From assembly GCA_019115125.1 (NCBI GenBank), contig DXEG01000064.1, positions 1 through 64,000 on the forward strand: a DNA stretch of 64,000 bases, read 5' to 3'. Of the stretch, positions 1-64,000 are shown one piece after another; position 1 is the first letter of the stretch, and every line of letters starts with the position of its first letter. The stretch is from Candidatus Blautia faecipullorum. GTDB lineage: Bacteria; Bacillota; Clostridia; Lachnospirales; Lachnospiraceae. Both the position numbers and the translations under genes were made by a program. The notes under the pieces were generated by a model. The model saw only the letters and a list, made by a program, of their open reading frames with translations. It was not told the DNA's origin and did not search any database.

Positions 1-40
1 AGGATGGGTGAACCATACTCATGGAATGTGGATAACTCAT

Positions 41-88
41 CTGGATTTTGTTGTATATGTGTTTTATATCACACAAATACAAAATCAG
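41..88. other. Imperfect hairpin upstream of glyS; no gene seen in 1-147
   Basis: Bases 41-62 and 71-88 form an imperfect inverted repeat built on CTGATTTTGT. No convincing coding sequence was seen in 1-147 on either strand. The hairpin lies before the glyS promoter, so it is not a leader of glyS. It could be the end of the preceding transcription unit outside the window, but no T-run follows it directly. Confidence 0.35.
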
Positions 89-147
89 GATGAGAAACAA
101 TTGATTTTAATATTTTATTCTTTACCGCTGCGCTCGTGTGATTTTGG

Positions 148-176
148 TTGAAAAAGCCGAATGATACGAGTATAAT
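148..176 (+). promoter_or_regulatory. Promoter of glyS
   Basis: TTGAAA (148-153), a 17-base spacer and TATAAT (171-176) match the sigma-A consensus closely. The leader to the start codon is only about 35 bases, too short for a T-box riboswitch. Confidence 0.8.
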
Positions 177-217
177 AAAAAAGATTTGATTATTATAATT
201 AGGAGAGATAGCATACC

Positions 218-1612
218 ATGGAAAAGACAATGGAAAAGATCGTGGCTCTGGCAAAGGCAAGAGGATTCGTATATCCCGGTTCCGAGATTTACGGAGGTCT
301 CGCGAATACCTGGGACTACGGCAATCTGGGCGTAGAGCTGAAGAACAATGTAAAACGTGCCTGGTGGCAGAAATTTATCCAGGAGTCTCCCTACAATGTA
401 GGCGTAGACTGCGCGATCCTGATGAATCCGCAGACCTGGGTGGCTTCCGGACATCTGGGCGGATTTTCCGATCCTCTGATGGACTGTAAGGAATGTCATG
501 AGCGTTTCCGCGCGGATAAGCTGATCGAGGATTACTGCGAGGAGCATGGAATCGCCCTTGAGGGAAGCGTGGATGCCTGGTCTCAGGAGCAGATGATGGA
601 TTTCATCAAGGAGCATGAGGTTCCCTGTCCCACCTGCGGCAAACACAATTTTACAGATATACGTCAGTTCAACCTGATGTTCAAGACGTTCCAGGGCGTT
701 ACCGAGGACGCCAAGAATACTGTGTATTTAAGGCCGGAAACAGCCCAGGGTATTTTCGTAAACTTCAAAAACGTACAGCGTACCTCCAGGAAGAAGATCC
801 CCTTCGGCATCGGCCAGATCGGAAAGTCCTTCCGCAATGAGATCACACCGGGAAACTTTACCTTCCGTACCCGTGAATTTGAGCAGATGGAGCTGGAATT
901 CTTCTGTGAGCCGGATACAGATCTGGAGTGGTTTGCTTACTGGAAGAAATTCTGTCTTGACTGGCTCAGCTCTCTTGGGCTGAAGGAAGATGAGGTTCGT
1001 TACCGCGACCACGATAAGGAGGAGCTGAGCTTTTACAGCAAGGCCACCACAGACGTGGAATTCCTCTTCCCCTTCGGATGGGGCGAGCTCTGGGGAATCG
1101 CTGACAGAACGGATTACGACCTGACTCAGCATCAGAATGTTTCCGGTCAGGATCTGACCTATTTTGATGATGAAAAGAAACAGAAATATGTTCCTTATGT
1201 GATCGAGCCGTCTCTGGGCGCTGACCGTATGGTTCTCGCCTTCCTCTGCAGCGCGTATGACGAGGAAGTTCTGGACGCGGAGAAAAACGACGTCCGCACC
1301 GTTCTTCATTTCCATCCGGTCCTGGCTCCGGTTAAGATCGGCGTGCTTCCTCTTTCCAAGAAGCTGAACGAGGGCGCTGAGAAGATTTATCAGCAGCTCA
1401 GCAAGAAGTATAACTGTGAATATGACGACCGCGGCAATATCGGAAAACGGTACAGAAGACAGGACGAGATCGGAACTCCCTTCTGCGTGACCTACGATTT
1501 TGATTCCGAGACAGACGGCGCGGTAACAGTCCGCGACCGCGACACCATGGAGCAGGTTCGCGTCAAGATCGACGAGCTGGACGCTTACTTTGCCGATAAA
1601 TTTGTATTCTGA
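218..1612 (+). CDS. glyS: Glycine--tRNA ligase (dimeric class II type)
   Basis: Charges tRNA-Gly with glycine in the cytoplasm. The 464-residue product has the usual length of the alpha-2 type enzyme. Class II motifs are visible: [15 protein letters not shown] near residue 22, the motif 2 region [19 protein letters not shown] near 205-225, and motif 3 [14 protein letters not shown] near 330-343. Two CxxC pairs, CKEC and CPTC, in the inserted domain could bind zinc. The last roughly 100 residues, starting [11 protein letters not shown], are the anticodon-binding domain. AGGAGA lies about 11 bases before the ATG. The gene stands alone between its own promoter and a long hairpin. Confidence 0.97.
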
Positions 1613-1637
1613 CGCGGCGGGCATGTAAAAAAGCTGT

Positions 1638-1696
1638 ATGCTCTCTTTCGGATAAACAGTGAAATAAAAGCTGTTTATTCGTGAGAGAGCATATTT
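1638..1696 (+). terminator. Hairpin terminator after glyS
   Basis: A 22-base arm (1638-1659) pairs almost completely with 1671-1692 around an 11-base loop. It is followed by an AT-rich stretch rather than a clean T-run. Confidence 0.65.
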
Positions 1697-1822
1697 TATG
1701 ATACATATATATTTTGAATCTCAAAAATAATGTTATAGTCTCTAAAATTTAACAAAATGTATATAATGCATAATTATTTTGAAATATATGTGTGATTATA
1801 TTGCATTTTATACACTGGCTTC

Positions 1823-1851
1823 TTGACTTTCTCGCACCGCTTTGTTAAAAT
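1823..1851 (+). promoter_or_regulatory. Extended -10 promoter of the PPi-phosphofructokinase gene
   Basis: TTGACT (1823-1828), a 17-base spacer and TAAAAT (1846-1851), with an extended -10 TG at 1843-1844. Confidence 0.75.
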
Positions 1852-1889
1852 CTACTATTATATGTCGTTTGAAAGAAGGGAATATTATT

Positions 1890-3140
1890 ATGGCAAAAAA
1901 AAGAAACATCATCGTAGGACAGTCAGGAGGCCCCACGGCAGTGATCAATTCCAGCCTGGCAGGGGTTTATAAGAATGCGATCGAGCGTGGCTTTGACAAG
2001 GTGTACGGAATGCTCCACGGAGTACAGGGGCTTTTAGACGAGCAGTATATTGATCTTTCCACCCAGATCCACTCGGAGCTGGATATTGAACTGCTGAAAA
2101 GAACTCCCTCCGCGTTTTTGGGCTCCTGCCGCTTTAAGCTTCCGGAGATCCATGAGGATAAGGGAATCTATGAAAAAATCTTTGAGATTCTGAATAAGCT
2201 GGATATCGACGCTTTTATCTATATCGGCGGCAATGATTCCATGGACACCATCAAAAAGCTTTCGGATTACGCCATTCTTACAGGCCAGACCCAGAAGTTT
2301 CTCGGAGTGCCGAAGACCATTGACAACGACCTGGCTCTTACCGACCATACGCCTGGCTTTGGAAGCGCCGCGAAGTACATCGGAGCTTCCACCAAGGAAA
2401 TTATCCGGGACGCTCAGGGACTCACTTATAAAAAGAGCATGATCACGATCATGGAAGTAATGGGCAGGAACGCAGGATGGCTGACCGGCGCCACGGCCCT
2501 TGCCAAGACAGAGGACTGCGACGGGCCGGATCTCATTTATCTTCCGGAGGTTCCCTTTGATATCGAGAAATTCCTTGTGAAGGTAAAAGAGCTGATCAAA
2601 AAGAAATCATCCGTAGTGATCGCAGTCTCAGAAGGAATCCGTCTGGCGGACGGAAGATATGTCTGCGAGCTTGGAAATTCCGGAGACTACGTAGACGCCT
2701 TCGGACATAAGCAGCTTACCGGTACCGCAACCTATCTGGCGAATTTCCTGGCGGCGGAATGTGGCTGCAAGACAAGGGCAGTGGAACTGTCCACACTCCA
2801 GAGAAGCGCGTCTCATATGGCGTCCAGAGTGGATATAGACGAAGCCTTTATGGTAGGCGGAGCAGCGGTAAAGGCTGCGGACGAGGGCGACACAGGAAAA
2901 ATGATCGTCATTGACCGTGTATCTGACGATCCTTATATGGCGAAAACAGGAATTTATGACGTACACCGCATTGCCAATGAGGAGAAGCTGGTGCCGAGAA
3001 GCTGGATGAACCGCGACGCGTCCTATGTGACCAAGGATTTTGTGGACTATATCAGACCGCTGATCCAGGGAGATTATCAGCCGATCATGGTGAACGGTCT
3101 TCCGAGACATCTTGTTTTGAATCTTAAAAAGAAACGATAA
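1890..3140 (+). CDS. pfp: Pyrophosphate-dependent 6-phosphofructokinase
   Basis: Phosphorylates fructose-6-phosphate to fructose-1,6-bisphosphate, using pyrophosphate as donor, in cytoplasmic glycolysis. The PFK fold is shown by GQSGGPTAVINSS at the N terminus, GGNDSMDT, PKTIDND and MEVMGRNAGWLTG. Asp at the second position of the GGxDS motif and Lys in PKTIDND are the family signatures of PPi use. ATP enzymes carry Gly at both positions. The start is the ATG at 1890 behind GAAAGAAGGG; an upstream in-frame TTG at 1842 lies within the promoter and was rejected. It is a neighbour of ppdK, the other PPi-linked glycolytic enzyme, but each has its own promoter. Product 416 aa. Confidence 0.93.
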   Translation: MAKKRNIIVGQSGGPTAVINSSLAGVYKNAIERGFDKVYGMLHGVQGLLDEQYIDLSTQIHSELDIELLKRTPSAFLGSCRFKLPEIHEDKGIYEKIFEILNKLDIDAFIYIGGNDSMDTIKKLSDYAILTGQTQKFLGVPKTIDNDLALTDHTPGFGSAAKYIGASTKEIIRDAQGLTYKKSMITIMEVMGRNAGWLTGATALAKTEDCDGPDLIYLPEVPFDIEKFLVKVKELIKKKSSVVIAVSEGIRLADGRYVCELGNSGDYVDAFGHKQLTGTATYLANFLAAECGCKTRAVELSTLQRSASHMASRVDIDEAFMVGGAAVKAADEGDTGKMIVIDRVSDDPYMAKTGIYDVHRIANEEKLVPRSWMNRDASYVTKDFVDYIRPLIQGDYQPIMVNGLPRHLVLNLKKKR

Positions 3141-3161
3141 AAGAACAGAGTATCATTTCAA

Positions 3162-3205
3162 GGGGGAATTCTTTGAAGTTTTTCAAAGTTTTTCCCCTTT
3201 TTCCC
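3162..3205 (+). terminator. Rho-independent terminator after pfp
   Basis: GGGGGAATTCTTTGAA pairs with TTCAAAGTTTTTCCCC, followed by TTTTT. Confidence 0.85.
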
Positions 3206-3214
3206 AGTTTCTCC

Positions 3215-3243
3215 TTGACTATTTGAGGAGAAATCTATACAAT
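3215..3243 (+). promoter_or_regulatory. Promoter of ppdK
   Basis: TTGACT (3215-3220), a 17-base spacer and TACAAT (3238-3243). The leader is about 60 bases. Confidence 0.8.
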
Positions 3244-3308
3244 AATTATGTGCGTATAGAAAACATTTTCTATGTTTAAAGAACAAATTTATAGGAGGAA
3301 GACGTAAA

Positions 3309-5939
3309 ATGGCAAAATGGGTTTACATGTTTACAGAAGGTAACGCGACTATGAGAAACCTTCTGGGTGGTAAAGGTGCCAATCTTGCTGAAATGACTTC
3401 ATTGGGCCTTCCGGTACCCCAGGGCTTCACAATCACAACAGAAGCCTGCACTCAGTATTATGAGGACGGAAGACAGATCAACGATGAGATCATGGCTCAG
3501 ATCATGGAAGCAATCACCAAAATGGAAGGAGTTACCGGCAAAAAATTCGGTGACAAAGAAAATCCTCTGCTTGTTTCGGTTCGTTCTGGCGCAAGAGCAT
3601 CCATGCCGGGTATGATGGATACCATCCTGAACCTTGGTCTGAATGAAGAAGTTGTCAATGTGCTGGCTGAGAAGTCCAACAATCCCCGCTGGGCTTGGGA
3701 CTGCTACAGAAGATTCATCCAGATGTATTCTGACGTAGTTATGGAAGTCGGCAAGAAATATTTTGAAGAGCTGATTGATAAAATGAAAGCCGAAAGAGGC
3801 GTTACTCTGGACGTTGATCTTACCGCTGAGGATCTTCAGGAGCTGGCAAACCAGTTTAAGGCTGAATACAAAGAAAAGATCGGCGCAGATTTCCCGACTG
3901 ATCCGAAGGAGCAGTTAATGGGAGCGATCAAGGCCGTATTCCGTTCCTGGGACAACCCGAGAGCAAACGTATATCGTCGTGACAACGATATCCCGTATTC
4001 CTGGGGTACTGCTGTAAACGTACAGATGATGGCCTTTGGTAACATGGGCGATGACTGCGGTACAGGCGTTGCCTTTACCCGTGATCCTGCTACAGGTGAG
4101 AACGGTCTGTTCGGTGAGTTCCTGACCAACGCTCAGGGCGAGGACGTTGTTGCAGGTGTTCGTACACCTATGCACATCTCTGAGATGGAGCAGAAATTCC
4201 CGGAAGCATTTAAGCAGTTCAATGAAGTATGCAATACTCTGGAAAAGCATTACAGAGATATGCAGGATATGGAGTTTACTGTAGAGCATGGTAAGCTGTA
4301 TATGCTTCAGACACGTAACGGTAAGAGAACAGCACAGGCTGCTCTGAAGATTGCCTGCGACCTTGTAGACGAAGGCATGAGAACAGAGGAAGAGGCTGTT
4401 GCGATGATCGATCCCCGTAACCTGGATACACTTCTTCATCCGCAGTTCGACGCTGCCGCGCTGAAAGCCGCTACTCCTCTTGGAAGAGGACTTGGAGCTT
4501 CTCCGGGCGCTGCATGCGGTAAGGTTGTATTCTCTGCTGATGACGCTGTAGAATGGGCTGCAAGAGGCGAGAAAGTCGTTCTTGTTCGTCTTGAGACTTC
4601 TCCGGAAGATATCACAGGTATGAAATCCGCTCAGGGTATCCTGACAGTCCGCGGCGGTATGACTTCTCACGCAGCCGTTGTAGCCCGTGGTATGGGATCC
4701 TGCTGTGTATCCGGATGCGGCGATATCGCTATGGATGAAGAGAACAAGAAGTTCACGCTTGCAGGAAAAGAATTCCATGAGGGAGACGCGATCTCCATCG
4801 ACGGAACAACCGGTAATATCTATGACGGAATCATTCCGACAGTTGACGCTACCATCGCCGGAGAATTCGGAAGAATTATGGCATGGGCAGACAAATACAG
4901 AACCATGAAGGTTCGTACAAACGCAGATACTCCGGCTGATGCTAAGAAGGCACGCGAGCTGGGCGCAGAAGGTATCGGACTTTGCCGTACAGAGCATATG
5001 TTCTTCGAGGGCAACAGAATCGACGCTTTCCGTGAGATGATCTGCTCTGAGACAGTAGAAGAGAGAGAAGCGGCTCTTGAGAAGATCCTTCCGGAACAGC
5101 AGGGAGACTTCGAGAAGCTGTATGAAGCTCTGGAAGGCAACCCGGTTACGATCCGTTTCCTGGATCCGCCTCTTCATGAGTTCGTTCCTACTGACGAAGA
5201 AGATATTAAGAAACTGGCTGACGCTCAGGGCAAGACTGTAGATCAGATCAAGACGATCATTGATTCTCTGCACGAGTTCAACCCGATGATGGGTCATCGT
5301 GGATGCCGTCTTGCAGTTACTTATCCGGAAATCGCCAAGATGCAGACCAAGGCTGTTATCCGTGCGGCAATCAACGTTAAGAAGGCTCATGCAGACTGGA
5401 ATGTATGCCCGGAAATCATGATTCCGCTGGTAGGCGATATCAAAGAGCTGAAATATGTGAAGAAAGTGGTAGTTGATACAGCAGACGCTGAAATCGCTGC
5501 TGCAGGCGTTGATCTGAAGTACGAGGTTGGTACAATGATCGAGATCCCGAGAGCGGCTCTTACTGCTGACGAGATCGCAAAAGAGGCTGACTTCTTCTGC
5601 TTCGGTACAAACGACCTTACTCAGATGACCTACGGATTCTCCCGTGATGATGCTGGTAAGTTCCTGAACGCATACTATGACGCTAAGATCTTTGAGAACG
5701 ATCCGTTCGCAAAACTGGATCAGGTAGGCGTTGGCAAGCTGATGAAGATGGCTATCGAGCTTGGCAAACCGGTTAATCCGAACTTGCATGTAGGTATCTG
5801 CGGCGAGCACGGCGGAGATCCGTCTTCCGTAGAGTTCTGCCATAAGATCGGCCTGAATTATGTATCCTGCTCACCGTTCCGTGTACCGATCGCACGCCTT
5901 GCAGCAGCACAGGCAGCGATTGCTGAGAAGAACGCATAA
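3309..5939 (+). CDS. ppdK: Pyruvate, phosphate dikinase
   Basis: Interconverts pyruvate, ATP and phosphate with phosphoenolpyruvate, AMP and pyrophosphate in the cytoplasm. The 876 residues match the usual length. The N-terminal nucleotide domain opens with the motif GGKGANLAEM. The swivelling phosphohistidine domain carries GGMTSHAAVVARGMG with the catalytic His at residue 454 and the regulatory Thr at 452. The C-terminal PEP/pyruvate barrel ends with GICGEHGGDPSSVEF, which holds the catalytic Cys. AGGAGG precedes the ATG. PPi made in the glycolytic direction could feed the PPi-phosphofructokinase just upstream, a reasonable inference from gene order. Codon use is regular, as in a highly expressed gene. 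Confidence 0.97.
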   Translation: MAKWVYMFTEGNATMRNLLGGKGANLAEMTSLGLPVPQGFTITTEACTQYYEDGRQINDEIMAQIMEAITKMEGVTGKKFGDKENPLLVSVRSGARASMPGMMDTILNLGLNEEVVNVLAEKSNNPRWAWDCYRRFIQMYSDVVMEVGKKYFEELIDKMKAERGVTLDVDLTAEDLQELANQFKAEYKEKIGADFPTDPKEQLMGAIKAVFRSWDNPRANVYRRDNDIPYSWGTAVNVQMMAFGNMGDDCGTGVAFTRDPATGENGLFGEFLTNAQGEDVVAGVRTPMHISEMEQKFPEAFKQFNEVCNTLEKHYRDMQDMEFTVEHGKLYMLQTRNGKRTAQAALKIACDLVDEGMRTEEEAVAMIDPRNLDTLLHPQFDAAALKAATPLGRGLGASPGAACGKVVFSADDAVEWAARGEKVVLVRLETSPEDITGMKSAQGILTVRGGMTSHAAVVARGMGSCCVSGCGDIAMDEENKKFTLAGKEFHEGDAISIDGTTGNIYDGIIPTVDATIAGEFGRIMAWADKYRTMKVRTNADTPADAKKARELGAEGIGLCRTEHMFFEGNRIDAFREMICSETVEEREAALEKILPEQQGDFEKLYEALEGNPVTIRFLDPPLHEFVPTDEEDIKKLADAQGKTVDQIKTIIDSLHEFNPMMGHRGCRLAVTYPEIAKMQTKAVIRAAINVKKAHADWNVCPEIMIPLVGDIKELKYVKKVVVDTADAEIAAAGVDLKYEVGTMIEIPRAALTADEIAKEADFFCFGTNDLTQMTYGFSRDDAGKFLNAYYDAKIFENDPFAKLDQVGVGKLMKMAIELGKPVNPNLHVGICGEHGGDPSSVEFCHKIGLNYVSCSPFRVPIARLAAAQAAIAEKNA

Positions 5940-6004
5940 TTCTGCATTTGTGTCAAAGGGCAATGTAAAATAGCCAAAAAACTTGCCCTAAAATATGAAA
6001 TACA

Positions 6005-6050
6005 GACCTTGTACTGTGGATAAAGCCGCAGTATGAGGTCTTATTTTTTT
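6005..6050 (+). terminator. Rho-independent terminator after ppdK
   Basis: GACCTTGTACTGTGG pairs with CCGCAGTATGAGGTC across a short loop and is followed by TTATTTTTTT. Confidence 0.85.
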
Positions 6051-6118
6051 GTTCTTACAAAAACCGGAAACGCTGTTTTGGCGATAAAATTGGCATTTTA
6101 CAGATTTGTCAAAATAAC

Positions 6119-6147
6119 TGGATTTTTTTAGGGGGGGGGTGTATGAT
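6119..6147 (+). promoter_or_regulatory. Possible promoter with a nine-G tract in its spacer
   Basis: TGGATT (6119-6124, poor -35), a 17-base spacer and TATGAT (6142-6147). The spacer contains a run of nine G at 6131-6139. Slippage in such a run would alter -35/-10 spacing. The -35 match is weak, so the promoter is tentative; the G run itself is certain. Confidence 0.4.
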
Positions 6148-6192
6148 AATCTATATCACAAAAGATGCTCCGGAGAGGAGGGCTGGATCTAA

Positions 6193-8448
6193 GTGTTTTC
6201 CATCAAAAATTTCCATTTCAAAAAAGAGAAGCACATCTATAAGCTTACCAATATTACCTTTATTATCTGCCTGACAGTAATGCTGGCTGTGGGAAGTCTC
6301 TTTCTGGTCGATAATTTTCGCCGTGATATTGGTTCGGAGTCTTACTATACTCTGCGCAATGTGTCTGCCGAAAGTTCCAAAGCGATTACAGAAATGCTAC
6401 AAAGCAGGGTGGATTATCTGAACAGTGTTTGGCTGCTTATGAATGAAGGGCAGGAAGACTCGTGGCGGGAAAGGATCCAGTACCAGCAAAACCGGAAAGA
6501 TCTTTATAACTTTGAATGGATCGGATATCTTGACGCTTCCGGCACAGGATGGAACAGTATAGGCCTGGATGTAGATCTGTCAGGCAACAATCTGTTCCAT
6601 GAAAATATATTAAAAGGCATTTCTATTATCAAAACTCCAGTTGAGTCGCCGGACGGGGGTCAGTGGGAAGGGATTGTTCTTAGTATTCCTGTGTATAAAA
6701 ATGAAGATCTGCCTGTTGGATTTCTCTATCAGGTATTCAGTACAAAAAGTATAGCCGCTCTGTTGGATACAGGGGCCTTTGACGGTCAGGCCAGATTCTG
6801 TCTTATGGATCAGGACGGGAACGTTGTAGCGGCATCGGAAAGATGTATGTTTTCAGTAGGCGAGAATATTTTTGTACGCCTGAAGGAAGATGATGCGGAT
6901 AATCAGGAATTCGCGGATCAGTTGGCGGAGAATTTACTCAACTCTCAGGAAGGCGGGGGCTTTTACAGGATTCTGGGCGAAGGACGGTTCAGCTACTGCC
7001 TGCCGATTGCCCTTCAGAGTCATGGATCCGAAATTTCTATCAGTATGCTCAGCACGCTGCCTGAAAATAATGTGGAAAAGCGGATTAACAATCTCTTTTA
7101 CCCTGTACTCCTTCTTCTGGTGTTGGTGCTTACCTATGTGACGGTTTTGATTTTCTTTTTGCTGCGTATGCAGCATCGGCAGAAACAGGAATTGGAGCGT
7201 CTGGCTTATAAGGATTTTCTCACGGGAGAAGCCAACTATGAAGCCTTTAAGAAAGAATTCGAACGTCTGCCGGTCAGAGGCGGAATTCTGATCGTCTGTG
7301 ATATCATGGAGTTTAAGATGATCAACCGGTATTTTGGCGCAAGGAAAGGCGATGAGCTTCTTCGTGAGCTGGGCAGGATGTTTGCTCAAAAGGATGAATT
7401 TAACAAAATCGCCGCCAGGGTATCCGATGATCAGTTCATATTTTTCTATCCCGGACTGAAAGAGGATGAAGCCGGGACAGTATGCGTAAAATTAAAGGAA
7501 CAGATTCTTGAAAAGCTCAGGAATTTCTATATCAATCAAAATAAACCTGTATTTGGATACTGCGTGGCAGAAGCTAATGTGACCATTGAACGTCTCCGCG
7601 GAAGAGCGATGTTTGCTAAAAACCTTGCTAAGCTGGAGAGGACCCTTTATCACGCTTATGATGAACGGGCGGCCATTGAACTTACGGATACGCTCCTCCT
7701 GCTGGATGAGTTTGACCGGACGCTGGAGAACAGCGGAATTGAAATCTGGTATCAGCCTAAGCATCATGTTCTCGGAAACTACGTCAGCGGCGCAGAGGCT
7801 CTGACACGCTGGCGGGGTAAAGACGGCAGGATCATTTCTCCGGAGAGGTTCATTCCGCTTTTGGAGGAACGGGGGAAAATTGCGCGGCTGGATGAATATG
7901 TGTTTGAAAAAGTTTGTCTACAGCAGAAAAAATGGCTGGAGGAGGGACTGGCTATTGTTCCGGTTTCAGTCAATATTTCCCGCGGAAGTCTGTTGGCGCC
8001 GGACATTGTACATAGGTATCAGCAGATCCTGGAACGTGCGGGGATCGATCAAAGCTGTGTTTATCTGGAGATCACAGAGGAATCGGTTCGGGCGGATGTA
8101 ATGAAAATCATCAGGGCATTTCGGCAGGCGGGATTCTATATGCTGATGGACGATTTTGGGCGGGGAAATTCCAACCTTGCCAATCTGCGAAAAGACCTGT
8201 TCCATGGCGTCAAGTTTGACAAGAGCCTGATCGATCTGATCAGTTCGGAGGCAGAGGAAACAGTTCTTCGCTCTGCCATGGAGATGGTTCGCAGCATGGG
8301 AATGCAGATCACGGCGGAGGGAGTGGAGCAGCAGGAGCAGGCTGATTTCCTGGCGAATTTAGGATGTGATGAGATTCAGGGATTTTTTTATTACCGTCCC
8401 ATGGAAGCAGAGGACTTTGATTTTTTATTAATTCGAAAAAATCATTGA
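6193..8448 (+). CDS. Membrane GGDEF-EAL protein, probable c-di-GMP phosphodiesterase
   Basis: Two membrane segments (about residues 19-40 and 300-325) flank an extracytoplasmic sensor region of roughly 260 residues. A GGDEF domain and an EAL domain follow in the cytoplasm. The GGDEF signature is degenerate: RVSDDQF stands where RxGGDEF is expected, so cyclase activity is unlikely. The EAL domain keeps GAEALTRW, SVNIS, EITEES, MDDFGRG, VKFDKS and AEGVEQ, the metal and catalytic residues expected of an active phosphodiesterase. Start GTG at 6193 is behind AGGAGG with a long 11-base spacing. A diguanylate cyclase gene follows, so the pair may set a local c-di-GMP level (inference). A poly-G tract lies upstream. 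Confidence 0.9.
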   Translation: MFSIKNFHFKKEKHIYKLTNITFIICLTVMLAVGSLFLVDNFRRDIGSESYYTLRNVSAESSKAITEMLQSRVDYLNSVWLLMNEGQEDSWRERIQYQQNRKDLYNFEWIGYLDASGTGWNSIGLDVDLSGNNLFHENILKGISIIKTPVESPDGGQWEGIVLSIPVYKNEDLPVGFLYQVFSTKSIAALLDTGAFDGQARFCLMDQDGNVVAASERCMFSVGENIFVRLKEDDADNQEFADQLAENLLNSQEGGGFYRILGEGRFSYCLPIALQSHGSEISISMLSTLPENNVEKRINNLFYPVLLLLVLVLTYVTVLIFFLLRMQHRQKQELERLAYKDFLTGEANYEAFKKEFERLPVRGGILIVCDIMEFKMINRYFGARKGDELLRELGRMFAQKDEFNKIAARVSDDQFIFFYPGLKEDEAGTVCVKLKEQILEKLRNFYINQNKPVFGYCVAEANVTIERLRGRAMFAKNLAKLERTLYHAYDERAAIELTDTLLLLDEFDRTLENSGIEIWYQPKHHVLGNYVSGAEALTRWRGKDGRIISPERFIPLLEERGKIARLDEYVFEKVCLQQKKWLEEGLAIVPVSVNISRGSLLAPDIVHRYQQILERAGIDQSCVYLEITEESVRADVMKIIRAFRQAGFYMLMDDFGRGNSNLANLRKDLFHGVKFDKSLIDLISSEAEETVLRSAMEMVRSMGMQITAEGVEQQEQADFLANLGCDEIQGFFYYRPMEAEDFDFLLIRKNH

Positions 8449-8570
8449 TTATCTGAAAAAAAAGGACTACTATAGTCTTGATATTTATAAGATACTGGGA
8501 CGCAGGACACAAGAGGATCAAATGATCATTTCAGGTGTATTTGCCGTTTCGGAAAAAGAAGGTATGTTAT

Positions 8571-10472
8571 ATGAAAAAAATCCACTGGCAGAAGTCCATG
8601 GCTGTAACGCTTGCATTGATCATTCTGATGGCGGCGGCTTCTGTAATAGTCGTCAGGAACATCAATACATATGAGGAAGAAAAATGTTTTGACAGGCTTG
8701 ATGATGAGACGGAGGAACTGATCCAGAATATTGAGGCGAATTTTGAGAGGGACACAGAAAATCTTGAGCTGATGGCCAGAGCCATTTCAGAATACCATGA
8801 GGAACTTCCGGCGCAGGATCTTTGGAGTATGCTGGATTCTTATTCTGCCACAGGTATGCTGTCAGGAATAGAACTGCTTTTGCCGGATAATTCAGTGCTG
8901 ACAGAAGACGGGCAGTCTGTCAATGCAGAGGGACGTTTATCTTTTGAGGAAGAGGCGGCTCTTGGCGCGCATATTTCAGGCCGTGAAACAGATTTAAGAG
9001 ACGAAGAAAAAATGATTCTTCGTAATTGTGTGCCTGTAGTACAGAACGGCGAGACAAAAGCCATTCTGTGCGGAATCATTGATCTGGAACAGCTTCCGGA
9101 GAAAATGCAGACGCATCCATATGGAGGAGAAGCTGCATTTTATCTGATCGACGGCGCAACAGGTGATTTTTTGATCGATACCTGGCATAAGCGCCTGGGC
9201 AACACGCAGGAATTGGGAACCCGGACTATGGCCAGCGGATATCAGTATGAACAGTTAACGCGGGATCTCCCGGGAGGAAAACCCGGATATGTGGCTTTTG
9301 TGTCGGAGACCGTAGGGGAATATTTATATTTTTACTACGCCCCTGTAGGAATCAATCAGTGGAGGGCGGCATTATCTGTACCGGAAACGCTTGTTTTTTC
9401 AAGCGCGAATGAAATTAAAAATATCCTGAATATTTTTATAGGTTTTGAGAGTCTGTGTTTCGTAGTATATTTTCTCTGGATGCTGAGGATCAGCCGTCAG
9501 GCGGCGGAGGAAAAGCAGAGACAGCTTGATACAGTCAGTTATATATATGATGTGGAAAAGCTTCTGTTTAACGCCCATGAAAAGCGGGAGAATATGGAAA
9601 AGGCGCTGGAAAAGATCGGCTATATTATCTCTGCGGAAACAGTTGGTTTCTTTATGGAGGAGCAGATCGGCAGCAGTGCATCCTTCATATGGAGTCAAAA
9701 AGAAGAAACAGAGAATAAGATTTTCAGGGATATTTTTAAAGATCTGCGGAAGTATTTTGAAAAAGGCGGAAGAAGCTTTGAGGCCTCTACTCCGGAGGAA
9801 GTGAGCGCGGTGCTGCACAAGGCGGATCTTTGCGGCATTAAAAATATCATAGCGGTTGCGATAGAGGCAAAAGATGGAACCGTCGGGGGAGTTTTGGCCG
9901 GATTCAATATAGCGAACCGTCATATCAGTTCAGCAGATCTGAAGATCGTAAGCTTTAGTTTTGAGATGTTCTGCGATAATATATGGTCATACAACGCCAT
10001 AAAAGAAAAAGGAGAAAAGGACGTCCTTTCAGGACTTTATAACAGAAACCGCTACGAGACAGACCTGCGTTCTTTTCCAGATATGTTCAAGAAATCTCTG
10101 GCCTGTATCTACATTGACGTAAACGGCCTGCATGAGCTGAATAATTCCAGCGGACACGACGCGGGGGATGAAATGCTCCGGACGGTGTCCGAGCAGATTC
10201 TGGAAAAGTTCGGAGAGCAGTACGCTTACCGTATCGGCGGAGATGAATTCGTGATTTTTGCTATGGATATGGAAGAGGATGAGGTAACCAGGAAAACCCG
10301 GGATATCGAAAAAAATCTGGAAGAAAAGAAAATATATGTTTCCGTGGGAGTTCACTGGGAATCTGGGGAGTTTTTGATCGATATGCTGATCAAAGCCGCT
10401 GAGAAAAAAATGTACAGCGCGAAAAGAGAATTTTACAGCAAAGAAACCAACGACAGACGGATGCGGACATAA
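8571..10472 (+). CDS. Membrane diguanylate cyclase (Cache-like sensor, GAF-like, GGDEF)
   Basis: Makes cyclic di-GMP from two GTP. The 633-residue product has an N-terminal membrane segment (about residues 8-28), an extracytoplasmic Cache-like sensor, a second segment near 290-310, a linker resembling a GAF domain, and a C-terminal GGDEF domain with an intact YRIGGDEFVIF. No RxxD inhibitory site is present five residues before GGDEF, so product inhibition may be lacking. The start is the ATG at 8571 behind AAGAAGG; the earlier GTG at 8535 has no ribosome site. It is paired with the upstream EAL protein, and folC follows after 33 bases. Confidence 0.88.
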   Translation: MKKIHWQKSMAVTLALIILMAAASVIVVRNINTYEEEKCFDRLDDETEELIQNIEANFERDTENLELMARAISEYHEELPAQDLWSMLDSYSATGMLSGIELLLPDNSVLTEDGQSVNAEGRLSFEEEAALGAHISGRETDLRDEEKMILRNCVPVVQNGETKAILCGIIDLEQLPEKMQTHPYGGEAAFYLIDGATGDFLIDTWHKRLGNTQELGTRTMASGYQYEQLTRDLPGGKPGYVAFVSETVGEYLYFYYAPVGINQWRAALSVPETLVFSSANEIKNILNIFIGFESLCFVVYFLWMLRISRQAAEEKQRQLDTVSYIYDVEKLLFNAHEKRENMEKALEKIGYIISAETVGFFMEEQIGSSASFIWSQKEETENKIFRDIFKDLRKYFEKGGRSFEASTPEEVSAVLHKADLCGIKNIIAVAIEAKDGTVGGVLAGFNIANRHISSADLKIVSFSFEMFCDNIWSYNAIKEKGEKDVLSGLYNRNRYETDLRSFPDMFKKSLACIYIDVNGLHELNNSSGHDAGDEMLRTVSEQILEKFGEQYAYRIGGDEFVIFAMDMEEDEVTRKTRDIEKNLEEKKIYVSVGVHWESGEFLIDMLIKAAEKKMYSAKREFYSKETNDRRMRT

Positions 10473-10505
10473 AGAACGCGGGAATCCGCCGGAATGGGAG
10501 AAATT

Positions 10506-11795
10506 ATGAATTACGAAGAAGCAAGAAAATATTTAAAAGAGGTCTCAAAGTACGGAAGCGTGCTGGGACTTGAAAGCATAAGAGAATTGATGAGGAGACT
10601 TGGGAATCCTCAGGATGAATTGAAATTTATCCATATTGCGGGAACCAACGGAAAAGGTTCCGTTCTTGCGTATCTCTCTTCGATACTGACAAAGGCGGAA
10701 TGCCGTACAGGAAGATACGTATCCCCCACGCTTTTTTCCTACCGGGAGCGTATCCAGGTGGACGGGGAGCGGATCGAAAAGGAGGCGCTGGCGCGTCTGA
10801 CTTCCAGAGTGAAGGAGGCGGCAGATTCCATGGAGAGGGACGGTCTGGCCGCGCCTACTTCTTTTGAAACGGAGACCGCTCTGGCATGGCTGTATTTCCG
10901 GGAAAGAAACTGTGACGTAGTTGTGCTGGAGACAGGTATGGGAGGCGCTCTGGACGCCACCAATATTGTGAAAACCACCATTCTGGAAATTATGACCCCT
11001 GTCAGTATGGATCATATGGAATTTCTGGGAGATACGCTGGAAAAGATCGCCGTTCAGAAGGCGGGCATCATCAAGCCGGGAACCAGTGTTGTGTCCTCCG
11101 TGCAGGAGCCGGAGGCCGAAAAGGTGATCAGGGAAGTCTGCAGGGAGCGGGACTGCCGCCTTTATGCAGTGGATCCGGCGAGTCTGTCAGAAATACAGTA
11201 TGGCTGCGAAGAGCAGTGCTTTTCATACAGGCAGTGGAAAAATGTCAGGATTTCTCTGGCCGGAAGCTACCAGATCCAAAATGCCGCGGCGGCTCTTGAA
11301 GCCGTGGACGCTCTCCGGGAAATGGGAATGGAGATCCCGGATGCAGACGTATATGCCGGAATGAGAGAGACCGTGTGGCGGGGAAGATTTACAGTGATCG
11401 AAAAATCCCCCACAGTGGTCCTGGACGGAGCGCATAATCCGGCGGCGGCGGGAGAACTCAGAAAATCTCTGGAGAGATATTTTTCAGGACGGACTCTTCG
11501 CTATATTTTCGGGATGTTCCGCGACAAGGATTATGAAAAAGTGATTGAGCTGACCGCCCCTCTGGCCGGGCATATTATTACTGTGGAGACCCCGGACAAT
11601 GAGCGGGCAATGCCCGCGGAGAGGCTGAGGGCCGAGGTGGCGAAGGTGAATCCTTCCGTGGAAGCCGCCGGAAGTATTTACAGCGCTGTAAAAAAGACTC
11701 TGGAGCAGTCGTCCCCGGAGGATGTGATCGTTATTTTCGGTTCTCTTTCTTTTTTGGGCGAGGCTGAGAAGGCGGTCAAACGCGTTCTGCAATGA
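10506..11795 (+). CDS. folC: Folylpolyglutamate synthase / dihydrofolate synthase
   Basis: Adds glutamate to folates (and possibly to dihydropteroate) with ATP in the cytoplasm. Mur-ligase family signatures are present: HIAGTNGKGSV (P-loop), ETGMGGALDATN, MDHMEFLGDTLEKIA with AGIIKPG, and VLDGAHNP near residue 305. The product is 429 aa, typical for FolC. ATG 10506 is behind GGGAG; the in-frame ATG at 10494 has no ribosome site. It follows the diguanylate cyclase closely and may be co-transcribed, though no functional link is obvious. Confidence 0.94.
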   Translation: MNYEEARKYLKEVSKYGSVLGLESIRELMRRLGNPQDELKFIHIAGTNGKGSVLAYLSSILTKAECRTGRYVSPTLFSYRERIQVDGERIEKEALARLTSRVKEAADSMERDGLAAPTSFETETALAWLYFRERNCDVVVLETGMGGALDATNIVKTTILEIMTPVSMDHMEFLGDTLEKIAVQKAGIIKPGTSVVSSVQEPEAEKVIREVCRERDCRLYAVDPASLSEIQYGCEEQCFSYRQWKNVRISLAGSYQIQNAAAALEAVDALREMGMEIPDADVYAGMRETVWRGRFTVIEKSPTVVLDGAHNPAAAGELRKSLERYFSGRTLRYIFGMFRDKDYEKVIELTAPLAGHIITVETPDNERAMPAERLRAEVAKVNPSVEAAGSIYSAVKKTLEQSSPEDVIVIFGSLSFLGEAEKAVKRVLQ

Positions 11796-11796
11796 T

Positions 11797-11847
11797 AAAA
11801 AGCTTCCGGGGAAGTTCCTTATTTCAGGAACTTCCTCAGAAGCTTTT
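11797..11847. terminator. Bidirectional terminator between folC and the aldehyde dehydrogenase gene
   Basis: AAAAGCTTC and GAAGTTCC (left) pair with GGAACTTCC and GAAGCTTTT (right). The hairpin spans the stop codon of the minus-strand gene and serves both convergent genes. Confidence 0.75.
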
Positions 11848-13198
11848 CGTTTATTTTCCGATACGGCTGATAACGCATAGGCAGATCAAGCCATGTTTTT
11901 TTATCTACGATGCTTTTATAGTGGGTGAAGGTATCGAAGCCTTCTTTTCCGTGATAAGAGCCCATTCCGCTTTCGCCGAAGCCGCCGAAGCCCATTTCGC
12001 TGGTGGCAAGGTGGATGATGGTGTCGTTGACGCATCCCCCGCCGTAGCCGCACCGGGAAGTGACCTTGTCCGCGGCAGCCCTGTCTGAAGTAAAAATATA
12101 GAGGGCCAGAGGATGAGCCATGGAATTGATTTTTTGGATGGCTTCGTCCAGGGAATCATAGGTGAGGACCGGCATCAGAGGACCGAAGATCTCTTCCTGC
12201 ATAACAGCGTCTTCAAAGGTAACGTTGTCCATAACGGTGGGCGCGATCTGGAGCGTGTCAGGATTGCTTTCTCCGCCGTGAACTACCTTCTGGCTGTCTA
12301 TAAGACCAAGAATTCTGGAAAAATGCTTTTCATTAATGATTTTTCCGTAGTTTTTATTTTCCAGCGGTGAAGAGGAATACTGCCGTTTGATCTGTTTTTT
12401 GATCTGGCGGATCAGCTCGTCCTTGATCTCTCTGTCGCAGTATATATAATCCGGCGCCACGCAGGTCTGCCCGCAGTTTAAGTATTTGCCGAAAACAATT
12501 CTTCTGGCGGCGAGTCTGAGGTTGGCGGTTTTTTCTACGATGCAGGGACTTTTTCCTCCGAGCTCAAGAGTGACAGGAGTAAGGAAACGGGAAGCCTTCT
12601 CCATAACCTCCCGGCCTACATGCTGACTTCCGGTAAAAAAGATATAGTCAAAATGCTCGTTCAGAAGGCAGGTGTTTTCCGCCCGTCCCCCGGTGACCAC
12701 AGCCGCATGTGAGCGGTCGAAGCATTCACTGACGATTCTTTCTATGATACGGCTGGTGTGGGGCGAGTAAGCGCTTGGCTTAATAATAACCGTATTTCCT
12801 GCCGCGATGGCGTCGATCAGCGGATCGATGCTCAGAAGGAAGGGATAATTCCAGGGACTCATGATCAGAACTACGCCGTAAGGAGAGGGTTTTTTGTAGC
12901 TTCTGGAGCAAAACTGGGCCAGAGGAGTGCGCACCGTTTTTTCCTTTGCGTAGGAGGGCGTATGGCGGATCATGTAGCTGAGTTCGCTGAGCACCAGACC
13001 CGTTTCACACATATAGGACTCAAAGGGACTTTTGCCCAGATCGGCCTTCAGCGCCTGGTTGATCTCCTCTTCATGTGCCTGTATGCTTCTTTTCAGCTTT
13101 TGCAGCGCCTCGATCCTCACAGAGACAGGGAGAGTAGCTCCTGTCAGAAAAAAGCTGCGCTGCCGCTGTGTAAGTTCTTTTATTGCTGTTTCATTCAT
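11819..13198 (-). CDS. Aldehyde dehydrogenase, class 3-like
   Basis: NAD(P)-dependent oxidation of an aldehyde to its acid; the substrate is not readable from sequence. The 459-residue protein has SPWNYPFLL (oxyanion Asn), TLELGGKSP (general-base Glu) and NCGQTCVAPDY (nucleophile Cys). The length fits the compact class 3 / fatty-aldehyde type. Its ATG overlaps the end of the iron alcohol dehydrogenase gene by 8 bases (ATGAATGA), and its ribosome site AGGGAGGTG lies inside that gene, so translation is likely coupled. The pair could interconvert an alcohol, its aldehyde and its acid (inference). Confidence 0.93.
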   Translation of the reverse strand: MNETAIKELTQRQRSFFLTGATLPVSVRIEALQKLKRSIQAHEEEINQALKADLGKSPFESYMCETGLVLSELSYMIRHTPSYAKEKTVRTPLAQFCSRSYKKPSPYGVVLIMSPWNYPFLLSIDPLIDAIAAGNTVIIKPSAYSPHTSRIIERIVSECFDRSHAAVVTGGRAENTCLLNEHFDYIFFTGSQHVGREVMEKASRFLTPVTLELGGKSPCIVEKTANLRLAARRIVFGKYLNCGQTCVAPDYIYCDREIKDELIRQIKKQIKRQYSSSPLENKNYGKIINEKHFSRILGLIDSQKVVHGGESNPDTLQIAPTVMDNVTFEDAVMQEEIFGPLMPVLTYDSLDEAIQKINSMAHPLALYIFTSDRAAADKVTSRCGYGGGCVNDTIIHLATSEMGFGGFGESGMGSYHGKEGFDTFTHYKSIVDKKTWLDLPMRYQPYRKINEKLLRKFLK

Positions 13199-14447
13199 CT
13201 GAAGACACCTCCCTGTCAGATATCCGGGAATCCCCGTCCCCGGATGGTTTTTCCATCAGCATATAGTAAAACCTCTCCAGCTCCTGCGCGTTCATAAGGC
13301 GGGGAACCGGATAGAGGGGATTTGCTTCCTTGTCCGCGTAATGAGCCAGCTTTGGGATATCTGTTTCCTGGATTTCAGGAATGGTATTGCCGATCCCGAA
13401 GCGTTCCTTCATTTCCTCAATGGCCCTGATAAAGCTTTCGGCAGCCTCATCCTCGGGAGTATCTTTGCCGGCGGTTCCCGCGGCGGCGGCAAGCTTCGCC
13501 AGCTTTTTATAAATGCAGGGGCCGTATTCTCTCAGCACCATAGGCAGGAGCACCGCGTTGGCATAGCCGTGGGGAACGTTGTATTCTCCGCCCAGAGAAT
13601 GTGCCACCGCATGGACATAGCCCACATAGGATTTGGTGAAGGCGCAGCCTGCATAGAAGGAGGCGTGAAGCATATTCCGTCTGGCGGTAACATCCTCTCC
13701 GCGGGCATAGGCGTCGTTCAGATTCTCAAATATAAGCTTTACAGCCTTCAGAGCGTCCTTTCTGGTATCAATGGTAGTGGAATTGCCGATATACGCCTCT
13801 ACCGCGTGGGTAAGGGCGTCCATTCCCGTAGTGGCTGTAATGAAGGGCGGAAGGCTCAGAGTTACCTTCGGGTCCAGTACGGCGTATCTGGGGATCAGCG
13901 GGAAGTCATTGATGGCGTATTTGTGGCGGGTCTGGGCGTCTGTGATGACGGAAGCAAGCGTTGTCTCGCTTCCGGTTCCGGCGGTAGTGGGAACGGCCAT
14001 AAGCAGAGGCAGTTTTTTGTGTATTTTCAGGATCCCTTTCATCTGCGCGAGAGACTGGCGCGGCTTCACGGCTCTGGCGCCTACGGCTTTCGCGCAGTCC
14101 ATGCTGGAGCCGCCTCCGAAGCCGATGATCGCGTCGCAGCCGTCCTGGATATACAGTTCAAGAGCTTCCGCTACATTGGCGGTAGTAGGATTGGCGACTG
14201 TACGGTCGTAGAGTGTGTAGGGGATTTCTTCACGGTTTAAGGTCTTTTCCAGACGTTTGGACAGCCCGAGCTTTGTTATGCCCTGATCGGTGATAATGAG
14301 CACGCGGGTGCATTTGTGCTTCCGTATAATATCCGGGAGCTCGCTGACGCTTCCGGCGATTTTGGGCTTCCGGTAAGGGAGAAGAGGGATTGCGATACGG
14401 AATACTTTCTGAAATGTTCTGCAATAGATTTTTCTTAGTGGATGCAT
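13191..14447 (-). CDS. Iron-containing alcohol dehydrogenase
   Basis: NAD(P)H-dependent interconversion of an alcohol and an aldehyde or ketone. The 418-residue group III dehydrogenase shows GGGSSMDCAKA for nucleotide binding, VPTTAGTGSETT, GMDALTHAVEAY, HAVAHSLGG and VPHGYANAV, which together hold the metal-binding Asp and His residues. It is the first gene of a two-gene minus-strand operon, and its last codons carry the ribosome site for the aldehyde dehydrogenase. The substrate is unknown. Confidence 0.93.
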   Translation of the reverse strand: MHPLRKIYCRTFQKVFRIAIPLLPYRKPKIAGSVSELPDIIRKHKCTRVLIITDQGITKLGLSKRLEKTLNREEIPYTLYDRTVANPTTANVAEALELYIQDGCDAIIGFGGGSSMDCAKAVGARAVKPRQSLAQMKGILKIHKKLPLLMAVPTTAGTGSETTLASVITDAQTRHKYAINDFPLIPRYAVLDPKVTLSLPPFITATTGMDALTHAVEAYIGNSTTIDTRKDALKAVKLIFENLNDAYARGEDVTARRNMLHASFYAGCAFTKSYVGYVHAVAHSLGGEYNVPHGYANAVLLPMVLREYGPCIYKKLAKLAAAAGTAGKDTPEDEAAESFIRAIEEMKERFGIGNTIPEIQETDIPKLAHYADKEANPLYPVPRLMNAQELERFYYMLMEKPSGDGDSRISDREVSSDE

Positions 14448-14522
14448 GAGTATCAGATTCCTTTCTGAGTTTTGAACAGATTGCTGTATTTATCGAAATA
14501 ATGATAGCAGGGAGGAATCTCC

Positions 14523-14552
14523 TTGTCAATATTTCAGGCGTTCTGTTATAAT
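14523..14552 (+). promoter_or_regulatory. Promoter of the nuclease gene
   Basis: TTGTCA (14523-14528), an 18-base spacer and TATAAT (14547-14552), with TG at 14544-14545. A GCTGAACTGATAC fragment of the dispersed repeat lies in the leader at 14568-14580. Confidence 0.7.
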
Positions 14553-14630
14553 AGCGTCGTATGAGCTGCTGAACTGATACATACAGGGATATTCAGGACG
14601 GAAAAAAATGAAAGACAGGGGAGAAGAAAA

Positions 14631-15386
14631 ATGACGCAGAAAAAACGAAGAAACCGACGTGGAAACAGGAGAAAAAAGCAGCGGCTGAGCCTTCCGGCGC
14701 TGATTGCCGCGTGCCTGATTCTGATATTTTATGACAAACTGCCTCTCGACAGCAGGAACGGGGCCGTATATCTGTCAGATCCTATAGAATCTGTTGAGGA
14801 GGTGCCGGAATACGACGGAGATCCCTATGTTTATATAAATAATAACATCCCGGAATTTCCCCAGGAGGAAAAGACAGAGGTTTCCTTTGAAAGCTACAGC
14901 GATCTCGACAGGCTGGGGCGCTGCCAGACAGCCTGCGCCAACATCGGCAGCGATTTGATGCCGGAGGGAGAGCGGGAGAGCATCAGCCAGGTGAAGCCTA
15001 CGGGCTGGATACAGGCACAGTACAATTTTGTTGACGGTGAAAGTCTCTATAACCGCTGCCATCTGATCGGCTATCAGCTTACCGGCGAAAATGCCAATGA
15101 AAAGAATCTGATTACCGGAACCCGCTACATGAATGTGGAAGGTATGCTGCCGTTTGAAAATATGGTGGCGGAGTACATAGATGAGACGGACAATCATGTT
15201 TTATACCAGGTGACGCCGGTATTTGAGGAAGATGAGCTGGTAGCCAGGGGAGTGGAAATGGAGGGCTACTCTGTGGAAGATGAAGGACAGGGGATCAGCT
15301 TTCATGTGTTTGTGTATAATGTAGAGCCGGGAGTTGAGATTGATTATGAGACCGGCGAAAGCGCGCTGGCGGGATCGGAACCCTGA
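14631..15386 (+). CDS. Membrane-anchored DNA/RNA non-specific endonuclease (streptodornase type)
   Basis: Probable metal-dependent nuclease acting outside the cell or at the membrane. It begins with a very basic stretch of about 20 residues and one hydrophobic segment (about 22-36), giving an N-terminal anchor. The catalytic block YNRCHLIGYQLTGEN followed by KNLITGTRYMN matches the beta-beta-alpha-metal nuclease family, with the NRxHL variant seen in streptococcal secreted DNases rather than DRGH. At 251 aa the length suits a single catalytic domain. It could serve in nutrient scavenging, competition or DNA uptake; nothing nearby decides which. Confidence 0.85.
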   Translation: MTQKKRRNRRGNRRKKQRLSLPALIAACLILIFYDKLPLDSRNGAVYLSDPIESVEEVPEYDGDPYVYINNNIPEFPQEEKTEVSFESYSDLDRLGRCQTACANIGSDLMPEGERESISQVKPTGWIQAQYNFVDGESLYNRCHLIGYQLTGENANEKNLITGTRYMNVEGMLPFENMVAEYIDETDNHVLYQVTPVFEEDELVARGVEMEGYSVEDEGQGISFHVFVYNVEPGVEIDYETGESALAGSEP

Positions 15387-15401
15387 GATCGGCAAAGGGC
15401 A

Positions 15402-15454
15402 GCCGCAGTAAGCACGCTGTGCGGTTTTACAAATGGTGCGGACTGAACGGATAC
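15402..15454 (+). repeat. Dispersed repeat, right-half copy A
   Basis: This copy has GCCGCAGTAAGCACGC followed by GGTTTTACAAATGGTGCGG, and ends in a GGACTGAAC tail. It begins 15 bases after the nuclease stop codon. Related copies are at 21505-21554 (minus), 47085-47110 (minus, partial) and 50775-50827. Confidence 0.8.
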
Positions 15455-15483
15455 TGCAGAGGTAAAGAATCTGGGAATGGGGA

Positions 15484-15512
15484 TTGACAAATGACGAACC
15501 GAGTGTTAAATT
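15484..15512 (+). promoter_or_regulatory. Promoter of the aldo/keto reductase operon
   Basis: Perfect TTGACA (15484-15489), a 17-base spacer and TAAATT (15507-15512). Confidence 0.7.
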
Positions 15513-15607
15513 ACAAATAAGATACATAACGTTTCTTAAATGCGAAAGAAATGATAACATGAAAGCAAAGGGTTTCAGGTACGCGCAGCGTGCGGAAAGG
15601 AGAAATA

Positions 15608-16729
15608 ATGTCTTATTTGGGAGAAGAAATTAAAAAACTTGGATTCGGCCTGATGCGTCTGCCGCAGAAGGACGGCGTGATCGACATAGAAGAGACAAAG
15701 GCTATGGTGGACGCCTTTATGGACGCCGGATTTACCTATTTTGACACGGCCTGGGCTTACGCGGGAAGCGAGGACGCGATCCGTCAGGCTCTGGTGGAGC
15801 GTTATCCCCGGGATAAATTCCAGCTTGCTACCAAAAACGCGGCATGGATCAACTGCAAAACAAGAGAGGAGGCCGTCGCCCAGTTTGAGACCTCCCTGAA
15901 GCAGACCGGCGCCGGATATTTTGATTTTTATCTTCTTCATAATCTTGGAGAAGGACGTACTCATTACTTTGATGATTTTGATATGTGGAGCTGGATCCGG
16001 GAGAAAAAGGATCAGGGCCAGATCAGGCATATGGGATTCTCCTTCCACTCCACTCCGGAGGAACTGGAGGCGATTCTGAACGCCCATCCGGAGATGGAAT
16101 TCGTACAGCTCCAGATCAATTACGCGGACTGGGAAAACCCTGCGGTTCAGTCCAGAGCCTGCTACGAGGTGGCGAGGAAGCATGGCAAACCGGTTATTAT
16201 CATGGAACCGGTCAAGGGCGGTATGCTGGCGACTCCGCCTGAATCCGTGCAAAAAATACTGAGAGATACGGAGCCCGGATCTTCCGCGGCCTCCTGGGCT
16301 ATCCGCTTCGCGGCTGATCTGGAGGGCGTGATCACGGTTCTTTCCGGCATGAGCAGCATGGAACAGATGAATGACAATCTCTCCTATATGAAAGATTTCC
16401 ACGGGCTCAGTGACGCGCAGAAAGAGACGCTGGAAAAAGCGCGGGAAGAACTGGCGCGTATTCCGCTGATTCCCTGTACCTCCTGTAATTACTGCGCGAA
16501 GGTCTGCCCGAAGGACATCGGGATCTCAGGCTCGTTCACAGCAATGAACTATCTTACATTATATGGAAATGCGGATATGGCAAGGCATCAGGAGCAGTGG
16601 CTGGTAGGCGGGCATGGAAAGAAGCAGGCTGTTGAGTGTATCAAATGCGGCAAGTGCGAGGAGGCCTGTCCGCAGCATATCAAGATCCGTGAAACTCTCG
16701 AGACGGTTGCTGACAAGCTGCTGAAATGA
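15608..16729 (+). CDS. Aldo/keto reductase with C-terminal 4Fe-4S ferredoxin domain
   Basis: Probable NAD(P)H- or ferredoxin-linked reductase of unknown carbonyl substrate. The N-terminal TIM barrel carries the catalytic tetrad: Asp and Tyr in FDTAWAY, Lys in LATKNAAW, His in YLLHNLGEG. The last 90 residues hold two cluster motifs, CTSCNYCAKVCP and CIKCGKCEEACP. This fusion is common in anaerobes. The start is the ATG at 15608 behind AAAGGAG; the GTG at 15590 was rejected. A TetR regulator gene follows after 75 bases and may control the unit. Product 373 aa. Confidence 0.9.
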   Translation: MSYLGEEIKKLGFGLMRLPQKDGVIDIEETKAMVDAFMDAGFTYFDTAWAYAGSEDAIRQALVERYPRDKFQLATKNAAWINCKTREEAVAQFETSLKQTGAGYFDFYLLHNLGEGRTHYFDDFDMWSWIREKKDQGQIRHMGFSFHSTPEELEAILNAHPEMEFVQLQINYADWENPAVQSRACYEVARKHGKPVIIMEPVKGGMLATPPESVQKILRDTEPGSSAASWAIRFAADLEGVITVLSGMSSMEQMNDNLSYMKDFHGLSDAQKETLEKAREELARIPLIPCTSCNYCAKVCPKDIGISGSFTAMNYLTLYGNADMARHQEQWLVGGHGKKQAVECIKCGKCEEACPQHIKIRETLETVADKLLK

Positions 16730-16804
16730 TACCAGAGGCCATAGGCCGGAAACAGGCAAATGAGATTCAGTTGCCTCAGATTTTCAGAAAAGCAGGGGAG
16801 TATT

Positions 16805-17455
16805 ATGACAGATTTTATCCGGGCCAGAAGCAGCGGCCAAAAAGTAGAACGGATGTCGGAAATAAAAAAAGCGGCGGACGCTCAGTTTTCGGAGAGACCC
16901 TATCACGAGATCACTCTGACCACGGTCGCGGAGCGGTTATCCTGGTCCCGGGCAAATCTCTACAAATATGTGACGACAAAAGAAGAAATTTTTCTGGAGC
17001 TTACCGGAGATAAATGGAGGGAGTATTTCACTGCCCTGAAAGCGGCGTTTCCGCCCGGGTGCGGATATTCCGCCGAGGTAGCGGCGGAGGTATGGGCCGG
17101 GATTTTGAACGCCAACTGTGAGCATTTGAAATATTCTTCCATTCTTTGCTCTATTATTGAAACCAATGTTACTATAGAAAAACTTGCCGCTTTTAAAAAA
17201 GATTTTCATCGCCAGATAGATGAGCTTACAGTGCTTTTTTATCAGAATTTTGGGATATCAGAGAAGAAGGCGTACGAGCTGATAATGACCGTTCACTATC
17301 ACGCCGTGGGGATGTATGGATACTGTAATGCGGGACCGATGGTGATGGATGCGCTTGAGAGGGCTGGGGTGAAGCTTGAGATTCCGGATTTCCGTGAAAA
17401 AATGAAGGATTTTATTTATATGAATCTCCGCTTTGTGCTGAAAACCGAAAATTGA
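16805..17455 (+). CDS. TetR/AcrR family transcriptional regulator
   Basis: DNA-binding repressor with an N-terminal helix-turn-helix, ITLTTVAERLSWSRANLYKY, near residues 35-55. The C-terminal ligand-binding half of about 150 residues has no recognised subtype. ATG 16805 is preceded by GGGGAG; the upstream in-frame ATG at 16760 lacks a site. Placed downstream of the aldo/keto reductase and probably co-transcribed, it may regulate that enzyme (inference). Product 216 aa. A strong terminator follows. Confidence 0.88.
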   Translation: MTDFIRARSSGQKVERMSEIKKAADAQFSERPYHEITLTTVAERLSWSRANLYKYVTTKEEIFLELTGDKWREYFTALKAAFPPGCGYSAEVAAEVWAGILNANCEHLKYSSILCSIIETNVTIEKLAAFKKDFHRQIDELTVLFYQNFGISEKKAYELIMTVHYHAVGMYGYCNAGPMVMDALERAGVKLEIPDFREKMKDFIYMNLRFVLKTEN

Positions 17456-17498
17456 ACCGGTATCCGGAGGCGCCGGACCGGATGAAAAAAATGTCTAA

Positions 17499-17532
17499 AA
17501 AAATCTCATCGTTACAGGATGAGATTTTTTTT
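17499..17532 (+). terminator. Rho-independent terminator after the TetR gene
   Basis: AAATCTCATC pairs with GATGAGATTT across GTTACAG and is followed by a T-run. Confidence 0.9.
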
Positions 17533-17560
17533 GTAGTATAATCCATGTGAACAGCGAAAA

Positions 17561-17742
17561 TGTTAAGACAAACAATAAAGAATATTCTGAACAGGCAGAA
17601 ATTTCCAATGGAATAAAAGACTGTTCCCAGGTATTTTTATATAAATGGAGAAATATACTAGAATATATTGAGAAATTATCTTTGTTTGTCAGAATATGTT
17701 GAATAAGAGAAGAAATCATGATAATATGAAAATGTCTTAACA
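17561..17742. promoter_or_regulatory. Leader of the secreted-protein gene with a split 10-bp inverted repeat
   Basis: The 315-base gap 17456-17770 holds the TetR terminator and AT-rich sequence. TGTTAAGACA at 17561-17570 and its exact complement TGTCTTAACA at 17733-17742 are 162 bases apart. They could be paired operator sites, but this is a guess. No clear consensus promoter was identified. Confidence 0.3.
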
Positions 17743-17770
17743 AGCTTTTGACAATGAAAGGAGGATTCGT

Positions 17771-19429
17771 ATGAATCGCACAAGAAAGGTTTTGAAAAAG
17801 GCGGCGGCCGGATTCGCGGCTTCAGCGCTGGTTCTTTCCGGCGGCAGTACAGTATTCGCGGCGGCGTCCTATCAGGAAGCAGAGAAAGCGGCATTAGATA
17901 AATTGGTATCTGGTGCGGAGGCGTATTTGGATACTTACGCGGAGGAGCTGGACAAGGCCAAGGCTGGCAGCAATGCTGCAGTAACCCTGACTGCGGAGGA
18001 TGCGGGCAAATCTCTGCTGGGAATGATGACCGGCATGGATTTTTCCTGGCTGAATACCATTTCTATGGATATGGATGTATCGATCAAGGACAGCATTGAG
18101 GCCATGGCGGCAGACCTCCTTGTGAATGATACCGCGCTCTGTACGATGAACGCCATGATTGATATGTCGAATCTGACAGAATATCTCCAGATTCCTGAGC
18201 TTTCCCCGAGCTGGGTTATCCTGCCTATGACATTCACCACCGTGGACGAGTATGGGACGGAGCGTGCTGACGAGGCAATGCAGCAGTATTTCCAGACAAT
18301 GTCTGATATTATGAATGTGATTCCCGATTCAGCTACTGTAGGAACGCTTCTTGACCGGTACGGCAATATAATCATAGACAACATGACCGAGGGCGCTTCT
18401 GTGGAAGAAGAGGTTTCTGTGGAGGGAATCAGCGAGGAGTGTACGGCATATGAAGCGCAGATCACAGAGGCGGATCTGAATACCATTCTGGAAGAGGTAC
18501 TTACCACGGCAAAGGATGATCAGGAACTGAAAGCCCTGTTTGATTCCTGGGCGGAAGCAGGCGCTGCTGAAGAAGACAGTTATACACAGTTTCAGGCAGG
18601 CATAGAGGAGCTTTTAGCCGATATAGCGGAGGAGGATCCTGAGTCTGAGGCCGGCGCTCTGGTGTCCAGGCTCTGGACAAACGGAGACGGTAAGATAGTC
18701 GGACGTGAATTGTCTGTATCAGAGGGGACGGACAGTATTCCTGTGTTTACCTGGAAGCAGCCATCTCAGGACGGCAATTCCGCTCTTCTGATTGAGATTT
18801 CCACCGGCACAGATTCCATGACGCTGACAGGCTCCGGACAGTCTGCGGAAGGGCTTCTGAACGGAAATTATATTTTCGCCAGCAACGGTGTTGAAGCAGC
18901 CCATTTCGCAGTGGAAAATCTGGAAACAAAACCGGAAAAAACCGGATATATCAACGGAACTATTACGGTTTCCTTCCCGAACAATGGAACAGAAGAGAAT
19001 CCGAATCCGCTGGCAGGATTCGGCGCGGTGATCGCTATAATTTCAGACGCCGAAGCGGAAACCAGCCAGATAGATCTTACAATTACAAGTTCCGGAGCGC
19101 CGCTGGCAACACTGAGCATTTCGGAAGGCTATGGAGAAGGAGTGGAGACCACAGATCCTTCCTCTCTCGATGATGTATTAAGTGTGGAGAGCGACGAAGA
19201 TATGCTGGCATACATTCAGGGTATGGACTGGAGCAGCCTTCTGGAGAATGCGAAAGCAGCAGGTATTCCGGAGGAGCTGGTAACGCAGATTGACGCGGCT
19301 CTTCAGGCGGCCGTTGATGAAGCGTCCAGCCCGGAAGCTTCCGCGGACAGCGGGCTTACGGAGGAACCGGCTGAGGGCGCAGCGGAGGAGACTGCCCCTG
19401 CAGAGTCTGAAGACGGTGCTGCCGCTTGA
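17771..19429 (+). CDS. Secreted acidic protein of unknown function
   Basis: A 552-residue exported protein. The N terminus has a basic start (NRTRKVLKKAA), a hydrophobic core and an Ala-rich end around residue 33, a typical Sec signal peptide. The mature protein is acidic, with an alpha-helical first half and a beta-rich second half with many Ser/Thr and Gly residues. The last 40 residues are a low-complexity Ala/Glu/Ser tail. There is no LPXTG motif, lipobox or C-terminal membrane segment, so it is probably released or loosely wall-bound. No domain was recognised. AAAGGAGG precedes the ATG, and a terminator follows. Function unknown. Confidence 0.85.
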   Translation: MNRTRKVLKKAAAGFAASALVLSGGSTVFAAASYQEAEKAALDKLVSGAEAYLDTYAEELDKAKAGSNAAVTLTAEDAGKSLLGMMTGMDFSWLNTISMDMDVSIKDSIEAMAADLLVNDTALCTMNAMIDMSNLTEYLQIPELSPSWVILPMTFTTVDEYGTERADEAMQQYFQTMSDIMNVIPDSATVGTLLDRYGNIIIDNMTEGASVEEEVSVEGISEECTAYEAQITEADLNTILEEVLTTAKDDQELKALFDSWAEAGAAEEDSYTQFQAGIEELLADIAEEDPESEAGALVSRLWTNGDGKIVGRELSVSEGTDSIPVFTWKQPSQDGNSALLIEISTGTDSMTLTGSGQSAEGLLNGNYIFASNGVEAAHFAVENLETKPEKTGYINGTITVSFPNNGTEENPNPLAGFGAVIAIISDAEAETSQIDLTITSSGAPLATLSISEGYGEGVETTDPSSLDDVLSVESDEDMLAYIQGMDWSSLLENAKAAGIPEELVTQIDAALQAAVDEASSPEASADSGLTEEPAEGAAEETAPAESEDGAAA

Positions 19430-19540
19430 TGGTTTTGTCAGATGCTCTGAAGACGGAACCGCAGGTATAAGTGAATCGCTGGTGTTATAGGAAATTTATA
19501 CTTATGCACATAAATGCAGCAATGCGTTTCCTATGATATA

Positions 19541-19598
19541 AAAAGAGCTTTCCGCAGGAAAACGGCTGGCATATGCCGTCTCCGGAAAGCTCTTTTCA
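19541..19598 (+). terminator. Hairpin terminator after the secreted-protein gene
   Basis: AAAAGAGCTTTCCG (19541-19554) pairs with CGGAAAGCTCTTTT (19583-19596), with a smaller palindrome GGCATATGCC in the loop. Confidence 0.8.
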
Positions 19599-19616
19599 TG
19601 AAAACGGAGGTATAAG

Positions 19617-19976
19617 ATGGGATGTTTTGGTAATTTGTTATGGTTTGTCTTTGGAGGGGCGGTCAGCGGCCTGAGCTGGTGTCTGGCCGGCTGTCTCTGG
19701 TGTGTTACGGTGGTGGGGATCCCCATTGGCATGCAGTGCTTTAAGTTTGCCTCCCTCAGCTTTTTTCCCTTTGGGAAGGAAGTAAGATACGGGGGAGGGG
19801 CGGTTTCCCTGCTGGTGAATATTATATGGCTGGTTGTGTCCGGACTGCCGCTGGCGGCAGAGCACGCAGTATTGGGCTGCGTCCTTTGCGTTACGATCAT
19901 AGGGATTCCCTTTGGCCTCCAGCATTTTAAGCTGGCCAAGCTGGCGCTGATGCCGTTCGGAGCGGACGTATATTAA
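19617..19976 (+). CDS. yccF: YccF-family inner membrane protein
   Basis: A small membrane protein of 119 residues with two tandem YccF units. Each unit has a hydrophobic segment followed by a VGIPIG- or IGIPFG-type turn and a Q-x-FK-A-x-L motif. Four hydrophobic stretches are visible. The molecular function of the family is unknown. Start ATG 19617 is behind GGAGG. Its stop overlaps the end of the convergent capA gene by 4 bases. Confidence 0.88.
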   Translation: MGCFGNLLWFVFGGAVSGLSWCLAGCLWCVTVVGIPIGMQCFKFASLSFFPFGKEVRYGGGAVSLLVNIIWLVVSGLPLAAEHAVLGCVLCVTIIGIPFGLQHFKLAKLALMPFGADVY

Positions 19977-21235
19977 TCTGAGGAGGCAGGCGTGATCCAG
20001 GAGCTTCTCTCATTTATCTTGTTCATGATCCGGTCCGCCTCCTCGCCCTGTGCAGGGGTGGGCTGGTAATTGTTGTAGCCATATTCAGAGGAAATGGAGC
20101 AGGGGATGATATTTGTTATATTATCCTCTTTTACTCCGTTCTGATCTATCGTAAAGGTCTGCTGGAAGATCATACTGTCCATATCGCTGGGATAGGAGTT
20201 GCCTCCGAAACAGAAATTCCCCAGGCTGTAAACGATGTTTTTCCCTTTATATTCTTCAATTCCCTGGAGGACATGCGGATGGTGCCCGCAGACAAGATCC
20301 GCTCCCTCGTCTATAGCCAGCCGCCCAAGTGTGGTCTGGTTGCTGTCGGGAATTTCTTCTTTTTCATTTCCCCAGTGGAAGATCACGATAATAAGCTGGG
20401 CTCCGTCCTCCTTTACCCTGGCGATGTTCTGTTTTAACTGTTCTGTACGTTCAAGGTGATCATTCAGCTCATAGATACCAACAAGGCCCACCTTGACGCC
20501 TTTGATCTCCATTACCGCCGTTTCATCATAGCCGAAATGAACAATTTCTCTGGCGTCGAGAGCGGCGAGAGTATCGGTGAAGCTCTGTTCTCCATAGTCG
20601 TGGCTGTGATTGTTGGCCGTGTTGACTGCTTCGATATCTCCGGACGTAAGTATATCGGCAAATTCGGCCGGGGCCTTAAACGCGAACTGCTTGTCCTCCC
20701 GTTCCTCGGAATCTGTGAGCGTGCCTTCGAAGTTCGCCACGGTAAGGTCGTCCTCAGAAAAAATACTCTTTACATTTGAAAAAAAGTAATCGGCTCCGTA
20801 ATTCTCATAGTAGGCGTTCAGACTGGTATCATAATCGAAGCTTTCGTCCGTACCCAGCGTACAGTCTCCGACTACGCTGACAGTTAAGGATACCGGTTCC
20901 GCGGGAAGGCCGGAATCCGTCTCGGTTTTGCCGTCTTCTCCTGTATTTTGAGATTCATCAGGATCTTCGGAAGCGTTTTTTACTCCGGTATTCGTACCGG
21001 CATTTTTATTTGTATCAACGGAAGCTGAAGAAGTGGCCTCCTCTGCCTTTTTAGAAGCGCAGCCCCGGACAGCCAGGACGAGAAGGAGAAGGAGCAGAAC
21101 CACGCCGCCGGCCAGAGCCGCGGTGAGCTGCTTTTTCCGCTGCCTCTGATAATATCGCGACTTGCGGTATAAATTTTTCTTTCCGGATCTGTGTACAGAA
21201 GTATTTCTTCTTTTTTTCTTATGTATATCGCTCAT
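19973..21235 (-). CDS. capA: CapA-family metallophosphatase-like protein, membrane-anchored
   Basis: A 420-residue protein with a strongly basic N terminus, one membrane segment (about residues 37-58) and an acidic Ser/Glu linker, followed by an extracytoplasmic CapA (PGA_cap) domain. Domain signatures are VVGDCTLGTDESF, TVANFEGTLTDSE, NTANNHSHDYG, VIFHWGNE and CGHHPHVLQG, the His/Asp/Asn set of calcineurin-like enzymes. In Bacillus, CapA takes part in poly-gamma-glutamate capsule synthesis, but no capBC genes are nearby. A surface-polymer role is only inferred. ATG at 21235 is behind GGGGG. Confidence 0.88.
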   Translation of the reverse strand: MSDIHKKKRRNTSVHRSGKKNLYRKSRYYQRQRKKQLTAALAGGVVLLLLLLVLAVRGCASKKAEEATSSASVDTNKNAGTNTGVKNASEDPDESQNTGEDGKTETDSGLPAEPVSLTVSVVGDCTLGTDESFDYDTSLNAYYENYGADYFFSNVKSIFSEDDLTVANFEGTLTDSEEREDKQFAFKAPAEFADILTSGDIEAVNTANNHSHDYGEQSFTDTLAALDAREIVHFGYDETAVMEIKGVKVGLVGIYELNDHLERTEQLKQNIARVKEDGAQLIIVIFHWGNEKEEIPDSNQTTLGRLAIDEGADLVCGHHPHVLQGIEEYKGKNIVYSLGNFCFGGNSYPSDMDSMIFQQTFTIDQNGVKEDNITNIIPCSISSEYGYNNYQPTPAQGEEADRIMNKINERSSWITPASSD

Positions 21236-21267
21236 ATTACCCCCTGATTTCTTATATAAGCTATTTT

Positions 21268-21450
21268 GTATGTCCCTTGTACAGAGAGCGCGGCGCCAGT
21301 TTACGACATGCGTTACCTCTTTTTGCTGACGCTGATTTCAGTATATGAATTTTTACAGCGTCCGTCAAGAAGCTGTTTGCGTCTGACGCTTTCATTTTGC
21401 CTCATTACCCTCTCCGTACAAGGACCGTATGTGCTCCTGTACAGAGCGGG
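21268..21450. repeat. Degenerate relative of the 278-bp inverted-repeat element
   Basis: GTATGTCCCTTGTACAGAGAG (first 20 bases at 21268-21287) is inverted relative to CTCTCCGTACAAGGAC at 21410-21425. A third end-like copy, GCTCCTGTACAGAGCGGG, sits at 21433-21450. The ends resemble the terminal repeats of the element at 23487-23764. This lies in the 413-base gap between capA and nfo, where no gene was seen. Confidence 0.6.
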
Positions 21451-21504
21451 AATGCTTATGCCTGCGTTTTCATTTGCTGATAATCCACAGGTCTCTTAAA
21501 AAGT

Positions 21505-21554
21505 AACAGGTCAGCCCGCACCATTCGTAAAGCCGCACTGCGTGCTTACTGCGG
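21505..21554 (-). repeat. Dispersed repeat, right-half copy B
   Basis: Read on the minus strand it begins GCCGCAGTAAGCACGCAG and continues through TTTACGAATGGTGCGGGCTG, like copies at 15402 and 50775. It lies just upstream of the nfo promoter region. Confidence 0.8.
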
Positions 21555-21648
21555 CGGGACTGGAATTCTCCCCTCATGTCTGGTATAATAACGTGGCGGA
21601 ACGCAAGTTCAGAAATAAAAAATAAGAGATAAGAAATGGAGAGAAGTC

Positions 21649-22491
21649 ATGTTATATATAGGGAATCATACAACATCCTCAAAGGGCTATGAAAAAATGG
21701 CCCGTCAGATGATCGCCAATGGAGGAAATACTTTTGCTTTTTTTACCCGCAACCCGAGAGGAGGAAAAGCGAAGGAGATTGATGAAGCGGACGTACAGAA
21801 ATATCGTGCTCTCGCGGAGGAATATGGTTTTGGAAAGATTGTGGCTCATGCGCCGTACACTCTGAATGCCTGCGCGGCGAAGGAAAATCTCCGGGATTTT
21901 GCCAGAGAGACAATGGCCGACGATCTGAAGCGGATGGAGTATACTCCGGGGAATTACTACAATTTTCATCCCGGAAGCCATGTGGGACAGGGAGCAGAGG
22001 AAGGAATCCGGAAGATCTCGGAGATCCTAAATCAGGTGCTGACTGCGGAGCAGACGACCACGGTTCTTCTGGAAACGATGTCCGGCAAAGGTTCGGAGGT
22101 TGGAAGAAGCTTTCAGGAGATTCGGGAAATTCTGGAATTGGTAGAGAAAAAAGAGAAGATGGGCGTGTGTCTGGATACCTGCCACGTCTGGGACGGCGGA
22201 TATGATATTGTCAACGATCTGGACGGAGTTTTAAAAGAATTTGACGAAATCATCGGTCTTGAAAGACTGAAGGCAATACATCTCAACGACAGTCTCAACG
22301 GTCTCGGAAGCCACAAAGACCGCCATGCGAAAATTGGGGAAGGGCAGATCGGAATGGAGGCCCTGGTGAGAGTTGTGCGTCATCCGGCCCTTCAGGGGCT
22401 TCCGTTCATTCTGGAAACCCCTAATGACGATGAAGGGTGGACGAGAGAGATCAGTCTGCTGAGAGAATCAGCCGCGGACCTCGTTCTTTAA
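21649..22491 (+). CDS. nfo: Endonuclease IV (AP endonuclease)
   Basis: Cleaves DNA at abasic sites in base excision repair. The 280-residue TIM barrel carries the metal ligands of the family: [55 protein letters not shown] and [19 protein letters not shown] precedes the ATG. A TATAAT at 21584-21589 may be the -10 box. The 3-prime end overlaps the convergent hydroxyacid dehydrogenase gene by 24 bases, so no terminator separates them. Confidence 0.95.
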
Positions 22492-23457
22492 TTCTTTGCC
22501 GTCGCGGAAGGCCGCCGCGTTTTGGAGAGTGGTTTCCGCAATGTTGGTAAGAGCCTCCTCTGTAAAAAATCCCTGATGGGAAGTCATTGCCACATTGGGG
22601 AAGGAGAGGAGTCTCTGGATGGTGGAGCTCTGAAGGATACGCTCCGACATATCCTCATATACAAAATCAGTCTCTTCTTCGTATACGTCAAGTCCCACCG
22701 CGTAGAACTTGTGATCTCGGATCCCGGCGATGAGGTCGTCTGTTTTGATGAGGCCGCCCCGGGAGGTGTTGACAAGGATCACGCCGTCCTTCATTTTTGC
22801 GATAGACTCTTCATTGATGAGATGATGGGTCTCCTCTGTAAGAGGGCAGTGGAGGCTGATAAGATCACTTCTCCGGAAAATTTCGTCCAAAGAAACATAT
22901 TCCAGAAAATCAAGCTCTTTATTGGGATAGAGATCGTAAGCAAGAACCTTCATGCCAAAGCCTCTGCATATTCTTGCCATGGCAAGTCCGATCTTTCCGG
23001 TGCCTACGATGCCCGCTGTCTTCTGGTAGAGGTTTACGCCCATCAGTCCATTCAGGGCAAAATTATTTTCGCGGCATTTGATGTAGGCCTTGTGTGTGTG
23101 GCGGTTGGCGGTAAGGACAAGAGCCATGGCGTGCTCCGCCACAGCCTCCGGAGAGTAGCCGGGCACACGGAGAACCTTGATCCCGTATTTTTCCGCGGTT
23201 TTTAAATCTACGTTATTATAGCCCGCGCACCGCATAAGGATTACTTTTACGCCCTGTCTGTGCAGCTCTTCAATGACGGCAGTACCCAGGTCCGCGTTTA
23301 CGAAGGCGCAGATGCCGTCGTAGCCTCCCGCCAGAGACGCGGTTTCCTCGTGGATGTTCGCCTCAATGAATTTGATGGAGATTCCCGGATATTCCGGGGC
23401 CAGCTTGTCGAAGAACTGCTGGTCATAGTCTTTTGTCCCGTAAAACAGAATTTTCAT
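22468..23457 (-). CDS. D-2-hydroxyacid dehydrogenase, probably D-lactate dehydrogenase
   Basis: NADH-dependent reduction of pyruvate or a related 2-oxoacid. The Rossmann motif is [12 protein letters not shown] near residue 150. The catalytic triad is seen as Arg in NTSRGGLIK, Glu in DVYEEE and His in TSHQGFF. The 329-residue length and the ELKYV-free, [14 protein letters not shown] region fit the LdhA group. D-lactate as product is inferred from family resemblance. An AGGAGG site precedes the ATG. It is tail-to-tail with nfo. Confidence 0.9.
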
Positions 23458-23486
23458 AAATACCTCCTTTTATTGTGATGATTTAT

Positions 23487-23764
23487 TACCCTCTCTTTAC
23501 AAGGACACACACGCCTCAATCCATGATATTTTCGGGATTTGCGGTGTTATCCTCAATCGGCGTACGTCCAGTACGCCTCAATCGTCTGCCTTACAAATCA
23601 CGAAAATCTTCATGGTTGAGGTCACAGAGTCGAAAAGAGATAAATTTTGTGCCCTGCAAGGCACTTGAGTGAAGCGTACCGCGTGGTACGCTGATTGAAA
23701 GTAACACAGCAGGACGCAAAATTTACTCTTTATCGACCGTGTGTGCTCTTGTAAAGAGAGGGTA
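23487..23764. mobile_element. 278-bp MITE-like element with 27-bp terminal inverted repeats and two internal arms
   Basis: The terminal repeats 23487-23513 and 23738-23764 match at 25 of 27 positions by hand alignment. Between them lie two long imperfect stem-loops of nearly equal size. Arm 1 is 23515-23620 with an inner hairpin at 23559-23577; arm 2 is 23630-23736 with an inner hairpin at 23674-23691. The whole folds as a cloverleaf. The element starts and ends with TA, consistent with a TA target duplication. It has no coding capacity. It occupies most of the gap 23458-23904, whose remainder shows no gene. Confidence 0.75.
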
Positions 23765-23904
23765 GTTTCCCTTATCTACTATGGTAAGATTTCCCGTAAT
23801 CCGGTATTTATACAGGTTATCTTCTGACATTCATGACTGCCAGCGATAAAACGCTCCGCTAAGGATCGCACTGCGGCGGAGAAGAAATATGCCGGGCTTT
23901 ATGT

Positions 23905-25176
23905 TCAGCCCAGGCTGTAAAGATCTTTATAAAAATCAGGATAGGAGATATTCACACAGTCCCAGTCCTGGATATCCAGACTTCCCTCACAGACGGTTCC
24001 GGCCACAGCGAAGGACATGGCCACTCTGTGATCCAGATGGGGATCGATCACAGCGCCGTGAAGAGGCTTCCCGCCATGTATGATCATTCCGTCCTCTGTT
24101 CCCTCAATATCGGCGCCCATTCGTTTCAGGTTTTCCACCATGACCGCGATGCGGTCGGATTCTTTGACCTTTAGTTCGCCTGCGTCCCGGATAATGGTGG
24201 TGCCCTCCGCGAAGGCCGCCATTACGGCAAGAACCGGGATTTCATCAATGAGCGTGGGAATCTCCGCTCCCTCTATAACCGTCCCGCGAAGGCTGCTGGA
24301 TCGCACGAGAAGATCGGCGGTAGGCTCTCCTGTGTGGTTTTCATTGAGAAGCTCAATGTCGGCGCCCATCTGGCGGCAGATCTTCAGAATTCCGGCCCGT
24401 GTCGGATTGATGCCTACGTTTTTCAGAAGGATTTCGCTGTTGGGAGCGAGAAGCCCCGCGGCAATGAAATAGGCGGCGGAGGAGATATCTCCCGGCACCA
24501 GGACTTCTCTTGCGCGAAGCTCCGGTTCAGGCAGAATCGAAGCGGTGGTTCCCTGTGAGGTTACGTTCGCCCCGAAATAATTCAGCATGATCTCCGTATG
24601 GTTTCTGGAGAGAAAAGGCTCTGTAACGCTGGTAGGGCCGTCCGCGTACATTCCTGCGAGAAGAACACAGGATTTTACCTGGGCGGAGGCCACCGGAGAA
24701 GTATAGTGAATGGCGTGAAGCCTGCGCCCCACGATCCTCAGGGGCAGACAGCCGTTGTCTCTATGGCTTCTGATGTCGGCGCCCATGGCGGACAGAGGAT
24801 CCATGATCCGCTTCATAGGGCGGCCGCGGAGAGAATCGTCCCCGTCCAGTTCGGAGATGAATTTCTGCCCTGAGAGAATACCGGCGATAAGCCGGGTAGT
24901 AGTGCCGCTGTTTCCTGCGTTGAGGATTTCGCGGGGAGAATTCAGTCCCCGCAGACCATTGCCGTGTACCAGAATTTCTGATCCGTTCCTTTCTATTTCA
25001 ATTCCCATTCTGCGGAAGCAGGAAATCGTAGAAAGACAGTCCGCCCCTTCCAGAAAATGAGAAATCCGGGTGGTTCCGTCGGCAAGGGCGCCGAACATGA
25101 CCGCTCTGTGTGAAATAGATTTGTCGCCGGGGACGGCAAGCGTTCCCCGCAGTCCCTGCTGTTTCTTTATTTCCAT
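23905..25176 (-). CDS. aroA: 3-phosphoshikimate 1-carboxyvinyltransferase (EPSP synthase)
   Basis: Transfers enolpyruvate from PEP to shikimate-3-phosphate in aromatic amino-acid synthesis. The 423-residue product has PGDKSISHRAVMFGALA at the N terminus, GNSGTTTRL near residue 90, and DEIPVLAVMAAFAEG followed by GELKVKESDRI near 305-340, the substrate-binding signatures of the family. It begins 10 bases after tyrA on the same strand, so the two form an aromatic operon. The ribosome site is weak (GGTAGG), which may mean coupling to tyrA translation. Confidence 0.96.
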   Translation of the reverse strand: MEIKKQQGLRGTLAVPGDKSISHRAVMFGALADGTTRISHFLEGADCLSTISCFRRMGIEIERNGSEILVHGNGLRGLNSPREILNAGNSGTTTRLIAGILSGQKFISELDGDDSLRGRPMKRIMDPLSAMGADIRSHRDNGCLPLRIVGRRLHAIHYTSPVASAQVKSCVLLAGMYADGPTSVTEPFLSRNHTEIMLNYFGANVTSQGTTASILPEPELRAREVLVPGDISSAAYFIAAGLLAPNSEILLKNVGINPTRAGILKICRQMGADIELLNENHTGEPTADLLVRSSSLRGTVIEGAEIPTLIDEIPVLAVMAAFAEGTTIIRDAGELKVKESDRIAVMVENLKRMGADIEGTEDGMIIHGGKPLHGAVIDPHLDHRVAMSFAVAGTVCEGSLDIQDWDCVNISYPDFYKDLYSLG

Positions 25177-25186
25177 AAATTTTTAC

Positions 25187-26278
25187 CTACCGTTCATATA
25201 TGATGTAATTTCGTTTCCTCAGAAGCACGGCGCCTCTTTTCATTGCGTCCTCCTGGTAAAACTCTATTTTCAGCACGCCCTGCTCGAACTCCCGGTTGTG
25301 GATGATGCCGATGTTTTTGATGCTGATATTGTCCATAGCGAGGATCGTGGCGATAGTGGCGATCCCGCCGGCTTCGTCCACGATATCCACATAGAGCACA
25401 TAGGCTTTTGTGATCAGGCCGCTTGAGGTGACGTCGATGGAATCCCGGTAATCCCTGGAGCTCGCAAACATCTGGTAAAGATTATCCGCTTCCTGGTTAT
25501 CGATGGAGCAGCGGATCTGAATCAGCATACGGATGTATTCGTCCAGCACGGAGGAAATATTGCTGCTGTTTTCTATGCAGATCTGCTGCCACATGACGGG
25601 AGAGGAGGATGCGATCCGGGTGATATCCCGGAAACCTCCGGCCGCGATGGTTTTCATATATTCGGCGTCGTTGTCCAGGGCGTTGACCAGATTTACAAGA
25701 GAGGAAGCGATGATATGCGGCAGATGACTGACGCCGGCGGTGATAAAGTCATGCTCCTCCGCGGTAAGCACCATAGGGATTGCCCCCAGGGAATCGATCA
25801 GCTCGGAAAATTCCGTCAGCTTTTCCAGAGGGACTTCCCCTCCGGGAGTCAGAATATAATATGCGTTTTCCAGAAGATGATCGGAGGAATTAGAAAAGCC
25901 GGACCGCTCAGAGCCCGCCATGGGATGTCCGCCAATGAAGCAGCGGTCCATTCCAAGCTCCTCCACAGCCTGATGGATGGGCCCTTTCACACTGCCCGCA
26001 TCGGTGATGACGCAGGTATCGGAGACGATATCCTTCAGATATTTCAGGTATTCGATATTATACTCTACCGGAGCGCAGAGAAAAATGTAATCGCACAGAC
26101 GATAGCGGTCGTCCTCCGCTTCCAGTATGCCGTCGATCACGCCGCTCTGCAGGGCGGCGGCCAGAGTCTCCCTATGTCTGGTATATGCCAGAATATGATA
26201 ATCCGGATGAAATTTCCGTATCGTTTTCGCGATAGATCCGCCGATCAGGCCAAGTCCGATAAAACCAATGGTTTTCAT
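25187..26278 (-). CDS. tyrA: Prephenate dehydrogenase with ACT domain
   Basis: NAD-dependent oxidative decarboxylation of prephenate to 4-hydroxyphenylpyruvate in tyrosine synthesis. IGFIGLGLIGGSIAKTIRK is the nucleotide-binding turn, GGHPMAGSERSGF and SHLPHIIASSLV are catalytic-domain signatures. The last 75 residues, from YVLYVDIVDEAGG, form an ACT domain likely to bind tyrosine for feedback inhibition (family knowledge). AAAGGAAG precedes the ATG. First gene of the tyrA-aroA unit. Product 363 aa. Confidence 0.95.
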   Translation of the reverse strand: MKTIGFIGLGLIGGSIAKTIRKFHPDYHILAYTRHRETLAAALQSGVIDGILEAEDDRYRLCDYIFLCAPVEYNIEYLKYLKDIVSDTCVITDAGSVKGPIHQAVEELGMDRCFIGGHPMAGSERSGFSNSSDHLLENAYYILTPGGEVPLEKLTEFSELIDSLGAIPMVLTAEEHDFITAGVSHLPHIIASSLVNLVNALDNDAEYMKTIAAGGFRDITRIASSSPVMWQQICIENSSNISSVLDEYIRMLIQIRCSIDNQEADNLYQMFASSRDYRDSIDVTSSGLITKAYVLYVDIVDEAGGIATIATILAMDNISIKNIGIIHNREFEQGVLKIEFYQEDAMKRGAVLLRKRNYIIYER

Positions 26279-26571
26279 ATGTATAAGCTTCCTTTCCCAC
26301 CTGCATGGATCATTTAAACTTATGCAGGAACCTCTCAGCCTATTTTAAAATATAGATTATAAAAAGTCAAATGATAGGCATGGATTGTTCAGCCATACAG
26401 TGGGTGTTGCAGTTCACAGGTATCAGTGAACTGCAACCCGGTCTGTGAACTTTCAGCGGGTGAAATGCCGTGGCGAAACAGCAGCAAGGCTTTTTATTAG
26501 GAAATATGTGAAATATTGGGAAAATTATATAGGATTTTGTGAAAAAAAGTTGTTAAAATTATATAAAATAC
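26279..26571. other. Gap between tyrA and the EF-G-like gene: repeat fragment and perfect hairpin
   Basis: No gene was seen. GTTCAGCCATACAGTG at 26387-26402 is identical to the left end of the repeat at 50664. A 12-bp perfect stem, GTTGCAGTTCAC (26406-26417) with GTGAACTGCAAC (26426-26437) and an 8-base loop, follows at once. The gap separates two divergent genes, so it also holds the tyrA promoter, which could not be assigned. Confidence 0.6.
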
Positions 26572-26600
26572 TTGAAAAACATCTTGTCTTTTAGTAAAAT
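26572..26600 (+). promoter_or_regulatory. Promoter of the EF-G-like gene
   Basis: TTGAAA (26572-26577), a 17-base spacer and TAAAAT (26595-26600). The leader is about 30 bases with GGGAGG before the ATG. Confidence 0.75.
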
Positions 26601-26634
26601 ATGAACATATCAGACAAACAGGGAGGTATTACAT

Positions 26635-28725
26635 ATGGACGTTTATAGAACTGACCGAATCAGAAATGTAGTCCTATTAGGTCACGGCGGATCCGGCAAG
26701 ACAACTTTAGCAGAGGCAATGGCATATCTGGCAGGCATGACAAGCCGGCTCGGAAGAGTAGAGGACGGAAATACAGTCAGCGATTATGATAAAGAAGAAA
26801 TCAAGAGAAATTTTTCTATCAGTACATCACTTCTTCCGATTCCCTGGGATAAGGTAAAGGTTAATATACTGGATACTCCTGGATACTTCGACTTTGTAGG
26901 CGAGGTAGAAGAGGCTGTCAGCGCCGCGGACGCGGCGATCATTGTGGTTTCCGGCAAGGCCGGGGTGCAGGTAGGTACCCAGAAGGCATGGAAGCTCTGT
27001 GAGAAATATAAACTCCCCCGTATGTTTTTTGTTACGGATATGGATGTGGACGACGTCAGCTACCGTAAGGTTGTGGAAGAGCTTACCGAGCTTTACGGCA
27101 AGAAGATCGCTCCCCTTCATTTCCCCATCCGTGAGGACGGCAAATTCGTCGGCTATGTAAACGTAGTGAAGCAGGCCGGAAGAAAATATATCGACAAAGG
27201 CAAGAAGGAAGCCTGCGACATTCCGGAGTACCTGAATGAATATCTTGAGAAATATCATGAGATCCTGATGGAATCCGTCGCTGAGACAAGCGAGGAATTC
27301 ATGGACCGTTATTTTGAAGGAGACGAGTTCTCTGTAACAGAGGTTTCCGCCGCTCTTGCGACAAACGTGCAGGACGGCAGCATTGTTCCGGTATGTATGG
27401 GTTCTCCCGTTAATCTGAGAGGAGTTTCCAACCTTCTCGACGATATCTGCGGATACTTCCCCAGCCCGGACAAACGTCCCTGCAACGGTATTTCCCAGAA
27501 GACAAACGATATTTTTGAGGCGAATTATGATTTCTCCAAATCAAAATCCGCTTATGTATGGAAGACGATCGTGGATCCGTTCCTGGGCAAGTATTCCCTC
27601 ATTAAGGTTGCTTCCGGAGTTATCAAATCAGACGATACACTTCTGAACGTAGAGAAGGGCGGCGAGGAGCGCCTGAACAAGCTTTATGTTCTGGAAGGCT
27701 CCAAGCCCTACGAGGTATCAGAGCTTCACGCGGGAGATATCGGCGCCATCGCGAAGCTGAACAGCGTGCAGACGGGCGACAGCCTCGCGGCGAAGACAGC
27801 TCCGGTTCTTTATCCGAAGGCCGTGATCTCTACGCCTTACACCTGCAAGAGATATAAAGCGGTGAAGAAGGGGGATGAAGATAAGATCTCCCAGGCTCTT
27901 GCCAAGATGACCAGCGAGGATAAGACCCTACGGGCAGAGAACGATTCCGCCAACAGGCAGACGCTTCTCTATGGTATGGGCGACCAGCATCTTGATATTG
28001 TAGTGAATAAGCTGAAGGAGCGCTACAAGGTAGATATTGAGCTTTCCAAGCCGAAGGTACCCTTCCGCGAAACTATCCGCAAGAATTCTGACGTGGAAGG
28101 CAAGCATAAGAAACAGTCCGGCGGACATGGACAGTACGGTCATGTGAAGATGCGTTTCGAGGCTTCCGGCGATCTGGAGACGCCTTATGTATTTGAACAG
28201 GTAGTCGTAGGAGGCGCCGTTCCGAAGAACTACTTCCCGGCAGTAGAAAAAGGACTCCAGGAATGTGTACAGAAGGGACCGCTGGCCGCTTATCCGGTTG
28301 TAGGCGTAAAAGCGACTCTTTATGACGGTTCTTATCATCCGGTAGACTCTTCCGAGATGGCCTTCAAGATGGCTACGATCCTTGCTTTCAAGAAAGGCTT
28401 CATGGACGCTTCTCCGGTTCTTCTGGAGCCGATCGTAAGCATGAAGGTTACGGTTCCGGATAAGTATACGGGAGACGTTATGGGCGATCTGAACAAACGC
28501 CGCGGACGTGTTCTGGGTATGAACCCGGATCATGAAGGCAATACCGTAATTGAGGCGGACGTGCCGCAGCTTGAGATTTACGGATATTCCACAGACCTTC
28601 GTTCCATGACAGGAGGAAGCGGAGACTTTTCCTATGAGTTTGCCCGCTATGAGCAGGCTCCGGCAGAGATCCAGAAGAAGGAAATCGAGGCGAGAGCCGC
28701 GAAAGAGGACGCGTCGGAGGATTGA
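26635..28725 (+). CDS. Elongation factor G-like translational GTPase (paralogue)
   Basis: A ribosome-associated GTPase of the EF-G superfamily, 696 residues, with all five domains. The P-loop is GHGGSGKTT near residues 17-25, G3 is DTPGYFDF, and domain IV/V regions include GGHGQYGHVKMRFE and MGDLNKRRGRV. The G4 motif reads TDMD where NKxD is usual. The switch I segment lacks the RGITI signature of canonical EF-G. No ribosomal-protein genes are nearby, as would be usual for the main fusA. It is therefore likely the second EF-G-like protein (EF-G2 type) of clostridia, whose role is not settled. Strong promoter, terminator after. Confidence 0.9.
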   Translation: MDVYRTDRIRNVVLLGHGGSGKTTLAEAMAYLAGMTSRLGRVEDGNTVSDYDKEEIKRNFSISTSLLPIPWDKVKVNILDTPGYFDFVGEVEEAVSAADAAIIVVSGKAGVQVGTQKAWKLCEKYKLPRMFFVTDMDVDDVSYRKVVEELTELYGKKIAPLHFPIREDGKFVGYVNVVKQAGRKYIDKGKKEACDIPEYLNEYLEKYHEILMESVAETSEEFMDRYFEGDEFSVTEVSAALATNVQDGSIVPVCMGSPVNLRGVSNLLDDICGYFPSPDKRPCNGISQKTNDIFEANYDFSKSKSAYVWKTIVDPFLGKYSLIKVASGVIKSDDTLLNVEKGGEERLNKLYVLEGSKPYEVSELHAGDIGAIAKLNSVQTGDSLAAKTAPVLYPKAVISTPYTCKRYKAVKKGDEDKISQALAKMTSEDKTLRAENDSANRQTLLYGMGDQHLDIVVNKLKERYKVDIELSKPKVPFRETIRKNSDVEGKHKKQSGGHGQYGHVKMRFEASGDLETPYVFEQVVVGGAVPKNYFPAVEKGLQECVQKGPLAAYPVVGVKATLYDGSYHPVDSSEMAFKMATILAFKKGFMDASPVLLEPIVSMKVTVPDKYTGDVMGDLNKRRGRVLGMNPDHEGNTVIEADVPQLEIYGYSTDLRSMTGGSGDFSYEFARYEQAPAEIQKKEIEARAAKEDASED

Positions 28726-28789
28726 TGGCGATATGCTTTGCCAGAAACGATATTGTTCCTGACAATAGACCATCTGAATAAAAAATGAG

Positions 28790-28839
28790 AAAAGAGACAG
28801 ACAGGTTTTCCCTTTGGGATATTCTGCTGTCTCTTTTTT
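28790..28839 (+). terminator. Terminator after the EF-G-like gene
   Basis: AAAAGAGACAG pairs with CTGTCTCTTTT across a roughly 28-base loop and is followed by a T-run. Confidence 0.75.
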
Positions 28840-28946
28840 GCGGATAGGGCTTCGGTTGATCGCGCGTTTTTTGGATCAGATTATCATGAGGCAGGGGAAA
28901 CATTGATGAGAGACGATACTTTTTTGAAAGTATTTTTTATGAAGAC

Positions 28947-28975
28947 TTGTTTTCTGACCGGAGCGTAATTATAAT
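28947..28975 (+). promoter_or_regulatory. Promoter of the DUF1275 gene
   Basis: TTGTTT (28947-28952), a 17-base spacer and TATAAT (28970-28975). A leader of about 110 bases follows before the ATG at 29092. The gap 28726-29091 otherwise holds the terminator described and no gene. Confidence 0.65.
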
Positions 28976-29091
28976 TGAGTAGGTTCCATGGACGAACGGC
29001 AAGAGTGCGGCTGTCAGCGAAAATGGCGTTGCCATATTTTGCCGGTGTTCGGATAAAGAGAACTTGTTTAGTAAGGAAAGAAGGGGATATC

Positions 29092-29826
29092 ATGAGTGGA
29101 AAAACAGAAAATAATGACAGATACTATCTCATGTGCGAACGAAACTGGATCTATTATGCACTGATGACGGTGGCCGGATTTTTCGGAGCATATACATATC
29201 TTTTGCGCGGAAATGTATTCTGCAACGCTCAGACAGGAAACGTGGTACTGATGGGGATGGCTCTCGGAGCGGGAAAATGGGAAGAAGGCCTTTATTATCT
29301 GATTCCTATTACGGCTTATCTTATGGGGGCCTTTCTGTCAGAGCTTGTCCCGAATCCTGTTAAGCACCGTCTGCCTGTACGGTGGGATACTCTGCTGATC
29401 GGGATTGAAATGCTGGCCGTGGTATGTCTGGGCTTTGTTCCTGAATCTGCTCCCGTACAGATCTCACAGGTTACGATCAATTTTATCGCTTCCATGCAGT
29501 ACAATACCTTCCGCCAGGCGCAGGGAGTCCCGGTGGCTACTACCTTTGCCACCAACCATATCCGGCAGATCGGTGTGGGGCTGGCGAAGGAGCTTCAGCA
29601 TCTTCACGCGGAGGAGAAGCCTCACCGGAAAAAACTGTCAAGACATCTGAAAATGCTGGTTTGTTTTCTTTTTGGGGCGATTGTGGGAACAGTCTGCTGT
29701 AATCTTTTTATCGGAAAAGCAATCTGGATCACTCTGATTCCTTTCGCTGTTATTTTTGCCGCCCTGCTCCACGCAGATCTGATTACAGAAAAAAATATGG
29801 TGGAAAAGAAGCCATCCGGGCATTGA
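29092..29826 (+). CDS. DUF1275 (YoaK-family) membrane protein
   Basis: An integral membrane protein of 244 residues with about six hydrophobic segments. The family pattern is clear: AGFFGAYTYLLRGNVFCNAQTGNVVLMG at the first helices (notably AQTGN) and MQYNTFRQAQG near the middle, followed by TTFATNHIR. The biochemical role of the family is not established; transport has been suggested. ATG 29092 is behind GAAGGGG; longer in-frame starts upstream fall inside the promoter region. Confidence 0.88.
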   Translation: MSGKTENNDRYYLMCERNWIYYALMTVAGFFGAYTYLLRGNVFCNAQTGNVVLMGMALGAGKWEEGLYYLIPITAYLMGAFLSELVPNPVKHRLPVRWDTLLIGIEMLAVVCLGFVPESAPVQISQVTINFIASMQYNTFRQAQGVPVATTFATNHIRQIGVGLAKELQHLHAEEKPHRKKLSRHLKMLVCFLFGAIVGTVCCNLFIGKAIWITLIPFAVIFAALLHADLITEKNMVEKKPSGH

Positions 29827-29852
29827 AAGATGAAAAAAGGGTAAGGTGACAG

Positions 29853-30008
29853 ATGACTTGCGGGGGAAACATATTTTTGAGAGACCCATATGAAAAGATA
29901 TTGCAGATGAATTCGTTTCGCTGGGCGGCTGAATACCGGATCAGGAAGGTTCTGCTGCAGAAAACAGGCATTTTAGAGAAGACAGAAATTTATAATATTA
30001 GTAAATGA
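29853..30008 (+). CDS. Possible 51-residue small protein
   Basis: An ORF starting ATG behind AAGGTG, 26 bases after the DUF1275 stop. The product is basic and includes ILQMNSFRWAAEYRIRKVLL. No family was recognised. It could be chance or a remnant. The rest of the 341-base gap 29827-30167 holds the promoter and operator of the next cassette. Confidence 0.25.
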   Translation: MTCGGNIFLRDPYEKILQMNSFRWAAEYRIRKVLLQKTGILEKTEIYNISK

Positions 30009-30067
30009 GAATTTTTCTATAAAATTGAAGAAAATAACATGAAATGTTTGACGTACTAATTCAATAA

Positions 30068-30119
30068 ATCTCAAAAAATGAGATGTGATAATTGAGCTTT
30101 CGCAAAAAAAGTGTATAAT
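30068..30119 (+). promoter_or_regulatory. Promoter and possible operator of the Xre/ImmA/PIN cassette
   Basis: TTGAGC (30092-30097), a 16-base spacer and TATAAT (30114-30119). Just upstream, ATCTCA and TGAGAT form a 6-bp inverted repeat with a 5-base centre at 30068-30084. That is a plausible binding site for the Xre protein encoded next (inference). Confidence 0.6.
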
Positions 30120-30167
30120 ATAAAGTGTCATGAAATACTATAAAACAAAAGAAATGGAGTGAGTGCC

Positions 30168-30533
30168 ATGACAAAGTATATTGATAATGTGAACGCGTAT
30201 CTGTCACAAATGAAAATCAAACAGACTTATATAAGTTTAAAGACCGGGATAGATAAAAATAAGTTATCACGTATTTTGACTGGTACACAGGATGTGAGCG
30301 CTACAGATATGGAAAAGATTGCGGATGCATTGGGAAAGAAGATGGAATTCTTTTTAAACGACGCGTTTCGTGTTCCGCGGATCATAGATTTTGAACCCGA
30401 GAAAATATCTTTTTATGCAGGCGAGCCAACCGAAAAACAGGAAGAAACAGCAAATAAACTGCTGCGTTTAATGGAAAATATTGATGAAGTTATGAGCGCT
30501 AAATACCGGTTTTTGAATATTTCGGAGGAATAA
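30168..30533 (+). CDS. Xre-family HTH transcriptional regulator, antitoxin-like
   Basis: A 121-residue DNA-binding protein. The N-terminal helix-turn-helix runs over residues 15-60, with KQTYISLKTGIDKNKLSRIL as the recognition unit and a following DMEKIADALGKKMEFFL. The C-terminal half has no named domain. ATG 30168 is behind GGAGTGA; a GTG at 30159 is also in frame but would leave no site. It is followed after 3 bases by an ImmA/IrrE gene, a common pairing in which the peptidase cleaves or modulates the Xre partner. AT-rich compared with its surroundings. Confidence 0.85.
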   Translation: MTKYIDNVNAYLSQMKIKQTYISLKTGIDKNKLSRILTGTQDVSATDMEKIADALGKKMEFFLNDAFRVPRIIDFEPEKISFYAGEPTEKQEETANKLLRLMENIDEVMSAKYRFLNISEE

Positions 30534-30536
30534 TCC

Positions 30537-31340
30537 ATGAATATTGAACGCTTAAGGAAGATTATTCAATATAGTACGGTCAATCGAAAAGAGATAGAAT
30601 CTAAAGTGAAGAGATTTTACTCATTCACTGGAATCGGCAATGATCAGGATGTTCTTAATATTTTGCAGATTGTACGGCCTGCTTTTCAGAAGAAGGGTTT
30701 TTTGGTGATTGAGCTTCCTTTTGCAGATGATGAAATAGGCGCGCTTTGTTATAAGGGAGATGCGTTAGGATATATTTTAATTAATACTTCTTTGCCGAAA
30801 GCAAACGCAAATTTCGCGGTTTGTCATGAAATATATCATGTGTTTTTTCAAGACGGCGAATTCAAATCTAAGGTAGAATTTGCAAATGATCACTATTTTG
30901 AACATGAAGAGGAATTTGCGGCAAATTTATTTGCAGGGATGCTGTTGATGCCGGAAGCGGGTTTCCGCCAAATGTATGGTTTATTCAAAAAGGAGTCGGA
31001 GGGAGACGAACGGGATACGATAATACGATTAATGAATTATTATCAGGTACCATACATGGCAGTGCTGATTCGCTGCTATGAACTCGGCCTGCCGGATTCA
31101 AATACCATATCCGAAGAGCTTTTGAATGTTGACGGGGCATCCGTCAGAGAGCGGTTTACTGAGCTTTGGCTGGATATGTCTATTCTCAGCGCTTCTGAAA
31201 AGGATGATTTCCCTCTTCTGGAAGCACTTGTGGAGCGTTATGGAAAAGAATGTATCCAGGATTCTTATCTGAATGAAAGAACTTTAAAACAGGTGATGCA
31301 AAATATGCGAACCCTCTATTCTGAGATAAAGGGGGACTAG
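30537..31340 (+). CDS. ImmA/IrrE-family zinc metallopeptidase
   Basis: A 267-residue protein with the HExxH motif VCHEIYHVFF (His97, Glu98, His101) and the downstream helix EEEFAANLFAGMLLMP that supplies the third ligand. This is the COG2856 arrangement seen in ImmA and IrrE, which cleave Xre-type repressors. The N-terminal 90 residues and C-terminal 110 residues are helical with no named domain. GGAGG lies before the ATG. It is the central gene of a three-gene unit between an Xre regulator and a PIN-like nuclease. Confidence 0.88.
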   Translation: MNIERLRKIIQYSTVNRKEIESKVKRFYSFTGIGNDQDVLNILQIVRPAFQKKGFLVIELPFADDEIGALCYKGDALGYILINTSLPKANANFAVCHEIYHVFFQDGEFKSKVEFANDHYFEHEEEFAANLFAGMLLMPEAGFRQMYGLFKKESEGDERDTIIRLMNYYQVPYMAVLIRCYELGLPDSNTISEELLNVDGASVRERFTELWLDMSILSASEKDDFPLLEALVERYGKECIQDSYLNERTLKQVMQNMRTLYSEIKGD

Positions 31341-31343
31341 CTT

Positions 31344-32270
31344 ATGGCGATCGTCTACAAAGAAGTGCCGGATAATTGGAGTGAATTGGAACCCTATGTA
31401 AACAGAACCCCGTTTATCGAAGATATTTTTCAGAAGAGAAAATGCTTTTTTTATGATACCTGTTCTTTTCGATACCATGCCAATATGACTGATGAGAGTA
31501 TTCAAAGTATTTTTGCGTATATAAAAGATCAGGATGGTATGATCGTTCTTACACGGTGTATTCTTATGGAATTAGCTTCAGCCAGCGGTATTCTGAATCT
31601 GGAATATATCCGGTATTGCCGGAAAATCAGTCAATCAGGGATTAACCTGTATGTCGTTGATGAAGAAGAGTTTTTTCATATAATGGAGATGTGCTTCAGT
31701 ACGAATTCTTCTATCAACAATTTTTTGGTTTGGTCTGTGAGAATGATAAAAGGTCCCGTAAGCACGATCACAAGGACGCTTGATGAAGATGACACGCTGA
31801 GCGATATGGTGAAAAAGGGCCGGAATCTGGATAACAAAAGAGTATATAAAAAATTTTTTTCCTCTGTCAGGACAAATAAGGAGCCGGGAGATAATCTTGG
31901 CGAGGAATTGCTGGGCATTTGTTTACATATTCTGTCTCATCTTCCAGGTGAGGAGGATGGGAAGTTCTGCGTCATTACAGATGATAAAGGAGCGGCAGGG
32001 AAGATTGATAAGCTGTTCGAAAAAACGAACCGCCAGTTCCAGGGGAAAAGGATCATCCAATTCAGCACGCCGAAGCTGATCCAGATTTTATATACGGAAG
32101 AATATATCACGGACAGGGATCTGCTGATGGAATTATTGAAATTTAATGGAGACGGCAATATTAAAGTTTTGGGGACACAGATATATGATCTGCAGAACAG
32201 AGAAATATCCCTGAGCTGTGAAGAAATGGCAGATCAAATCATGGGAAAAGGTATTCATATTATATTTTAA
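31344..32270 (+). CDS. PIN-like domain nuclease, probable toxin or effector
   Basis: A 308-residue protein starting 3 bases after the peptidase gene, behind AAAGGGGG. Acidic residues are placed as in PIN-like nucleases: Asp38 in FFYDTCS, Glu76 in ILMELAS, and Asp213/Asp214 in CVITDDKG, with a helical middle section. These could form a Mg-dependent RNase site. It is longer than a minimal PIN toxin (about 130 residues), with a C-terminal extension of about 80 residues. The PIN assignment rests on this pattern only and needs a structure-based search. Context suggests a toxin-antitoxin or defence cassette. Confidence 0.65.
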   Translation: MAIVYKEVPDNWSELEPYVNRTPFIEDIFQKRKCFFYDTCSFRYHANMTDESIQSIFAYIKDQDGMIVLTRCILMELASASGILNLEYIRYCRKISQSGINLYVVDEEEFFHIMEMCFSTNSSINNFLVWSVRMIKGPVSTITRTLDEDDTLSDMVKKGRNLDNKRVYKKFFSSVRTNKEPGDNLGEELLGICLHILSHLPGEEDGKFCVITDDKGAAGKIDKLFEKTNRQFQGKRIIQFSTPKLIQILYTEEYITDRDLLMELLKFNGDGNIKVLGTQIYDLQNREISLSCEEMADQIMGKGIHIIF

Positions 32271-32286
32271 AATGCGTGCGTTCAGG

Positions 32287-32317
32287 GCATCAGCTATAAA
32301 ATTGGCTGATGCTTTTT
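32287..32317 (+). terminator. Terminator closing the Xre/ImmA/PIN cassette
   Basis: GCATCAGC (32287-32294) pairs perfectly with GCTGATGC (32305-32312), followed by TTTTT. Confidence 0.9.
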
Positions 32318-32402
32318 CTGTGATAAACAAGATAATTTTTATCAAGTATTGTTTTTATCTTCGTACAATGCTCCATGTTCTTGAATTTGTGCAATATATG
32401 CC

Positions 32403-32432
32403 TTGACTGTATGGGCGGATATACTATATATT
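32403..32432 (+). promoter_or_regulatory. Probable promoter of pflB
   Basis: TTGACT (32403-32408) with TATATA or TATATT 16-18 bases downstream (32425-32432). GTCAT and ATGAC flank 32436-32456 in the leader and may be an operator; this is weak. Confidence 0.55.
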
Positions 32433-32483
32433 GTTGTCATAGGATTTGAAATGACTGCAATAACAAGATCAAGGAGGAAATTT

Positions 32484-34583
32484 ATGAGACAGGAATGGGA
32501 TTCATTTAGAGGGGGCGTTTGGGAAAAAGAAATCAATGTCCGTGATTTCATCCAGAAAAACTACACACCTTATGACGGAGACGAGTCTTTTCTGGCAGGC
32601 CCCACAGAGACCACAAAAGAATTATGGGCGCAGGTAATGGAGCTTACTGAGGAAGAACGCAAAAAAGGCGGCGTTCTCGATATGGATACTCATATCATTT
32701 CTACAATTACCTCCCATGGTCCGGGATACCTGAATAAGGATAAGGAAAAAATCGTGGGATTCCAGACGGATAAGCCCTTTAAGCGCGCTCTGCAGCCCAA
32801 CGGCGGTATCCGCATGGCGATCAAGGCCTGCGAGGATAACGGCTACCATGTGGATCCGGAGATCGTAGAGTTTTACACAAAATACCGCAAAACACACAAT
32901 GACGGCGTATTTGACGCTTATTCCCCGGAAATGCGCGCCTGCCGTTCCAGCCATATTATCACAGGACTTCCGGACGCCTATGGCCGCGGACGAATCATCG
33001 GCGACTACAGACGTGTGGCTCTTTACGGTATAGACCGGCTGATCGAGGACAAAGAAGAGCAGAAGGCCGGAACGCGAAGCAACATGTATGAGGACGTGAT
33101 CCGCAACCGCGAGGAGCTGTCCGAACAGATCAAAGCCCTCAAAGAGCTGAAGCAGCTCGGCACAATCTACGGCTATGATATTTCCAAACCGGCTGCTAAC
33201 GTGCAGGAAGCGATCCAGTGGCTGTATTTCGGATATCTGGCGGCAATCAAGGAACAGAACGGCGCGGCGATGTCCCTTGGACGTACCTCTACCTTCCTTG
33301 ATATTTATGCAGAAAGAGATCTGAAGAACGGAACCTTCACAGAGGAGGAGATCCAGGAATTTATTGATCACTTTATCATGAAGCTGCGTCTGGTTAAATT
33401 TGCCAGAACGCCTGAATACAACGCGCTGTTCTCCGGTGATCCTACCTGGGTCACGGAGTCCATCGGCGGTATGGGAATCGACGGAAGAAGCATGGTAACA
33501 AAAATGTCCTACCGTTACCTCCACACACTGGAGAATCTGGGACCGGCTCCGGAGCCGAACCTGACGGTTCTCTGGTCCACCAGACTTCCGCAGAACTTTA
33601 AGCGTTTCTGCGCGAAGACCTCCATTGCTTCCTCCTCTATTCAGTATGAGAACGACGATCTGATGAGAGTGACTCACGGAGACGATTACGCTATCGCGTG
33701 CTGTGTGTCCTCCATGAGAGTAGGTAAGGAGATGCAGTTCTTCGGAGCCCGCGCCAACCTTGCCAAATGCCTTCTTTACGCGATCAACGGCGGTGTAGAT
33801 GAGATCACCAAGAAGCAGGTGGGACCGAAATACCGTCCGATCACCTCGGAATATCTTGATTACGACGAGGTTATGGATCGTTACAACGATATGAGCCGCT
33901 GGCTGTCCCATGTATATGTAAACGCGCTGAACATCATTCACTATATGCATGACAAATACTGCTACGAGCGAGTTCAGATGGCTCTTCACGATAAGAATGT
34001 TACAAGATGGTTCGCTACAGGTATTGCGGGACTTTCTGTAATCACAGACTCCCTTTCCGCGATCAAATACGCCAAGGTAAAGACAATCCGTGACGAGAAC
34101 GGCATTGTTGTGGACTTTGAGGTTGAGGGAGATTACCCGAAATTCGGAAATGACGATGACCGTGTAGATGAGATCGCTTATAAGATCGTAAAAGATTTCA
34201 TGCATTATGTCGGAACCACCCAGACCTACCGCGGAGGAATCCCGACTACATCCATTCTGACGATCACTTCAAACGTAGTGTATGGAAAGAATACAGGAGC
34301 GACGCCGGACGGACGTAAGGCAGGCCAGCCCTTCGCGCCGGGAGCAAACCCCATGCACGGAAGAGACAGCCACGGCGCGGTAGCCTCTCTGAGCTCTGTT
34401 GCCAAGCTTCCGTTCAAAGAGTGCCAGGATGGTATTTCCAATACCTTCTCGATCATTCCGGGGGCGCTGGGAAAAGAGGATATGGTAATGTTGGATTCCA
34501 TCAGTCTGGATGATCTGAGCTTCTCCATGGAACCGGACTGCGCATGCTGTGAGCCGAATCTGACGGTTGAGGACGATATGTAA
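32484..34583 (+). CDS. pflB: Pyruvate formate-lyase catalytic chain lacking its glycyl-radical domain
   Basis: Converts pyruvate and CoA to acetyl-CoA and formate. The 699-residue chain follows PFL from [19 protein letters not shown] to GPGYLNKD, the active-site pair in [14 protein letters not shown] (Cys406-Cys407), and [18 protein letters not shown]. It stops shortly after [11 protein letters not shown]. The C-terminal domain with the radical glycine (RVSGYA) that complete PFLs of about 740-760 residues carry is missing. It is replaced by a tail of about 30 residues ending [14 protein letters not shown]. The missing domain is encoded separately at 34840. The chain cannot act without a partner carrying the radical (family knowledge). 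ATG 32484 is behind AAGGAGG. Confidence 0.95.
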
Positions 34584-34608
34584 GACGGCGGCCGAGGGTA
34601 GAAATCTG

Positions 34609-34631
34609 TTTATCCTGGTTTTGAGGATAAA
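34609..34631 (+). other. Stem-loop after pflB
   Basis: TTTATCCT and AGGATAAA form a perfect 8-bp stem with a 7-base loop. No T-run follows, so it may stabilise the pflB message or attenuate read-through to grcA rather than terminate fully. Confidence 0.5.
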
Positions 34632-34754
34632 AGTGTGTAACCCGGAGTTTGTGAAGTGATAAATTAAGAAATCCAGAGCCGGCAGAGGAAAAGTTAAGAA
34701 CCCTGGAGCTTGTGAAGGAAAAAGATAAGAAATCCAAAGTCTGTGGGAGAAAGT
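34632..34754 (+). repeat. About four diverged tandem copies of a 30-31 base unit between pflB and grcA
   Basis: Units start near 34634, 34664, 34694 and 34725. The pattern is TTAAGAAATCCAGAG, then CTTGTGAAGG and AAAAG, with substitutions in each copy. The phase is 30 or 31 bases. No open reading frame in the direction of the operon uses it. Confidence 0.7.
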
Positions 34755-34794
34755 GCCATGCTTTGGAACAGTAAATAAAAAACGCGGCATAAAA

Positions 34795-34822
34795 TTGCAC
34801 TTGTATCACAAAAACATAATAT
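34795..34822 (+). promoter_or_regulatory. Candidate separate promoter of grcA
   Basis: TTGCAC (34795-34800), a 16-base spacer and TAATAT (34817-34822), directly before the AGGAGG of grcA. If real, the radical subunit can be made independently of pflB. Confidence 0.5.
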
Positions 34823-34839
34823 ATAGGAGGAATTACAAT

Positions 34840-35082
34840 ATGAATATCAGCGACGCACAGGTTGACAACCTGGTAAACTTACTGGATGGATACGCGGAAA
34901 AAGGCGGCCATCATCTGAACGTAAATGTATTTACCCGTGAAACGCTTCTGGATGCGCAGGCACATCCGGAGAAATATCCTCAGCTTACTGTTCGTGTGTC
35001 CGGCTACGCGGTAAACTTTAATAAGCTGACCAAGGAACAGCAGGACGAGGTTATTTCCAGAACCTTCCACGAAGGAATGTAA
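34840..35082 (+). CDS. grcA: Autonomous glycyl-radical subunit of pyruvate formate-lyase (GrcA-like)
   Basis: An 80-residue protein that corresponds to the C-terminal domain of [23 protein letters not shown] matches the linker and strand before the radical loop. It continues through [16 protein letters not shown], then RVSGYAVNF with the radical glycine at residue 55, and ends RTFHEGM as PFLs do. In E. coli the spare part GrcA (YfiD) replaces the oxygen-damaged end of an intact PFL. Here the neighbouring PflB has no such domain, so this chain looks like an obligate second subunit (inference). ATG 34840 is behind AGGAGG at 9 bases; pflA starts 3 bases after its stop. Confidence 0.93.
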
Positions 35083-35085
35083 GAT

Positions 35086-35847
35086 ATGCCGGATGAATAT
35101 AACCTGAAGGGACGTATTCATTCTACAGAGAGCTTCGGGACCGTTGACGGTCCCGGAGTTCGTTTTGTTGTATTTTTTCAGGGGTGTCCTATGCGGTGCC
35201 TGTACTGTCACAATCCGGATACTTGGACCTCGGGAGAGGGAAAAGAAATGACGGCGGAGGAGCTACTGAAGGAATACAAAAGAAATGAGGTTTTTTATAG
35301 ATCCGGCGGGATTACCGCCACCGGCGGAGAGCCTCTGATGCAGCTTCCCTTCCTTACGGAATTGTTTGCGGCGGCAAAAAAAGAAAGCATCCACACCTGT
35401 CTGGATACGTCAGGGATCATGTACCGCGCGGAAAAACAGCAGGAATATGAAAAGCTGTTTCAGGTACTTGACCTTGTGCTTCTGGATTTTAAGCACAGCA
35501 GTGAAGAAGAGCATAAGAAGCTGACTGCCCAGAGTCAGAGGCACATTCTGGAATTTGCCGGGGCGCTGGAAAAGGCGGGGATACCTATGGTGGTCCGCCA
35601 TGTGGTGGTTCCGGGGATCACAGATTCCCCGGAGCATCTGACGCGGTTGGGAAGACTGATCGGAAAATTCCGGAACCTGAAGGGGCTGGAGGTGCTTCCC
35701 TATCATACCATGGGAGCGGTGAAGTATAAAAATCTCGGGATGGAATATCCGCTGGAAGGGCTGGAGAATCTCAAGCCTGAAAAAGCAAAAGAAGCGAGGG
35801 CATTGATCCTGGAGGGAATACGCCAGGTGAGAACAGCAGGAAAATAA
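35086..35847 (+). CDS. pflA: Pyruvate formate-lyase activating enzyme (radical SAM)
   Basis: Uses S-adenosylmethionine and a 4Fe-4S cluster to abstract hydrogen from the radical glycine of PFL. The 253-residue protein carries ESFGTVDGPGVRFVVF and the cluster motif CPMRCLYC (CxxxCxxC) near residue 30, then GGEPLMQ for SAM binding. The size fits the simple PFL-type activase without extra ferredoxin domain. Here its target glycine lies in the separate grcA product encoded immediately upstream, and the 3-base spacing suggests coupled production of the two. Confidence 0.96.
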   Translation: MPDEYNLKGRIHSTESFGTVDGPGVRFVVFFQGCPMRCLYCHNPDTWTSGEGKEMTAEELLKEYKRNEVFYRSGGITATGGEPLMQLPFLTELFAAAKKESIHTCLDTSGIMYRAEKQQEYEKLFQVLDLVLLDFKHSSEEEHKKLTAQSQRHILEFAGALEKAGIPMVVRHVVVPGITDSPEHLTRLGRLIGKFRNLKGLEVLPYHTMGAVKYKNLGMEYPLEGLENLKPEKAKEARALILEGIRQVRTAGK

Positions 35848-35888
35848 AACATAGACAATACGGAATTTCTGACAGGAATTCTGAGAGA

Positions 35889-35926
35889 ACCAGCACTGCG
35901 GCAGAAGACGCGGCGCTGGTTTTTTC
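35889..35926 (+). terminator. Terminator after pflA
   Basis: ACCAGC pairs with GCTGGT across a GC-rich loop that itself can pair, followed by TTTTTT. Confidence 0.8.
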
Positions 35927-35990
35927 AGCAGTGTTGAATAGTCTGGCACTCCATGTTAGAATGAAATCATTAGATAAGGGCTGATTTTGA

Positions 35991-36209
35991 CGAAGTGAAA
36001 GGCAGATAAGCGCGGATGAGGGAGGTTACTGGAAACAAGATTGCTCATTACATACGGCTTATATTGCAGAGGTAAAGAGGGTCCTAGGTCTGACAATGTA
36101 TGAAGCGCCTAATGCGGTGGTAGAGGAATTGAAGCAGTCGAGGAAACGTCCTCCGAAAGAAAAGGTAGAAGCGATAACGGAGGCACTTAAATATTTTGAG
36201 GTAATCTAA
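35991..36209 (+). pseudogene. Headless ORF remnant before the KilA-N locus
   Basis: Open for 72 codons after a TGA at 35988, but with no ATG, GTG or TTG until ATG 36096, which has no ribosome site. The translated end (EVKRVLGLTMYEAPNAVVEE and then KVEAITEALKYFEVI) looks like genuine protein. Its stop TAA overlaps the ATG of the next gene (TAATG), as in a coupled operon. It is best read as the 3-prime part of a gene whose start was deleted. No family recognised. Together with the pflA terminator it fills the gap 35848-36208. Confidence 0.45.
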
Positions 36210-36481
36210 TGGATGAAGATATTTACCGGATTGCCGGGCAGATAGTCAAATTACATCAGAAAGCATATGAGGTTTATCTGCCATCGGTTGAAGATGTGTG
36301 CAGCAGAACTGTATCAGAAGATGAATTGTCGAATTTGTTAGATTATTTGTTGGATTTTGCATGTGATGAAAAAATGCTGGGATTGTATAAAAAAGTGTGT
36401 ATAAGATATTTGTATGTATATCCTGACTGTATTAAGTTTTACATCGAAGCATATCGGGAAATGTGGGGGAGAGGAGAATAG
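36209..36481 (+). CDS. Small protein of unknown function in the KilA-N locus
   Basis: A 90-residue acidic, helical protein with many Tyr, Asp and Leu residues (for example LSNLLDYLLDFACDEKML). No domain was recognised and no signal peptide or membrane segment is seen. Its ATG overlaps the stop of the preceding remnant by one base and no ribosome site other than upstream coding sequence is apparent. Its stop lies 2 bases before the KilA-N start. AT-rich, like the rest of this island. Confidence 0.6.
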   Translation: MDEDIYRIAGQIVKLHQKAYEVYLPSVEDVCSRTVSEDELSNLLDYLLDFACDEKMLGLYKKVCIRYLYVYPDCIKFYIEAYREMWGRGE

Positions 36482-36483
36482 TT

Positions 36484-37341
36484 ATGGCGAAAATTGTTAA
36501 GGAGACTATCCATGCAAAAGGTATTGACATTGGAATTTATACTACAAATTTTGAAAATGAATTTATTTTATTGACAGATATTGCAAAATATCGAAATGAG
36601 GATGATCCGAGATTTGTAATTCAGAACTGGATGCGTAATAGAAATACAATAGAATTTTTGGGCGTTTGGGAAGAGTTGCATAATCCAGATTTTAACCGTG
36701 TGCAATTCGAGGCGGTTAAAAACGAGGCAGGATTAAATCGTTTTGTTATGACACCAACGAAGTGGATTACACAGATGAATGCTATAGGCATTGTTTCAAA
36801 AGCAGGACGCTATGGAGGAACATATGCCCATAGCGATATTGCAATGTCTTTCGCAACATGGATATCTCCTGAATTTCAGTTGTACATTATGAAAGATTAC
36901 AGGAGGTTAAAGACGGATGAGAATAGTCGGTTATCTCTGAACTGGAATTTGAATAGGGAACTTTCTAAATTAAATTACAGGATACATACAGATGCAATTA
37001 AGGATAATTTGATTCCACCGGAATTAACACCTGCACAGGTGGCGTATACATATGCAAATGAAGCAGATATGCTGAATGTTGTATTGTTTGGAAAGACGGC
37101 GAAGCAGTGGAAAGATGAAAATCCAATGGGAAAAGATAATATGAGGGATGCGGCAACACTAAACCAGTTACTGGTACTGGCAAATTTGGAAAGCTATAAT
37201 GCTGTTTTAATTAATCAAGGTAAGGATCAGAAAGAACGGATGAAATTACTTCGGCAGTTGGCAGTACAGCAGTTGCAGACATTGGAAACAGTAAGTTTAA
37301 ATAATTTACCCATATTGGGAACAACCTCACAGAAAGATTAA
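36484..37341 (+). CDS. KilA-N domain-containing protein
   Basis: A 285-residue putative DNA-binding protein of phage and mobile-element type. The N-terminal KilA-N domain covers about residues 10-140, with LLTDIAKYRNEDDPRFVI, IQNWMRNRNTIEFLGVWEEL, and SKAGRYGGTYAHSDIAMSFA followed by WISPEF. The C-terminal half is helical and lacks a known domain. ATG 36484 is behind GAGGAG inside the end of the previous gene. Low GC and loss of neighbouring genes suggest horizontal origin. The biological role is unknown; such genes are frequent in prophage remnants. Confidence 0.85.
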   Translation: MAKIVKETIHAKGIDIGIYTTNFENEFILLTDIAKYRNEDDPRFVIQNWMRNRNTIEFLGVWEELHNPDFNRVQFEAVKNEAGLNRFVMTPTKWITQMNAIGIVSKAGRYGGTYAHSDIAMSFATWISPEFQLYIMKDYRRLKTDENSRLSLNWNLNRELSKLNYRIHTDAIKDNLIPPELTPAQVAYTYANEADMLNVVLFGKTAKQWKDENPMGKDNMRDAATLNQLLVLANLESYNAVLINQGKDQKERMKLLRQLAVQQLQTLETVSLNNLPILGTTSQKD

Positions 37342-37352
37342 GCTATAATAAA

Positions 37353-38048
37353 ATGTTTTGTGGGAAAGAGGAAATACCGTCGAGTGATGAGTGTATCGAG
37401 ATTATAGTCAATATCGAGATACAGAATAAAGATATGCCGGGATATCCAATACCAAAACGAGGAATATATTATGGATCGAGGCTGATATCGGCTCAGCGAG
37501 GAAGTGTGTTTAAAAATCAGGAGTATGGAAAAATCAAAAAGGTAGTGAGTATTTGGATTTGCGAAAACACCTCTCTTAGTCGGTCGGATACGATCAATGA
37601 ATATCGTTTCAGCGAAGTGTGTAAACGGGGAAATTACCAGGAAGAAAGCAAAAATTATGATTTGATGAGAGTGATTGTCATGCGTCTGGGTGCTTATGGA
37701 GAAGACAGTGAGGACGATGCAATTCGTCTTCTCAGCATGGTATTTTCCTCAGAAAGATCTCCAGAATATAAGAAGATGGTACTGTCGGAAGAGTTTCAAA
37801 TAAATGTTACCGAGGAAATCAGTCAGGAGGTGAGCCAAATGTGTAATCTGAGTACAGGAATCCTGGAGAAAGGAATAGAAAAAGGTCGTGCGGAGGGTCG
37901 TGCGGAAGGTCGTGCCGAAGGTATGATGGAAACGTTATTTAACCTCGTCAAAGAGGGGTTCCTCACGGCGTCGGTTGCGGCACAGCAAGCAAATATGGAA
38001 ATGGCCGAATTTGAACGGGCATACAGGGCTTATTGTGAAGATAAGTGA
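37353..38048 (+). pseudogene. N-terminally truncated Rpn / PD-(D/E)XK nuclease-family transposase-like protein
   Basis: The 231 residues match the middle and end of Rpn-type proteins: VNIEIQNKDMPGYPIPKRGI carries the E-x-Q/K part of the PD-(D/E)XK site, then GIYYGSRLISAQ, KKVVSIWICEN and INEYRF. It ends with a repeated GRAEGRAEGRAEG stretch. The usual N-terminal 80-100 residues, including the catalytic Asp region, are absent, and the reading frame stays open upstream into the KilA-N stop only 11 bases away. No ribosome site precedes the ATG. A deletion joining the two genes is the simplest explanation. Confidence 0.7.
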
Positions 38049-38138
38049 GGGTAGCGGTTTTAACGGGATGAAAAATGGATTGCAGCGGTATAGAGAAAAT
38101 ACCAATCTATAACGAAAATAAAATGTAATTTAAACACG

Positions 38139-38178
38139 GAGCTGTAAAATTTTTAGCAGAATTTTACAGCTCTTTTTT
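38139..38178 (+). terminator. Terminator closing the KilA-N/Rpn island
   Basis: GAGCTGTAAAATT pairs perfectly over 13 bases with AATTTTACAGCTC and is followed by TTTTTT. Confidence 0.9.
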
Positions 38179-38341
38179 GCGTCAGATTGGCTGACTCAGA
38201 AAAAGAGATGCAGATAACCCTTTGTTATAATAAAGATTGTAGCAAAAACAGTTCCCTGAAAAGAAGGGAGCGCCGGAGTCTGAGGGGAGAGCTGCTCCGG
38301 GAACAGATACACAAAAGATACAATACGAAAGGAGAAGACTT

Positions 38342-39310
38342 ATGGATGTATCAAACGTTACAATCGCACAGCTCTGCAGTGAATGGCTGAACATGAAAAA
38401 GCTTTCGGTGAAACAGTCCACACATGCAAAGTACTATTCCATCGCGCAGAAACATATCCTGCCGGAATTGGGGGAGATTCCGCTGGTGCAGATAAACTCT
38501 GCTGTGATCAATGATTTTGCCGCCAGAAAACTGAATGCCGGTCAGACAGATACGGCGGAAGGAGAAGAAAAGCAGGAGTCCATGAATCCGAAAACGGTCA
38601 GAGATATCTGCACGATCCTGAAATCGGTGATACGCTATGGAGAAAAAGAATATCATCTGAATTCGCTGGTGGAAAATACAGTGCTTCCAAAAGTAAAGAC
38701 TGCCAGCAAGGAGGTTCTCACAGCCAGGGAGCTGAAAAAAATAGAGCAGTATCTCTGGCAGAATCAGGAGACGCTCCGCTGTACCGGGCTTCTGGTATGC
38801 ATGTACACAGGAATGCGGCTTGGAGAAATATGCGCGCTGAAATGGGACGACATAGATCTGCGGCGCCATATCTTACATATCAATCATACAATACAGAGGA
38901 TTAAGCTGCCTGGAGAACAGGGAATGCATAAGACGCAGCTGATCCTGGATCAGCCCAAGACAGTATCTTCGGAACGTATTATTCCAATTCCGAATACCGT
39001 CTATCCGCTGATAAAGAATCTGTCCGCGGGATCCAGAAGGGAGTGTTATTTTCTTACAAATTCCGAACATCTGATAGAGCCCAGGAACTACCAGTATTTT
39101 TTTAAAAGACTATTGGAGACTCTGGGAATACGGAACGTGAATTTTCATATTCTGAGACATACGTTCGCTTCAAGATGTGTGGAGACCGGAATGGATATCA
39201 AGACGCTGAGCGAGATACTGGGACATGCAAATACAAGCATTACTTTAAACTATTACGTCCATTCTTCACTGGACTCAAAGAAAAAACAAATAAACCGATT
39301 GAAATATTAA
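38342..39310 (+). CDS. Tyrosine recombinase / phage-type integrase
   Basis: Site-specific recombinase of 322 residues. The N-terminal SAM-like core-binding domain (about 1-120) is followed by the catalytic domain with Arg in TGMRLGEICALKW, Lys in DQPKTVSSERI, HILRHTFASR (His-x-x-Arg), LGHAN and the nucleophile Tyr in TLNYYVHSS. All active-site residues are present, so it is probably functional. AAAGGAG precedes the ATG. No excisionase, tRNA or att repeat was recognised nearby, so the extent of any element it mobilises is unclear. The decayed island upstream is a candidate cargo. Confidence 0.92.
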   Translation: MDVSNVTIAQLCSEWLNMKKLSVKQSTHAKYYSIAQKHILPELGEIPLVQINSAVINDFAARKLNAGQTDTAEGEEKQESMNPKTVRDICTILKSVIRYGEKEYHLNSLVENTVLPKVKTASKEVLTARELKKIEQYLWQNQETLRCTGLLVCMYTGMRLGEICALKWDDIDLRRHILHINHTIQRIKLPGEQGMHKTQLILDQPKTVSSERIIPIPNTVYPLIKNLSAGSRRECYFLTNSEHLIEPRNYQYFFKRLLETLGIRNVNFHILRHTFASRCVETGMDIKTLSEILGHANTSITLNYYVHSSLDSKKKQINRLKY

Positions 39311-39359
39311 ATGGCTGCTGTAAAACATAGAGTATCGGCAAGAACAGGAGATAATGATA

Positions 39360-39482
39360 GTGGAATGTACTTATGTATTTAAAGAAAGTCAGGGATGTTA
39401 TAGAAAAATTATTCAGGAGCAAGCGGATATTTCAGACTGTAACAGTAAAGAGCATTGCAAACAAAAATCTCCTGCGGAATGA
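39360..39482 (+). CDS. Possible 40-residue cysteine-containing small protein
   Basis: GTG start nine bases after AGGAG. The product contains four Cys (TYVFKESQGCYRKII near the start) and its stop lies inside the stem of the following terminator. An in-frame ATG six bases earlier is too close to the ribosome site. Unknown function; may be chance. Confidence 0.25.
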   Translation: MECTYVFKESQGCYRKIIQEQADISDCNSKEHCKQKSPAE

Positions 39483-39500
39483 TTAGCGCAGGGGATTTTT
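39463..39500. terminator. Bidirectional terminator between the integrase and symporter genes
   Basis: AAAAATCTCCTGCG pairs with CGCAGGGGATTTTT across a 10-base loop, with A and T runs on either side for both directions. Confidence 0.85.
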
Positions 39501-39526
39501 GTTAATAGAAAGTTTTCTCCCGGTTT

Positions 39527-40915
39527 TTATTTCTGCTCCTGGAAATGCTCCCTCACCAGCTTCACCACCGTACCTGATAATAAGAAAAGCGCGATCAGGT
39601 TGGGGATGGACATCAGTCCGTTAAAGGTTTCCGCGATGCTCCACAAGAGCCCGAGATCTACGGTAGCCCCTAAAATGGCTACCAGGGAGTAGACCACCAT
39701 AAAAGGCTTAATGACCTTCTCGGAGAAGAGAAACTCAATACACCGCGCCCCGTACAGCCCCCAGCCGATAATGGTGGAGAAGGCGAAGCAGCACATAGCG
39801 ACGGCAGTGAAGATGGACACCCAGTTTCCGTAGGTGGCGGTAAAGCCCGAAATAGTAAGCTCCGCACCTGCGTCAGTTCCATAGATAATGGGAACGCCGC
39901 TGCAGAGGATCACCAGGGCCGTAAGCGTACAGATCACGATCGTGTCAGTAAATACTTCAAAAATTCCAAATAATCCCTGCTTTACCGGTTTTCTGGTGTC
40001 CGCGCAGGCATGGGCGATGGAGCCTGTACCAAGACCTGCTTCATTGGAAAAGATTCCTCTGGAAACGCCCTTTTTCATACTCATAAAGAAGCTTCCCACA
40101 ACGCCTCCCGTAACAGCGGAGGGCTGAAAGGCGCCTGAAAGGATGGACCGAAAAACAGACGGAATCCGCTCTGCGTTCATAAATACAACGCCAAGAGCAA
40201 GGATAATATAAAGAACCGCCATGAAGGGCACCAGCTTTTCCGTCACACGTCCGATGCGCTTCACACCGCCCAGAAGGACCATTCCCACAAGGACGGTGAT
40301 GATAATTCCAATGACTGCGTTGCTTATGGAAGTCTGATCCGCGCTAAGAAGGCCGTAATTTTGCAGAGCAGAATTGATGGCGGTGGTGATGGTGTTGGCC
40401 TGAGTGGCGTTGCCGGTGCCGAATACGGTGAGCACGCCGAAAGCGGAAAAGAGGACTGCCAGCCACTGCCAGTTTTTGCCGAGACCATTTTTTATGTAGT
40501 ACATAGGGCCGCCTACATAGTCTCCGTGAGCATTCTTTTCACGGAAGTGTACGGCCAGGGTTACTTCGGAGAATTTTGTGCACATGCCTAAGAATGCGGA
40601 TACCCACATCCAGAATACAGCTCCGGGGCCGCCGATGGCCACAGCGCCCGCCACACCGGCGATATTTCCCGTGCCTACCGTAGCGGCCAGTGCGGTACAG
40701 ACGGCCTGGAAAGGGGTCATGGCTCCGTCCGCGGCGTCCCGTTTGAAGAACATTCTGCCGAGGGTGGTTTTTATGGCGTAGGGAAACTTCCTGATCTGGA
40801 TGAAACCTGTGCGGAAGCTGAGATAAAGCCCTACGCCGATAATACAGATCATTGCCGGAACACCCCAGATAAAGTTGTTCACGGCGCTGTTGATAGAGGT
40901 AATGAGTTCTAACAT
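39527..40915 (-). CDS. alsT: Alanine/glycine:cation symporter (AGCS family)
   Basis: A sodium- or proton-coupled importer of alanine or glycine in the cytoplasmic membrane. The 462-residue protein has about ten to eleven hydrophobic segments. The family signatures are TALAATVGTGNIAGVAGA, GPGAVFWMWVSAFLGM, GGPMYYI and FSNEAGLGTGSIAHA. The start at 40915 (MLELITSINSAVNNFIWG) is behind GGCAGG; longer starts to 40981 have no ribosome site. It is preceded on the same strand by a possible small membrane peptide and diverges from an AraC regulator gene that may control it. Confidence 0.94.
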   Translation of the reverse strand: MLELITSINSAVNNFIWGVPAMICIIGVGLYLSFRTGFIQIRKFPYAIKTTLGRMFFKRDAADGAMTPFQAVCTALAATVGTGNIAGVAGAVAIGGPGAVFWMWVSAFLGMCTKFSEVTLAVHFREKNAHGDYVGGPMYYIKNGLGKNWQWLAVLFSAFGVLTVFGTGNATQANTITTAINSALQNYGLLSADQTSISNAVIGIIITVLVGMVLLGGVKRIGRVTEKLVPFMAVLYIILALGVVFMNAERIPSVFRSILSGAFQPSAVTGGVVGSFFMSMKKGVSRGIFSNEAGLGTGSIAHACADTRKPVKQGLFGIFEVFTDTIVICTLTALVILCSGVPIIYGTDAGAELTISGFTATYGNWVSIFTAVAMCCFAFSTIIGWGLYGARCIEFLFSEKVIKPFMVVYSLVAILGATVDLGLLWSIAETFNGLMSIPNLIALFLLSGTVVKLVREHFQEQK

Positions 40916-41033
40916 ATATGAAACCTGCCTTGTTCCTGCTCCGTCCATTGGGAAAGAGCACATAATATAGAAGATTAGCATATTTTGTTGAAAAAGTACA
41001 GATTTTTTCTATATTAGAACATACTTTCTGCGG

Positions 41034-41102
41034 CTAGCATTTTTCAATATACATTCCCGCCGCGGTTACAGCTATAATGGTCACAACTAACAGTATGAGC
41101 AT
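41034..41102 (-). CDS. Possible 22-residue membrane peptide upstream of alsT
   Basis: ATG CTC ATA at 41102 follows a near-perfect Shine-Dalgarno, AAGGAGGTG, at 8 bases. The peptide, MLILLVVTIIAVTAAGMYIE plus two residues, is a single hydrophobic helix. It lies on the strand of alsT, about 120 bases before it. It overlaps, in another frame, the longer ORF 41044-41244. Very small accessory subunits are known for some transporters, but no family match can be claimed. No gene is assigned in the remainder of the gap 40916-41433. Confidence 0.45.
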   Translation of the reverse strand: MLILLVVTIIAVTAAGMYIEKC

Positions 41103-41244
41103 CTCTTTTCACCTCCTTTGTCACGGTGTTCCGTGTTTTCAGTTCAAAGCATATTTTTTTCAGATCCTGTGGCTTTACATCCAGGAATTTTTCCGGATGT
41201 TTTTTCTGGTATTCCTGTAAAAGAACAAAAACTTCATATTTCAC
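41044..41244 (-). CDS. Possible small soluble protein overlapping the membrane peptide
   Basis: A 66-residue ORF from GTG 41244 behind AGAGGG. The product is charged and helical (YEVFVLLQEYQKKHPEKFLD near the start). Its last 20 residues overlap the 22-residue peptide gene in a different frame. Either ORF or both may be real. No family recognised. Confidence 0.35.
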   Translation of the reverse strand: MKYEVFVLLQEYQKKHPEKFLDVKPQDLKKICFELKTRNTVTKEVKRDAHTVSCDHYSCNRGGNVY

Positions 41245-41433
41245 AACGATCCCTCTCCCTTGCCTGTGTATTTTCAAAAAGCGAAAATGCCGGAAGCCGT
41301 CAGTAAAGGCTGTCTGTTTTATTTTGTAATATAATTATATTGCGTATTCTGGCTGTAATATATATAATTATAGATAAGATATATAAAAATAACGACAGAA
41401 GTATTTCCGAACAGAAGCAGGGAGGGCGTTATA

Positions 41434-42360
41434 TTGAAAGTACAGGGAAGAATTGTTCCCGCGGGACAGATACAGATATCGGACAACCAGCAGGAATCTA
41501 TTCGGGGGCTGACCACAGAGTATCCTTATGTCGTGCATTATGCGGATTTTGAGCAGGCCATTCCCTGGCACTGGCACGAAGAAGTGGAATTCGGCCATGT
41601 GATCCGGGGAGGGATCGAGGTGATGACGGCGGAGCGTACCTATGTGTTTAAAGAGAATCAGGGATACTTTATGAACGGGAATGTTCTTGCCTGTATGCGC
41701 AAGAGTCCGGGAGCGGGAGAAACGGTAGTGTATACACATTTATTTCATCCGGTATTTCTGGGCGGCCATTTCAGAAGCATTTTTGAGACAAAATATATCA
41801 ATCCGGTGATCCATAACAGAAACCTTGATCTACTGGAGCTGAAGGGAGAAAACACAGTGCAGAAAAAAATACTGTCCTGCCTCAGGAAGGCGGATTTTCT
41901 TCAGAAGGATATAGATACGGAATTTCAGACAAGAAATATTTTTTCAGAGGTTTGGCTGCTTCTTCTGGAGGAGATCCGTCAGCGGCCACTTGTGCCGGTC
42001 AATCTGAAAAATCAGGACCGGGTGCAGACCATGATGTCTTTTATCCATCAGAATTACGCGGGCAAAATCCGTCTGGAGGATATTGCGGCGTCTGCGGCAG
42101 TCAGTACCAGGGAATGTCTCAGATGCTTCCAGAATACCATACGGAAATCCCCGGCGGAGTATCTCACGGAGTACCGCCTTGATATGGCGAAAAAAATGCT
42201 GAAGGAAACAGATATGACGATCACGGAGGTGAGTTTTTCGGCCGGGTTTTCCTCCAACGCCTATTTCGGGAAGATTTTTCGGGAAAAGTGTGGGACCACT
42301 CCGGGGAAATACCGGGAAGAGAGTTCAAGTCTGCTTGACAAAACTCAGGGAAATGAGTAG
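41434..42360 (+). CDS. AraC-family transcriptional regulator (cupin sensor)
   Basis: A 308-residue regulator. The N-terminal cupin-like sensor has IPWHWHEEVEFGHVIRG near residues 43-60. The C-terminal AraC domain holds two helix-turn-helix units: IRLEDIAASAAVSTRECLRC and DMTITEVSFSAGFSSNAYFG, ending TTPGKYRE. The start is TTG 41434 behind GGGAGGG. It is divergent from alsT and could regulate that transporter. Its last codons contain the leuS promoter. Confidence 0.88.
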   Translation: MKVQGRIVPAGQIQISDNQQESIRGLTTEYPYVVHYADFEQAIPWHWHEEVEFGHVIRGGIEVMTAERTYVFKENQGYFMNGNVLACMRKSPGAGETVVYTHLFHPVFLGGHFRSIFETKYINPVIHNRNLDLLELKGENTVQKKILSCLRKADFLQKDIDTEFQTRNIFSEVWLLLLEEIRQRPLVPVNLKNQDRVQTMMSFIHQNYAGKIRLEDIAASAAVSTRECLRCFQNTIRKSPAEYLTEYRLDMAKKMLKETDMTITEVSFSAGFSSNAYFGKIFREKCGTTPGKYREESSSLLDKTQGNE

Positions 42361-42363
42361 AAT
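42335..42363 (+). promoter_or_regulatory. leuS promoter embedded in the end of the AraC gene
   Basis: Perfect TTGACA (42335-42340), a 17-base spacer and TAGAAT (42358-42363), the last overlapping the AraC stop codon. Confidence 0.75.
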
Positions 42364-42386
42364 GACAAAGGAAATAAATATACATC

Positions 42387-42410
42387 ATTCTCCGCAGAAC
42401 AGGAGAATTT
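42387..42410 (+). terminator. Small hairpin in the leuS leader
   Basis: ATTCTCC and GGAGAAT flank an 8-base loop and are followed by TTT. It may end AraC transcription or act in the leuS leader. No T-box features are seen. Confidence 0.4.
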
Positions 42411-42440
42411 TGAATATAGACAACAGGAGGGAAAGAAGCG

Positions 42441-44855
42441 ATGGCTGTACCTTATAATCATAAGGCGATCGAAGCGAAATGGCGTGTAAACTGGGAAAAG
42501 AATCCTGTAAACGTCAACGACGGCAAAAAACCGAAATATTATTGTCTGGATATGTTTCCGTATCCGTCAGGAAACGGACTTCATGTAGGGCACTGGAGAG
42601 GCTATGTAATTTCTGACGTATGGAGCCGCTATAAGATGCTGCAGGGATATTATCTGATCCATCCCATGGGATGGGACGCCTTCGGACTTCCAGCGGAGAA
42701 CTACGCAATCAAGATGGGAGTACATCCCGCCGTATCCACCGCGGAAAATGTTAAAAATATCAAGAATCAGATCAATGATATCGCGGCGATTTATGACTGG
42801 GATATGGAGGTCAACACGACAGATCCGGATTTCTACAAATGGACCCAGTGGATTTTTGTCAAAATGTTCAAGGAAGGTCTGGCATATGAGAAGGAATTCC
42901 CCATTAACTGGTGTCCTTCCTGTAAGACCGGACTGGCAAATGAGGAAGTGGTAAACGGCTGCTGTGAGCGCTGCGGCGCCCCGGTAACCAAGAAAAACCT
43001 CCGTCAGTGGATGCTCCGCATCACAAAATACGCGGATCGTCTTCTCAATGACCTGGATAAGCTGGACTGGCCGGAAAAGGTAAAGAAGATGCAGACGGAC
43101 TGGATCGGAAAATCCTACGGAGCAGAGGTGGATTTCCCTGTTGACGGAAAGGACGAAAAGATCACCGTTTACACCACAAGACCGGACACTCTTCACGGAG
43201 CTACCTTTATGGTGCTGGCGCCGGAGCACAGACTGGCGAAGGAGCTGGCTGTTCCGGAGACAAGTGAGGCAGTAGAAAAATATATTTACGACGCTTCCAT
43301 GAAGTCAAACGTAGACCGTCTCCAGGACAAGGAAAAAACAGGCGTATTTACCGGCTCCTATGCGGTTAATCCGCTGAATGGAAAGAAGATCCCCATCTGG
43401 CTTTCCGACTATGTACTGGCTGATTACGGTACAGGAGCGATCATGTGCGTGCCGGCTCATGACGACCGTGACTTTGAGTTTGCTACGAAATTTAACATTC
43501 CGATTGTTCAGGTTATCGCTAAGGACGGCAAGGAGATCGAGAATATGACGGAGGCTTATACGGACGCTTCCGGTACGATGATCAATTCCGGCGACTGGAA
43601 CGGTATGGAGTCGGCCGTTCTGAAAAAAGAAGCGCCTCTGATGATCGAGAAAATGGGAATCGGACGCAAAACAGTGAATTACAAGCTTCGTGACTGGGTA
43701 TTTTCCCGCCAGCGTTACTGGGGAGAACCGATCCCGATCGTTCACTGTCCCAAGTGCGGCGCCGTACCGGTACCGGAGGATCAGCTTCCGCTGACGCTTC
43801 CCGAGGTAGAGAGCTATCAGCCTACCGGAACGGGAGAATCACCTCTGGCGGCTATTGACGAGTGGGTAAATACCACCTGCCCGTGCTGCGGTGGTCCGGC
43901 CAAGAGAGAGACCAATACCATGCCCCAGTGGGCAGGCTCTTCCTGGTATTTCCTGCGTTATGTGGACAACAAAAACGATAAAGAACTGGTTTCCAGAGAA
44001 AAAGCGGACAAGTATCTGCCTGTAGATATGTATATCGGCGGTGTGGAACACGCGGTGCTGCATCTTCTGTATTCCAGATTCTACACCAAATTCCTGTTCG
44101 ATATCGGCGCCATTGATTTTGACGAGCCCTTCAAAAAGCTGTTCAACCAGGGGATGATCACCGGAAAGAACGGCATTAAGATGAGTAAATCCAAAGGAAA
44201 CGTGGTTTCTCCGGACGATCTGGTCCGCGATTACGGATGCGACTCTCTCAGAATGTATGAGCTTTTTGTGGGACCGCCGGAATTGGACGCGGAGTGGGAC
44301 GACAGAGGAATCGACGGTGTTTCCCGTTTCCTGAAGCGTTTCTGGAATCTTGCCCTTGACAGCATTGAGGCGGATGTTCCCGAGACAAAGGAAATGCTTA
44401 AGCTTCGCCACAAGATGGTTTATGAAATCACCCAGCGTCTGGAATCCTTCAGCCTGAATACGGTAATTTCCGGTTTCATGGAATACACCAACAAGATGCT
44501 TGAGCTGGCGAAAAAGACCGGAGGAATGGATAAGGAAACCATCCGTACGGCCGTGATCCTTCTGGCGCCTTTCGCTCCTCATGTGGCGGAAGAAATCTGG
44601 GAGCGTCTTGGAAATACAGATTCCGTATTCCATGCCCAGTGGCCGGCTCATGACGAAGAAGCCATGAAGGACGACGAGATCGAAATTCCGGTTCAGATCA
44701 ACGGCAAGACCCGGGCTGTGATCAGTATTCCGGCGGAAATTTCCAAAGAGGACGCTATCGCGAAGGGTAAAGAAGCTATTGCGGATAAGCTTACCGGAAA
44801 CGTGATCAAAGAAATTTATGTACCCAAAAAGATTATTAATATTGTTATGAAGTAA
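42441..44855 (+). CDS. leuS: Leucine--tRNA ligase
   Basis: Charges tRNA-Leu. The 804-residue class I enzyme contains the HIGH-like YPSGNGLHVGHWRGY near residue 40 and KMSKSKGN near 575-582. Between them lie a zinc-type segment with WCPSCKTGLANEEVVNG and the CP1 editing domain with TTRPDTLHGATFMVLAPEH. A second Cys-rich segment, CPCCGG, is near residue 480. The C-terminal anticodon domain ends in PAEISKEDAI and KLTGNVIKEIYVP. AGGAGGG precedes the ATG. Monocistronic between its promoter and a strong terminator. Confidence 0.97.
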   Translation: MAVPYNHKAIEAKWRVNWEKNPVNVNDGKKPKYYCLDMFPYPSGNGLHVGHWRGYVISDVWSRYKMLQGYYLIHPMGWDAFGLPAENYAIKMGVHPAVSTAENVKNIKNQINDIAAIYDWDMEVNTTDPDFYKWTQWIFVKMFKEGLAYEKEFPINWCPSCKTGLANEEVVNGCCERCGAPVTKKNLRQWMLRITKYADRLLNDLDKLDWPEKVKKMQTDWIGKSYGAEVDFPVDGKDEKITVYTTRPDTLHGATFMVLAPEHRLAKELAVPETSEAVEKYIYDASMKSNVDRLQDKEKTGVFTGSYAVNPLNGKKIPIWLSDYVLADYGTGAIMCVPAHDDRDFEFATKFNIPIVQVIAKDGKEIENMTEAYTDASGTMINSGDWNGMESAVLKKEAPLMIEKMGIGRKTVNYKLRDWVFSRQRYWGEPIPIVHCPKCGAVPVPEDQLPLTLPEVESYQPTGTGESPLAAIDEWVNTTCPCCGGPAKRETNTMPQWAGSSWYFLRYVDNKNDKELVSREKADKYLPVDMYIGGVEHAVLHLLYSRFYTKFLFDIGAIDFDEPFKKLFNQGMITGKNGIKMSKSKGNVVSPDDLVRDYGCDSLRMYELFVGPPELDAEWDDRGIDGVSRFLKRFWNLALDSIEADVPETKEMLKLRHKMVYEITQRLESFSLNTVISGFMEYTNKMLELAKKTGGMDKETIRTAVILLAPFAPHVAEEIWERLGNTDSVFHAQWPAHDEEAMKDDEIEIPVQINGKTRAVISIPAEISKEDAIAKGKEAIADKLTGNVIKEIYVPKKIINIVMK

Positions 44856-44862
44856 AATCAGC

Positions 44863-44910
44863 GGCCCGCCTGTAAAAATCAGATCTCAGATACAGGCGGG
44901 CTGTTTTTTT
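44863..44910 (+). terminator. Terminator after leuS
   Basis: CCCGCCTGTA pairs with TACAGGCGGG across a 16-base loop, followed by CTGTTTTTTT. Confidence 0.9.
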
Positions 44911-44923
44911 ACCGGAGGTTCCA

Positions 44924-45688
44924 ATGGATTTAAAAGAGTTTTTTGAAAGATATCCCAGAGCGGCCATAGGATTTTCAGGCGGGGTGGATTCCGCCTTTCT
45001 TCTGTATGCCGGAAAAAAATACGGGGCGGATATCCGGCCCTATTTTATCAAAACCGCTTTTCAGCCGGATTTTGAGCTTCAGGATGCCTTAAAGCTTACA
45101 AAAGAGCTGGGAATAAAGCTGACCGTCATTGAACACGATATTCTGGAAGAGCCCCATGTGGCCGAAAATCCTGCTGACCGCTGCTATTACTGTAAATCCG
45201 CTCTGTTCGGCGTCCTGAAGCGCCGGGCGATCCAGGACGGATACCAGATCCTTCTGGACGGAACCAACGCCTCGGACGACGCCGGAGACAGGCCTGGAAT
45301 GAGGGCAATCAAGGAACTGAAGGTTCTCTCGCCTCTCAGAGAGTGCGGTCTTACCAAGGCGGAGATCAGAAGGCTGTCGAAAGAGGCGGGACTTTTCACC
45401 TGGGAGAAACCCTCCTACGCCTGTCTGGCTACCAGGGTTCCCACAGGCGAAGTTCTGACAGAAGAGCTTCTTTTTAAAATTGAGAAGAGCGAAACGGTTC
45501 TTGTCAGCCTTGGCTTTTCTGATTTCCGTATACGTCTTTTTCATGAGACCGCCAGGATCCAGCTGCCGGAAAAACAGTTTCCGCTGCTGCTTCAGAAAAG
45601 AGAAGAGCTTCTGAAGGCTTTGAAGCCCTATTATGATGTGATCCTGCTGGATCTTGATCCCAGACAGCCGGAGCCGGAAGAGCTTTGA
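44924..45688 (+). CDS. larE: ATP-dependent sacrificial sulfur transferase LarE-like
   Basis: In lactate racemisation LarE inserts sulfur into the nickel-pincer precursor, losing the sulfur from its own cysteine. The 254-residue protein has the PP-loop GFSGGVDSAFLLYA at residues 18-31, a CYYCKSALF motif near 87, and SYACLATRVPTGE near 165-177, whose Cys matches the sacrificial position. larB, larC and larA are not in this window, so a role in nickel cofactor synthesis or in general sulfur transfer cannot be decided here. Its stop touches the end of the convergent gene with no gap. Confidence 0.85.
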   Translation: MDLKEFFERYPRAAIGFSGGVDSAFLLYAGKKYGADIRPYFIKTAFQPDFELQDALKLTKELGIKLTVIEHDILEEPHVAENPADRCYYCKSALFGVLKRRAIQDGYQILLDGTNASDDAGDRPGMRAIKELKVLSPLRECGLTKAEIRRLSKEAGLFTWEKPSYACLATRVPTGEVLTEELLFKIEKSETVLVSLGFSDFRIRLFHETARIQLPEKQFPLLLQKREELLKALKPYYDVILLDLDPRQPEPEEL

Positions 45689-45997
45689 TCAGTCCTGAAC
45701 ATTCACTGATTCCGCGAAGGTATGCTCTGTCAGCTCAGAGAGCAGCCGGATCTTTTTATTAAGCATTGGGCGCATACAGTTTGGAACATGCTCCTGATGA
45801 GCTCTGTGGATGGCCACACATTCCTTGCAGTTGCCGTGATAGCGGCAGGCTTTTTTGCAGGAGCAGTGATCCTTATTGGCGTATTCTGTCCGGAAGGCCG
45901 CCGCGAATTCCTCCTGGATCCGCAGCCCCTCCTTCCGGTTTCCTTTATGAAATTCTTCCATAGCTCTTTTTTCGATTTCGTTTCCGTCGATGATCAT
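45689..45997 (-). CDS. Cysteine-rich small protein, probably metal-binding
   Basis: A 102-residue protein. The N-terminal half is a charged helix (NEIEKRAMEEFHKGNRKEG). The C-terminal half holds the cluster CSCKKACRYHGNCKECVAIH, with further His and Cys in HQEHVPNC, a pattern suited to zinc or an iron-sulfur cluster. No named family could be assigned with confidence. ATG 45997 is behind GAGGAG; the longer start at 46063 lacks a site. It is convergent with larE and directly abuts it. Confidence 0.7.
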   Translation of the reverse strand: MIIDGNEIEKRAMEEFHKGNRKEGLRIQEEFAAAFRTEYANKDHCSCKKACRYHGNCKECVAIHRAHQEHVPNCMRPMLNKKIRLLSELTEHTFAESVNVQD

Positions 45998-46137
45998 AGA
46001 TTTTTCTCCTCGTAAATGAATTTTTGGGCGGCGATCCGGATTCCACCGCCTGACAAGTATCACAATATCATAATCTTATATAGAAAAATATCAGATAAAC
46101 TGGTAAAATATATATGAAAAACACCAGAATGAGATTT

Positions 46138-46166
46138 TTGATATTCAGATCCAGCGTCAATATACA
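46138..46166 (+). promoter_or_regulatory. Promoter of the second AraC gene
   Basis: TTGATA (46138-46143), a 17-base spacer and TATACA (46161-46166). Confidence 0.65.
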
Positions 46167-46193
46167 CGAGCGCTGCCGTAAAAGGAGAGACAT

Positions 46194-47102
46194 ATGAGCG
46201 ATGAAAACGGGCGTCAGAGTCCGATTTATTCCCATAATCCCTACCACAGCACCAGATTTCCGCTTCTTGTGCTGGATGTGAGAAAGAAACACTGCGCGCC
46301 GTACAATGAGGGCTTCGGGAATCTTCACTGGCATGAGGAGATTCAATTTGTCTACGTGAAAAAGGGGATCGTGCATTTTAAAATATGGGAAAAGGAATAT
46401 GACCTGCAGGAGGGGGGATGCATGTTTCTCAACGCCAACGTCATGCATTGGATCACAGAGAAGTCGGACTGCCATTATCACAGCTTCCTGATTCCGCCGA
46501 AAATGCTGGGATTTTTTGAGGGAAGCGTTATGCAGACGGAGAATGTGGAGCGGATCACCGAAAATCCCGCTGTGACGAACCGGATATTCCTGCCGGGGAA
46601 TCCGGGGAATGATAAAGTGCTGGAAAGGCTCCGCTGCCTGGATGAAATGTATTTTTCGGAAAAACAGGACAATTTTCGTGAATATGAGCTTTCGCTCTGT
46701 ATTGCCGGCCTGTGGCTGGAAACGGCCCGTATTCTGATCAGCGAAGAAGAGATTCCCGCAATTCGGGAAAAGGATCATGACAGGATTCAGAAACTTCTCA
46801 CCTTTGTCCATGAAAATTATCAAAGCCATCTGACCCTTGAGGATATTGCGTCCGCAGGCAGCGTCAGCAAATCGGAATGCCTCCGCTGCTTCCGGAAATA
46901 TACCGGCTTTTCCCCCTATCAGTATCTTCTCAGGTACCGGCTTCAGGCAGGAGCTTCCCTTCTGAGAACCACAGAGGCTTCGGTGACGGAGATCGCCCTC
47001 CGCCTGCAGTTTCCATCCTCAAGTGCGTTTATCGCGGCTTTCCGCCGTTCCTTCGGCGTGACTCCTACAGCATACCGGAGAGAGAGCCCGCGCCATTCGT
47101 AA
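46194..47102 (+). CDS. AraC-family transcriptional regulator
   Basis: A 302-residue regulator related in layout to the one at 41434. The cupin-like sensor has NLHWHEEIQFVYVKKG near residues 42-57. The DNA-binding domain has LTLEDIASAGSVSKSECLRC and ASVTEIALRLQFPSSSAFIA, and ends FGVTPTAYRRE. The final residues SPRHS and the stop codon are contributed by a copy of the dispersed repeat (47085-47110). AAAGGAGAG lies before the ATG. Target genes are not evident; an HD-domain gene follows. Confidence 0.87.
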   Translation: MSDENGRQSPIYSHNPYHSTRFPLLVLDVRKKHCAPYNEGFGNLHWHEEIQFVYVKKGIVHFKIWEKEYDLQEGGCMFLNANVMHWITEKSDCHYHSFLIPPKMLGFFEGSVMQTENVERITENPAVTNRIFLPGNPGNDKVLERLRCLDEMYFSEKQDNFREYELSLCIAGLWLETARILISEEEIPAIREKDHDRIQKLLTFVHENYQSHLTLEDIASAGSVSKSECLRCFRKYTGFSPYQYLLRYRLQAGASLLRTTEASVTEIALRLQFPSSSAFIAAFRRSFGVTPTAYRRESPRHS

Positions 47103-47110
47103 AACCGTAC
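47085..47110 (-). repeat. Dispersed repeat, partial copy D at the AraC stop codon
   Basis: This 26-base segment matches 25 of 26 positions of copy C (50791-50816) in inverted orientation. It includes the last five codons and the stop of the AraC gene. Confidence 0.75.
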
Positions 47111-47117
47111 TTGGCTG

Positions 47118-47161
47118 AAATAAATGAGTATTCAGCCGTCAGGCTGAATAGTTACTTATTT
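47118..47161. terminator. Long perfect-loop hairpin after the AraC gene
   Basis: A 20-base arm (47118-47137) ending ATTCAGCC pairs at 17 of 20 positions with 47142-47161 around the loop GTCA. No clean T-run follows. It may be a terminator or part of the repeat family that ends in TTCAGCC. Confidence 0.55.
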
Positions 47162-47259
47162 GTCGAAATAAGGTCCGGATGCAGTTGCGATTGCTCCGAT
47201 AATGCGGTATATTATGGGGAGAAAAAGGAAGAAGCTTATATTCAGAAGGAGGAAAAATC

Positions 47260-47838
47260 ATGAACGCAAACGTTACAAGAGAAGAGGCTATGGCGCTTCT
47301 GAAAAAATATAACCAGGAGTCCTTTCATATCCAGCACGCGCTGACAGTGGAAGGGGTGATGCGCTGGTATGCCGCCCAGAACCAGGAGGATGAGGAATTC
47401 TGGGGACTTGCGGGGCTTCTTCATGATGCGGATTTTGAAAAATGGCCGGAGGAGCACTGCAAAAAAGCGCCTGAGCTTTTGGCGGAGATCCATGCCTCTG
47501 AGGAACTGGTCCATGCGGTGTGCAGCCACGGATATGGGATCTGCTCGGATGTGGAGCCGGAGCATCCTATGGAAAAGATTTTGTTCGCGGCGGACGAGCT
47601 GACAGGGCTGATCTGGGCGGCGGCGCTGATGCGTCCGTCCAAAAGTACCGCGGATATGGAAGTAAAAAGTCTGAAAAAGAAATTCAAAGACAAACGCTTT
47701 GCCGCAGGCTGTTCCCGTGAGATCATTCAGAAAGGGGCGGATATGCTGGGCTGGGAGCTGCCGGAGCTTTTTGAGAAGACTCTCGAGGCCATGCGCTCCT
47801 GTGAGGACAGGATCCGGGCGGAGATGGAAAAGGTCTGA
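47260..47838 (+). CDS. HD-domain protein
   Basis: A 192-residue cytoplasmic protein with a HD-type metal phosphohydrolase pattern: SFHIQHALTVEG (first His), AGLLHDADFEKWPE (the HD pair), and FAADELTGLIWAAALMRPSK (the last Asp). A further His lies in AVCSHGYG. The family includes nucleotide phosphohydrolases, but the substrate is unknown. AGGAGG precedes the ATG. Between an AraC regulator and the convergent rqcH gene, with no obvious partner. Confidence 0.85.
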   Translation: MNANVTREEAMALLKKYNQESFHIQHALTVEGVMRWYAAQNQEDEEFWGLAGLLHDADFEKWPEEHCKKAPELLAEIHASEELVHAVCSHGYGICSDVEPEHPMEKILFAADELTGLIWAAALMRPSKSTADMEVKSLKKKFKDKRFAAGCSREIIQKGADMLGWELPELFEKTLEAMRSCEDRIRAEMEKV

Positions 47839-47890
47839 AACCTTCCGTTCACCGGAAAAGATACGCGGAAGCCTTCGGGCAGAGATCAGA

Positions 47891-47915
47891 GAAGCACCCG
47901 TTCAGGGTGCTTCCT
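47891..47915. terminator. Bidirectional hairpin between the HD gene and rqcH
   Basis: GAAGCACCC and GGGTGCTTC form a 9-bp stem around GTTCA, followed on the plus strand by CTTTAT. It covers the rqcH stop codon on the minus strand. Confidence 0.6.
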
Positions 47916-49650
47916 TTATGTCTGAAATGTCCGGCTCGGCCATGAGGGAATAGTTGGTATAATAAACCACAAATCCCGGTTTGGCTCCGCCGGGCTTTTT
48001 TACATGCTTTTTCTGGATATAGTCGATTTCCACCTTGGGGGCGGTGCGTCCCTTGGAGTAGTAGGCGGCCAGCCTTCCGGCCTCCTCGAAGGTGCGGTCG
48101 GGAAGCTCTCCGTCGGGAGTCTTTACGACGACGTGAGAACCGGCCATTTTTTTCGCGTGAAACCACCAGTCGTTCCCGGTGGCTGTGCGGAAGGTCAGCT
48201 CGTCATTCTGGTAATTGTTTTTTCCCACGAAAATATCGTACCCGTCGCTGGAAACATAATGGAGGGGCTTGGACTTGGCCTGCATTTTCTGTCCTTTTTT
48301 TGAAAAAGAATGTTTTTTAATAAAACCGTATTCCGTCAGCTCCTCCTTGATCTGGCTGAGATCACTTTCCGCTCTTGCGATATCCAGAGCGTTGGAGATG
48401 GATTCCAGATGCTCGATTTCCGACTCTGTCTCCGCAAGCTGCTGTGAGAGCGCCTCCTCCGTGCGCTTCAGCTTTCCATAGCGGTCAAAATATTTCTTGG
48501 CGTTTTCAGCCGGAGTGAGAGTGGGATCCAGGGGAATGGTGATTTCCTCGTTTGTATAATAATTCAGGGCCTGAAAGGATTTGGTTCCTTCCTCAAGACC
48601 GTATCCGTAGGTGTTGATCAGTTCTCCGTATATCCGGTATTTGTCTTTTTTTGCGGTATCCTTCATCTGTTTCTGCTGAAGGCTGAATTTTTTCCGGTTC
48701 CGCTCAAGGGCGGTCTGCACGATCCTTCGGAGATCCGAGGATTTCTGGCGGATTCTGTTCAGAGTGTCCCTGGAGGAATAATAGGTATCCAGCATAGCGG
48801 AAACTGTGGGGAATTCCTCGCTGTGATATTCCGGGCCGAACTGAGTGAGGGGAATCACCGCGTACTCGACCGGTTCCTGTCCCCGGTAGATGATATTAGG
48901 AGTGAAATCTCCCTCCTGTACCTGGTCCATCAGCCGCCGGAAGGTGTGATAAAGGTGGACGCAGGCGGTTTCGTTCAGGGATTGGGCCGCGTCGTTCCCG
49001 TCTATGGAAGCCCGGAAGCAGATTTCCTCCGCGATCAGAGGACTCAGGCCGGTGAGGGAGGAATAAATCGCTTTTGAAATATTACAGGGCTTCTTACATA
49101 TTTTTTCTATAAATTCTTCCTCGCTGACGGTCAGGGGATCTGATTTCTCCTGGGTCTGGGGGAGAAAATAATCCCTTCCCGGCAGAACCTCCCTGACGGA
49201 GCTCATATGGGAGGAAACGTGCTTGATGCTGTCAAGGATCATTCTGTTTTCATCGCAGAAGATGATGTTGCTGTGCTTTCCCATCAGCTCCAGGATCAGG
49301 AGCTTTTTGCAGGGGTCGCCCATTTCGTTCAGATGCTCCAGCTCAAACTCAATGGCGCGCTCAAGGCCGGGCTGCCGGATGCCGCTGATCCGGGCGCTGC
49401 CGATGTGCTTGCGTAGCAGCATGCAGAAGTTCGGCGCCGTAAGAGGGCTGGGCTTGTTTTTGTCTATAAAATAAATAAGGGGGAGAGAGGCGCTTGCAGA
49501 AAGCAGAAGTCTGCGCTGGCCGTTCGCTCCCTTGGCGGTTACCACAAGAGCGTCCGGCTCCGGCTGGGCGATCTTATTGATCCGTCCGCCGTCCAGATTC
49601 TGATGCAGTTCCTGAACCATCGCCGCGATGGTAATTCCGTCGAATGCCAT
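47902..49650 (-). CDS. rqcH: Rqc2/RqcH-type ribosome quality control protein (NFACT)
   Basis: In Bacillus RqcH binds stalled 50S subunits and recruits tRNA-Ala to add C-terminal alanine tails that mark chains for decay. The 582-residue protein has the order NFACT-N (MAFDGITIAAMVQEL and LLRKHIGSARI), helix-hairpin-helix, coiled coil (about residues 280-430), and NFACT-R with the motifs DIFVGKNNYQND and WWFHAKKMAGSHVV. It was formerly annotated as a fibronectin-binding protein. The convergent HD gene ends just beyond a shared hairpin. Confidence 0.93.
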   Translation of the reverse strand: MAFDGITIAAMVQELHQNLDGGRINKIAQPEPDALVVTAKGANGQRRLLLSASASLPLIYFIDKNKPSPLTAPNFCMLLRKHIGSARISGIRQPGLERAIEFELEHLNEMGDPCKKLLILELMGKHSNIIFCDENRMILDSIKHVSSHMSSVREVLPGRDYFLPQTQEKSDPLTVSEEEFIEKICKKPCNISKAIYSSLTGLSPLIAEEICFRASIDGNDAAQSLNETACVHLYHTFRRLMDQVQEGDFTPNIIYRGQEPVEYAVIPLTQFGPEYHSEEFPTVSAMLDTYYSSRDTLNRIRQKSSDLRRIVQTALERNRKKFSLQQKQMKDTAKKDKYRIYGELINTYGYGLEEGTKSFQALNYYTNEEITIPLDPTLTPAENAKKYFDRYGKLKRTEEALSQQLAETESEIEHLESISNALDIARAESDLSQIKEELTEYGFIKKHSFSKKGQKMQAKSKPLHYVSSDGYDIFVGKNNYQNDELTFRTATGNDWWFHAKKMAGSHVVVKTPDGELPDRTFEEAGRLAAYYSKGRTAPKVEIDYIQKKHVKKPGGAKPGFVVYYTNYSLMAEPDISDIKEAP

Positions 49651-49835
49651 AATTTTTACTCCTTTTATTGTATGATATCAACAGCTACAGTATAGCATGG
49701 AATAAAAAGAAGCGCAAAAACATTCTGCGGAGATTGTGCCGCGCCGGGTTCCCTGTTATAATGAGACAGGAAAAATGCGGAACGTACGAATTCAGAAAGA
49801 AAAATGCGAAACATACGAAAAGGAGAGCGCAGAGT

Positions 49836-50657
49836 ATGATTCATGAGAAGATTATTATTCAGGAGAAATCAGCCTCTTTCGCGGAGGCATATATGATGAC
49901 CTATTTCTGGGAGGAATCCCGGGAGCTTTATCCGGGGCTGAGGCGTCCGGTGATCCTGATCTGTCCCGGAGGCGCCTACCGGATGACCTCGGACAGAGAA
50001 GCTGAGGGAATCGCCCTTCGTTTTATGGCGGCGGGGTATCATGCGGCGGTTCTCCGCTACAGCACGGACAGAAGACATCCGGCCCCGCTTCTTCAGGCGG
50101 CGAAGGCGGTGAGTATTCTGAAGGAACGCAGTGACGAATGGCTGATTGAAAGGAATTCCGTGATCGTATCGGGATTTTCCGCAGGCGGACATCTTGCGGC
50201 GTCCCTGGGCGTGTTCTGGAACCGTCCCTGGCTCAGTGAAAAGCTGAATCTGTCCCGGGAGGCGATCCGGCCGGCCGGTATGATCCTTTCTTATCCTGTG
50301 ATCACTTCAGGAGAATTCGGGCATCAGGAAAGCTTCCGGAATCTTCTGGGTGAGGAATATGAGGAACGGAAGGAAGAGCTTTCTCTGGAAAAGCAGGTTA
50401 GCGGGGATACTCCCCGTACATTTCTCTGGCATACCATGGAGGACACCACTGTTCCCATGGAAAATTCATTTCTGTTTCTGATGGCTCTCCGCAGAAACGG
50501 AATCCCGGCGGAATATCATCTGTTTCCATATGGAAAGCATGGGATCGGGCTTGGAAACGAGCTGACGGCCGGGGCGGACGGCAGCGGGATCGTACCCTGC
50601 GCCGACTGCTGGAGCGAGCTTGCGGTGAAGTGGCTTCTGCGGGAATTCCCCTGGTAA
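49836..50657 (+). CDS. Alpha/beta hydrolase, acetylesterase-like
   Basis: A 273-residue cytoplasmic hydrolase. ICPGGAYRMTSDREAEG gives the oxyanion region, VSGFSAGGHLAAS the nucleophile elbow (GFSAGG), TMEDTTVPMENS the acid, and FPYGKHGIGLG the catalytic His. This fits carbohydrate acetylesterase-like members such as those that deacetylate xylan or other sugars. The actual substrate is unknown. ATG 49836 is behind AAGGAGAG; the longer frame to 49668 has no site. A repeat element starts 7 bases after its stop. Confidence 0.88.
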   Translation: MIHEKIIIQEKSASFAEAYMMTYFWEESRELYPGLRRPVILICPGGAYRMTSDREAEGIALRFMAAGYHAAVLRYSTDRRHPAPLLQAAKAVSILKERSDEWLIERNSVIVSGFSAGGHLAASLGVFWNRPWLSEKLNLSREAIRPAGMILSYPVITSGEFGHQESFRNLLGEEYEERKEELSLEKQVSGDTPRTFLWHTMEDTTVPMENSFLFLMALRRNGIPAEYHLFPYGKHGIGLGNELTAGADGSGIVPCADCWSELAVKWLLREFPW

Positions 50658-50663
50658 GTTTTG

Positions 50664-50827
50664 GTAGCAGTTCAGCCATACAGTGATCGGGAAGCATAAA
50701 ACATGCTTGCATGTTTTTGCGAGCGGACATCTGTATGGGCTGAGCGCCCGTTTATGAGTAAAACAGTGGCGTTAGCCACAGTAAGCACACAGTGCGGTTT
50801 TACGAATGGCGCGGGCTGAACTGATAC
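50664..50827 (+). mobile_element. 164-bp MITE-like element, most complete copy C of the dispersed repeat
   Basis: It is bounded by GTAGCAGTTCAGCC (50664-50677) and the inverted end GGGCTGAACTGATAC (50813-50827). Inside are an AAAACATGC/GCATGTTTT hairpin (50697-50716) and a second pairing of GCCATACAG with CTGTATGGGC. The right half from 50775 matches copies A, B and D. The left 16 bases GTTCAGCCATACAGTG recur at 26387. No coding capacity is evident; it may double as a terminator for the esterase gene. Confidence 0.65.
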
Positions 50828-50856
50828 AAGTTTTGTAAAAAACAAGTAAAAAGAAT

Positions 50857-50885
50857 TTGACTCGTTCTCTTTCATGCACTATAAT
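50857..50885 (+). promoter_or_regulatory. Promoter of the yicC-remA-gmk-rpoZ cluster
   Basis: TTGACT (50857-50862), a 17-base spacer and TATAAT (50880-50885), 47 bases before the yicC start. It directly follows the MITE-like element. Confidence 0.85.
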
Positions 50886-50932
50886 AAATCTGTATGTAAA
50901 AAAACAAGTAATCTGCAAAGAGAGAAAAATCC

Positions 50933-51811
50933 ATGATAAAAAGTATGACAGGCTTCGGGCGCGCCGAGGCAGTGACAAAAGAGCGGAAGATTACCGTAGA
51001 AATAAAATCAGTAAATCACAGATATCTTGATCTGAATATCAAGATGCCGAGGAAGCTGAATGTATTTGAGGGTCAGATCAGGAATCTGATGAAACATTAT
51101 ATGCAGAGAGGCAAGGTGGATGTGTTCCTCACCTATGAGGATTATACCGCCGGCAGCGTGTCTGTGAAGTACAACCGCGAGATTGCGGGAGAATATCTGA
51201 AGTACTTAAAGCAGATGGAGGAAGAATTCTCTCTGGAAAACGACGTTAAGGTGTCAGGCCTTGCCAGATACCCGGAGGTTCTGACCATGGAGGAGCAGTC
51301 GATCAATGAGGAGGAGACCTGGAACTTTCTGGAAGGTCCGCTGAAGGAGGCCTGCTGTAAATTTGTGGAGACCAGGGAGAGAGAAGGCCGGAATCTGAAG
51401 GAGGATCTTCTCTCCAAGCTGGACGGTCTGAACGAAATGGTGGCAAGAGTGCAGCGGCGCTCTCCGGAGGTGGTTCAGGCCTACAGAGAAAAGCTGGAAG
51501 CAAAGGTGCGGGAGCTTTTGGAGGACGCGCAGATCGACGACAGCCGGATCGCCGCCGAGGTGGTTCTTTTTTCGGATAAGATCTGCAATGACGAGGAGAC
51601 TGTACGGCTTATGAGCCATATCGCCGGAATGAAAAAAATCCTTGCGGAGAAGGAGGGCGTTGGGCGGAAGCTTGACTTTATGGCTCAGGAGATGAACAGA
51701 GAGGCAAATACGATCCTGTCAAAGTCCAATGACCTTGAGGTGTCCGATATTGCCATTGATCTGAAAACAGAAATCGAAAAGATCCGGGAGCAGATTCAGA
51801 ATATAGAATAA
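50933..51811 (+). CDS. yicC: YicC-family endoribonuclease
   Basis: Members of this family are Mg-dependent endoribonucleases taking part in RNA turnover. The 292-residue protein begins MIKSMTGFGRAEA and contains VNHRYLDLNIKMPR and the C-terminal block KLDFMAQEMNREANTILSKS with KTEIEKIREQIQNIE, all family signatures. It is the first gene of a cluster with remA, gmk and rpoZ, the usual Bacillota order. AGAGAG lies before the ATG. Confidence 0.93.
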   Translation: MIKSMTGFGRAEAVTKERKITVEIKSVNHRYLDLNIKMPRKLNVFEGQIRNLMKHYMQRGKVDVFLTYEDYTAGSVSVKYNREIAGEYLKYLKQMEEEFSLENDVKVSGLARYPEVLTMEEQSINEEETWNFLEGPLKEACCKFVETREREGRNLKEDLLSKLDGLNEMVARVQRRSPEVVQAYREKLEAKVRELLEDAQIDDSRIAAEVVLFSDKICNDEETVRLMSHIAGMKKILAEKEGVGRKLDFMAQEMNREANTILSKSNDLEVSDIAIDLKTEIEKIREQIQNIE

Positions 51812-51829
51812 TGGAGGCAGAAAATACCG

Positions 51830-52102
51830 GTGTCAAAATTGATTAACGTAGGATTTGGAAACGCGGTAAATTCTCAGAAGATCGTGGCGGTGGTAAGCCC
51901 GGACGCCGCGCCTGTAAAGCGCATGGTGCAGAGCGTGAAGGGCACGCGGTCGCTGGTGGACGCCACTCAGGGCAGGAAGACGAAGGCTGTGATCGTTACT
52001 TCGGACGATTACCTGGTGCTTTCAGCTCTGCAGCCGGAAACCATAGCCAAAAGATTTGCGGAAGCATATGAATATGAAGACAGGGGAGAGGAACATGAGT
52101 AA
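51830..52102 (+). CDS. remA: RemA-family DNA-binding regulator (DUF370)
   Basis: RemA in Bacillus subtilis is a ring-forming DNA-binding activator of matrix and osmoprotection genes. The 90-residue product shows LINVGFGNAVNSQKIVAVVS, KGTRSLVDATQGRKTKAVIV and LSALQPETIAKRF, as in the family. The start is GTG 51830 behind GGAGG at a long 11-base distance. Its stop overlaps the gmk start (ATGAGTAA), which suggests coupled translation. Possible link to the capsule operon at the window end is only an inference. Confidence 0.93.
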   Translation: MSKLINVGFGNAVNSQKIVAVVSPDAAPVKRMVQSVKGTRSLVDATQGRKTKAVIVTSDDYLVLSALQPETIAKRFAEAYEYEDRGEEHE

Positions 52103-52724
52103 AGGAGTGCTGGCAGTTGTGTCCGGCTTTTCAGGGGCTGGCAAGGGAACCGTTATGAAGCGTCTGATGGAAAGCCATGATAATTACGCGCTGTCTGTTT
52201 CTGTGACAACCAGAGAGCCGAGAGAAGGCGAGGCGGACGGCCGGGAATATTTTTTCCGCACCAATGAGGAGGTGGAGGAGATGATCCGCAGGGATCAGCT
52301 TCTCGAACATGCGAAGTATGTGGATCACTACTACGGAACCCCCCGGAAATATGTGGAGGATATGCTTGCGGAGGGCAAGGACGTTATTCTGGAAATTGAG
52401 ATCCAGGGAGCCCTTCAGATTAAAGATAAGCTTCCTGAGGCAGTGCTTGTTTTCATCACTCCGCCGTCTATGGAGGAATTGAAAAAACGGCTGATAGGAA
52501 GAGGGAGCGAGGAACCGGAGGTGATCGCTTCCAGGCTTTCGAGAGCTTCCGAGGAAGCGGAGGGAATTGAAAAATACGATTACATCCTTGTCAATGACAG
52601 GATTGACGACTGCGCTGAGACGCTCCACAGGATTATATCGAGCGAGCATCTCCGCACACAGCGGAATATAGAATTTATTAACAGGATTCAGGAAGAATCT
52701 CACATATTCAAGAAAGGAGAATGA
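52095..52724 (+). CDS. gmk: Guanylate kinase
   Basis: Phosphorylates GMP to GDP with ATP. The 209-residue protein has the P-loop SGFSGAGKGTVMKRL, the GMP-binding VSVTTREPREGEADGREYFF and the LEIEIQGALQIK region. The start is ATG 52095 behind GGGGAGAGGA. The longer frame to 52056 lies inside remA and was rejected. rpoZ follows after 3 bases. Confidence 0.96.
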   Translation: MSKGVLAVVSGFSGAGKGTVMKRLMESHDNYALSVSVTTREPREGEADGREYFFRTNEEVEEMIRRDQLLEHAKYVDHYYGTPRKYVEDMLAEGKDVILEIEIQGALQIKDKLPEAVLVFITPPSMEELKKRLIGRGSEEPEVIASRLSRASEEAEGIEKYDYILVNDRIDDCAETLHRIISSEHLRTQRNIEFINRIQEESHIFKKGE

Positions 52725-52727
52725 TAT

Positions 52728-53054
52728 ATGATACATCCGTCATATTCAGAATTGATTCAGGCTATTAACAACAACGCGGAGGAAGACGACAACACCATGA
52801 TGCTGAACAGCCGCTATTCACTGGTGCTTGCTACCAGCAAGCGCGCCCGCCAGCTCATCGCAGGCGCGGAGCCCCTGGTGAAGGGCGCCGCGGGCAAGAA
52901 GCCGCTTTCCGTTGCCATTGACGAGTTTTATCAGGGTCAGGTAAAAATTGTCGCCGATAACCATGATGAGGCAGAAGAAACACCGGCGCTGACAGAGGAT
53001 ATTTCCGCTGAGGCGGAGGAAGCTGTTCAGGAGACAGCCGGAACAGAAGAATAA
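52728..53054 (+). CDS. rpoZ: DNA-directed RNA polymerase omega subunit
   Basis: A 108-residue subunit that helps assemble RNA polymerase. The family core NSRYSLVLATSKRARQLIAG is at residues 27-46, followed by KPLSVAIDEFYQG. The last 35 residues are an acidic Glu/Ala-rich tail, somewhat longer than in Bacillus. AAAGGAG lies before the ATG. It follows gmk in the standard order. Confidence 0.94.
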   Translation: MIHPSYSELIQAINNNAEEDDNTMMLNSRYSLVLATSKRARQLIAGAEPLVKGAAGKKPLSVAIDEFYQGQVKIVADNHDEAEETPALTEDISAEAEEAVQETAGTEE

Positions 53055-53055
53055 T

Positions 53056-53085
53056 CGTAACTATTCACCTGGCTGAACTGTTACG
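53056..53085 (+). terminator. Hairpin directly after rpoZ, repeat-family related
   Basis: CGTAAC (53056-53061) pairs with GTTACG (53080-53085), and TTCACC with GGCTGAA inside it. The TTCAGCC-type core resembles the ends of the dispersed repeat. No T-run follows. Confidence 0.45.
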
Positions 53086-53102
53086 GATAATCAAACGCAG
53101 AT

Positions 53103-53155
53103 GTGCTGTACAATACAGAGAATTCCGAAAAGTTTCATTTTGTATTGTGCAGCAC
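53103..53155 (+). promoter_or_regulatory. 15-bp stem-loop in the rimO leader
   Basis: GTGCTGTACAATACA (53103-53117) pairs fully, with one G-U pair, with TGTATTGTGCAGCAC (53141-53155). The loop is 23 bases. It ends 22 bases before the rimO start and is not followed by a T-run, so a leader or processing element is possible. Confidence 0.45.
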
Positions 53156-53177
53156 TCCGTGTATATCGGGAGAATTT

Positions 53178-54515
53178 ATGAATATACTATTTATTTCACT
53201 TGGATGTGATAAAAACCTGTCGGACTCGGAGGAAATGCTGGGCCTTCTGACAGGAAGCGGCCATGAGATCGTAAACACGGAAGAGGAAGCGGACGCCATT
53301 GTCGTCAATACCTGCTGCTTTATCCACGACGCGAAGGAAGAAAGCGTGGAGACGATCCTGGAAATGGCGGAGTACAAAAAGGCCGGAACCTGCAGGGCGC
53401 TGATCGTTACGGGCTGCATGGCCCAGAGGTACAAGGAGGAGATCATGCAGGAAATCCCGGAGGTGGACGCTGTGCTGGGAACTACCTCCTACAGTGATAT
53501 AGTGAAGGCTTTGGATGAAGCCCTTGCGGGCAGCAAGTTTCAGGAATTCCGCGATATCAATGAGCTTCCGGAGGTTTCCGGGAACCGTGTCCTTACTACG
53601 GGAGGACACTTCGGATATCTCAAGATCGCCGAGGGCTGTGACAAGCACTGTACCTACTGCATTATTCCCTCTCTGAGGGGACGGTTCCGCAGCGTGCCTC
53701 AGGAACGTCTGCTGGCCCAGGCGGAATACATGGCTTCCCAGGGAGTCCGGGAGCTGATCCTGGTCGCCCAGGAGACTACGGTTTACGGGACCGATCTCTA
53801 TGGAAAGAAAACCCTGCATCTGCTTTTGAAAAAGCTCTGTGAAATTAAAGGAATCCGCTGGATCCGTGTCCTTTACTGCTATCCGGAGGAGATTTATGAC
53901 GAGCTGATCCAGGTCATGAAAGAGGAGAAAAAAATCTGTCATTATCTGGATCTTCCTATTCAGCACGCAAGCGACCGCATCCTCAGGAGGATGGGGCGGC
54001 GTACCAGTAAGGAGCAGCTCGTTGGGATCATCCAGAAGCTCCGCCGGGAAATACCGGACATCGTCCTTCGCACGACCCTGATCACCGGATTCCCGGGAGA
54101 AACGGAAGAGGATCATCAGGAGCTGATGGAATTTGTGGACGAAATGGAATTTGACCGCCTCGGCGTGTTTACTTACTCTCCGGAGGAGGGTACGCCTGCC
54201 GCTTCCATGGAGGGGCAGATTGAAGAGGAGCTGAAGGAAGAGCGGAGAGACGAGCTGATGGAGCTTCAGCAGGAGATTTCTCTTGAAAAAGGAAACAACA
54301 GGATCGGACAGGAGCTCATGGTGATGATCGAGGGCAAGGTGTCCGGTGAAAGCGCTTATATAGGAAGAACATACGGCGACGCGCCCAATGTGGACGGTTA
54401 TCTGTTTGTACAGACAGGCGAGCTTCTTATGACGGGAGATTTCGCCAGAGTCCGGGTTACCGGCGCGCTGGAATACGATTTGATAGGAGAGTTGGCTGAT
54501 GAATACACCGAATAA
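53178..54515 (+). CDS. rimO: Ribosomal protein uS12 methylthiotransferase RimO
   Basis: Radical SAM enzyme that methylthiolates an aspartate of ribosomal protein uS12. The 445-residue protein has the N-terminal MTTase cluster domain (FISLGCDKNLSDSEEMLG, VNTCCFIHDAKEESVE, VTGCMAQRY), the radical SAM motif KIAEGCDKHCTYCIIPSLRG (CxxxCxxC), and a C-terminal TRAM domain. The DKNLSDSE signature separates RimO from MiaB. ATG 53178 is behind GGGAG; the longer frame to 53103 runs through the leader hairpin. It overlaps pgsA by 17 bases. Confidence 0.95.
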   Translation: MNILFISLGCDKNLSDSEEMLGLLTGSGHEIVNTEEEADAIVVNTCCFIHDAKEESVETILEMAEYKKAGTCRALIVTGCMAQRYKEEIMQEIPEVDAVLGTTSYSDIVKALDEALAGSKFQEFRDINELPEVSGNRVLTTGGHFGYLKIAEGCDKHCTYCIIPSLRGRFRSVPQERLLAQAEYMASQGVRELILVAQETTVYGTDLYGKKTLHLLLKKLCEIKGIRWIRVLYCYPEEIYDELIQVMKEEKKICHYLDLPIQHASDRILRRMGRRTSKEQLVGIIQKLRREIPDIVLRTTLITGFPGETEEDHQELMEFVDEMEFDRLGVFTYSPEEGTPAASMEGQIEEELKEERRDELMELQQEISLEKGNNRIGQELMVMIEGKVSGESAYIGRTYGDAPNVDGYLFVQTGELLMTGDFARVRVTGALEYDLIGELADEYTE

Positions 54516-55038
54516 ACTGACTGTTGGAAGAATGATACTGGTTCCCTTCCTTGTGCTGTTTTTGCTGACAGGCTGGGGAGGAGAGGCAAACCGCTATATA
54601 TCTCTTGCTATTTTTGTAATAGCCAGCGTGACCGACTGGTTTGACGGATATCTGGCAAGAAAAAACAATCTGGTAACGAATTTCGGCAAATTTATGGATC
54701 CGCTGGCAGATAAGCTTCTGGTATGCTCTGCGATGATCTGTCTGATAGAGCTTGGCCGGATGCCCGCGTGGATCGTCATTATTATCATTGCCAGAGAGTT
54801 CATCATCAGCGGCTTCCGTCTGATCGCCGCGGAAAACGGCGTGGTGATCGCGGCGAATTACTGGGGAAAATTCAAAACAGTCTCCCAGATGATCATGATC
54901 ATTCTGCTTCTGCTGAATCTCGGCGGAGCCTTTGACATTCTGGAAGAAATCTTTATCTGGCTTTCTCTTGCACTGACCGCGATCTCTCTGATCACTTACA
55001 TCTGGCAGAACAGATCCGTACTTTCCATGCAGGAGTAG
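54499..55038 (+). CDS. pgsA: CDP-diacylglycerol--glycerol-3-phosphate 3-phosphatidyltransferase
   Basis: Makes phosphatidylglycerol phosphate in the membrane. The 179-residue protein has several membrane helices and the CDP-alcohol phosphotransferase motif in DWFDGYLARKNNLVTNFGKF followed by MDPLADK, giving the D-x2-D-G-x2-A-R-x8-G-x3-D-x3-D pattern. Its start lies inside rimO (17-base overlap), so translation is probably coupled. cinA follows after 23 bases. Confidence 0.95.
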   Translation: MNTPNKLTVGRMILVPFLVLFLLTGWGGEANRYISLAIFVIASVTDWFDGYLARKNNLVTNFGKFMDPLADKLLVCSAMICLIELGRMPAWIVIIIIAREFIISGFRLIAAENGVVIAANYWGKFKTVSQMIMIILLLLNLGGAFDILEEIFIWLSLALTAISLITYIWQNRSVLSMQE

Positions 55039-55061
55039 CGGGAGCTTGAAAGGAGGACAAA

Positions 55062-56318
55062 ATGATCGCAGAACTGATTTCAGTGGGGACCGAGATCCTG
55101 CTGGGGAATATTGTTAATACAAACAGCGCCTATCTTGCGGAAAAATGCGCTCAGCTTGGTCTTTCTCTTTACTATCAGACGGTGGTGGGCGATAACGAGG
55201 GGCGTATGCGGGAAACGATCCGTACCGCTCTGGACCGCTCGGATATCATCATTCTGACAGGAGGACTGGGGCCCACAGAGGATGATCTCACAAAAGAAAT
55301 AACGGCGGAAGTGATGGGGCTCCCTCTGAAAGAAGACGCGCACACCCGTCAGCTTCTTGAGGATTATCTGGCGCAGTACCAGAAAAACGACGCCCAGCGC
55401 AGGATCACCTCCAATAATTATAAACAGGCCCTGGTTCCGGAAGGCGCTTATATACTGGACAACCATAACGGTACCGCGCCGGGGCTGATCATGGAGAAGG
55501 ACGGAAAGACCGCGGTTCTGCTCCCCGGACCTCCGGGAGAGATGAAGCCGATGTTTGAAGAAAAGGTTTATCCCTACCTCCGTAAAAAACAGCCGGAAAC
55601 GATTTTTTCGCAGATGGTAAAAATCTGTTCCATCGGGGAAAGCCAGGTGGCTGATGAAATTCAGGATCTTATAGAAACCCAGACGAATCCTACCATCGCT
55701 CCCTATGCCAAGACGGGGGAGGTTCACCTTAGGATCACCGCCAAGGGCGGCAGTCAGAAGGAATGTGAGGAGCTGATCCGGCCTATGGTGCGGGAACTGG
55801 AACGGCGTTTCGGAAAAAATGTTTTCGCGGAGACGGAGAATATGACTCTGGAGGAGGCGGTGACGGTTCTTCTGTGGAACAGGAATCTGACGCTCTCCAC
55901 GGCGGAATCCTGTACCGGAGGAGCCATCGCCGCCAGGATCGTCAATGTGCCAGGAGCCTCCGACGTGTTCCTGCAGGGTATGGTCACCTACAGCAATGAA
56001 GCCAAAAAAAGGACCCTGGGCGTAAGTGAGGATACCCTTCGTCTTTACGGCGCTGTGTCAGAGGAGTGCGCCAAAGAAATGGCCGAGGGAGGCTGCTCCT
56101 TCAGCGGGACAGACGTGTGCCTGTCCGTGACGGGAATCGCGGGGCCGGGAGGGGGAACCTTGGAAAAACCGGTGGGCACCGTATTTATGGGGTGCTGCGT
56201 AAAAGGAAAAACGACGGTAAGAGAGTATCATTTTACCGGAAACAGAGCGAGAGTCAGGGAACAGACCGCTGCTCACGGCCTGGCATTCCTACGCTCCTGT
56301 ATCCTGGAAAACAGTTGA
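55062..56318 (+). CDS. cinA: CinA: competence/damage-inducible protein, nicotinamide-nucleotide amidase
   Basis: A 418-residue two-domain protein. The N-terminal MoCF/COG1058 domain has ISVGTEILLGNIVNTNSAY and ILTGGLGPTEDDLTKE, linked to ADP-ribose or NAD derivative hydrolysis. The C-terminal domain has STAESCTGGAIAARIV, VTYSNEAKKRTLGV and VSVTGIAGPGGG-type motifs (here LSVTGIAGPGGGT) of NMN deamidases. AGGAGG precedes the ATG. The order pgsA-cinA, often followed by recA, is common in Bacillota; here recA does not follow. Confidence 0.95.
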   Translation: MIAELISVGTEILLGNIVNTNSAYLAEKCAQLGLSLYYQTVVGDNEGRMRETIRTALDRSDIIILTGGLGPTEDDLTKEITAEVMGLPLKEDAHTRQLLEDYLAQYQKNDAQRRITSNNYKQALVPEGAYILDNHNGTAPGLIMEKDGKTAVLLPGPPGEMKPMFEEKVYPYLRKKQPETIFSQMVKICSIGESQVADEIQDLIETQTNPTIAPYAKTGEVHLRITAKGGSQKECEELIRPMVRELERRFGKNVFAETENMTLEEAVTVLLWNRNLTLSTAESCTGGAIAARIVNVPGASDVFLQGMVTYSNEAKKRTLGVSEDTLRLYGAVSEECAKEMAEGGCSFSGTDVCLSVTGIAGPGGGTLEKPVGTVFMGCCVKGKTTVREYHFTGNRARVREQTAAHGLAFLRSCILENS

Positions 56319-56343
56319 GAAAAATATGCCAGGCCTGTGATTT

Positions 56344-56616
56344 TTAACGTATCATTTTCATTAAATTGACAATGCGGTCTATCTTGGCGGTTTCCTCCGG
56401 GGATTTTCCCATTTTCAGAACCTCCAGTACGGCTGAGATCTCCTCAGAAGAAAAATTCAGGCCGCTGTTTTTTCCCTGAGCTGCCGCGTTCATGAGAAAA
56501 GGAAGCATATCGGCGGGGCTTTTGCCGCTGCCCTGCTCGGCCAGGCTCTGCAGCATTTCCAGTTTGCTTTTGTCCATGCCGGAAAGCTTGGGATCATTCT
56601 GCCAGTTGGTATCCAT
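56344..56616 (-). CDS. Small conserved-looking protein of unknown function
   Basis: A 90-residue soluble protein: MDTNWQNDPKLSGMDKSKLE at the start, then a Lys/Ser-rich helical region, and an amphipathic C terminus (AKIDRIVNLMKMIR). No domain recognised. The start at 56616 is preceded by AAAGGA at 8 bases; ATGs slightly upstream are in frame but badly spaced. The next gene upstream on the same strand (56652-56978) encodes a similar kind of protein, so the pair is likely an operon. Convergent with cinA, 25 bases away. Confidence 0.7.
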   Translation of the reverse strand: MDTNWQNDPKLSGMDKSKLEMLQSLAEQGSGKSPADMLPFLMNAAAQGKNSGLNFSSEEISAVLEVLKMGKSPEETAKIDRIVNLMKMIR

Positions 56617-56651
56617 GGGCATCATCCTTTCTGATATAAAGAAGTTCCGTG

Positions 56652-56978
56652 TCACTCGTTCATAATCTGGATCATCTGCGCCACAGCCAGTATACTGGTG
56701 ATCTGGTCAAGCTGCTGACGGCTTTTGCCGTAGCTGTATTTCCGTATGTCCTGGATCATATCCAGAGGATCGGTGATTTCCGCCGCGCATACCTGCATTT
56801 CCTGGTTTGCCGGAGAAAAAAGAGAAATCGTATTGACAAGCTCCTGTACCTTTGCGTAAACGGACAGAAGCTGCTGTCCGGCAGGAGGAAGATAAGGAAC
56901 CGCGGCTTTTATCATCTGAGTCTGATCGCTAGTTACCATCTGGTCAAGGGCGGTCTGTGAGATCATATCCTGATCCAT
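56652..56978 (-). CDS. Small helical protein of unknown function
   Basis: A 108-residue protein with Gln-rich amphipathic helices (SQTALDQMVTSDQTQMIKAA at the start, LDQITSILAVAQMIQIMNE at the end). No signal peptide, membrane helix or known domain. AAAGGAG precedes the ATG by about 10 bases. It lies 35 bases before the gene at 56616 on the same strand, suggesting a two-gene operon of unknown role. Confidence 0.7.
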   Translation of the reverse strand: MDQDMISQTALDQMVTSDQTQMIKAAVPYLPPAGQQLLSVYAKVQELVNTISLFSPANQEMQVCAAEITDPLDMIQDIRKYSYGKSRQQLDQITSILAVAQMIQIMNE

Positions 56979-57171
56979 AGGTCAAAACTCCTTTTTTATG
57001 ATGTTATGTTTTTATTTTTATTATATTCATCTTATCCCCGGCAGGTGAAGAAGCCTTTTTCATGTACTTCTGTTTTTTTCTGTCATATGATAAAAAAACG
57101 GCAGTGCAGCGCCGCGGTCTCCCGGTGCGGAGAAGGAGGCGTGCCTGCGGAGAAGGGAGAAAAGATGAAGT

Positions 57172-57330
57172 ATGGACTCTGAAAATGAAAAACTGATACT
57201 GGATGGAAACGCCTTTTATGAAATAGATTTATCCTGTCTCAGAAAAAAAGAGCGGGAAAGCGAAACGGACCAGGTATGCGCCTGCAGACAGAAGAACAAC
57301 AGAATCAGCAAAACAGCCGGAAAACGGTAA
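57172..57330 (+). CDS. Possible 52-residue small protein
   Basis: An ORF beginning MDSENEKLILDGNAFYEIDL and rich in Lys, Arg and Glu, with three Cys. GGGAG lies about 12 bases before the ATG. The composition and codon structure look protein-like. It is the only candidate gene in the 462-base gap 56979-57440. No family could be confirmed. Confidence 0.45.
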   Translation: MDSENEKLILDGNAFYEIDLSCLRKKERESETDQVCACRQKNNRISKTAGKR

Positions 57331-57372
57331 CGGAGGACAGTGACCGGTTTATAGAATGGAAGCTGATACAGC

Positions 57373-57406
57373 AAAAAAAGGGACTGCCGTTTGACAGTCC
57401 CCTTTT
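57373..57406. terminator. Terminator after the cysteine-rich gene
   Basis: On the minus strand GGGGACTG pairs with CAGTCCC and is followed by TTTTTTT. On the plus strand a shorter T-run (CCCCTTTTC) also follows. Confidence 0.85.
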
Positions 57407-57440
57407 CTTACCGTGAAGGAATGAACCAGCTCTGGTGTTA

Positions 57441-57692
57441 TCAGCATCCGCAGCCGTTGTTTCCGCAGCAACCGCCGCAGAGAAGCAGCAGGATGATGAT
57501 AGTCCAGCAGCAGTCGCCGTTGTTTCCGCTGAGGCCGAATCCATTGTTTCCACAGCAGCTCATTAAAATGATGAGCCAGAGAATGCAGCTGCAGGAGCTG
57601 CCGCCGAAGAAGTTTGCTCCTGAAGCGTTGCCGCATCCGCATCCACATCTTTCGTCACCGCATCCGCAATTTGTAGCAGCTAAATCACTCAT
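57441..57692 (-). CDS. Cysteine/glycine-rich small protein (HCB protein 13-like)
   Basis: An 83-residue protein with clusters such as CGCGDERCGCGCGNASG, two hydrophobic Ile/Leu/Cys stretches (SCILWLIILMSCC and CCWTIIILLLLCGGCC), and a CGNNGCGC end. GGAGG precedes the ATG at a good distance and a strong terminator follows, so it is a real gene. Lachnospiraceae proteins of this look are commonly annotated as chorion-class high-cysteine HCB protein 13; the role is unknown. A surface or spore-coat structural role has been imagined but not shown. Confidence 0.78.
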   Translation of the reverse strand: MSDLAATNCGCGDERCGCGCGNASGANFFGGSSCSCILWLIILMSCCGNNGFGLSGNNGDCCWTIIILLLLCGGCCGNNGCGC

Positions 57693-57765
57693 TGTAAAAT
57701 CCTCCAGAAATTAGTTTACAATTCATACTATGCCGTCTGCCTGTCCCCGGTGACAGGGCGCTTTA

Positions 57766-57794
57766 TTGACATGGAAAATAGTTTTCAGTATACT
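57766..57794 (+). promoter_or_regulatory. Promoter of the MutS-type ATPase gene
   Basis: Perfect TTGACA (57766-57771), a 17-base spacer and TATACT (57789-57794). Confidence 0.8.
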
Positions 57795-57853
57795 CTTATT
57801 CATCAGAGAAAACGGTCGAAAGGATTTTACAGAGGGAAAGGAGAAACACTTTT

Positions 57854-59554
57854 ATGCACCCATATCTGACTGCTCTGCTCATCGCTCTTGGAGTTGTTTT
57901 CCTGTTTTTTGTATGGATCTGTTATGAAAACCGAAAAAGACGGAAAAGGATTCTGAAAAAAATTCGGCGGACCTTCGGACAGGTTCCTGACAGAGAGTAT
58001 TCTCCGGGAGATATTGAGGCGATTTCCCATTATTTCCGCCGGAAGGCCGGCGGCAGCTTTTGTATAGATGATATTACCTGGAACGATCTGGATATGGACA
58101 GAATATTTATGCTTCTGAACCAGACGATGTCTTCCCCGGGGGAGGACGTTCTCTACTGTATGCTCCGGATGCCTCTTTTTGACTCAAGGGAGGTGGAAAA
58201 AAGAGAAAAATTGATCCGGTTTTTTGCCGGCCATCCTGAGAAAAGGGAGAAGATACAGGTGCTTCTGTCCGCCGTAGGAAAAACCTGGCATGGCTCTCTT
58301 TCCGATACGATTCTGGCGCTGGAGGAAGCTCCGGAAGTAAATACGAAGCTTCACTGGCTTATGCTGGCCGCGCTTCTTGCCGCGCTTGCGGCGCTTCCCC
58401 TCGCTCCTGTGTACGCGTTTCTGGCTTTTATCGTGCTGAGCAGCGCCAATATCGTATTTTATTATACTGGAAAGGACAAAATAAAAGTAGCGGCATATCT
58501 GGACTGCTTTTCCAGTCTTCTTCGTATGCTTTCCCTGGCTGAACAGGCGGATACGGTAAAGTGGACGGAGCTTAAGGAGCAGATGGAGCGTATCCGGCGG
58601 GGAAAGCAGGCTTTTCGTTCGCTGAAAAAGCGAGCCTTTCTTCTTACCGGCAAAAATGAGAGTACGGGGGATCCGTCTCAGTTATTGCTGGATTATCTCC
58701 GGATGGTGTTTCATCTGGATATTCTGGTCTACAATTCTGTTCTGCGGGAGATAAAAGGGAAAACAAAGGAGATCATGGAGCTTCTGGATGCTCTGGGCGA
58801 GCTGGACGCGGCTGTTTCCATAGCCTCTTTCCGGGAAATGCTTCCGTTATGGAGCAGACCTGAGTTTACAGAGTGGAAAGGAGGCCATATCGGTCTTTTT
58901 GCGGAAGATTTGTATCATCCTCTGATCCATGAGCCGGTGGCGAACAGTATCCGGACGGAAAAGGGGATTCTGGTGACGGGATCCAACGCCTCAGGCAAAT
59001 CTACTTTTCTAAAAAATATTGCTGTCAACAGTATACTTGCCCAGACGGCGCTCACCTGTACCAGCGCCTCCTACCGGGCTCCTTTTTTGAAGGTCATGAC
59101 TTCCATGGCCCTGAGGGACGACATTTCAGGCGGAGAGAGTTATTTTATTGTAGAAATCAAGTCGCTGAAACGGATCCTGGAGGAAAGCAGAAAAAGGGAA
59201 CCGCTGCTGTGTATTATTGACGAGGTGCTGAGAGGAACAAATACTATTGAACGGATCGCGGCCTCCGCGCAGATCCTGAACGCCCTGGACCGTGACTGGG
59301 TACTGCCGGCGGCGGCCACCCACGATATTGAGCTTTCCTATATCCTGGAAAAGAAATATGATAATTATCATTTTGAGGAAGAGGTTTTGGAAAATAAGGT
59401 GGTATTCAGCTATCTTCTGAAAAAAGGGAGAACAACCACAAGAAACGCGATCAGGCTTCTGGAGCTTCTGGGATATGATCCTGAAATTGTGAAAAAATCC
59501 GCCCGGGCTGCCGCGGATTTTGAGAAAAACGGCCTGTGGAAGGAGATGAAATAG
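57854..59554 (+). CDS. Membrane-anchored MutS-type ATPase
   Basis: A 566-residue protein with a N-terminal membrane segment (about residues 6-25) and a second hydrophobic hairpin (about 157-200). The last 200 residues form a MutS domain V ATPase: Walker A GILVTGSNASGKSTFLKN, then ALRDDISGGESYF, Walker B LLCIIDEVLRGTN and AAATHDIELS. The mismatch-binding N-terminal domain of MutS1 is absent. It therefore belongs to the membrane-associated MutS-like group of Bacillota. The function is not established; DNA or another substrate at the membrane is possible. AAAGGAG lies before the ATG. Confidence 0.87.
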   Translation: MHPYLTALLIALGVVFLFFVWICYENRKRRKRILKKIRRTFGQVPDREYSPGDIEAISHYFRRKAGGSFCIDDITWNDLDMDRIFMLLNQTMSSPGEDVLYCMLRMPLFDSREVEKREKLIRFFAGHPEKREKIQVLLSAVGKTWHGSLSDTILALEEAPEVNTKLHWLMLAALLAALAALPLAPVYAFLAFIVLSSANIVFYYTGKDKIKVAAYLDCFSSLLRMLSLAEQADTVKWTELKEQMERIRRGKQAFRSLKKRAFLLTGKNESTGDPSQLLLDYLRMVFHLDILVYNSVLREIKGKTKEIMELLDALGELDAAVSIASFREMLPLWSRPEFTEWKGGHIGLFAEDLYHPLIHEPVANSIRTEKGILVTGSNASGKSTFLKNIAVNSILAQTALTCTSASYRAPFLKVMTSMALRDDISGGESYFIVEIKSLKRILEESRKREPLLCIIDEVLRGTNTIERIAASAQILNALDRDWVLPAAATHDIELSYILEKKYDNYHFEEEVLENKVVFSYLLKKGRTTTRNAIRLLELLGYDPEIVKKSARAAADFEKNGLWKEMK

Positions 59555-59619
59555 CAGCCGGACAAAAACGACAGTTTTGCTGTCAAAAGTGACCGAATGT
59601 ACAGAAAAGAAAAATTCAG

Positions 59620-59648
59620 TTGCAAATCGCATTTTGCTGGGCTATAAT
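59620..59648 (+). promoter_or_regulatory. Promoter of the capsule operon
   Basis: TTGCAA (59620-59625), a 17-base spacer and TATAAT (59643-59648), 48 bases before the cpsB start. Confidence 0.8.
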
Positions 59649-59696
59649 GCTAACAGTGCTGTTATTTTTGCGAGATAAATAAAGGAGTAGAGATGA

Positions 59697-60440
59697 ATGC
59701 CAAGGAAAGGATTGTTTGATATACACTGCCATATAGTCCCTTCTGTGGATGACGGATCTGACAGCAGAGAAGAAACCATAAAAATGCTCCGCATGGAATA
59801 CGGTCAGGGAGTGAGACGGATCATCGCGACTCCCCATTTCAGACGGAGAATGTTTGAAACGCCTTATGAGACAGTAAAAGAACAGTTTCAGATACTGAAG
59901 GAAGCGGCCTTGGAGGTAAGCGATGATTTTGAAATATATCTGGGCTGTGAGTTTCATGCGAATATGGAAATGGTAGAAATGCTGGATACAGATCAGGCGG
60001 CGACTATGGCCGGATCGCGGTATGTGCTTACGGAATTTTCGGGAAGCACACCCTCTTCCTATATAAAAGAACGGCTGTATTCGCTTCTTTCACACGGATA
60101 CAGGCCGATCGTAGCGCATATCGAGCGATATGAGAGTATGCGCAAGGACGTTTCCCTTGTGGAGGAAATCGCCGATATGGGCGCTTTTATTCAAATAAAC
60201 GCAGACAGTATTTTGGGAAAGGAGGGATTCGGCTGTAAAAGATACTGCAAAAAGCTTCTGAAATCAGAGCTTGTCCATTATGTCGGTTCGGACTGCCATG
60301 GAAGTACAAGGCGTATTTCCAGAATCGGAGAAGCTTATGATTATATTGAAAAAAAATGGGGAACCATATATGCAGATCAGATATTTATAAAAAACCCGCA
60401 GAAAATATTAGAAAACGCAAAAAACAGGAAGGGAAGATAA
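59697..60440 (+). CDS. cpsB: Protein-tyrosine phosphatase CpsB/Wzh (PHP domain)
   Basis: Manganese-dependent tyrosine phosphatase that dephosphorylates CpsD in capsule regulation. The 247-residue PHP fold shows DIHCHIVPSVDDGSDSREE, IATPHF, LGCEFHANME, IVAHIERYE and VGSDCHGSTRR, giving the metal ligands. The chosen ATG 59697 is behind AAAGGAG; an ATG 4 bases earlier is out of frame and short. First gene of a run cpsB-cpsC-cpsD with 1-2 base gaps. Confidence 0.94.
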   Translation: MPRKGLFDIHCHIVPSVDDGSDSREETIKMLRMEYGQGVRRIIATPHFRRRMFETPYETVKEQFQILKEAALEVSDDFEIYLGCEFHANMEMVEMLDTDQAATMAGSRYVLTEFSGSTPSSYIKERLYSLLSHGYRPIVAHIERYESMRKDVSLVEEIADMGAFIQINADSILGKEGFGCKRYCKKLLKSELVHYVGSDCHGSTRRISRIGEAYDYIEKKWGTIYADQIFIKNPQKILENAKNRKGR

Positions 60441-60441
60441 A

Positions 60442-61188
60442 ATGGAACACCAAAATTTACAGGATACTACAGATGATATTGAAATTGATTTACTGGAACT
60501 ATTCCATATATTGCTGAACAGATGGTGGATTATCATTCTGTCCGGAATTCTGGGCGGTCTGGTTTTCATCGCGGCAACTGTTCTGTTCATTACTCCGCAG
60601 TATCTGTCAACTACAAAAATGTATGTGCTGAGCAAGCAGGACAGCAATACTCTGACACAGCAGGATATGCAGACCAGTTTGTCTCTGACAAAGGATTACG
60701 CGGAGCTTATCAAAAGCCGTACAGTAACAGAGGGAGTGATCACTCAACTCGGACTGGATCTGACCCATGAGGAGCTTCTGTCCAAGATGACGGTGGATTC
60801 CGCCACAGATACGCGAATCCTTTCGATCTCCGTAAAGGATGAGGATCCCTATGAGGCATGCGAGATCGCAAACGCTATCCGTGACGTTGCCGCCAACCAC
60901 ATAAAAAACGTTATGGACATCAATGCGGTCAACGTTGTGGAGACGGCCAACATACCGGAAGAGAAGGCAAGCCCCAGCATCAGCAAAAACGGGATCATCG
61001 GCGGCCTGCTCGGCGTATTTATCTCAGTGGCGGTCATTTTGATCAGCTACATGGTAAATGATACGATCAAGACCCAGGAAGACATTGAGCGGTATCTCGG
61101 TCTGAGTACTCTTGGAACGATTCCGCTGACAGAAACCGGCAAGAAAACGAAGAAAAAGAAACAGAAGCGCGGCAGAGGGAGAAGATAA
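60442..61188 (+). CDS. cpsC: Capsular polysaccharide co-polymerase CpsC/Wzd
   Basis: A membrane protein regulating polysaccharide chain length and activating CpsD. The 248-residue Wzz-type protein has a N-terminal helix (ILLNRWWIIILSGILGGLVF) and a second near residues 183-203 (NGIIGGLLGVFISVAVILIS). Between them is an extracytoplasmic region of about 120 residues. Proline-containing PEEKASPS precedes the second helix as is usual. The C terminus is very basic (KKTKKKKQKRGRGRR). It starts 1 base after cpsB. Confidence 0.92.
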   Translation: MEHQNLQDTTDDIEIDLLELFHILLNRWWIIILSGILGGLVFIAATVLFITPQYLSTTKMYVLSKQDSNTLTQQDMQTSLSLTKDYAELIKSRTVTEGVITQLGLDLTHEELLSKMTVDSATDTRILSISVKDEDPYEACEIANAIRDVAANHIKNVMDINAVNVVETANIPEEKASPSISKNGIIGGLLGVFISVAVILISYMVNDTIKTQEDIERYLGLSTLGTIPLTETGKKTKKKKQKRGRGRR

Positions 61189-61190
61189 TC

Positions 61191-61892
61191 ATGAAAGAAG
61201 TCAATATATATCGTCAGGAATTAGATTACAGTGCAAACGAGTCATACAAGTCTCTTCGTACAAATCTTCTTTTTTGCGGAGAGGAAAAGAAGGTGATCGC
61301 GGTAACGAGCTGTACGCCGAATGAGGGAAAAAGTACTGTTTCTTTGAATCTGGCGCTGTCGCTGGCAGATTCAGGAAAAAAGGTGCTGCTCATCGACGCG
61401 GATCTGAGAAAATCAGTGCTTCTTGGAAGAACAGAGGCGGACGGAGAGATCAAGGGACTGTCCCACCTTCTTTCCCATCAGGAAACAGTGGAGGACATTA
61501 TTTACGCGACGAATTATCCCAGCTTTCATATTATTTATGCGGGAACTATGCCTCCCAATCCGGCCGAGCTGCTCGGAGGGAAATATTTTAAGAGATTTCT
61601 GCAGGCTGTCAGGAAGGTGTACGACTATGTGATCATCGATACGCCCCCTCTTGGAAGCGTGATCGACGCCGCGGTTATTGCGGATGAATGCGACGGTTCC
61701 ATCATTGTCATGGAGTCCGGCGTGATCAGCTACCGTTTTGCCCAGGAGGTGAAGGAGCAGCTTCAGAAATGCAACTGCCCGATCCTCGGAGTCATACTGA
61801 ATAAGGTTGATATGAGCAAACAGGGCTACTATGGGAAATACTACGGCAAATATTACGGTAAATATTACGGCAGGGAAAATAAAAAATCATAA
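61191..61892 (+). CDS. cpsD: Tyrosine-protein kinase CpsD/Wze (BY-kinase)
   Basis: Autophosphorylating kinase that works with CpsC to control capsule export and length. The 233-residue protein has Walker A TPNEGKSTVSLNLALS, Walker A-prime VLLIDADLRKS and Walker B YDYVIIDTPPLGS. The C terminus holds three GKYY-type repeats, GYYGKYYGKYYGKYYG, the tyrosine cluster that is phosphorylated and then cleared by CpsB. It begins 2 bases after cpsC. Confidence 0.95.
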   Translation: MKEVNIYRQELDYSANESYKSLRTNLLFCGEEKKVIAVTSCTPNEGKSTVSLNLALSLADSGKKVLLIDADLRKSVLLGRTEADGEIKGLSHLLSHQETVEDIIYATNYPSFHIIYAGTMPPNPAELLGGKYFKRFLQAVRKVYDYVIIDTPPLGSVIDAAVIADECDGSIIVMESGVISYRFAQEVKEQLQKCNCPILGVILNKVDMSKQGYYGKYYGKYYGKYYGRENKKS

Positions 61893-61909
61893 TAAGGAGC
61901 TGTTGGATT

Positions 61910-62680
61910 ATGGCAAAGAAACTCGTTGGGATTATGATTTTTTTGTGCGTTGTACTTGCCGGTACAATCGTTTATATCAGAGGACAGGCGGATCATACAG
62001 GCCCTGAAATCACAGACGGCGGATCAGAGATCACCGTGTATACCCCGGATGTGACTGACGCGGATCTTCTGGAGGGGATGAGCGCCATAGATGAAAAAGA
62101 CGGCGATGTTTCCGACACTCTTACAGTGGAATCTGTTTATAGTGTGGACGATTCTTCGGTAGTGGTTACTTATGCGGCAAAAGATAATGACAATAATATA
62201 ACGAAATATAAAAGGACTATGGAGGCTGAAATGCCGGCGGAGGATCCGGACAGTGATGATTCGGACGAAGATGAGACGGACGGGGAAGCTTCTGACGGGA
62301 CCGAAGCGCAAGAGACAGAGGCGGACGGGGAGGCCAGCGGAGAAACAGATGAAGCTGTGACGCCTACCCCGGAGCAGGATGAGGCGGAGGTCCTGAAACA
62401 GGAACAGGAGGCGGAGGCGGATTCCATGCCGGAGCAGAATCCGAGGATTTATCTTACGGAATATCTGGTAAGAATCCCGGTTGGCGGCTCCTGGAACCCT
62501 CTGGACTATGTGTCTGAGATCACGGATGATCAGGACGATATGTACGCGCTCTGGCGGAAAATCCAGGTCGCTGACGAGGTGAGCACCGCTGCGGCGGGAA
62601 CCTATGAGTGCACCTATTATGTTGTCGATTCTCAAAATAATGTTTCGAATAACGCGGTTATCAAGGTGATTGTTGAATAG
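61910..62680 (+). CDS. Extracytoplasmic protein of unknown function in the capsule operon
   Basis: A 256-residue protein with an N-terminal hydrophobic anchor (about residues 5-24) not ending in a lipobox. The outer part has an Ig-like or cadherin-like beta region (GPEITDGGSEITVYTPDVTD and following), then a long acidic linker of Asp, Glu, Ala and Thr (about 110-175), and a second beta domain (TYECTYYVVDSQNNVSN). Such repeats are common in surface proteins with DUF5011-type folds. AAGGAG precedes the ATG. Between cpsD and an LCP gene it likely acts at the cell surface, perhaps in polymer attachment (inference). Confidence 0.7.
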   Translation: MAKKLVGIMIFLCVVLAGTIVYIRGQADHTGPEITDGGSEITVYTPDVTDADLLEGMSAIDEKDGDVSDTLTVESVYSVDDSSVVVTYAAKDNDNNITKYKRTMEAEMPAEDPDSDDSDEDETDGEASDGTEAQETEADGEASGETDEAVTPTPEQDEAEVLKQEQEAEADSMPEQNPRIYLTEYLVRIPVGGSWNPLDYVSEITDDQDDMYALWRKIQVADEVSTAAAGTYECTYYVVDSQNNVSNNAVIKVIVE

Positions 62681-62703
62681 TAAAATATACGGGAAGTGAA
62701 GAT

Positions 62704-64000
62704 ATGAGAATAAACAGACGAAGGGACAGACTGCCGGGAACTATAATTTCTCTGGTGCTTTTTTTGGCGATCCTGGCTTTTACAGTCCTGCTCTTATACA
62801 CAAATCTTATACCGATGAAGTATATCGGCGTGATTTTCATAGGATTGCTGGTTTTCGTGGCGCTGATCCGCCTGCTGGTTTTGAAATTCCGGAAAAAGAT
62901 CCGGTTCTGGACAGGCTCGGTTCTGGCGCTGCTCATGCTCCTTGTTCTTGGCGCGGTCAGTTTTTATATTCACAAAACCGTGTCCTCGCTGGACACTATT
63001 ACCGGCGTAAATAAAGATACCGTAGAAATCGGCGTTTATGTAATGAACAATGATTCTGCCCAGGCTATACGCGACGCCGCGGGATATTCCTTCGGTATTC
63101 TCTCGGAGCTTGACAGAAATAATACAGACGCCGCTCTGGAGCAGATCTATTATGAAATTGGAAGCGAGATCACGACGGAAGAGTATGGAAGCCTGACAGA
63201 GCAGGCGGACGCTCTTACAGGCGGGAAATGCCAGGCGATCATTCTGAACAGCGGTTATCTTGACGTTCTGGATCAGATGAACGGGTACAGTGGTTTTTCG
63301 CCGCAGCTTCGTCAGATTGCCGCGTATAAGATTGAATCTGTGGTGGAGCGGAAAGAACCGCAGACGACTGTCAGCCCTGAGGGCAGCCCCGAATCCGCGG
63401 ACAGCAGCGCGGACGCCGCTGTAACAGATGAGATTTATACGATCTACATCAGCGGTATCGACACCAGGGGCGACATGACGGCTTCCAGTCTGAGCGATGT
63501 GAATATTATCCTCACCGTCAATACCAGAACCAAACAGATCCTCATGGTTTCTACGCCGAGGGATTACTATGTACCGTTATCTATTTCCAACGGTGTTCCG
63601 GATAAGCTGACCCATGCGGGTATCTATGGCGTAAATGTGTGCATGGACACACTGGAGATGCTGTACGATATAGACATCAATTACTATTTCCGTCTAAATT
63701 TCGGCGGTTTCATAAAAATCATTGACGCTCTTGGCGGAATTACCATCAATTCGGATTACGATTTTGATTCCAAAAATGTTGCGGGATATCACTTTAACAA
63801 GGGAGAAAATATGGTAAACGGAGAGGCGGCTCTTGCCTTCTGCCGTGAAAGATATTCTTTCTCAGAGGGAGACCGGCAGAGAGGGCGCAATCAGATGGCG
63901 GTTATTCAGGGAGTTGTGAATAAGATCACTTCTCCGGAGCTACTGAAAAATTATCTCTCTGTAATGGACAGTCTGGAAGGCTGTTTTGAGACCAATATTC
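62704..64000 (+). CDS. LytR-CpsA-Psr (LCP) family transferase, 3-prime end beyond the window
   Basis: Members attach capsule or other anionic polymers to peptidoglycan. The start is ATG 62704 behind GGAAGTG; 432 codons are visible and the gene runs off the end. Three N-terminal membrane helices lie within residues 12-90, then an extracytoplasmic insert, and the LCP domain with ISGIDTRGDMT, MVSTPRDYYVPL (Arg-Asp pair), FRLNFGGFIKIIDALGG and RYSFSEGDRQRGRNQM. It closes the visible part of the capsule operon and fits the attachment step. Confidence 0.92.
   Translation, partial: MRINRRRDRLPGTIISLVLFLAILAFTVLLLYTNLIPMKYIGVIFIGLLVFVALIRLLVLKFRKKIRFWTGSVLALLMLLVLGAVSFYIHKTVSSLDTITGVNKDTVEIGVYVMNNDSAQAIRDAAGYSFGILSELDRNNTDAALEQIYYEIGSEITTEEYGSLTEQADALTGGKCQAIILNSGYLDVLDQMNGYSGFSPQLRQIAAYKIESVVERKEPQTTVSPEGSPESADSSADAAVTDEIYTIYISGIDTRGDMTASSLSDVNIILTVNTRTKQILMVSTPRDYYVPLSISNGVPDKLTHAGIYGVNVCMDTLEMLYDIDINYYFRLNFGGFIKIIDALGGITINSDYDFDSKNVAGYHFNKGENMVNGEAALAFCRERYSFSEGDRQRGRNQMAVIQGVVNKITSPELLKNYLSVMDSLEGCFETNI

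What the first reader, a model, noticed from the sequence alone, without database searches (positions are those of the whole stretch)
32484..35847. Pyruvate formate-lyase encoded as two chains: PflB without its glycyl-radical domain plus a GrcA-like subunit, next to pflA
Seen: PflB ends at 699 residues just after GALGKED, before the region that holds RVSGYA in complete PFLs. The next gene encodes exactly that region (80 residues, radical Gly55), and pflA follows 3 bases later. Known: E. coli GrcA is a spare part for an intact PFL. Inference: here the radical domain looks obligate and exchangeable, so an oxygen-cleaved radical subunit could be replaced without rebuilding the 78 kDa chain. I do not know whether this arrangement has been described.
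Basis: partly seen in the sequence, partly recalled or inferred. Interest (0 to 1): 0.85.

Follow-up and report, generated by a model that had tools for sequence, protein, structure and literature searches.

The report
Two-piece pyruvate formate-lyase with cysteine tail
In this bacterium and many relatives a central fermentation enzyme is made as two separate proteins, one of them a small replaceable part that carries the oxygen-sensitive radical, and an overlooked cysteine-rich piece goes with the pair, which suggests a built-in way to cope with oxygen.

Summary
The split is real. pflB (32484-34583, 699 aa) stops before the radical loop, grcA (34840-35082, 80 aa, Gly55) supplies it, pflA follows. 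It is no frameshift: 79 of 80 named relatives have a truncated pflB upstream of grcA (the 80th is at a contig end). It is obligate: the window's genome has no full-length PFL, nor do 58 of 61 family genomes with truncated PflB. The data fit one origin, with at least one re-fusion.

New here: PflB does not end at GALGKED; 33 further residues carry Cys686/688/689. Of 79 relatives, 51 have a tail with 2-3 Cys. Of the other 28, 27 encode a third, unannotated protein (56-89 aa) between pflB and grcA: its N-half resembles GrcA's docking part without the radical glycine, its C-half is the same kind of Cys motif. In a family sample it was found only with GrcA3 (65 of 65). Twenty genomes keep an extra, unlinked grcA.

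I infer a heteromeric PFL with an exchangeable radical subunit and a Cys module acting at the docking site. The module's role (redox-gated placeholder, radical quencher or metal site) is untested. NCBI already names GrcA3; two split-clade large subunits are in the PDB.

The parts
32484..34583 (+). pflB: catalytic subunit of pyruvate formate-lyase, 699 aa, without the radical loop; catalytic pair Cys406-Cys407
   Evidence: TIGR01255 1122.9 bits over 2-669/744; PF02901; C406 and C407 invariant in 75 aligned split PflBs
34482..34580 (+). C-terminal tail of PflB, residues 667-699, absent from E. coli PFL
   Evidence: E. coli PFL aligns only up to residue 672; tails compared; unordered in the AF2 model of PflB alone (residues 649-699 under pLDDT 50)
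34536..34562 (+). Cys module of the tail (residues 685-693, Cys686/688/689)
   Evidence: 51 of 79 split loci have 2-3 Cys in the tail; a profile of the cap's C-half scores 29 of 51 such tails above the 99th percentile of shuffles. The tails nearest to the window's (L083, L084) score 8.2 bits: above that line (4.2) but below the best of 1020 shuffles (9.7)
34584..34839 (+). pflB-grcA intergenic stretch, 256 nt, with an imperfect 51-nt direct repeat (34641-34691, 34702-34752, 73%); no cap gene here
   Evidence: own-genome search with the cap profile finds only the GrcA N-terminus; close relative L083 has only 42 nt
34840..35082 (+). grcA (GrcA3 type): radical subunit, 80 aa, radical Gly55 in RVSGYA; preceded by AGGAGG
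   Evidence: NF038360 171.4 bits, cut-off 158; residues 7-80 aligned to E. coli PFL 681-759; AGGAGG
35086..35847 (+). pflA: radical-SAM activase
   Evidence: TIGR02493 288.5 bits, cut-off 231.75; CPMRCLYC (CX3CX2C) in the translation

Best explanation
This is an obligate two-chain pyruvate formate-lyase. PflB supplies the barrel and the catalytic cysteine pair. GrcA supplies the last helix, the tenth barrel strand and the glycyl-radical loop, docks into the open end of PflB and is activated by PflA (co-occurrence, order and fit are shown; binding and catalysis are inferred). Because the radical sits on an 80-residue chain made separately, an oxygen-cut radical subunit can be discarded and replaced without rebuilding PflB (inferred). 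A conserved Cys module is the third element. It is on the PflB tail here and in 51 of 79 relatives; in 27 of 79 it sits on a separate small protein ('cap') that also carries a relative of GrcA's docking helix and strand but no radical loop. I think it most likely acts at the GrcA docking site, either as a redox-gated placeholder or as a thiol partner of the radical (inferred, about 0.4).
For: Complementarity of the two chains. Truncated pflB upstream in 79 of 80 named loci; RVSGYA in 80 of 80 GrcAs and RVSGY in 0 of 79 PflBs. No full-length PFL in the window's genome nor in 58 of 61 family genomes with truncated PflB. In a 58-row tree split PflBs plus five full-length ones are separated from 25 other full-length PFLs by a branch with SH-aLRT 99; one of the five (L164, same gene as L182) still contains a Cys tail and the GrcA N-terminus in its single frame. 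Extra unlinked grcA in 20 genomes. Cap: dN/dS 0.01-0.19 in nine pairs, N-half like GrcA (hhalign 95.7%, E 8.9e-9), in a 250-genome family sample found only with GrcA3 (65 of 65), also in three genomes where it is unlinked.
Against: No biochemical evidence. In E. coli, tPFL (1-695) with YfiD shows no binding by ITC and 32-fold less radical (PMC8683613, passages), so docking of such pieces is not automatic. Both AF2 models are middling (mean pLDDT 76.4 and 75.0) and the tail is unordered in both. The Cys rule has exceptions: L110 has neither a Cys tail nor a cap, L292 and L293 have a single Cys and no cap in the locus, and G297 has a single Cys in the tail besides an unlinked cap. 22 of 51 Cys tails do not pass the 99th percentile of shuffles with the cap's Cys profile. 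Three split genomes in the family sample and three in the genus also have a full-length PFL. 11 of 80 named loci show no pflA in the stretch held.
Confidence: 0.88

Rival explanations
1. GrcA is a spare part, as E. coli YfiD is, for an intact PFL elsewhere, and this pflB is a decayed copy.
For: NCBIfam names the family 'autonomous glycyl radical cofactor GrcA3'; extra free-standing grcA copies exist; 3 of 16 genus genomes with GrcA3 also have a full-length PFL.
Against: No full-length PFL in the window's genome nor in 58 of 61 family genomes with truncated PflB; truncated PflB keeps its catalytic residues; GrcA has no YfiD-like N-terminal extension (YfiD aligns only from GrcA residue 20).
Confidence: 0.03
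2. Assembly error or recent frameshift.
For: None found.
Against: Same arrangement in independent genomes named as Lachnospiraceae, Oscillospiraceae, Erysipelotrichaceae and Coriobacteriia, with separate starts and tails.
Confidence: 0.01
3. The split enzyme is as described, but the Cys module is a metal or iron-sulphur accessory element like the small subunits of benzylsuccinate synthase, not a placeholder or thiol switch.
For: [quoted passage not shown] the cap is of that size and Cys-bearing.
Against: Usually only 2-3 Cys with variable spacing (CxC, CC, CxxC, Cx4-6C), where one chain would need four ligands for a cluster; the cap's N-half is related to GrcA.
Confidence: 0.2
4. The Cys module is a built-in deactivase: its thiols quench the glycyl radical before oxygen can cut the chain.
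For: The Cys residues sit on a tail that is unordered in the model, next to the docking site, or on a protein with a GrcA-like half.
Against: No functional evidence; the distance of the Cys pair from the docking strand varies between caps.
Confidence: 0.25

Closest known systems
E. coli PFL (PflB, PDB 1h16/2pfl)
   Same: Same family and catalytic cysteine pair; its parts are all there when PflB and GrcA are added up
   Different: One chain of 759 residues; no Cys tail
E. coli GrcA/YfiD (6owr) and the T4 spare part
   Same: Free-standing radical domain
   Different: YfiD repairs oxygen-cut full-length PFL and has a disordered 60-residue N-terminus (PMC8683613, passages); GrcA3 is the only PFL radical source here and instead carries the PFL segment ahead of strand 10
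NCBIfam NF038360 GrcA3
   Same: The window protein is a member (171.4 bits, cut-off 158)
   Different: The name says 'autonomous cofactor'; whether the curators note the split is unknown to me (the model's comment text was not seen)
PDB 38lb and 38la, 'Formate acetyltransferase'
   Same: Both chains fall in the split clade, 38lb beside Olsenella-type PflBs; neither is listed in the GrcA search, so neither carries the radical domain
   Different: No GrcA3 chain was found in the PDB (best hit E. coli PFL, 88.6 bits); the last 43 residues of 38lb were not seen; no paper seen
Accessory subunits of BSS and HPAD
   Same: Small Cys-bearing partners of a glycyl-radical enzyme
   Different: No match of the cap to them; the cap's N-half is GrcA-like

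Membership tests
Pyruvate formate-lyase (TIGR01255) | Model score above cut-off | tested here: met
   1122.9 vs 994.2 bits
Pyruvate formate-lyase (TIGR01255) | Catalytic Cys-Cys pair | tested here: met
   C406-C407, invariant in 75 sequences
Pyruvate formate-lyase (TIGR01255) | Glycyl-radical loop RVSGYA in the same chain | tested here: not met
   It is on the 80-aa GrcA; met only for the pair of chains
Pyruvate formate-lyase (TIGR01255) | Cognate activase | tested here: met
   TIGR02493 288.5 bits, 3 bases downstream of grcA
Pyruvate formate-lyase (TIGR01255) | Pyruvate + CoA to acetyl-CoA + formate | not testable with these tools
   -
Autonomous glycyl radical cofactor GrcA3 (NF038360) | Model score above cut-off | tested here: met
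   171.4 vs 158 bits
Spare-part GrcA/YfiD | Serves an intact PFL in the same cell | tested here: not met
   No full-length PFL found in the genome
Spare-part GrcA/YfiD | N-terminal extension of about 60 residues | tested here: not met
   80 aa in all; YfiD residues 67-126 align from GrcA residue 20 on
BSS/HPAD-type Fe-S accessory subunit (for the cap) | Four conserved Cys ligands for a [4Fe-4S] cluster in one chain | tested here: not met
   Only 2 Cys columns are conserved (one invariant, one at 90% or more) in 25 caps
BSS/HPAD-type Fe-S accessory subunit (for the cap) | Metal content | not testable with these tools
   -

The most novel reading that the evidence does not exclude
Split PFL is a swap-in, swap-out enzyme with two rival occupants for one socket: the radical subunit GrcA, and a radical-less mimic carrying a redox-active cysteine pair (a separate cap protein, or its Cys half on the PflB tail as here). 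Under oxygen the cell parks PflB with the Cys module and later restores it with fresh GrcA, so the catalytic body outlives its radical.
Probability: 0.35. Interest if true: 0.9.

Novelty: new variant of a known kind. Interest (0 to 1): 0.82.

Why it matters
PFL makes formate and acetyl-CoA in many anaerobes, and oxygen destroys it by cutting the chain at the radical glycine. A 2025 paper says that most glycyl-radical enzymes, PFL included, are homodimers of a single polypeptide, and that accessory subunits of others may still be unannotated (PMC12590467, passage). Here 130 of 396 sampled genomes of the family pass the GrcA3 cut-off (at least 2 of these, G142 and G272, are single-chain frames), so a natural two-chain PFL is common, and a Cys module travels with it. 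That makes the radical domain separately titratable: docking, activation and oxygen repair of a glycyl-radical enzyme become directly testable. Annotation that expects a whole PFL, or reads GrcA as a spare part, could misjudge formate production in these genomes (inference).

Tried and rejected
Spare part for an intact PFL: rejected. Frameshift or assembly error: rejected. Reading the long pflB-grcA gap of relatives as untranslated regulatory RNA: my simple scan saw no terminator-like site in any gap (0 of 28 and 0 of 51), and 27 of 28 proved to hold an ORF under purifying selection. An AF2 model of PflB alone was made to see whether the tail plugs the open barrel: the tail is unordered, so no answer. 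The read-through model of L083 PflB-GrcA matches E. coli PFL in Foldseek over 798 columns (TM 0.78/0.82, rmsd 6.3); weak support only, since one chain was folded. A PDB search with the cap gave only chance-like matches (best E 0.0089). My first motif search for the cap missed 11 of the 27 loci and a profile found them. Papers: ten searches gave zero hits for 'GrcA3' (14) and for split, two-component, two-subunit or truncated PFL as phrases (28), and no title listed in the other eight describes them. Most subscription journals are missing from the library, so this does not show that nothing is in print.
Full report
Observation. NCBIfam and Pfam divide one PFL between PflB and GrcA: TIGR01255 positions 2-669 and 663-744, Gly_radical 1-52 and 51-106. 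GrcA passes the cut-off of NF038360, GrcA3 (171.4 vs 158 bits). GrcA residues 7-80 align with E. coli PFL 681-759, while E. coli YfiD aligns only from GrcA residue 20 on. PflB runs 33 residues beyond GALGKED; these hold Cys686, Cys688 and Cys689.

Is it obligate? In the window's genome (3.5 Mb, 67 contigs, 97.3% complete) TIGR01255 finds only this PflB at E <= 1e-100. Of 64 genomes of the genus, 16 have GrcA3 over cut-off; all 16 have a truncated PflB and 3 of them (G003, G027, G034) also a full-length PFL. Of the other genomes of the genus, 16 have only full-length PFL, 2 (G004, G012) have contig-edge pieces that cannot be judged and 30 have no match at that threshold. In the family, 130 of 396 genomes pass the GrcA3 cut-off and 159 have a match at E <= 1e-38. 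I gave 70 of those 159 to a TIGR01255 search: 61 have a truncated PflB, 8 only a full-length PFL, 1 (G079) none; 3 of the 61 (G133, G165, G175) also have a full-length PFL. In the five of the eight that I looked at, the GrcA-like end is inside the PFL frame (L164, L176, L180, L181, L184). So 58 of 61 show only the split form. In a sample spread over the phylum 4 of 398 pass the GrcA3 cut-off, two of them the window's genome and G214 of its family. Of 47 of 149 phylum genomes with a PFL match, the window's is truncated, G482's is cut at position 539 and the others reach position 740 or more.

Named relatives. In 79 of 80 a truncated pflB lies upstream of grcA; L118 starts at a contig end. pflA lies within 400 nt downstream in 66 of 80, 1.4-1.7 kb away in 3 (L122, L136, L154), and is not seen in the stretch held in 11. 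RVSGYA is in 80 of 80 GrcAs and RVSGY in 0 of 79 PflBs; the catalytic ACCVS is in 78 of 79, the other (L146) being a fragment of 197 residues without that part.

Origin. On a tree of 183 PflB cores (123 split, 60 full-length) the label needs 3 changes against 50.8 in shuffles. In a reduced tree of 58 rows the 25 other full-length PFLs are one side of a branch with SH-aLRT 99, and 28 split plus five full-length ones are the other. One of the five (L182, same gene as L164) carries a Cys tail and the GrcA N-terminus inside its single frame, so it reads as a re-fusion; the other four are seamless. The support for their places inside the clade is modest: 83-93, 32-48 for the nearest forks of the larger tree. 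One split with later fusions is the simplest reading; two splits are not excluded. The clade includes both Bacillota and Coriobacteriia, which suggests transfer (inference).

The Cys module, a second finding. Of 79 named loci, 51 have 2 (30) or 3 (21) Cys in the PflB tail, none has 1; their pflB-grcA gap is -17 to 195 nt (median 41). The other 28 have no Cys and a gap of median 273 nt (Mann-Whitney p 9e-12; related loci are not independent). The window itself has a Cys tail and a gap of 256 nt, longer than in any of the 51. The start codon is uncertain in a few (for example L142, L145). dN/dS is 0.01-0.19 in nine pairs, rough because synonymous change is near saturation in most. About 30 residues of the cap's N-half are related to GrcA's N-terminus (hhalign 95.7%, E 8.9e-9; 19 of 25 caps hit GrcA3 far below its cut-off, best E 1.3e-6). 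The radical loop is missing. Its C-half has the form C-x(n)-C-x-x-P-[TN]; a profile of it scores 29 of 51 Cys tails above the 99th percentile of 1020 shuffles and 0 of the 28 Cys-less tails. The window's kind of tail (CACCEPN) is linked weakly: L083 and L084 8.2 bits, against 9.7 for the best shuffle; bridging tails are L160 (15.0) and L158 (13.3). Pfam has no family for the cap: 3 of 25 touch Gly_radical at E 0.0088 or worse.

Cap and GrcA3 go together. In 250 family genomes 65 have a cap at E <= 1e-9 and all 65 are in the GrcA3 list. Of 50 for which I compared places, 47 lie within 800 nt of a grcA; the others are G064, G173 and G297. In G064 and G173 the PflB tail has no Cys; in G297 it has one, just after GKD; in all three the cap stands away from pflB (the G173 cap scores only 40 bits). 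So the cap may act in trans. In G173 and G297 the gene order is pflB-pflA-grcA. Over the tree, Cys-on-PflB (70 rows) and Cys-on-cap (51 rows) interchange 12 times, at least 4 forced by starred branches; two rows of another family (L292, L293) have a single Cys and no cap in the locus. This looks like one function that can sit on either chain.

Extra radical subunits. 31 of the 159 family genomes have two or more GrcA3 matches. I fetched one or more copies from 22 of them, and from G260. In 19 loci (20 genes, L171 having two), and in L323, grcA has no pflB, pflA or cap in the stretch held; that is 20 genomes. Of the other three, G143 has two linked copies (one at a contig start), and from G360 and G380 I took only the linked copy. 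All 20 genes of the first set keep RVSGYA, and 17 compared pairs are 84-99% identical to the linked copy. Where the linked locus was fetched it is of the cap kind, 17 of 17 plus G260. Of the 20 loci, five lie beside a gene that looks like a Crp/Fnr-type regulator and six beside genes that look like spoIIIA (labels recalled from the sequences, not searched). This fits a replaceable part better than a fixed subunit.

Mechanism. Shown: two complementary chains, conserved order, no whole PFL in most carriers, a conserved Cys module on either of two carriers. Inferred: GrcA docks by its helix and strand as residues 681-759 of E. coli PFL do; PflA sets the radical on Gly55; used GrcA can be swapped. 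In E. coli, tPFL (1-695) and YfiD do not bind measurably by ITC and take up 32-fold less radical, though the complex is as active as wild type once activated (PMC8683613, passages). A natural split at about residue 680 therefore needs its own docking solution. GrcA3's extra N-terminal segment and the PflB tail are candidates.

Structure. AF2 of PflB alone leaves 649-699 unordered. A single-chain read-through of L083 gives PflB strand 652-657 and GrcA strand 739-744, with the tail unordered, and aligns with E. coli PFL over 798 columns. These are modest models. PDB chains 38lb and 38la fall in the split clade; no GrcA3 chain was found. They are not among the 50 best rows of the Foldseek searches, whose library ends in April 2026.

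Literature. Ten searches found no description of a split PFL, GrcA3 or the cap (listings). NF038360 shows that NCBI curators know GrcA3. Anas et al. 2025 (PMC12590467, passages) state that most GREs, PFL included, are composed of a single polypeptide and that accessory subunits in other GREs may be unannotated. The passages I saw on E. coli (PMC8683613) and Fusobacterium (PMC12288474) treat GrcA as a spare part for cut PFL. PMC11528403 (passages) uses 'split' only for spectra.

Verdict. The split and its obligate nature are well supported; the Cys module and the cap are new as far as these searches reach; their function is open.

Noticed in passing
L144:3711-3944 and 26 other named loci; G064, G173, G297 unlinked: Unannotated small 'cap' protein between pflB and grcA: GrcA-like N-half without the radical glycine, C-half with a conserved Cys pair.
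   Followed up: yes
L171, L174, L255, L257, L259, L260, L262, L263, L266, L268, L271, L273, L274, L277, L278, L281, L283, L285, L288, L323: Free-standing extra grcA copies away from pflB; five beside a Crp/Fnr-like gene and six beside spoIIIA-like genes (labels recalled).
   Followed up: partly
L164 (G142:C26), L163/L180/L181/L184: Full-length PFLs nested in the split clade; L164 retains a Cys tail and the GrcA N-terminus in one frame, which reads as a gene re-fusion.
   Followed up: partly
G000:C35:27373-42486 (L002-L004): Three further full-length glycyl-radical enzymes of the PFL-like family in the window's genome; substrate not determined.
   Followed up: no
window 34641-34752: Imperfect 51-nt direct repeat (61-nt spacing) in the pflB-grcA gap, which is 214 nt longer than in close relative L083.
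   Followed up: no
phage records MT838895, MT838692 and others: 1539 of 50,697 phage records hold a GrcA-like stretch, 1509 of them at 60-80% identity, most named for Escherichia, Salmonella and Klebsiella; two from human faeces are 76-80% identical over 94-100% of the query.
   Followed up: no
window 30159-31340 and 38342-39310: A small HTH gene followed by an ImmA/IrrE-like protein upstream, and a tyrosine-recombinase-like gene downstream (labels recalled from the translations).
   Followed up: no
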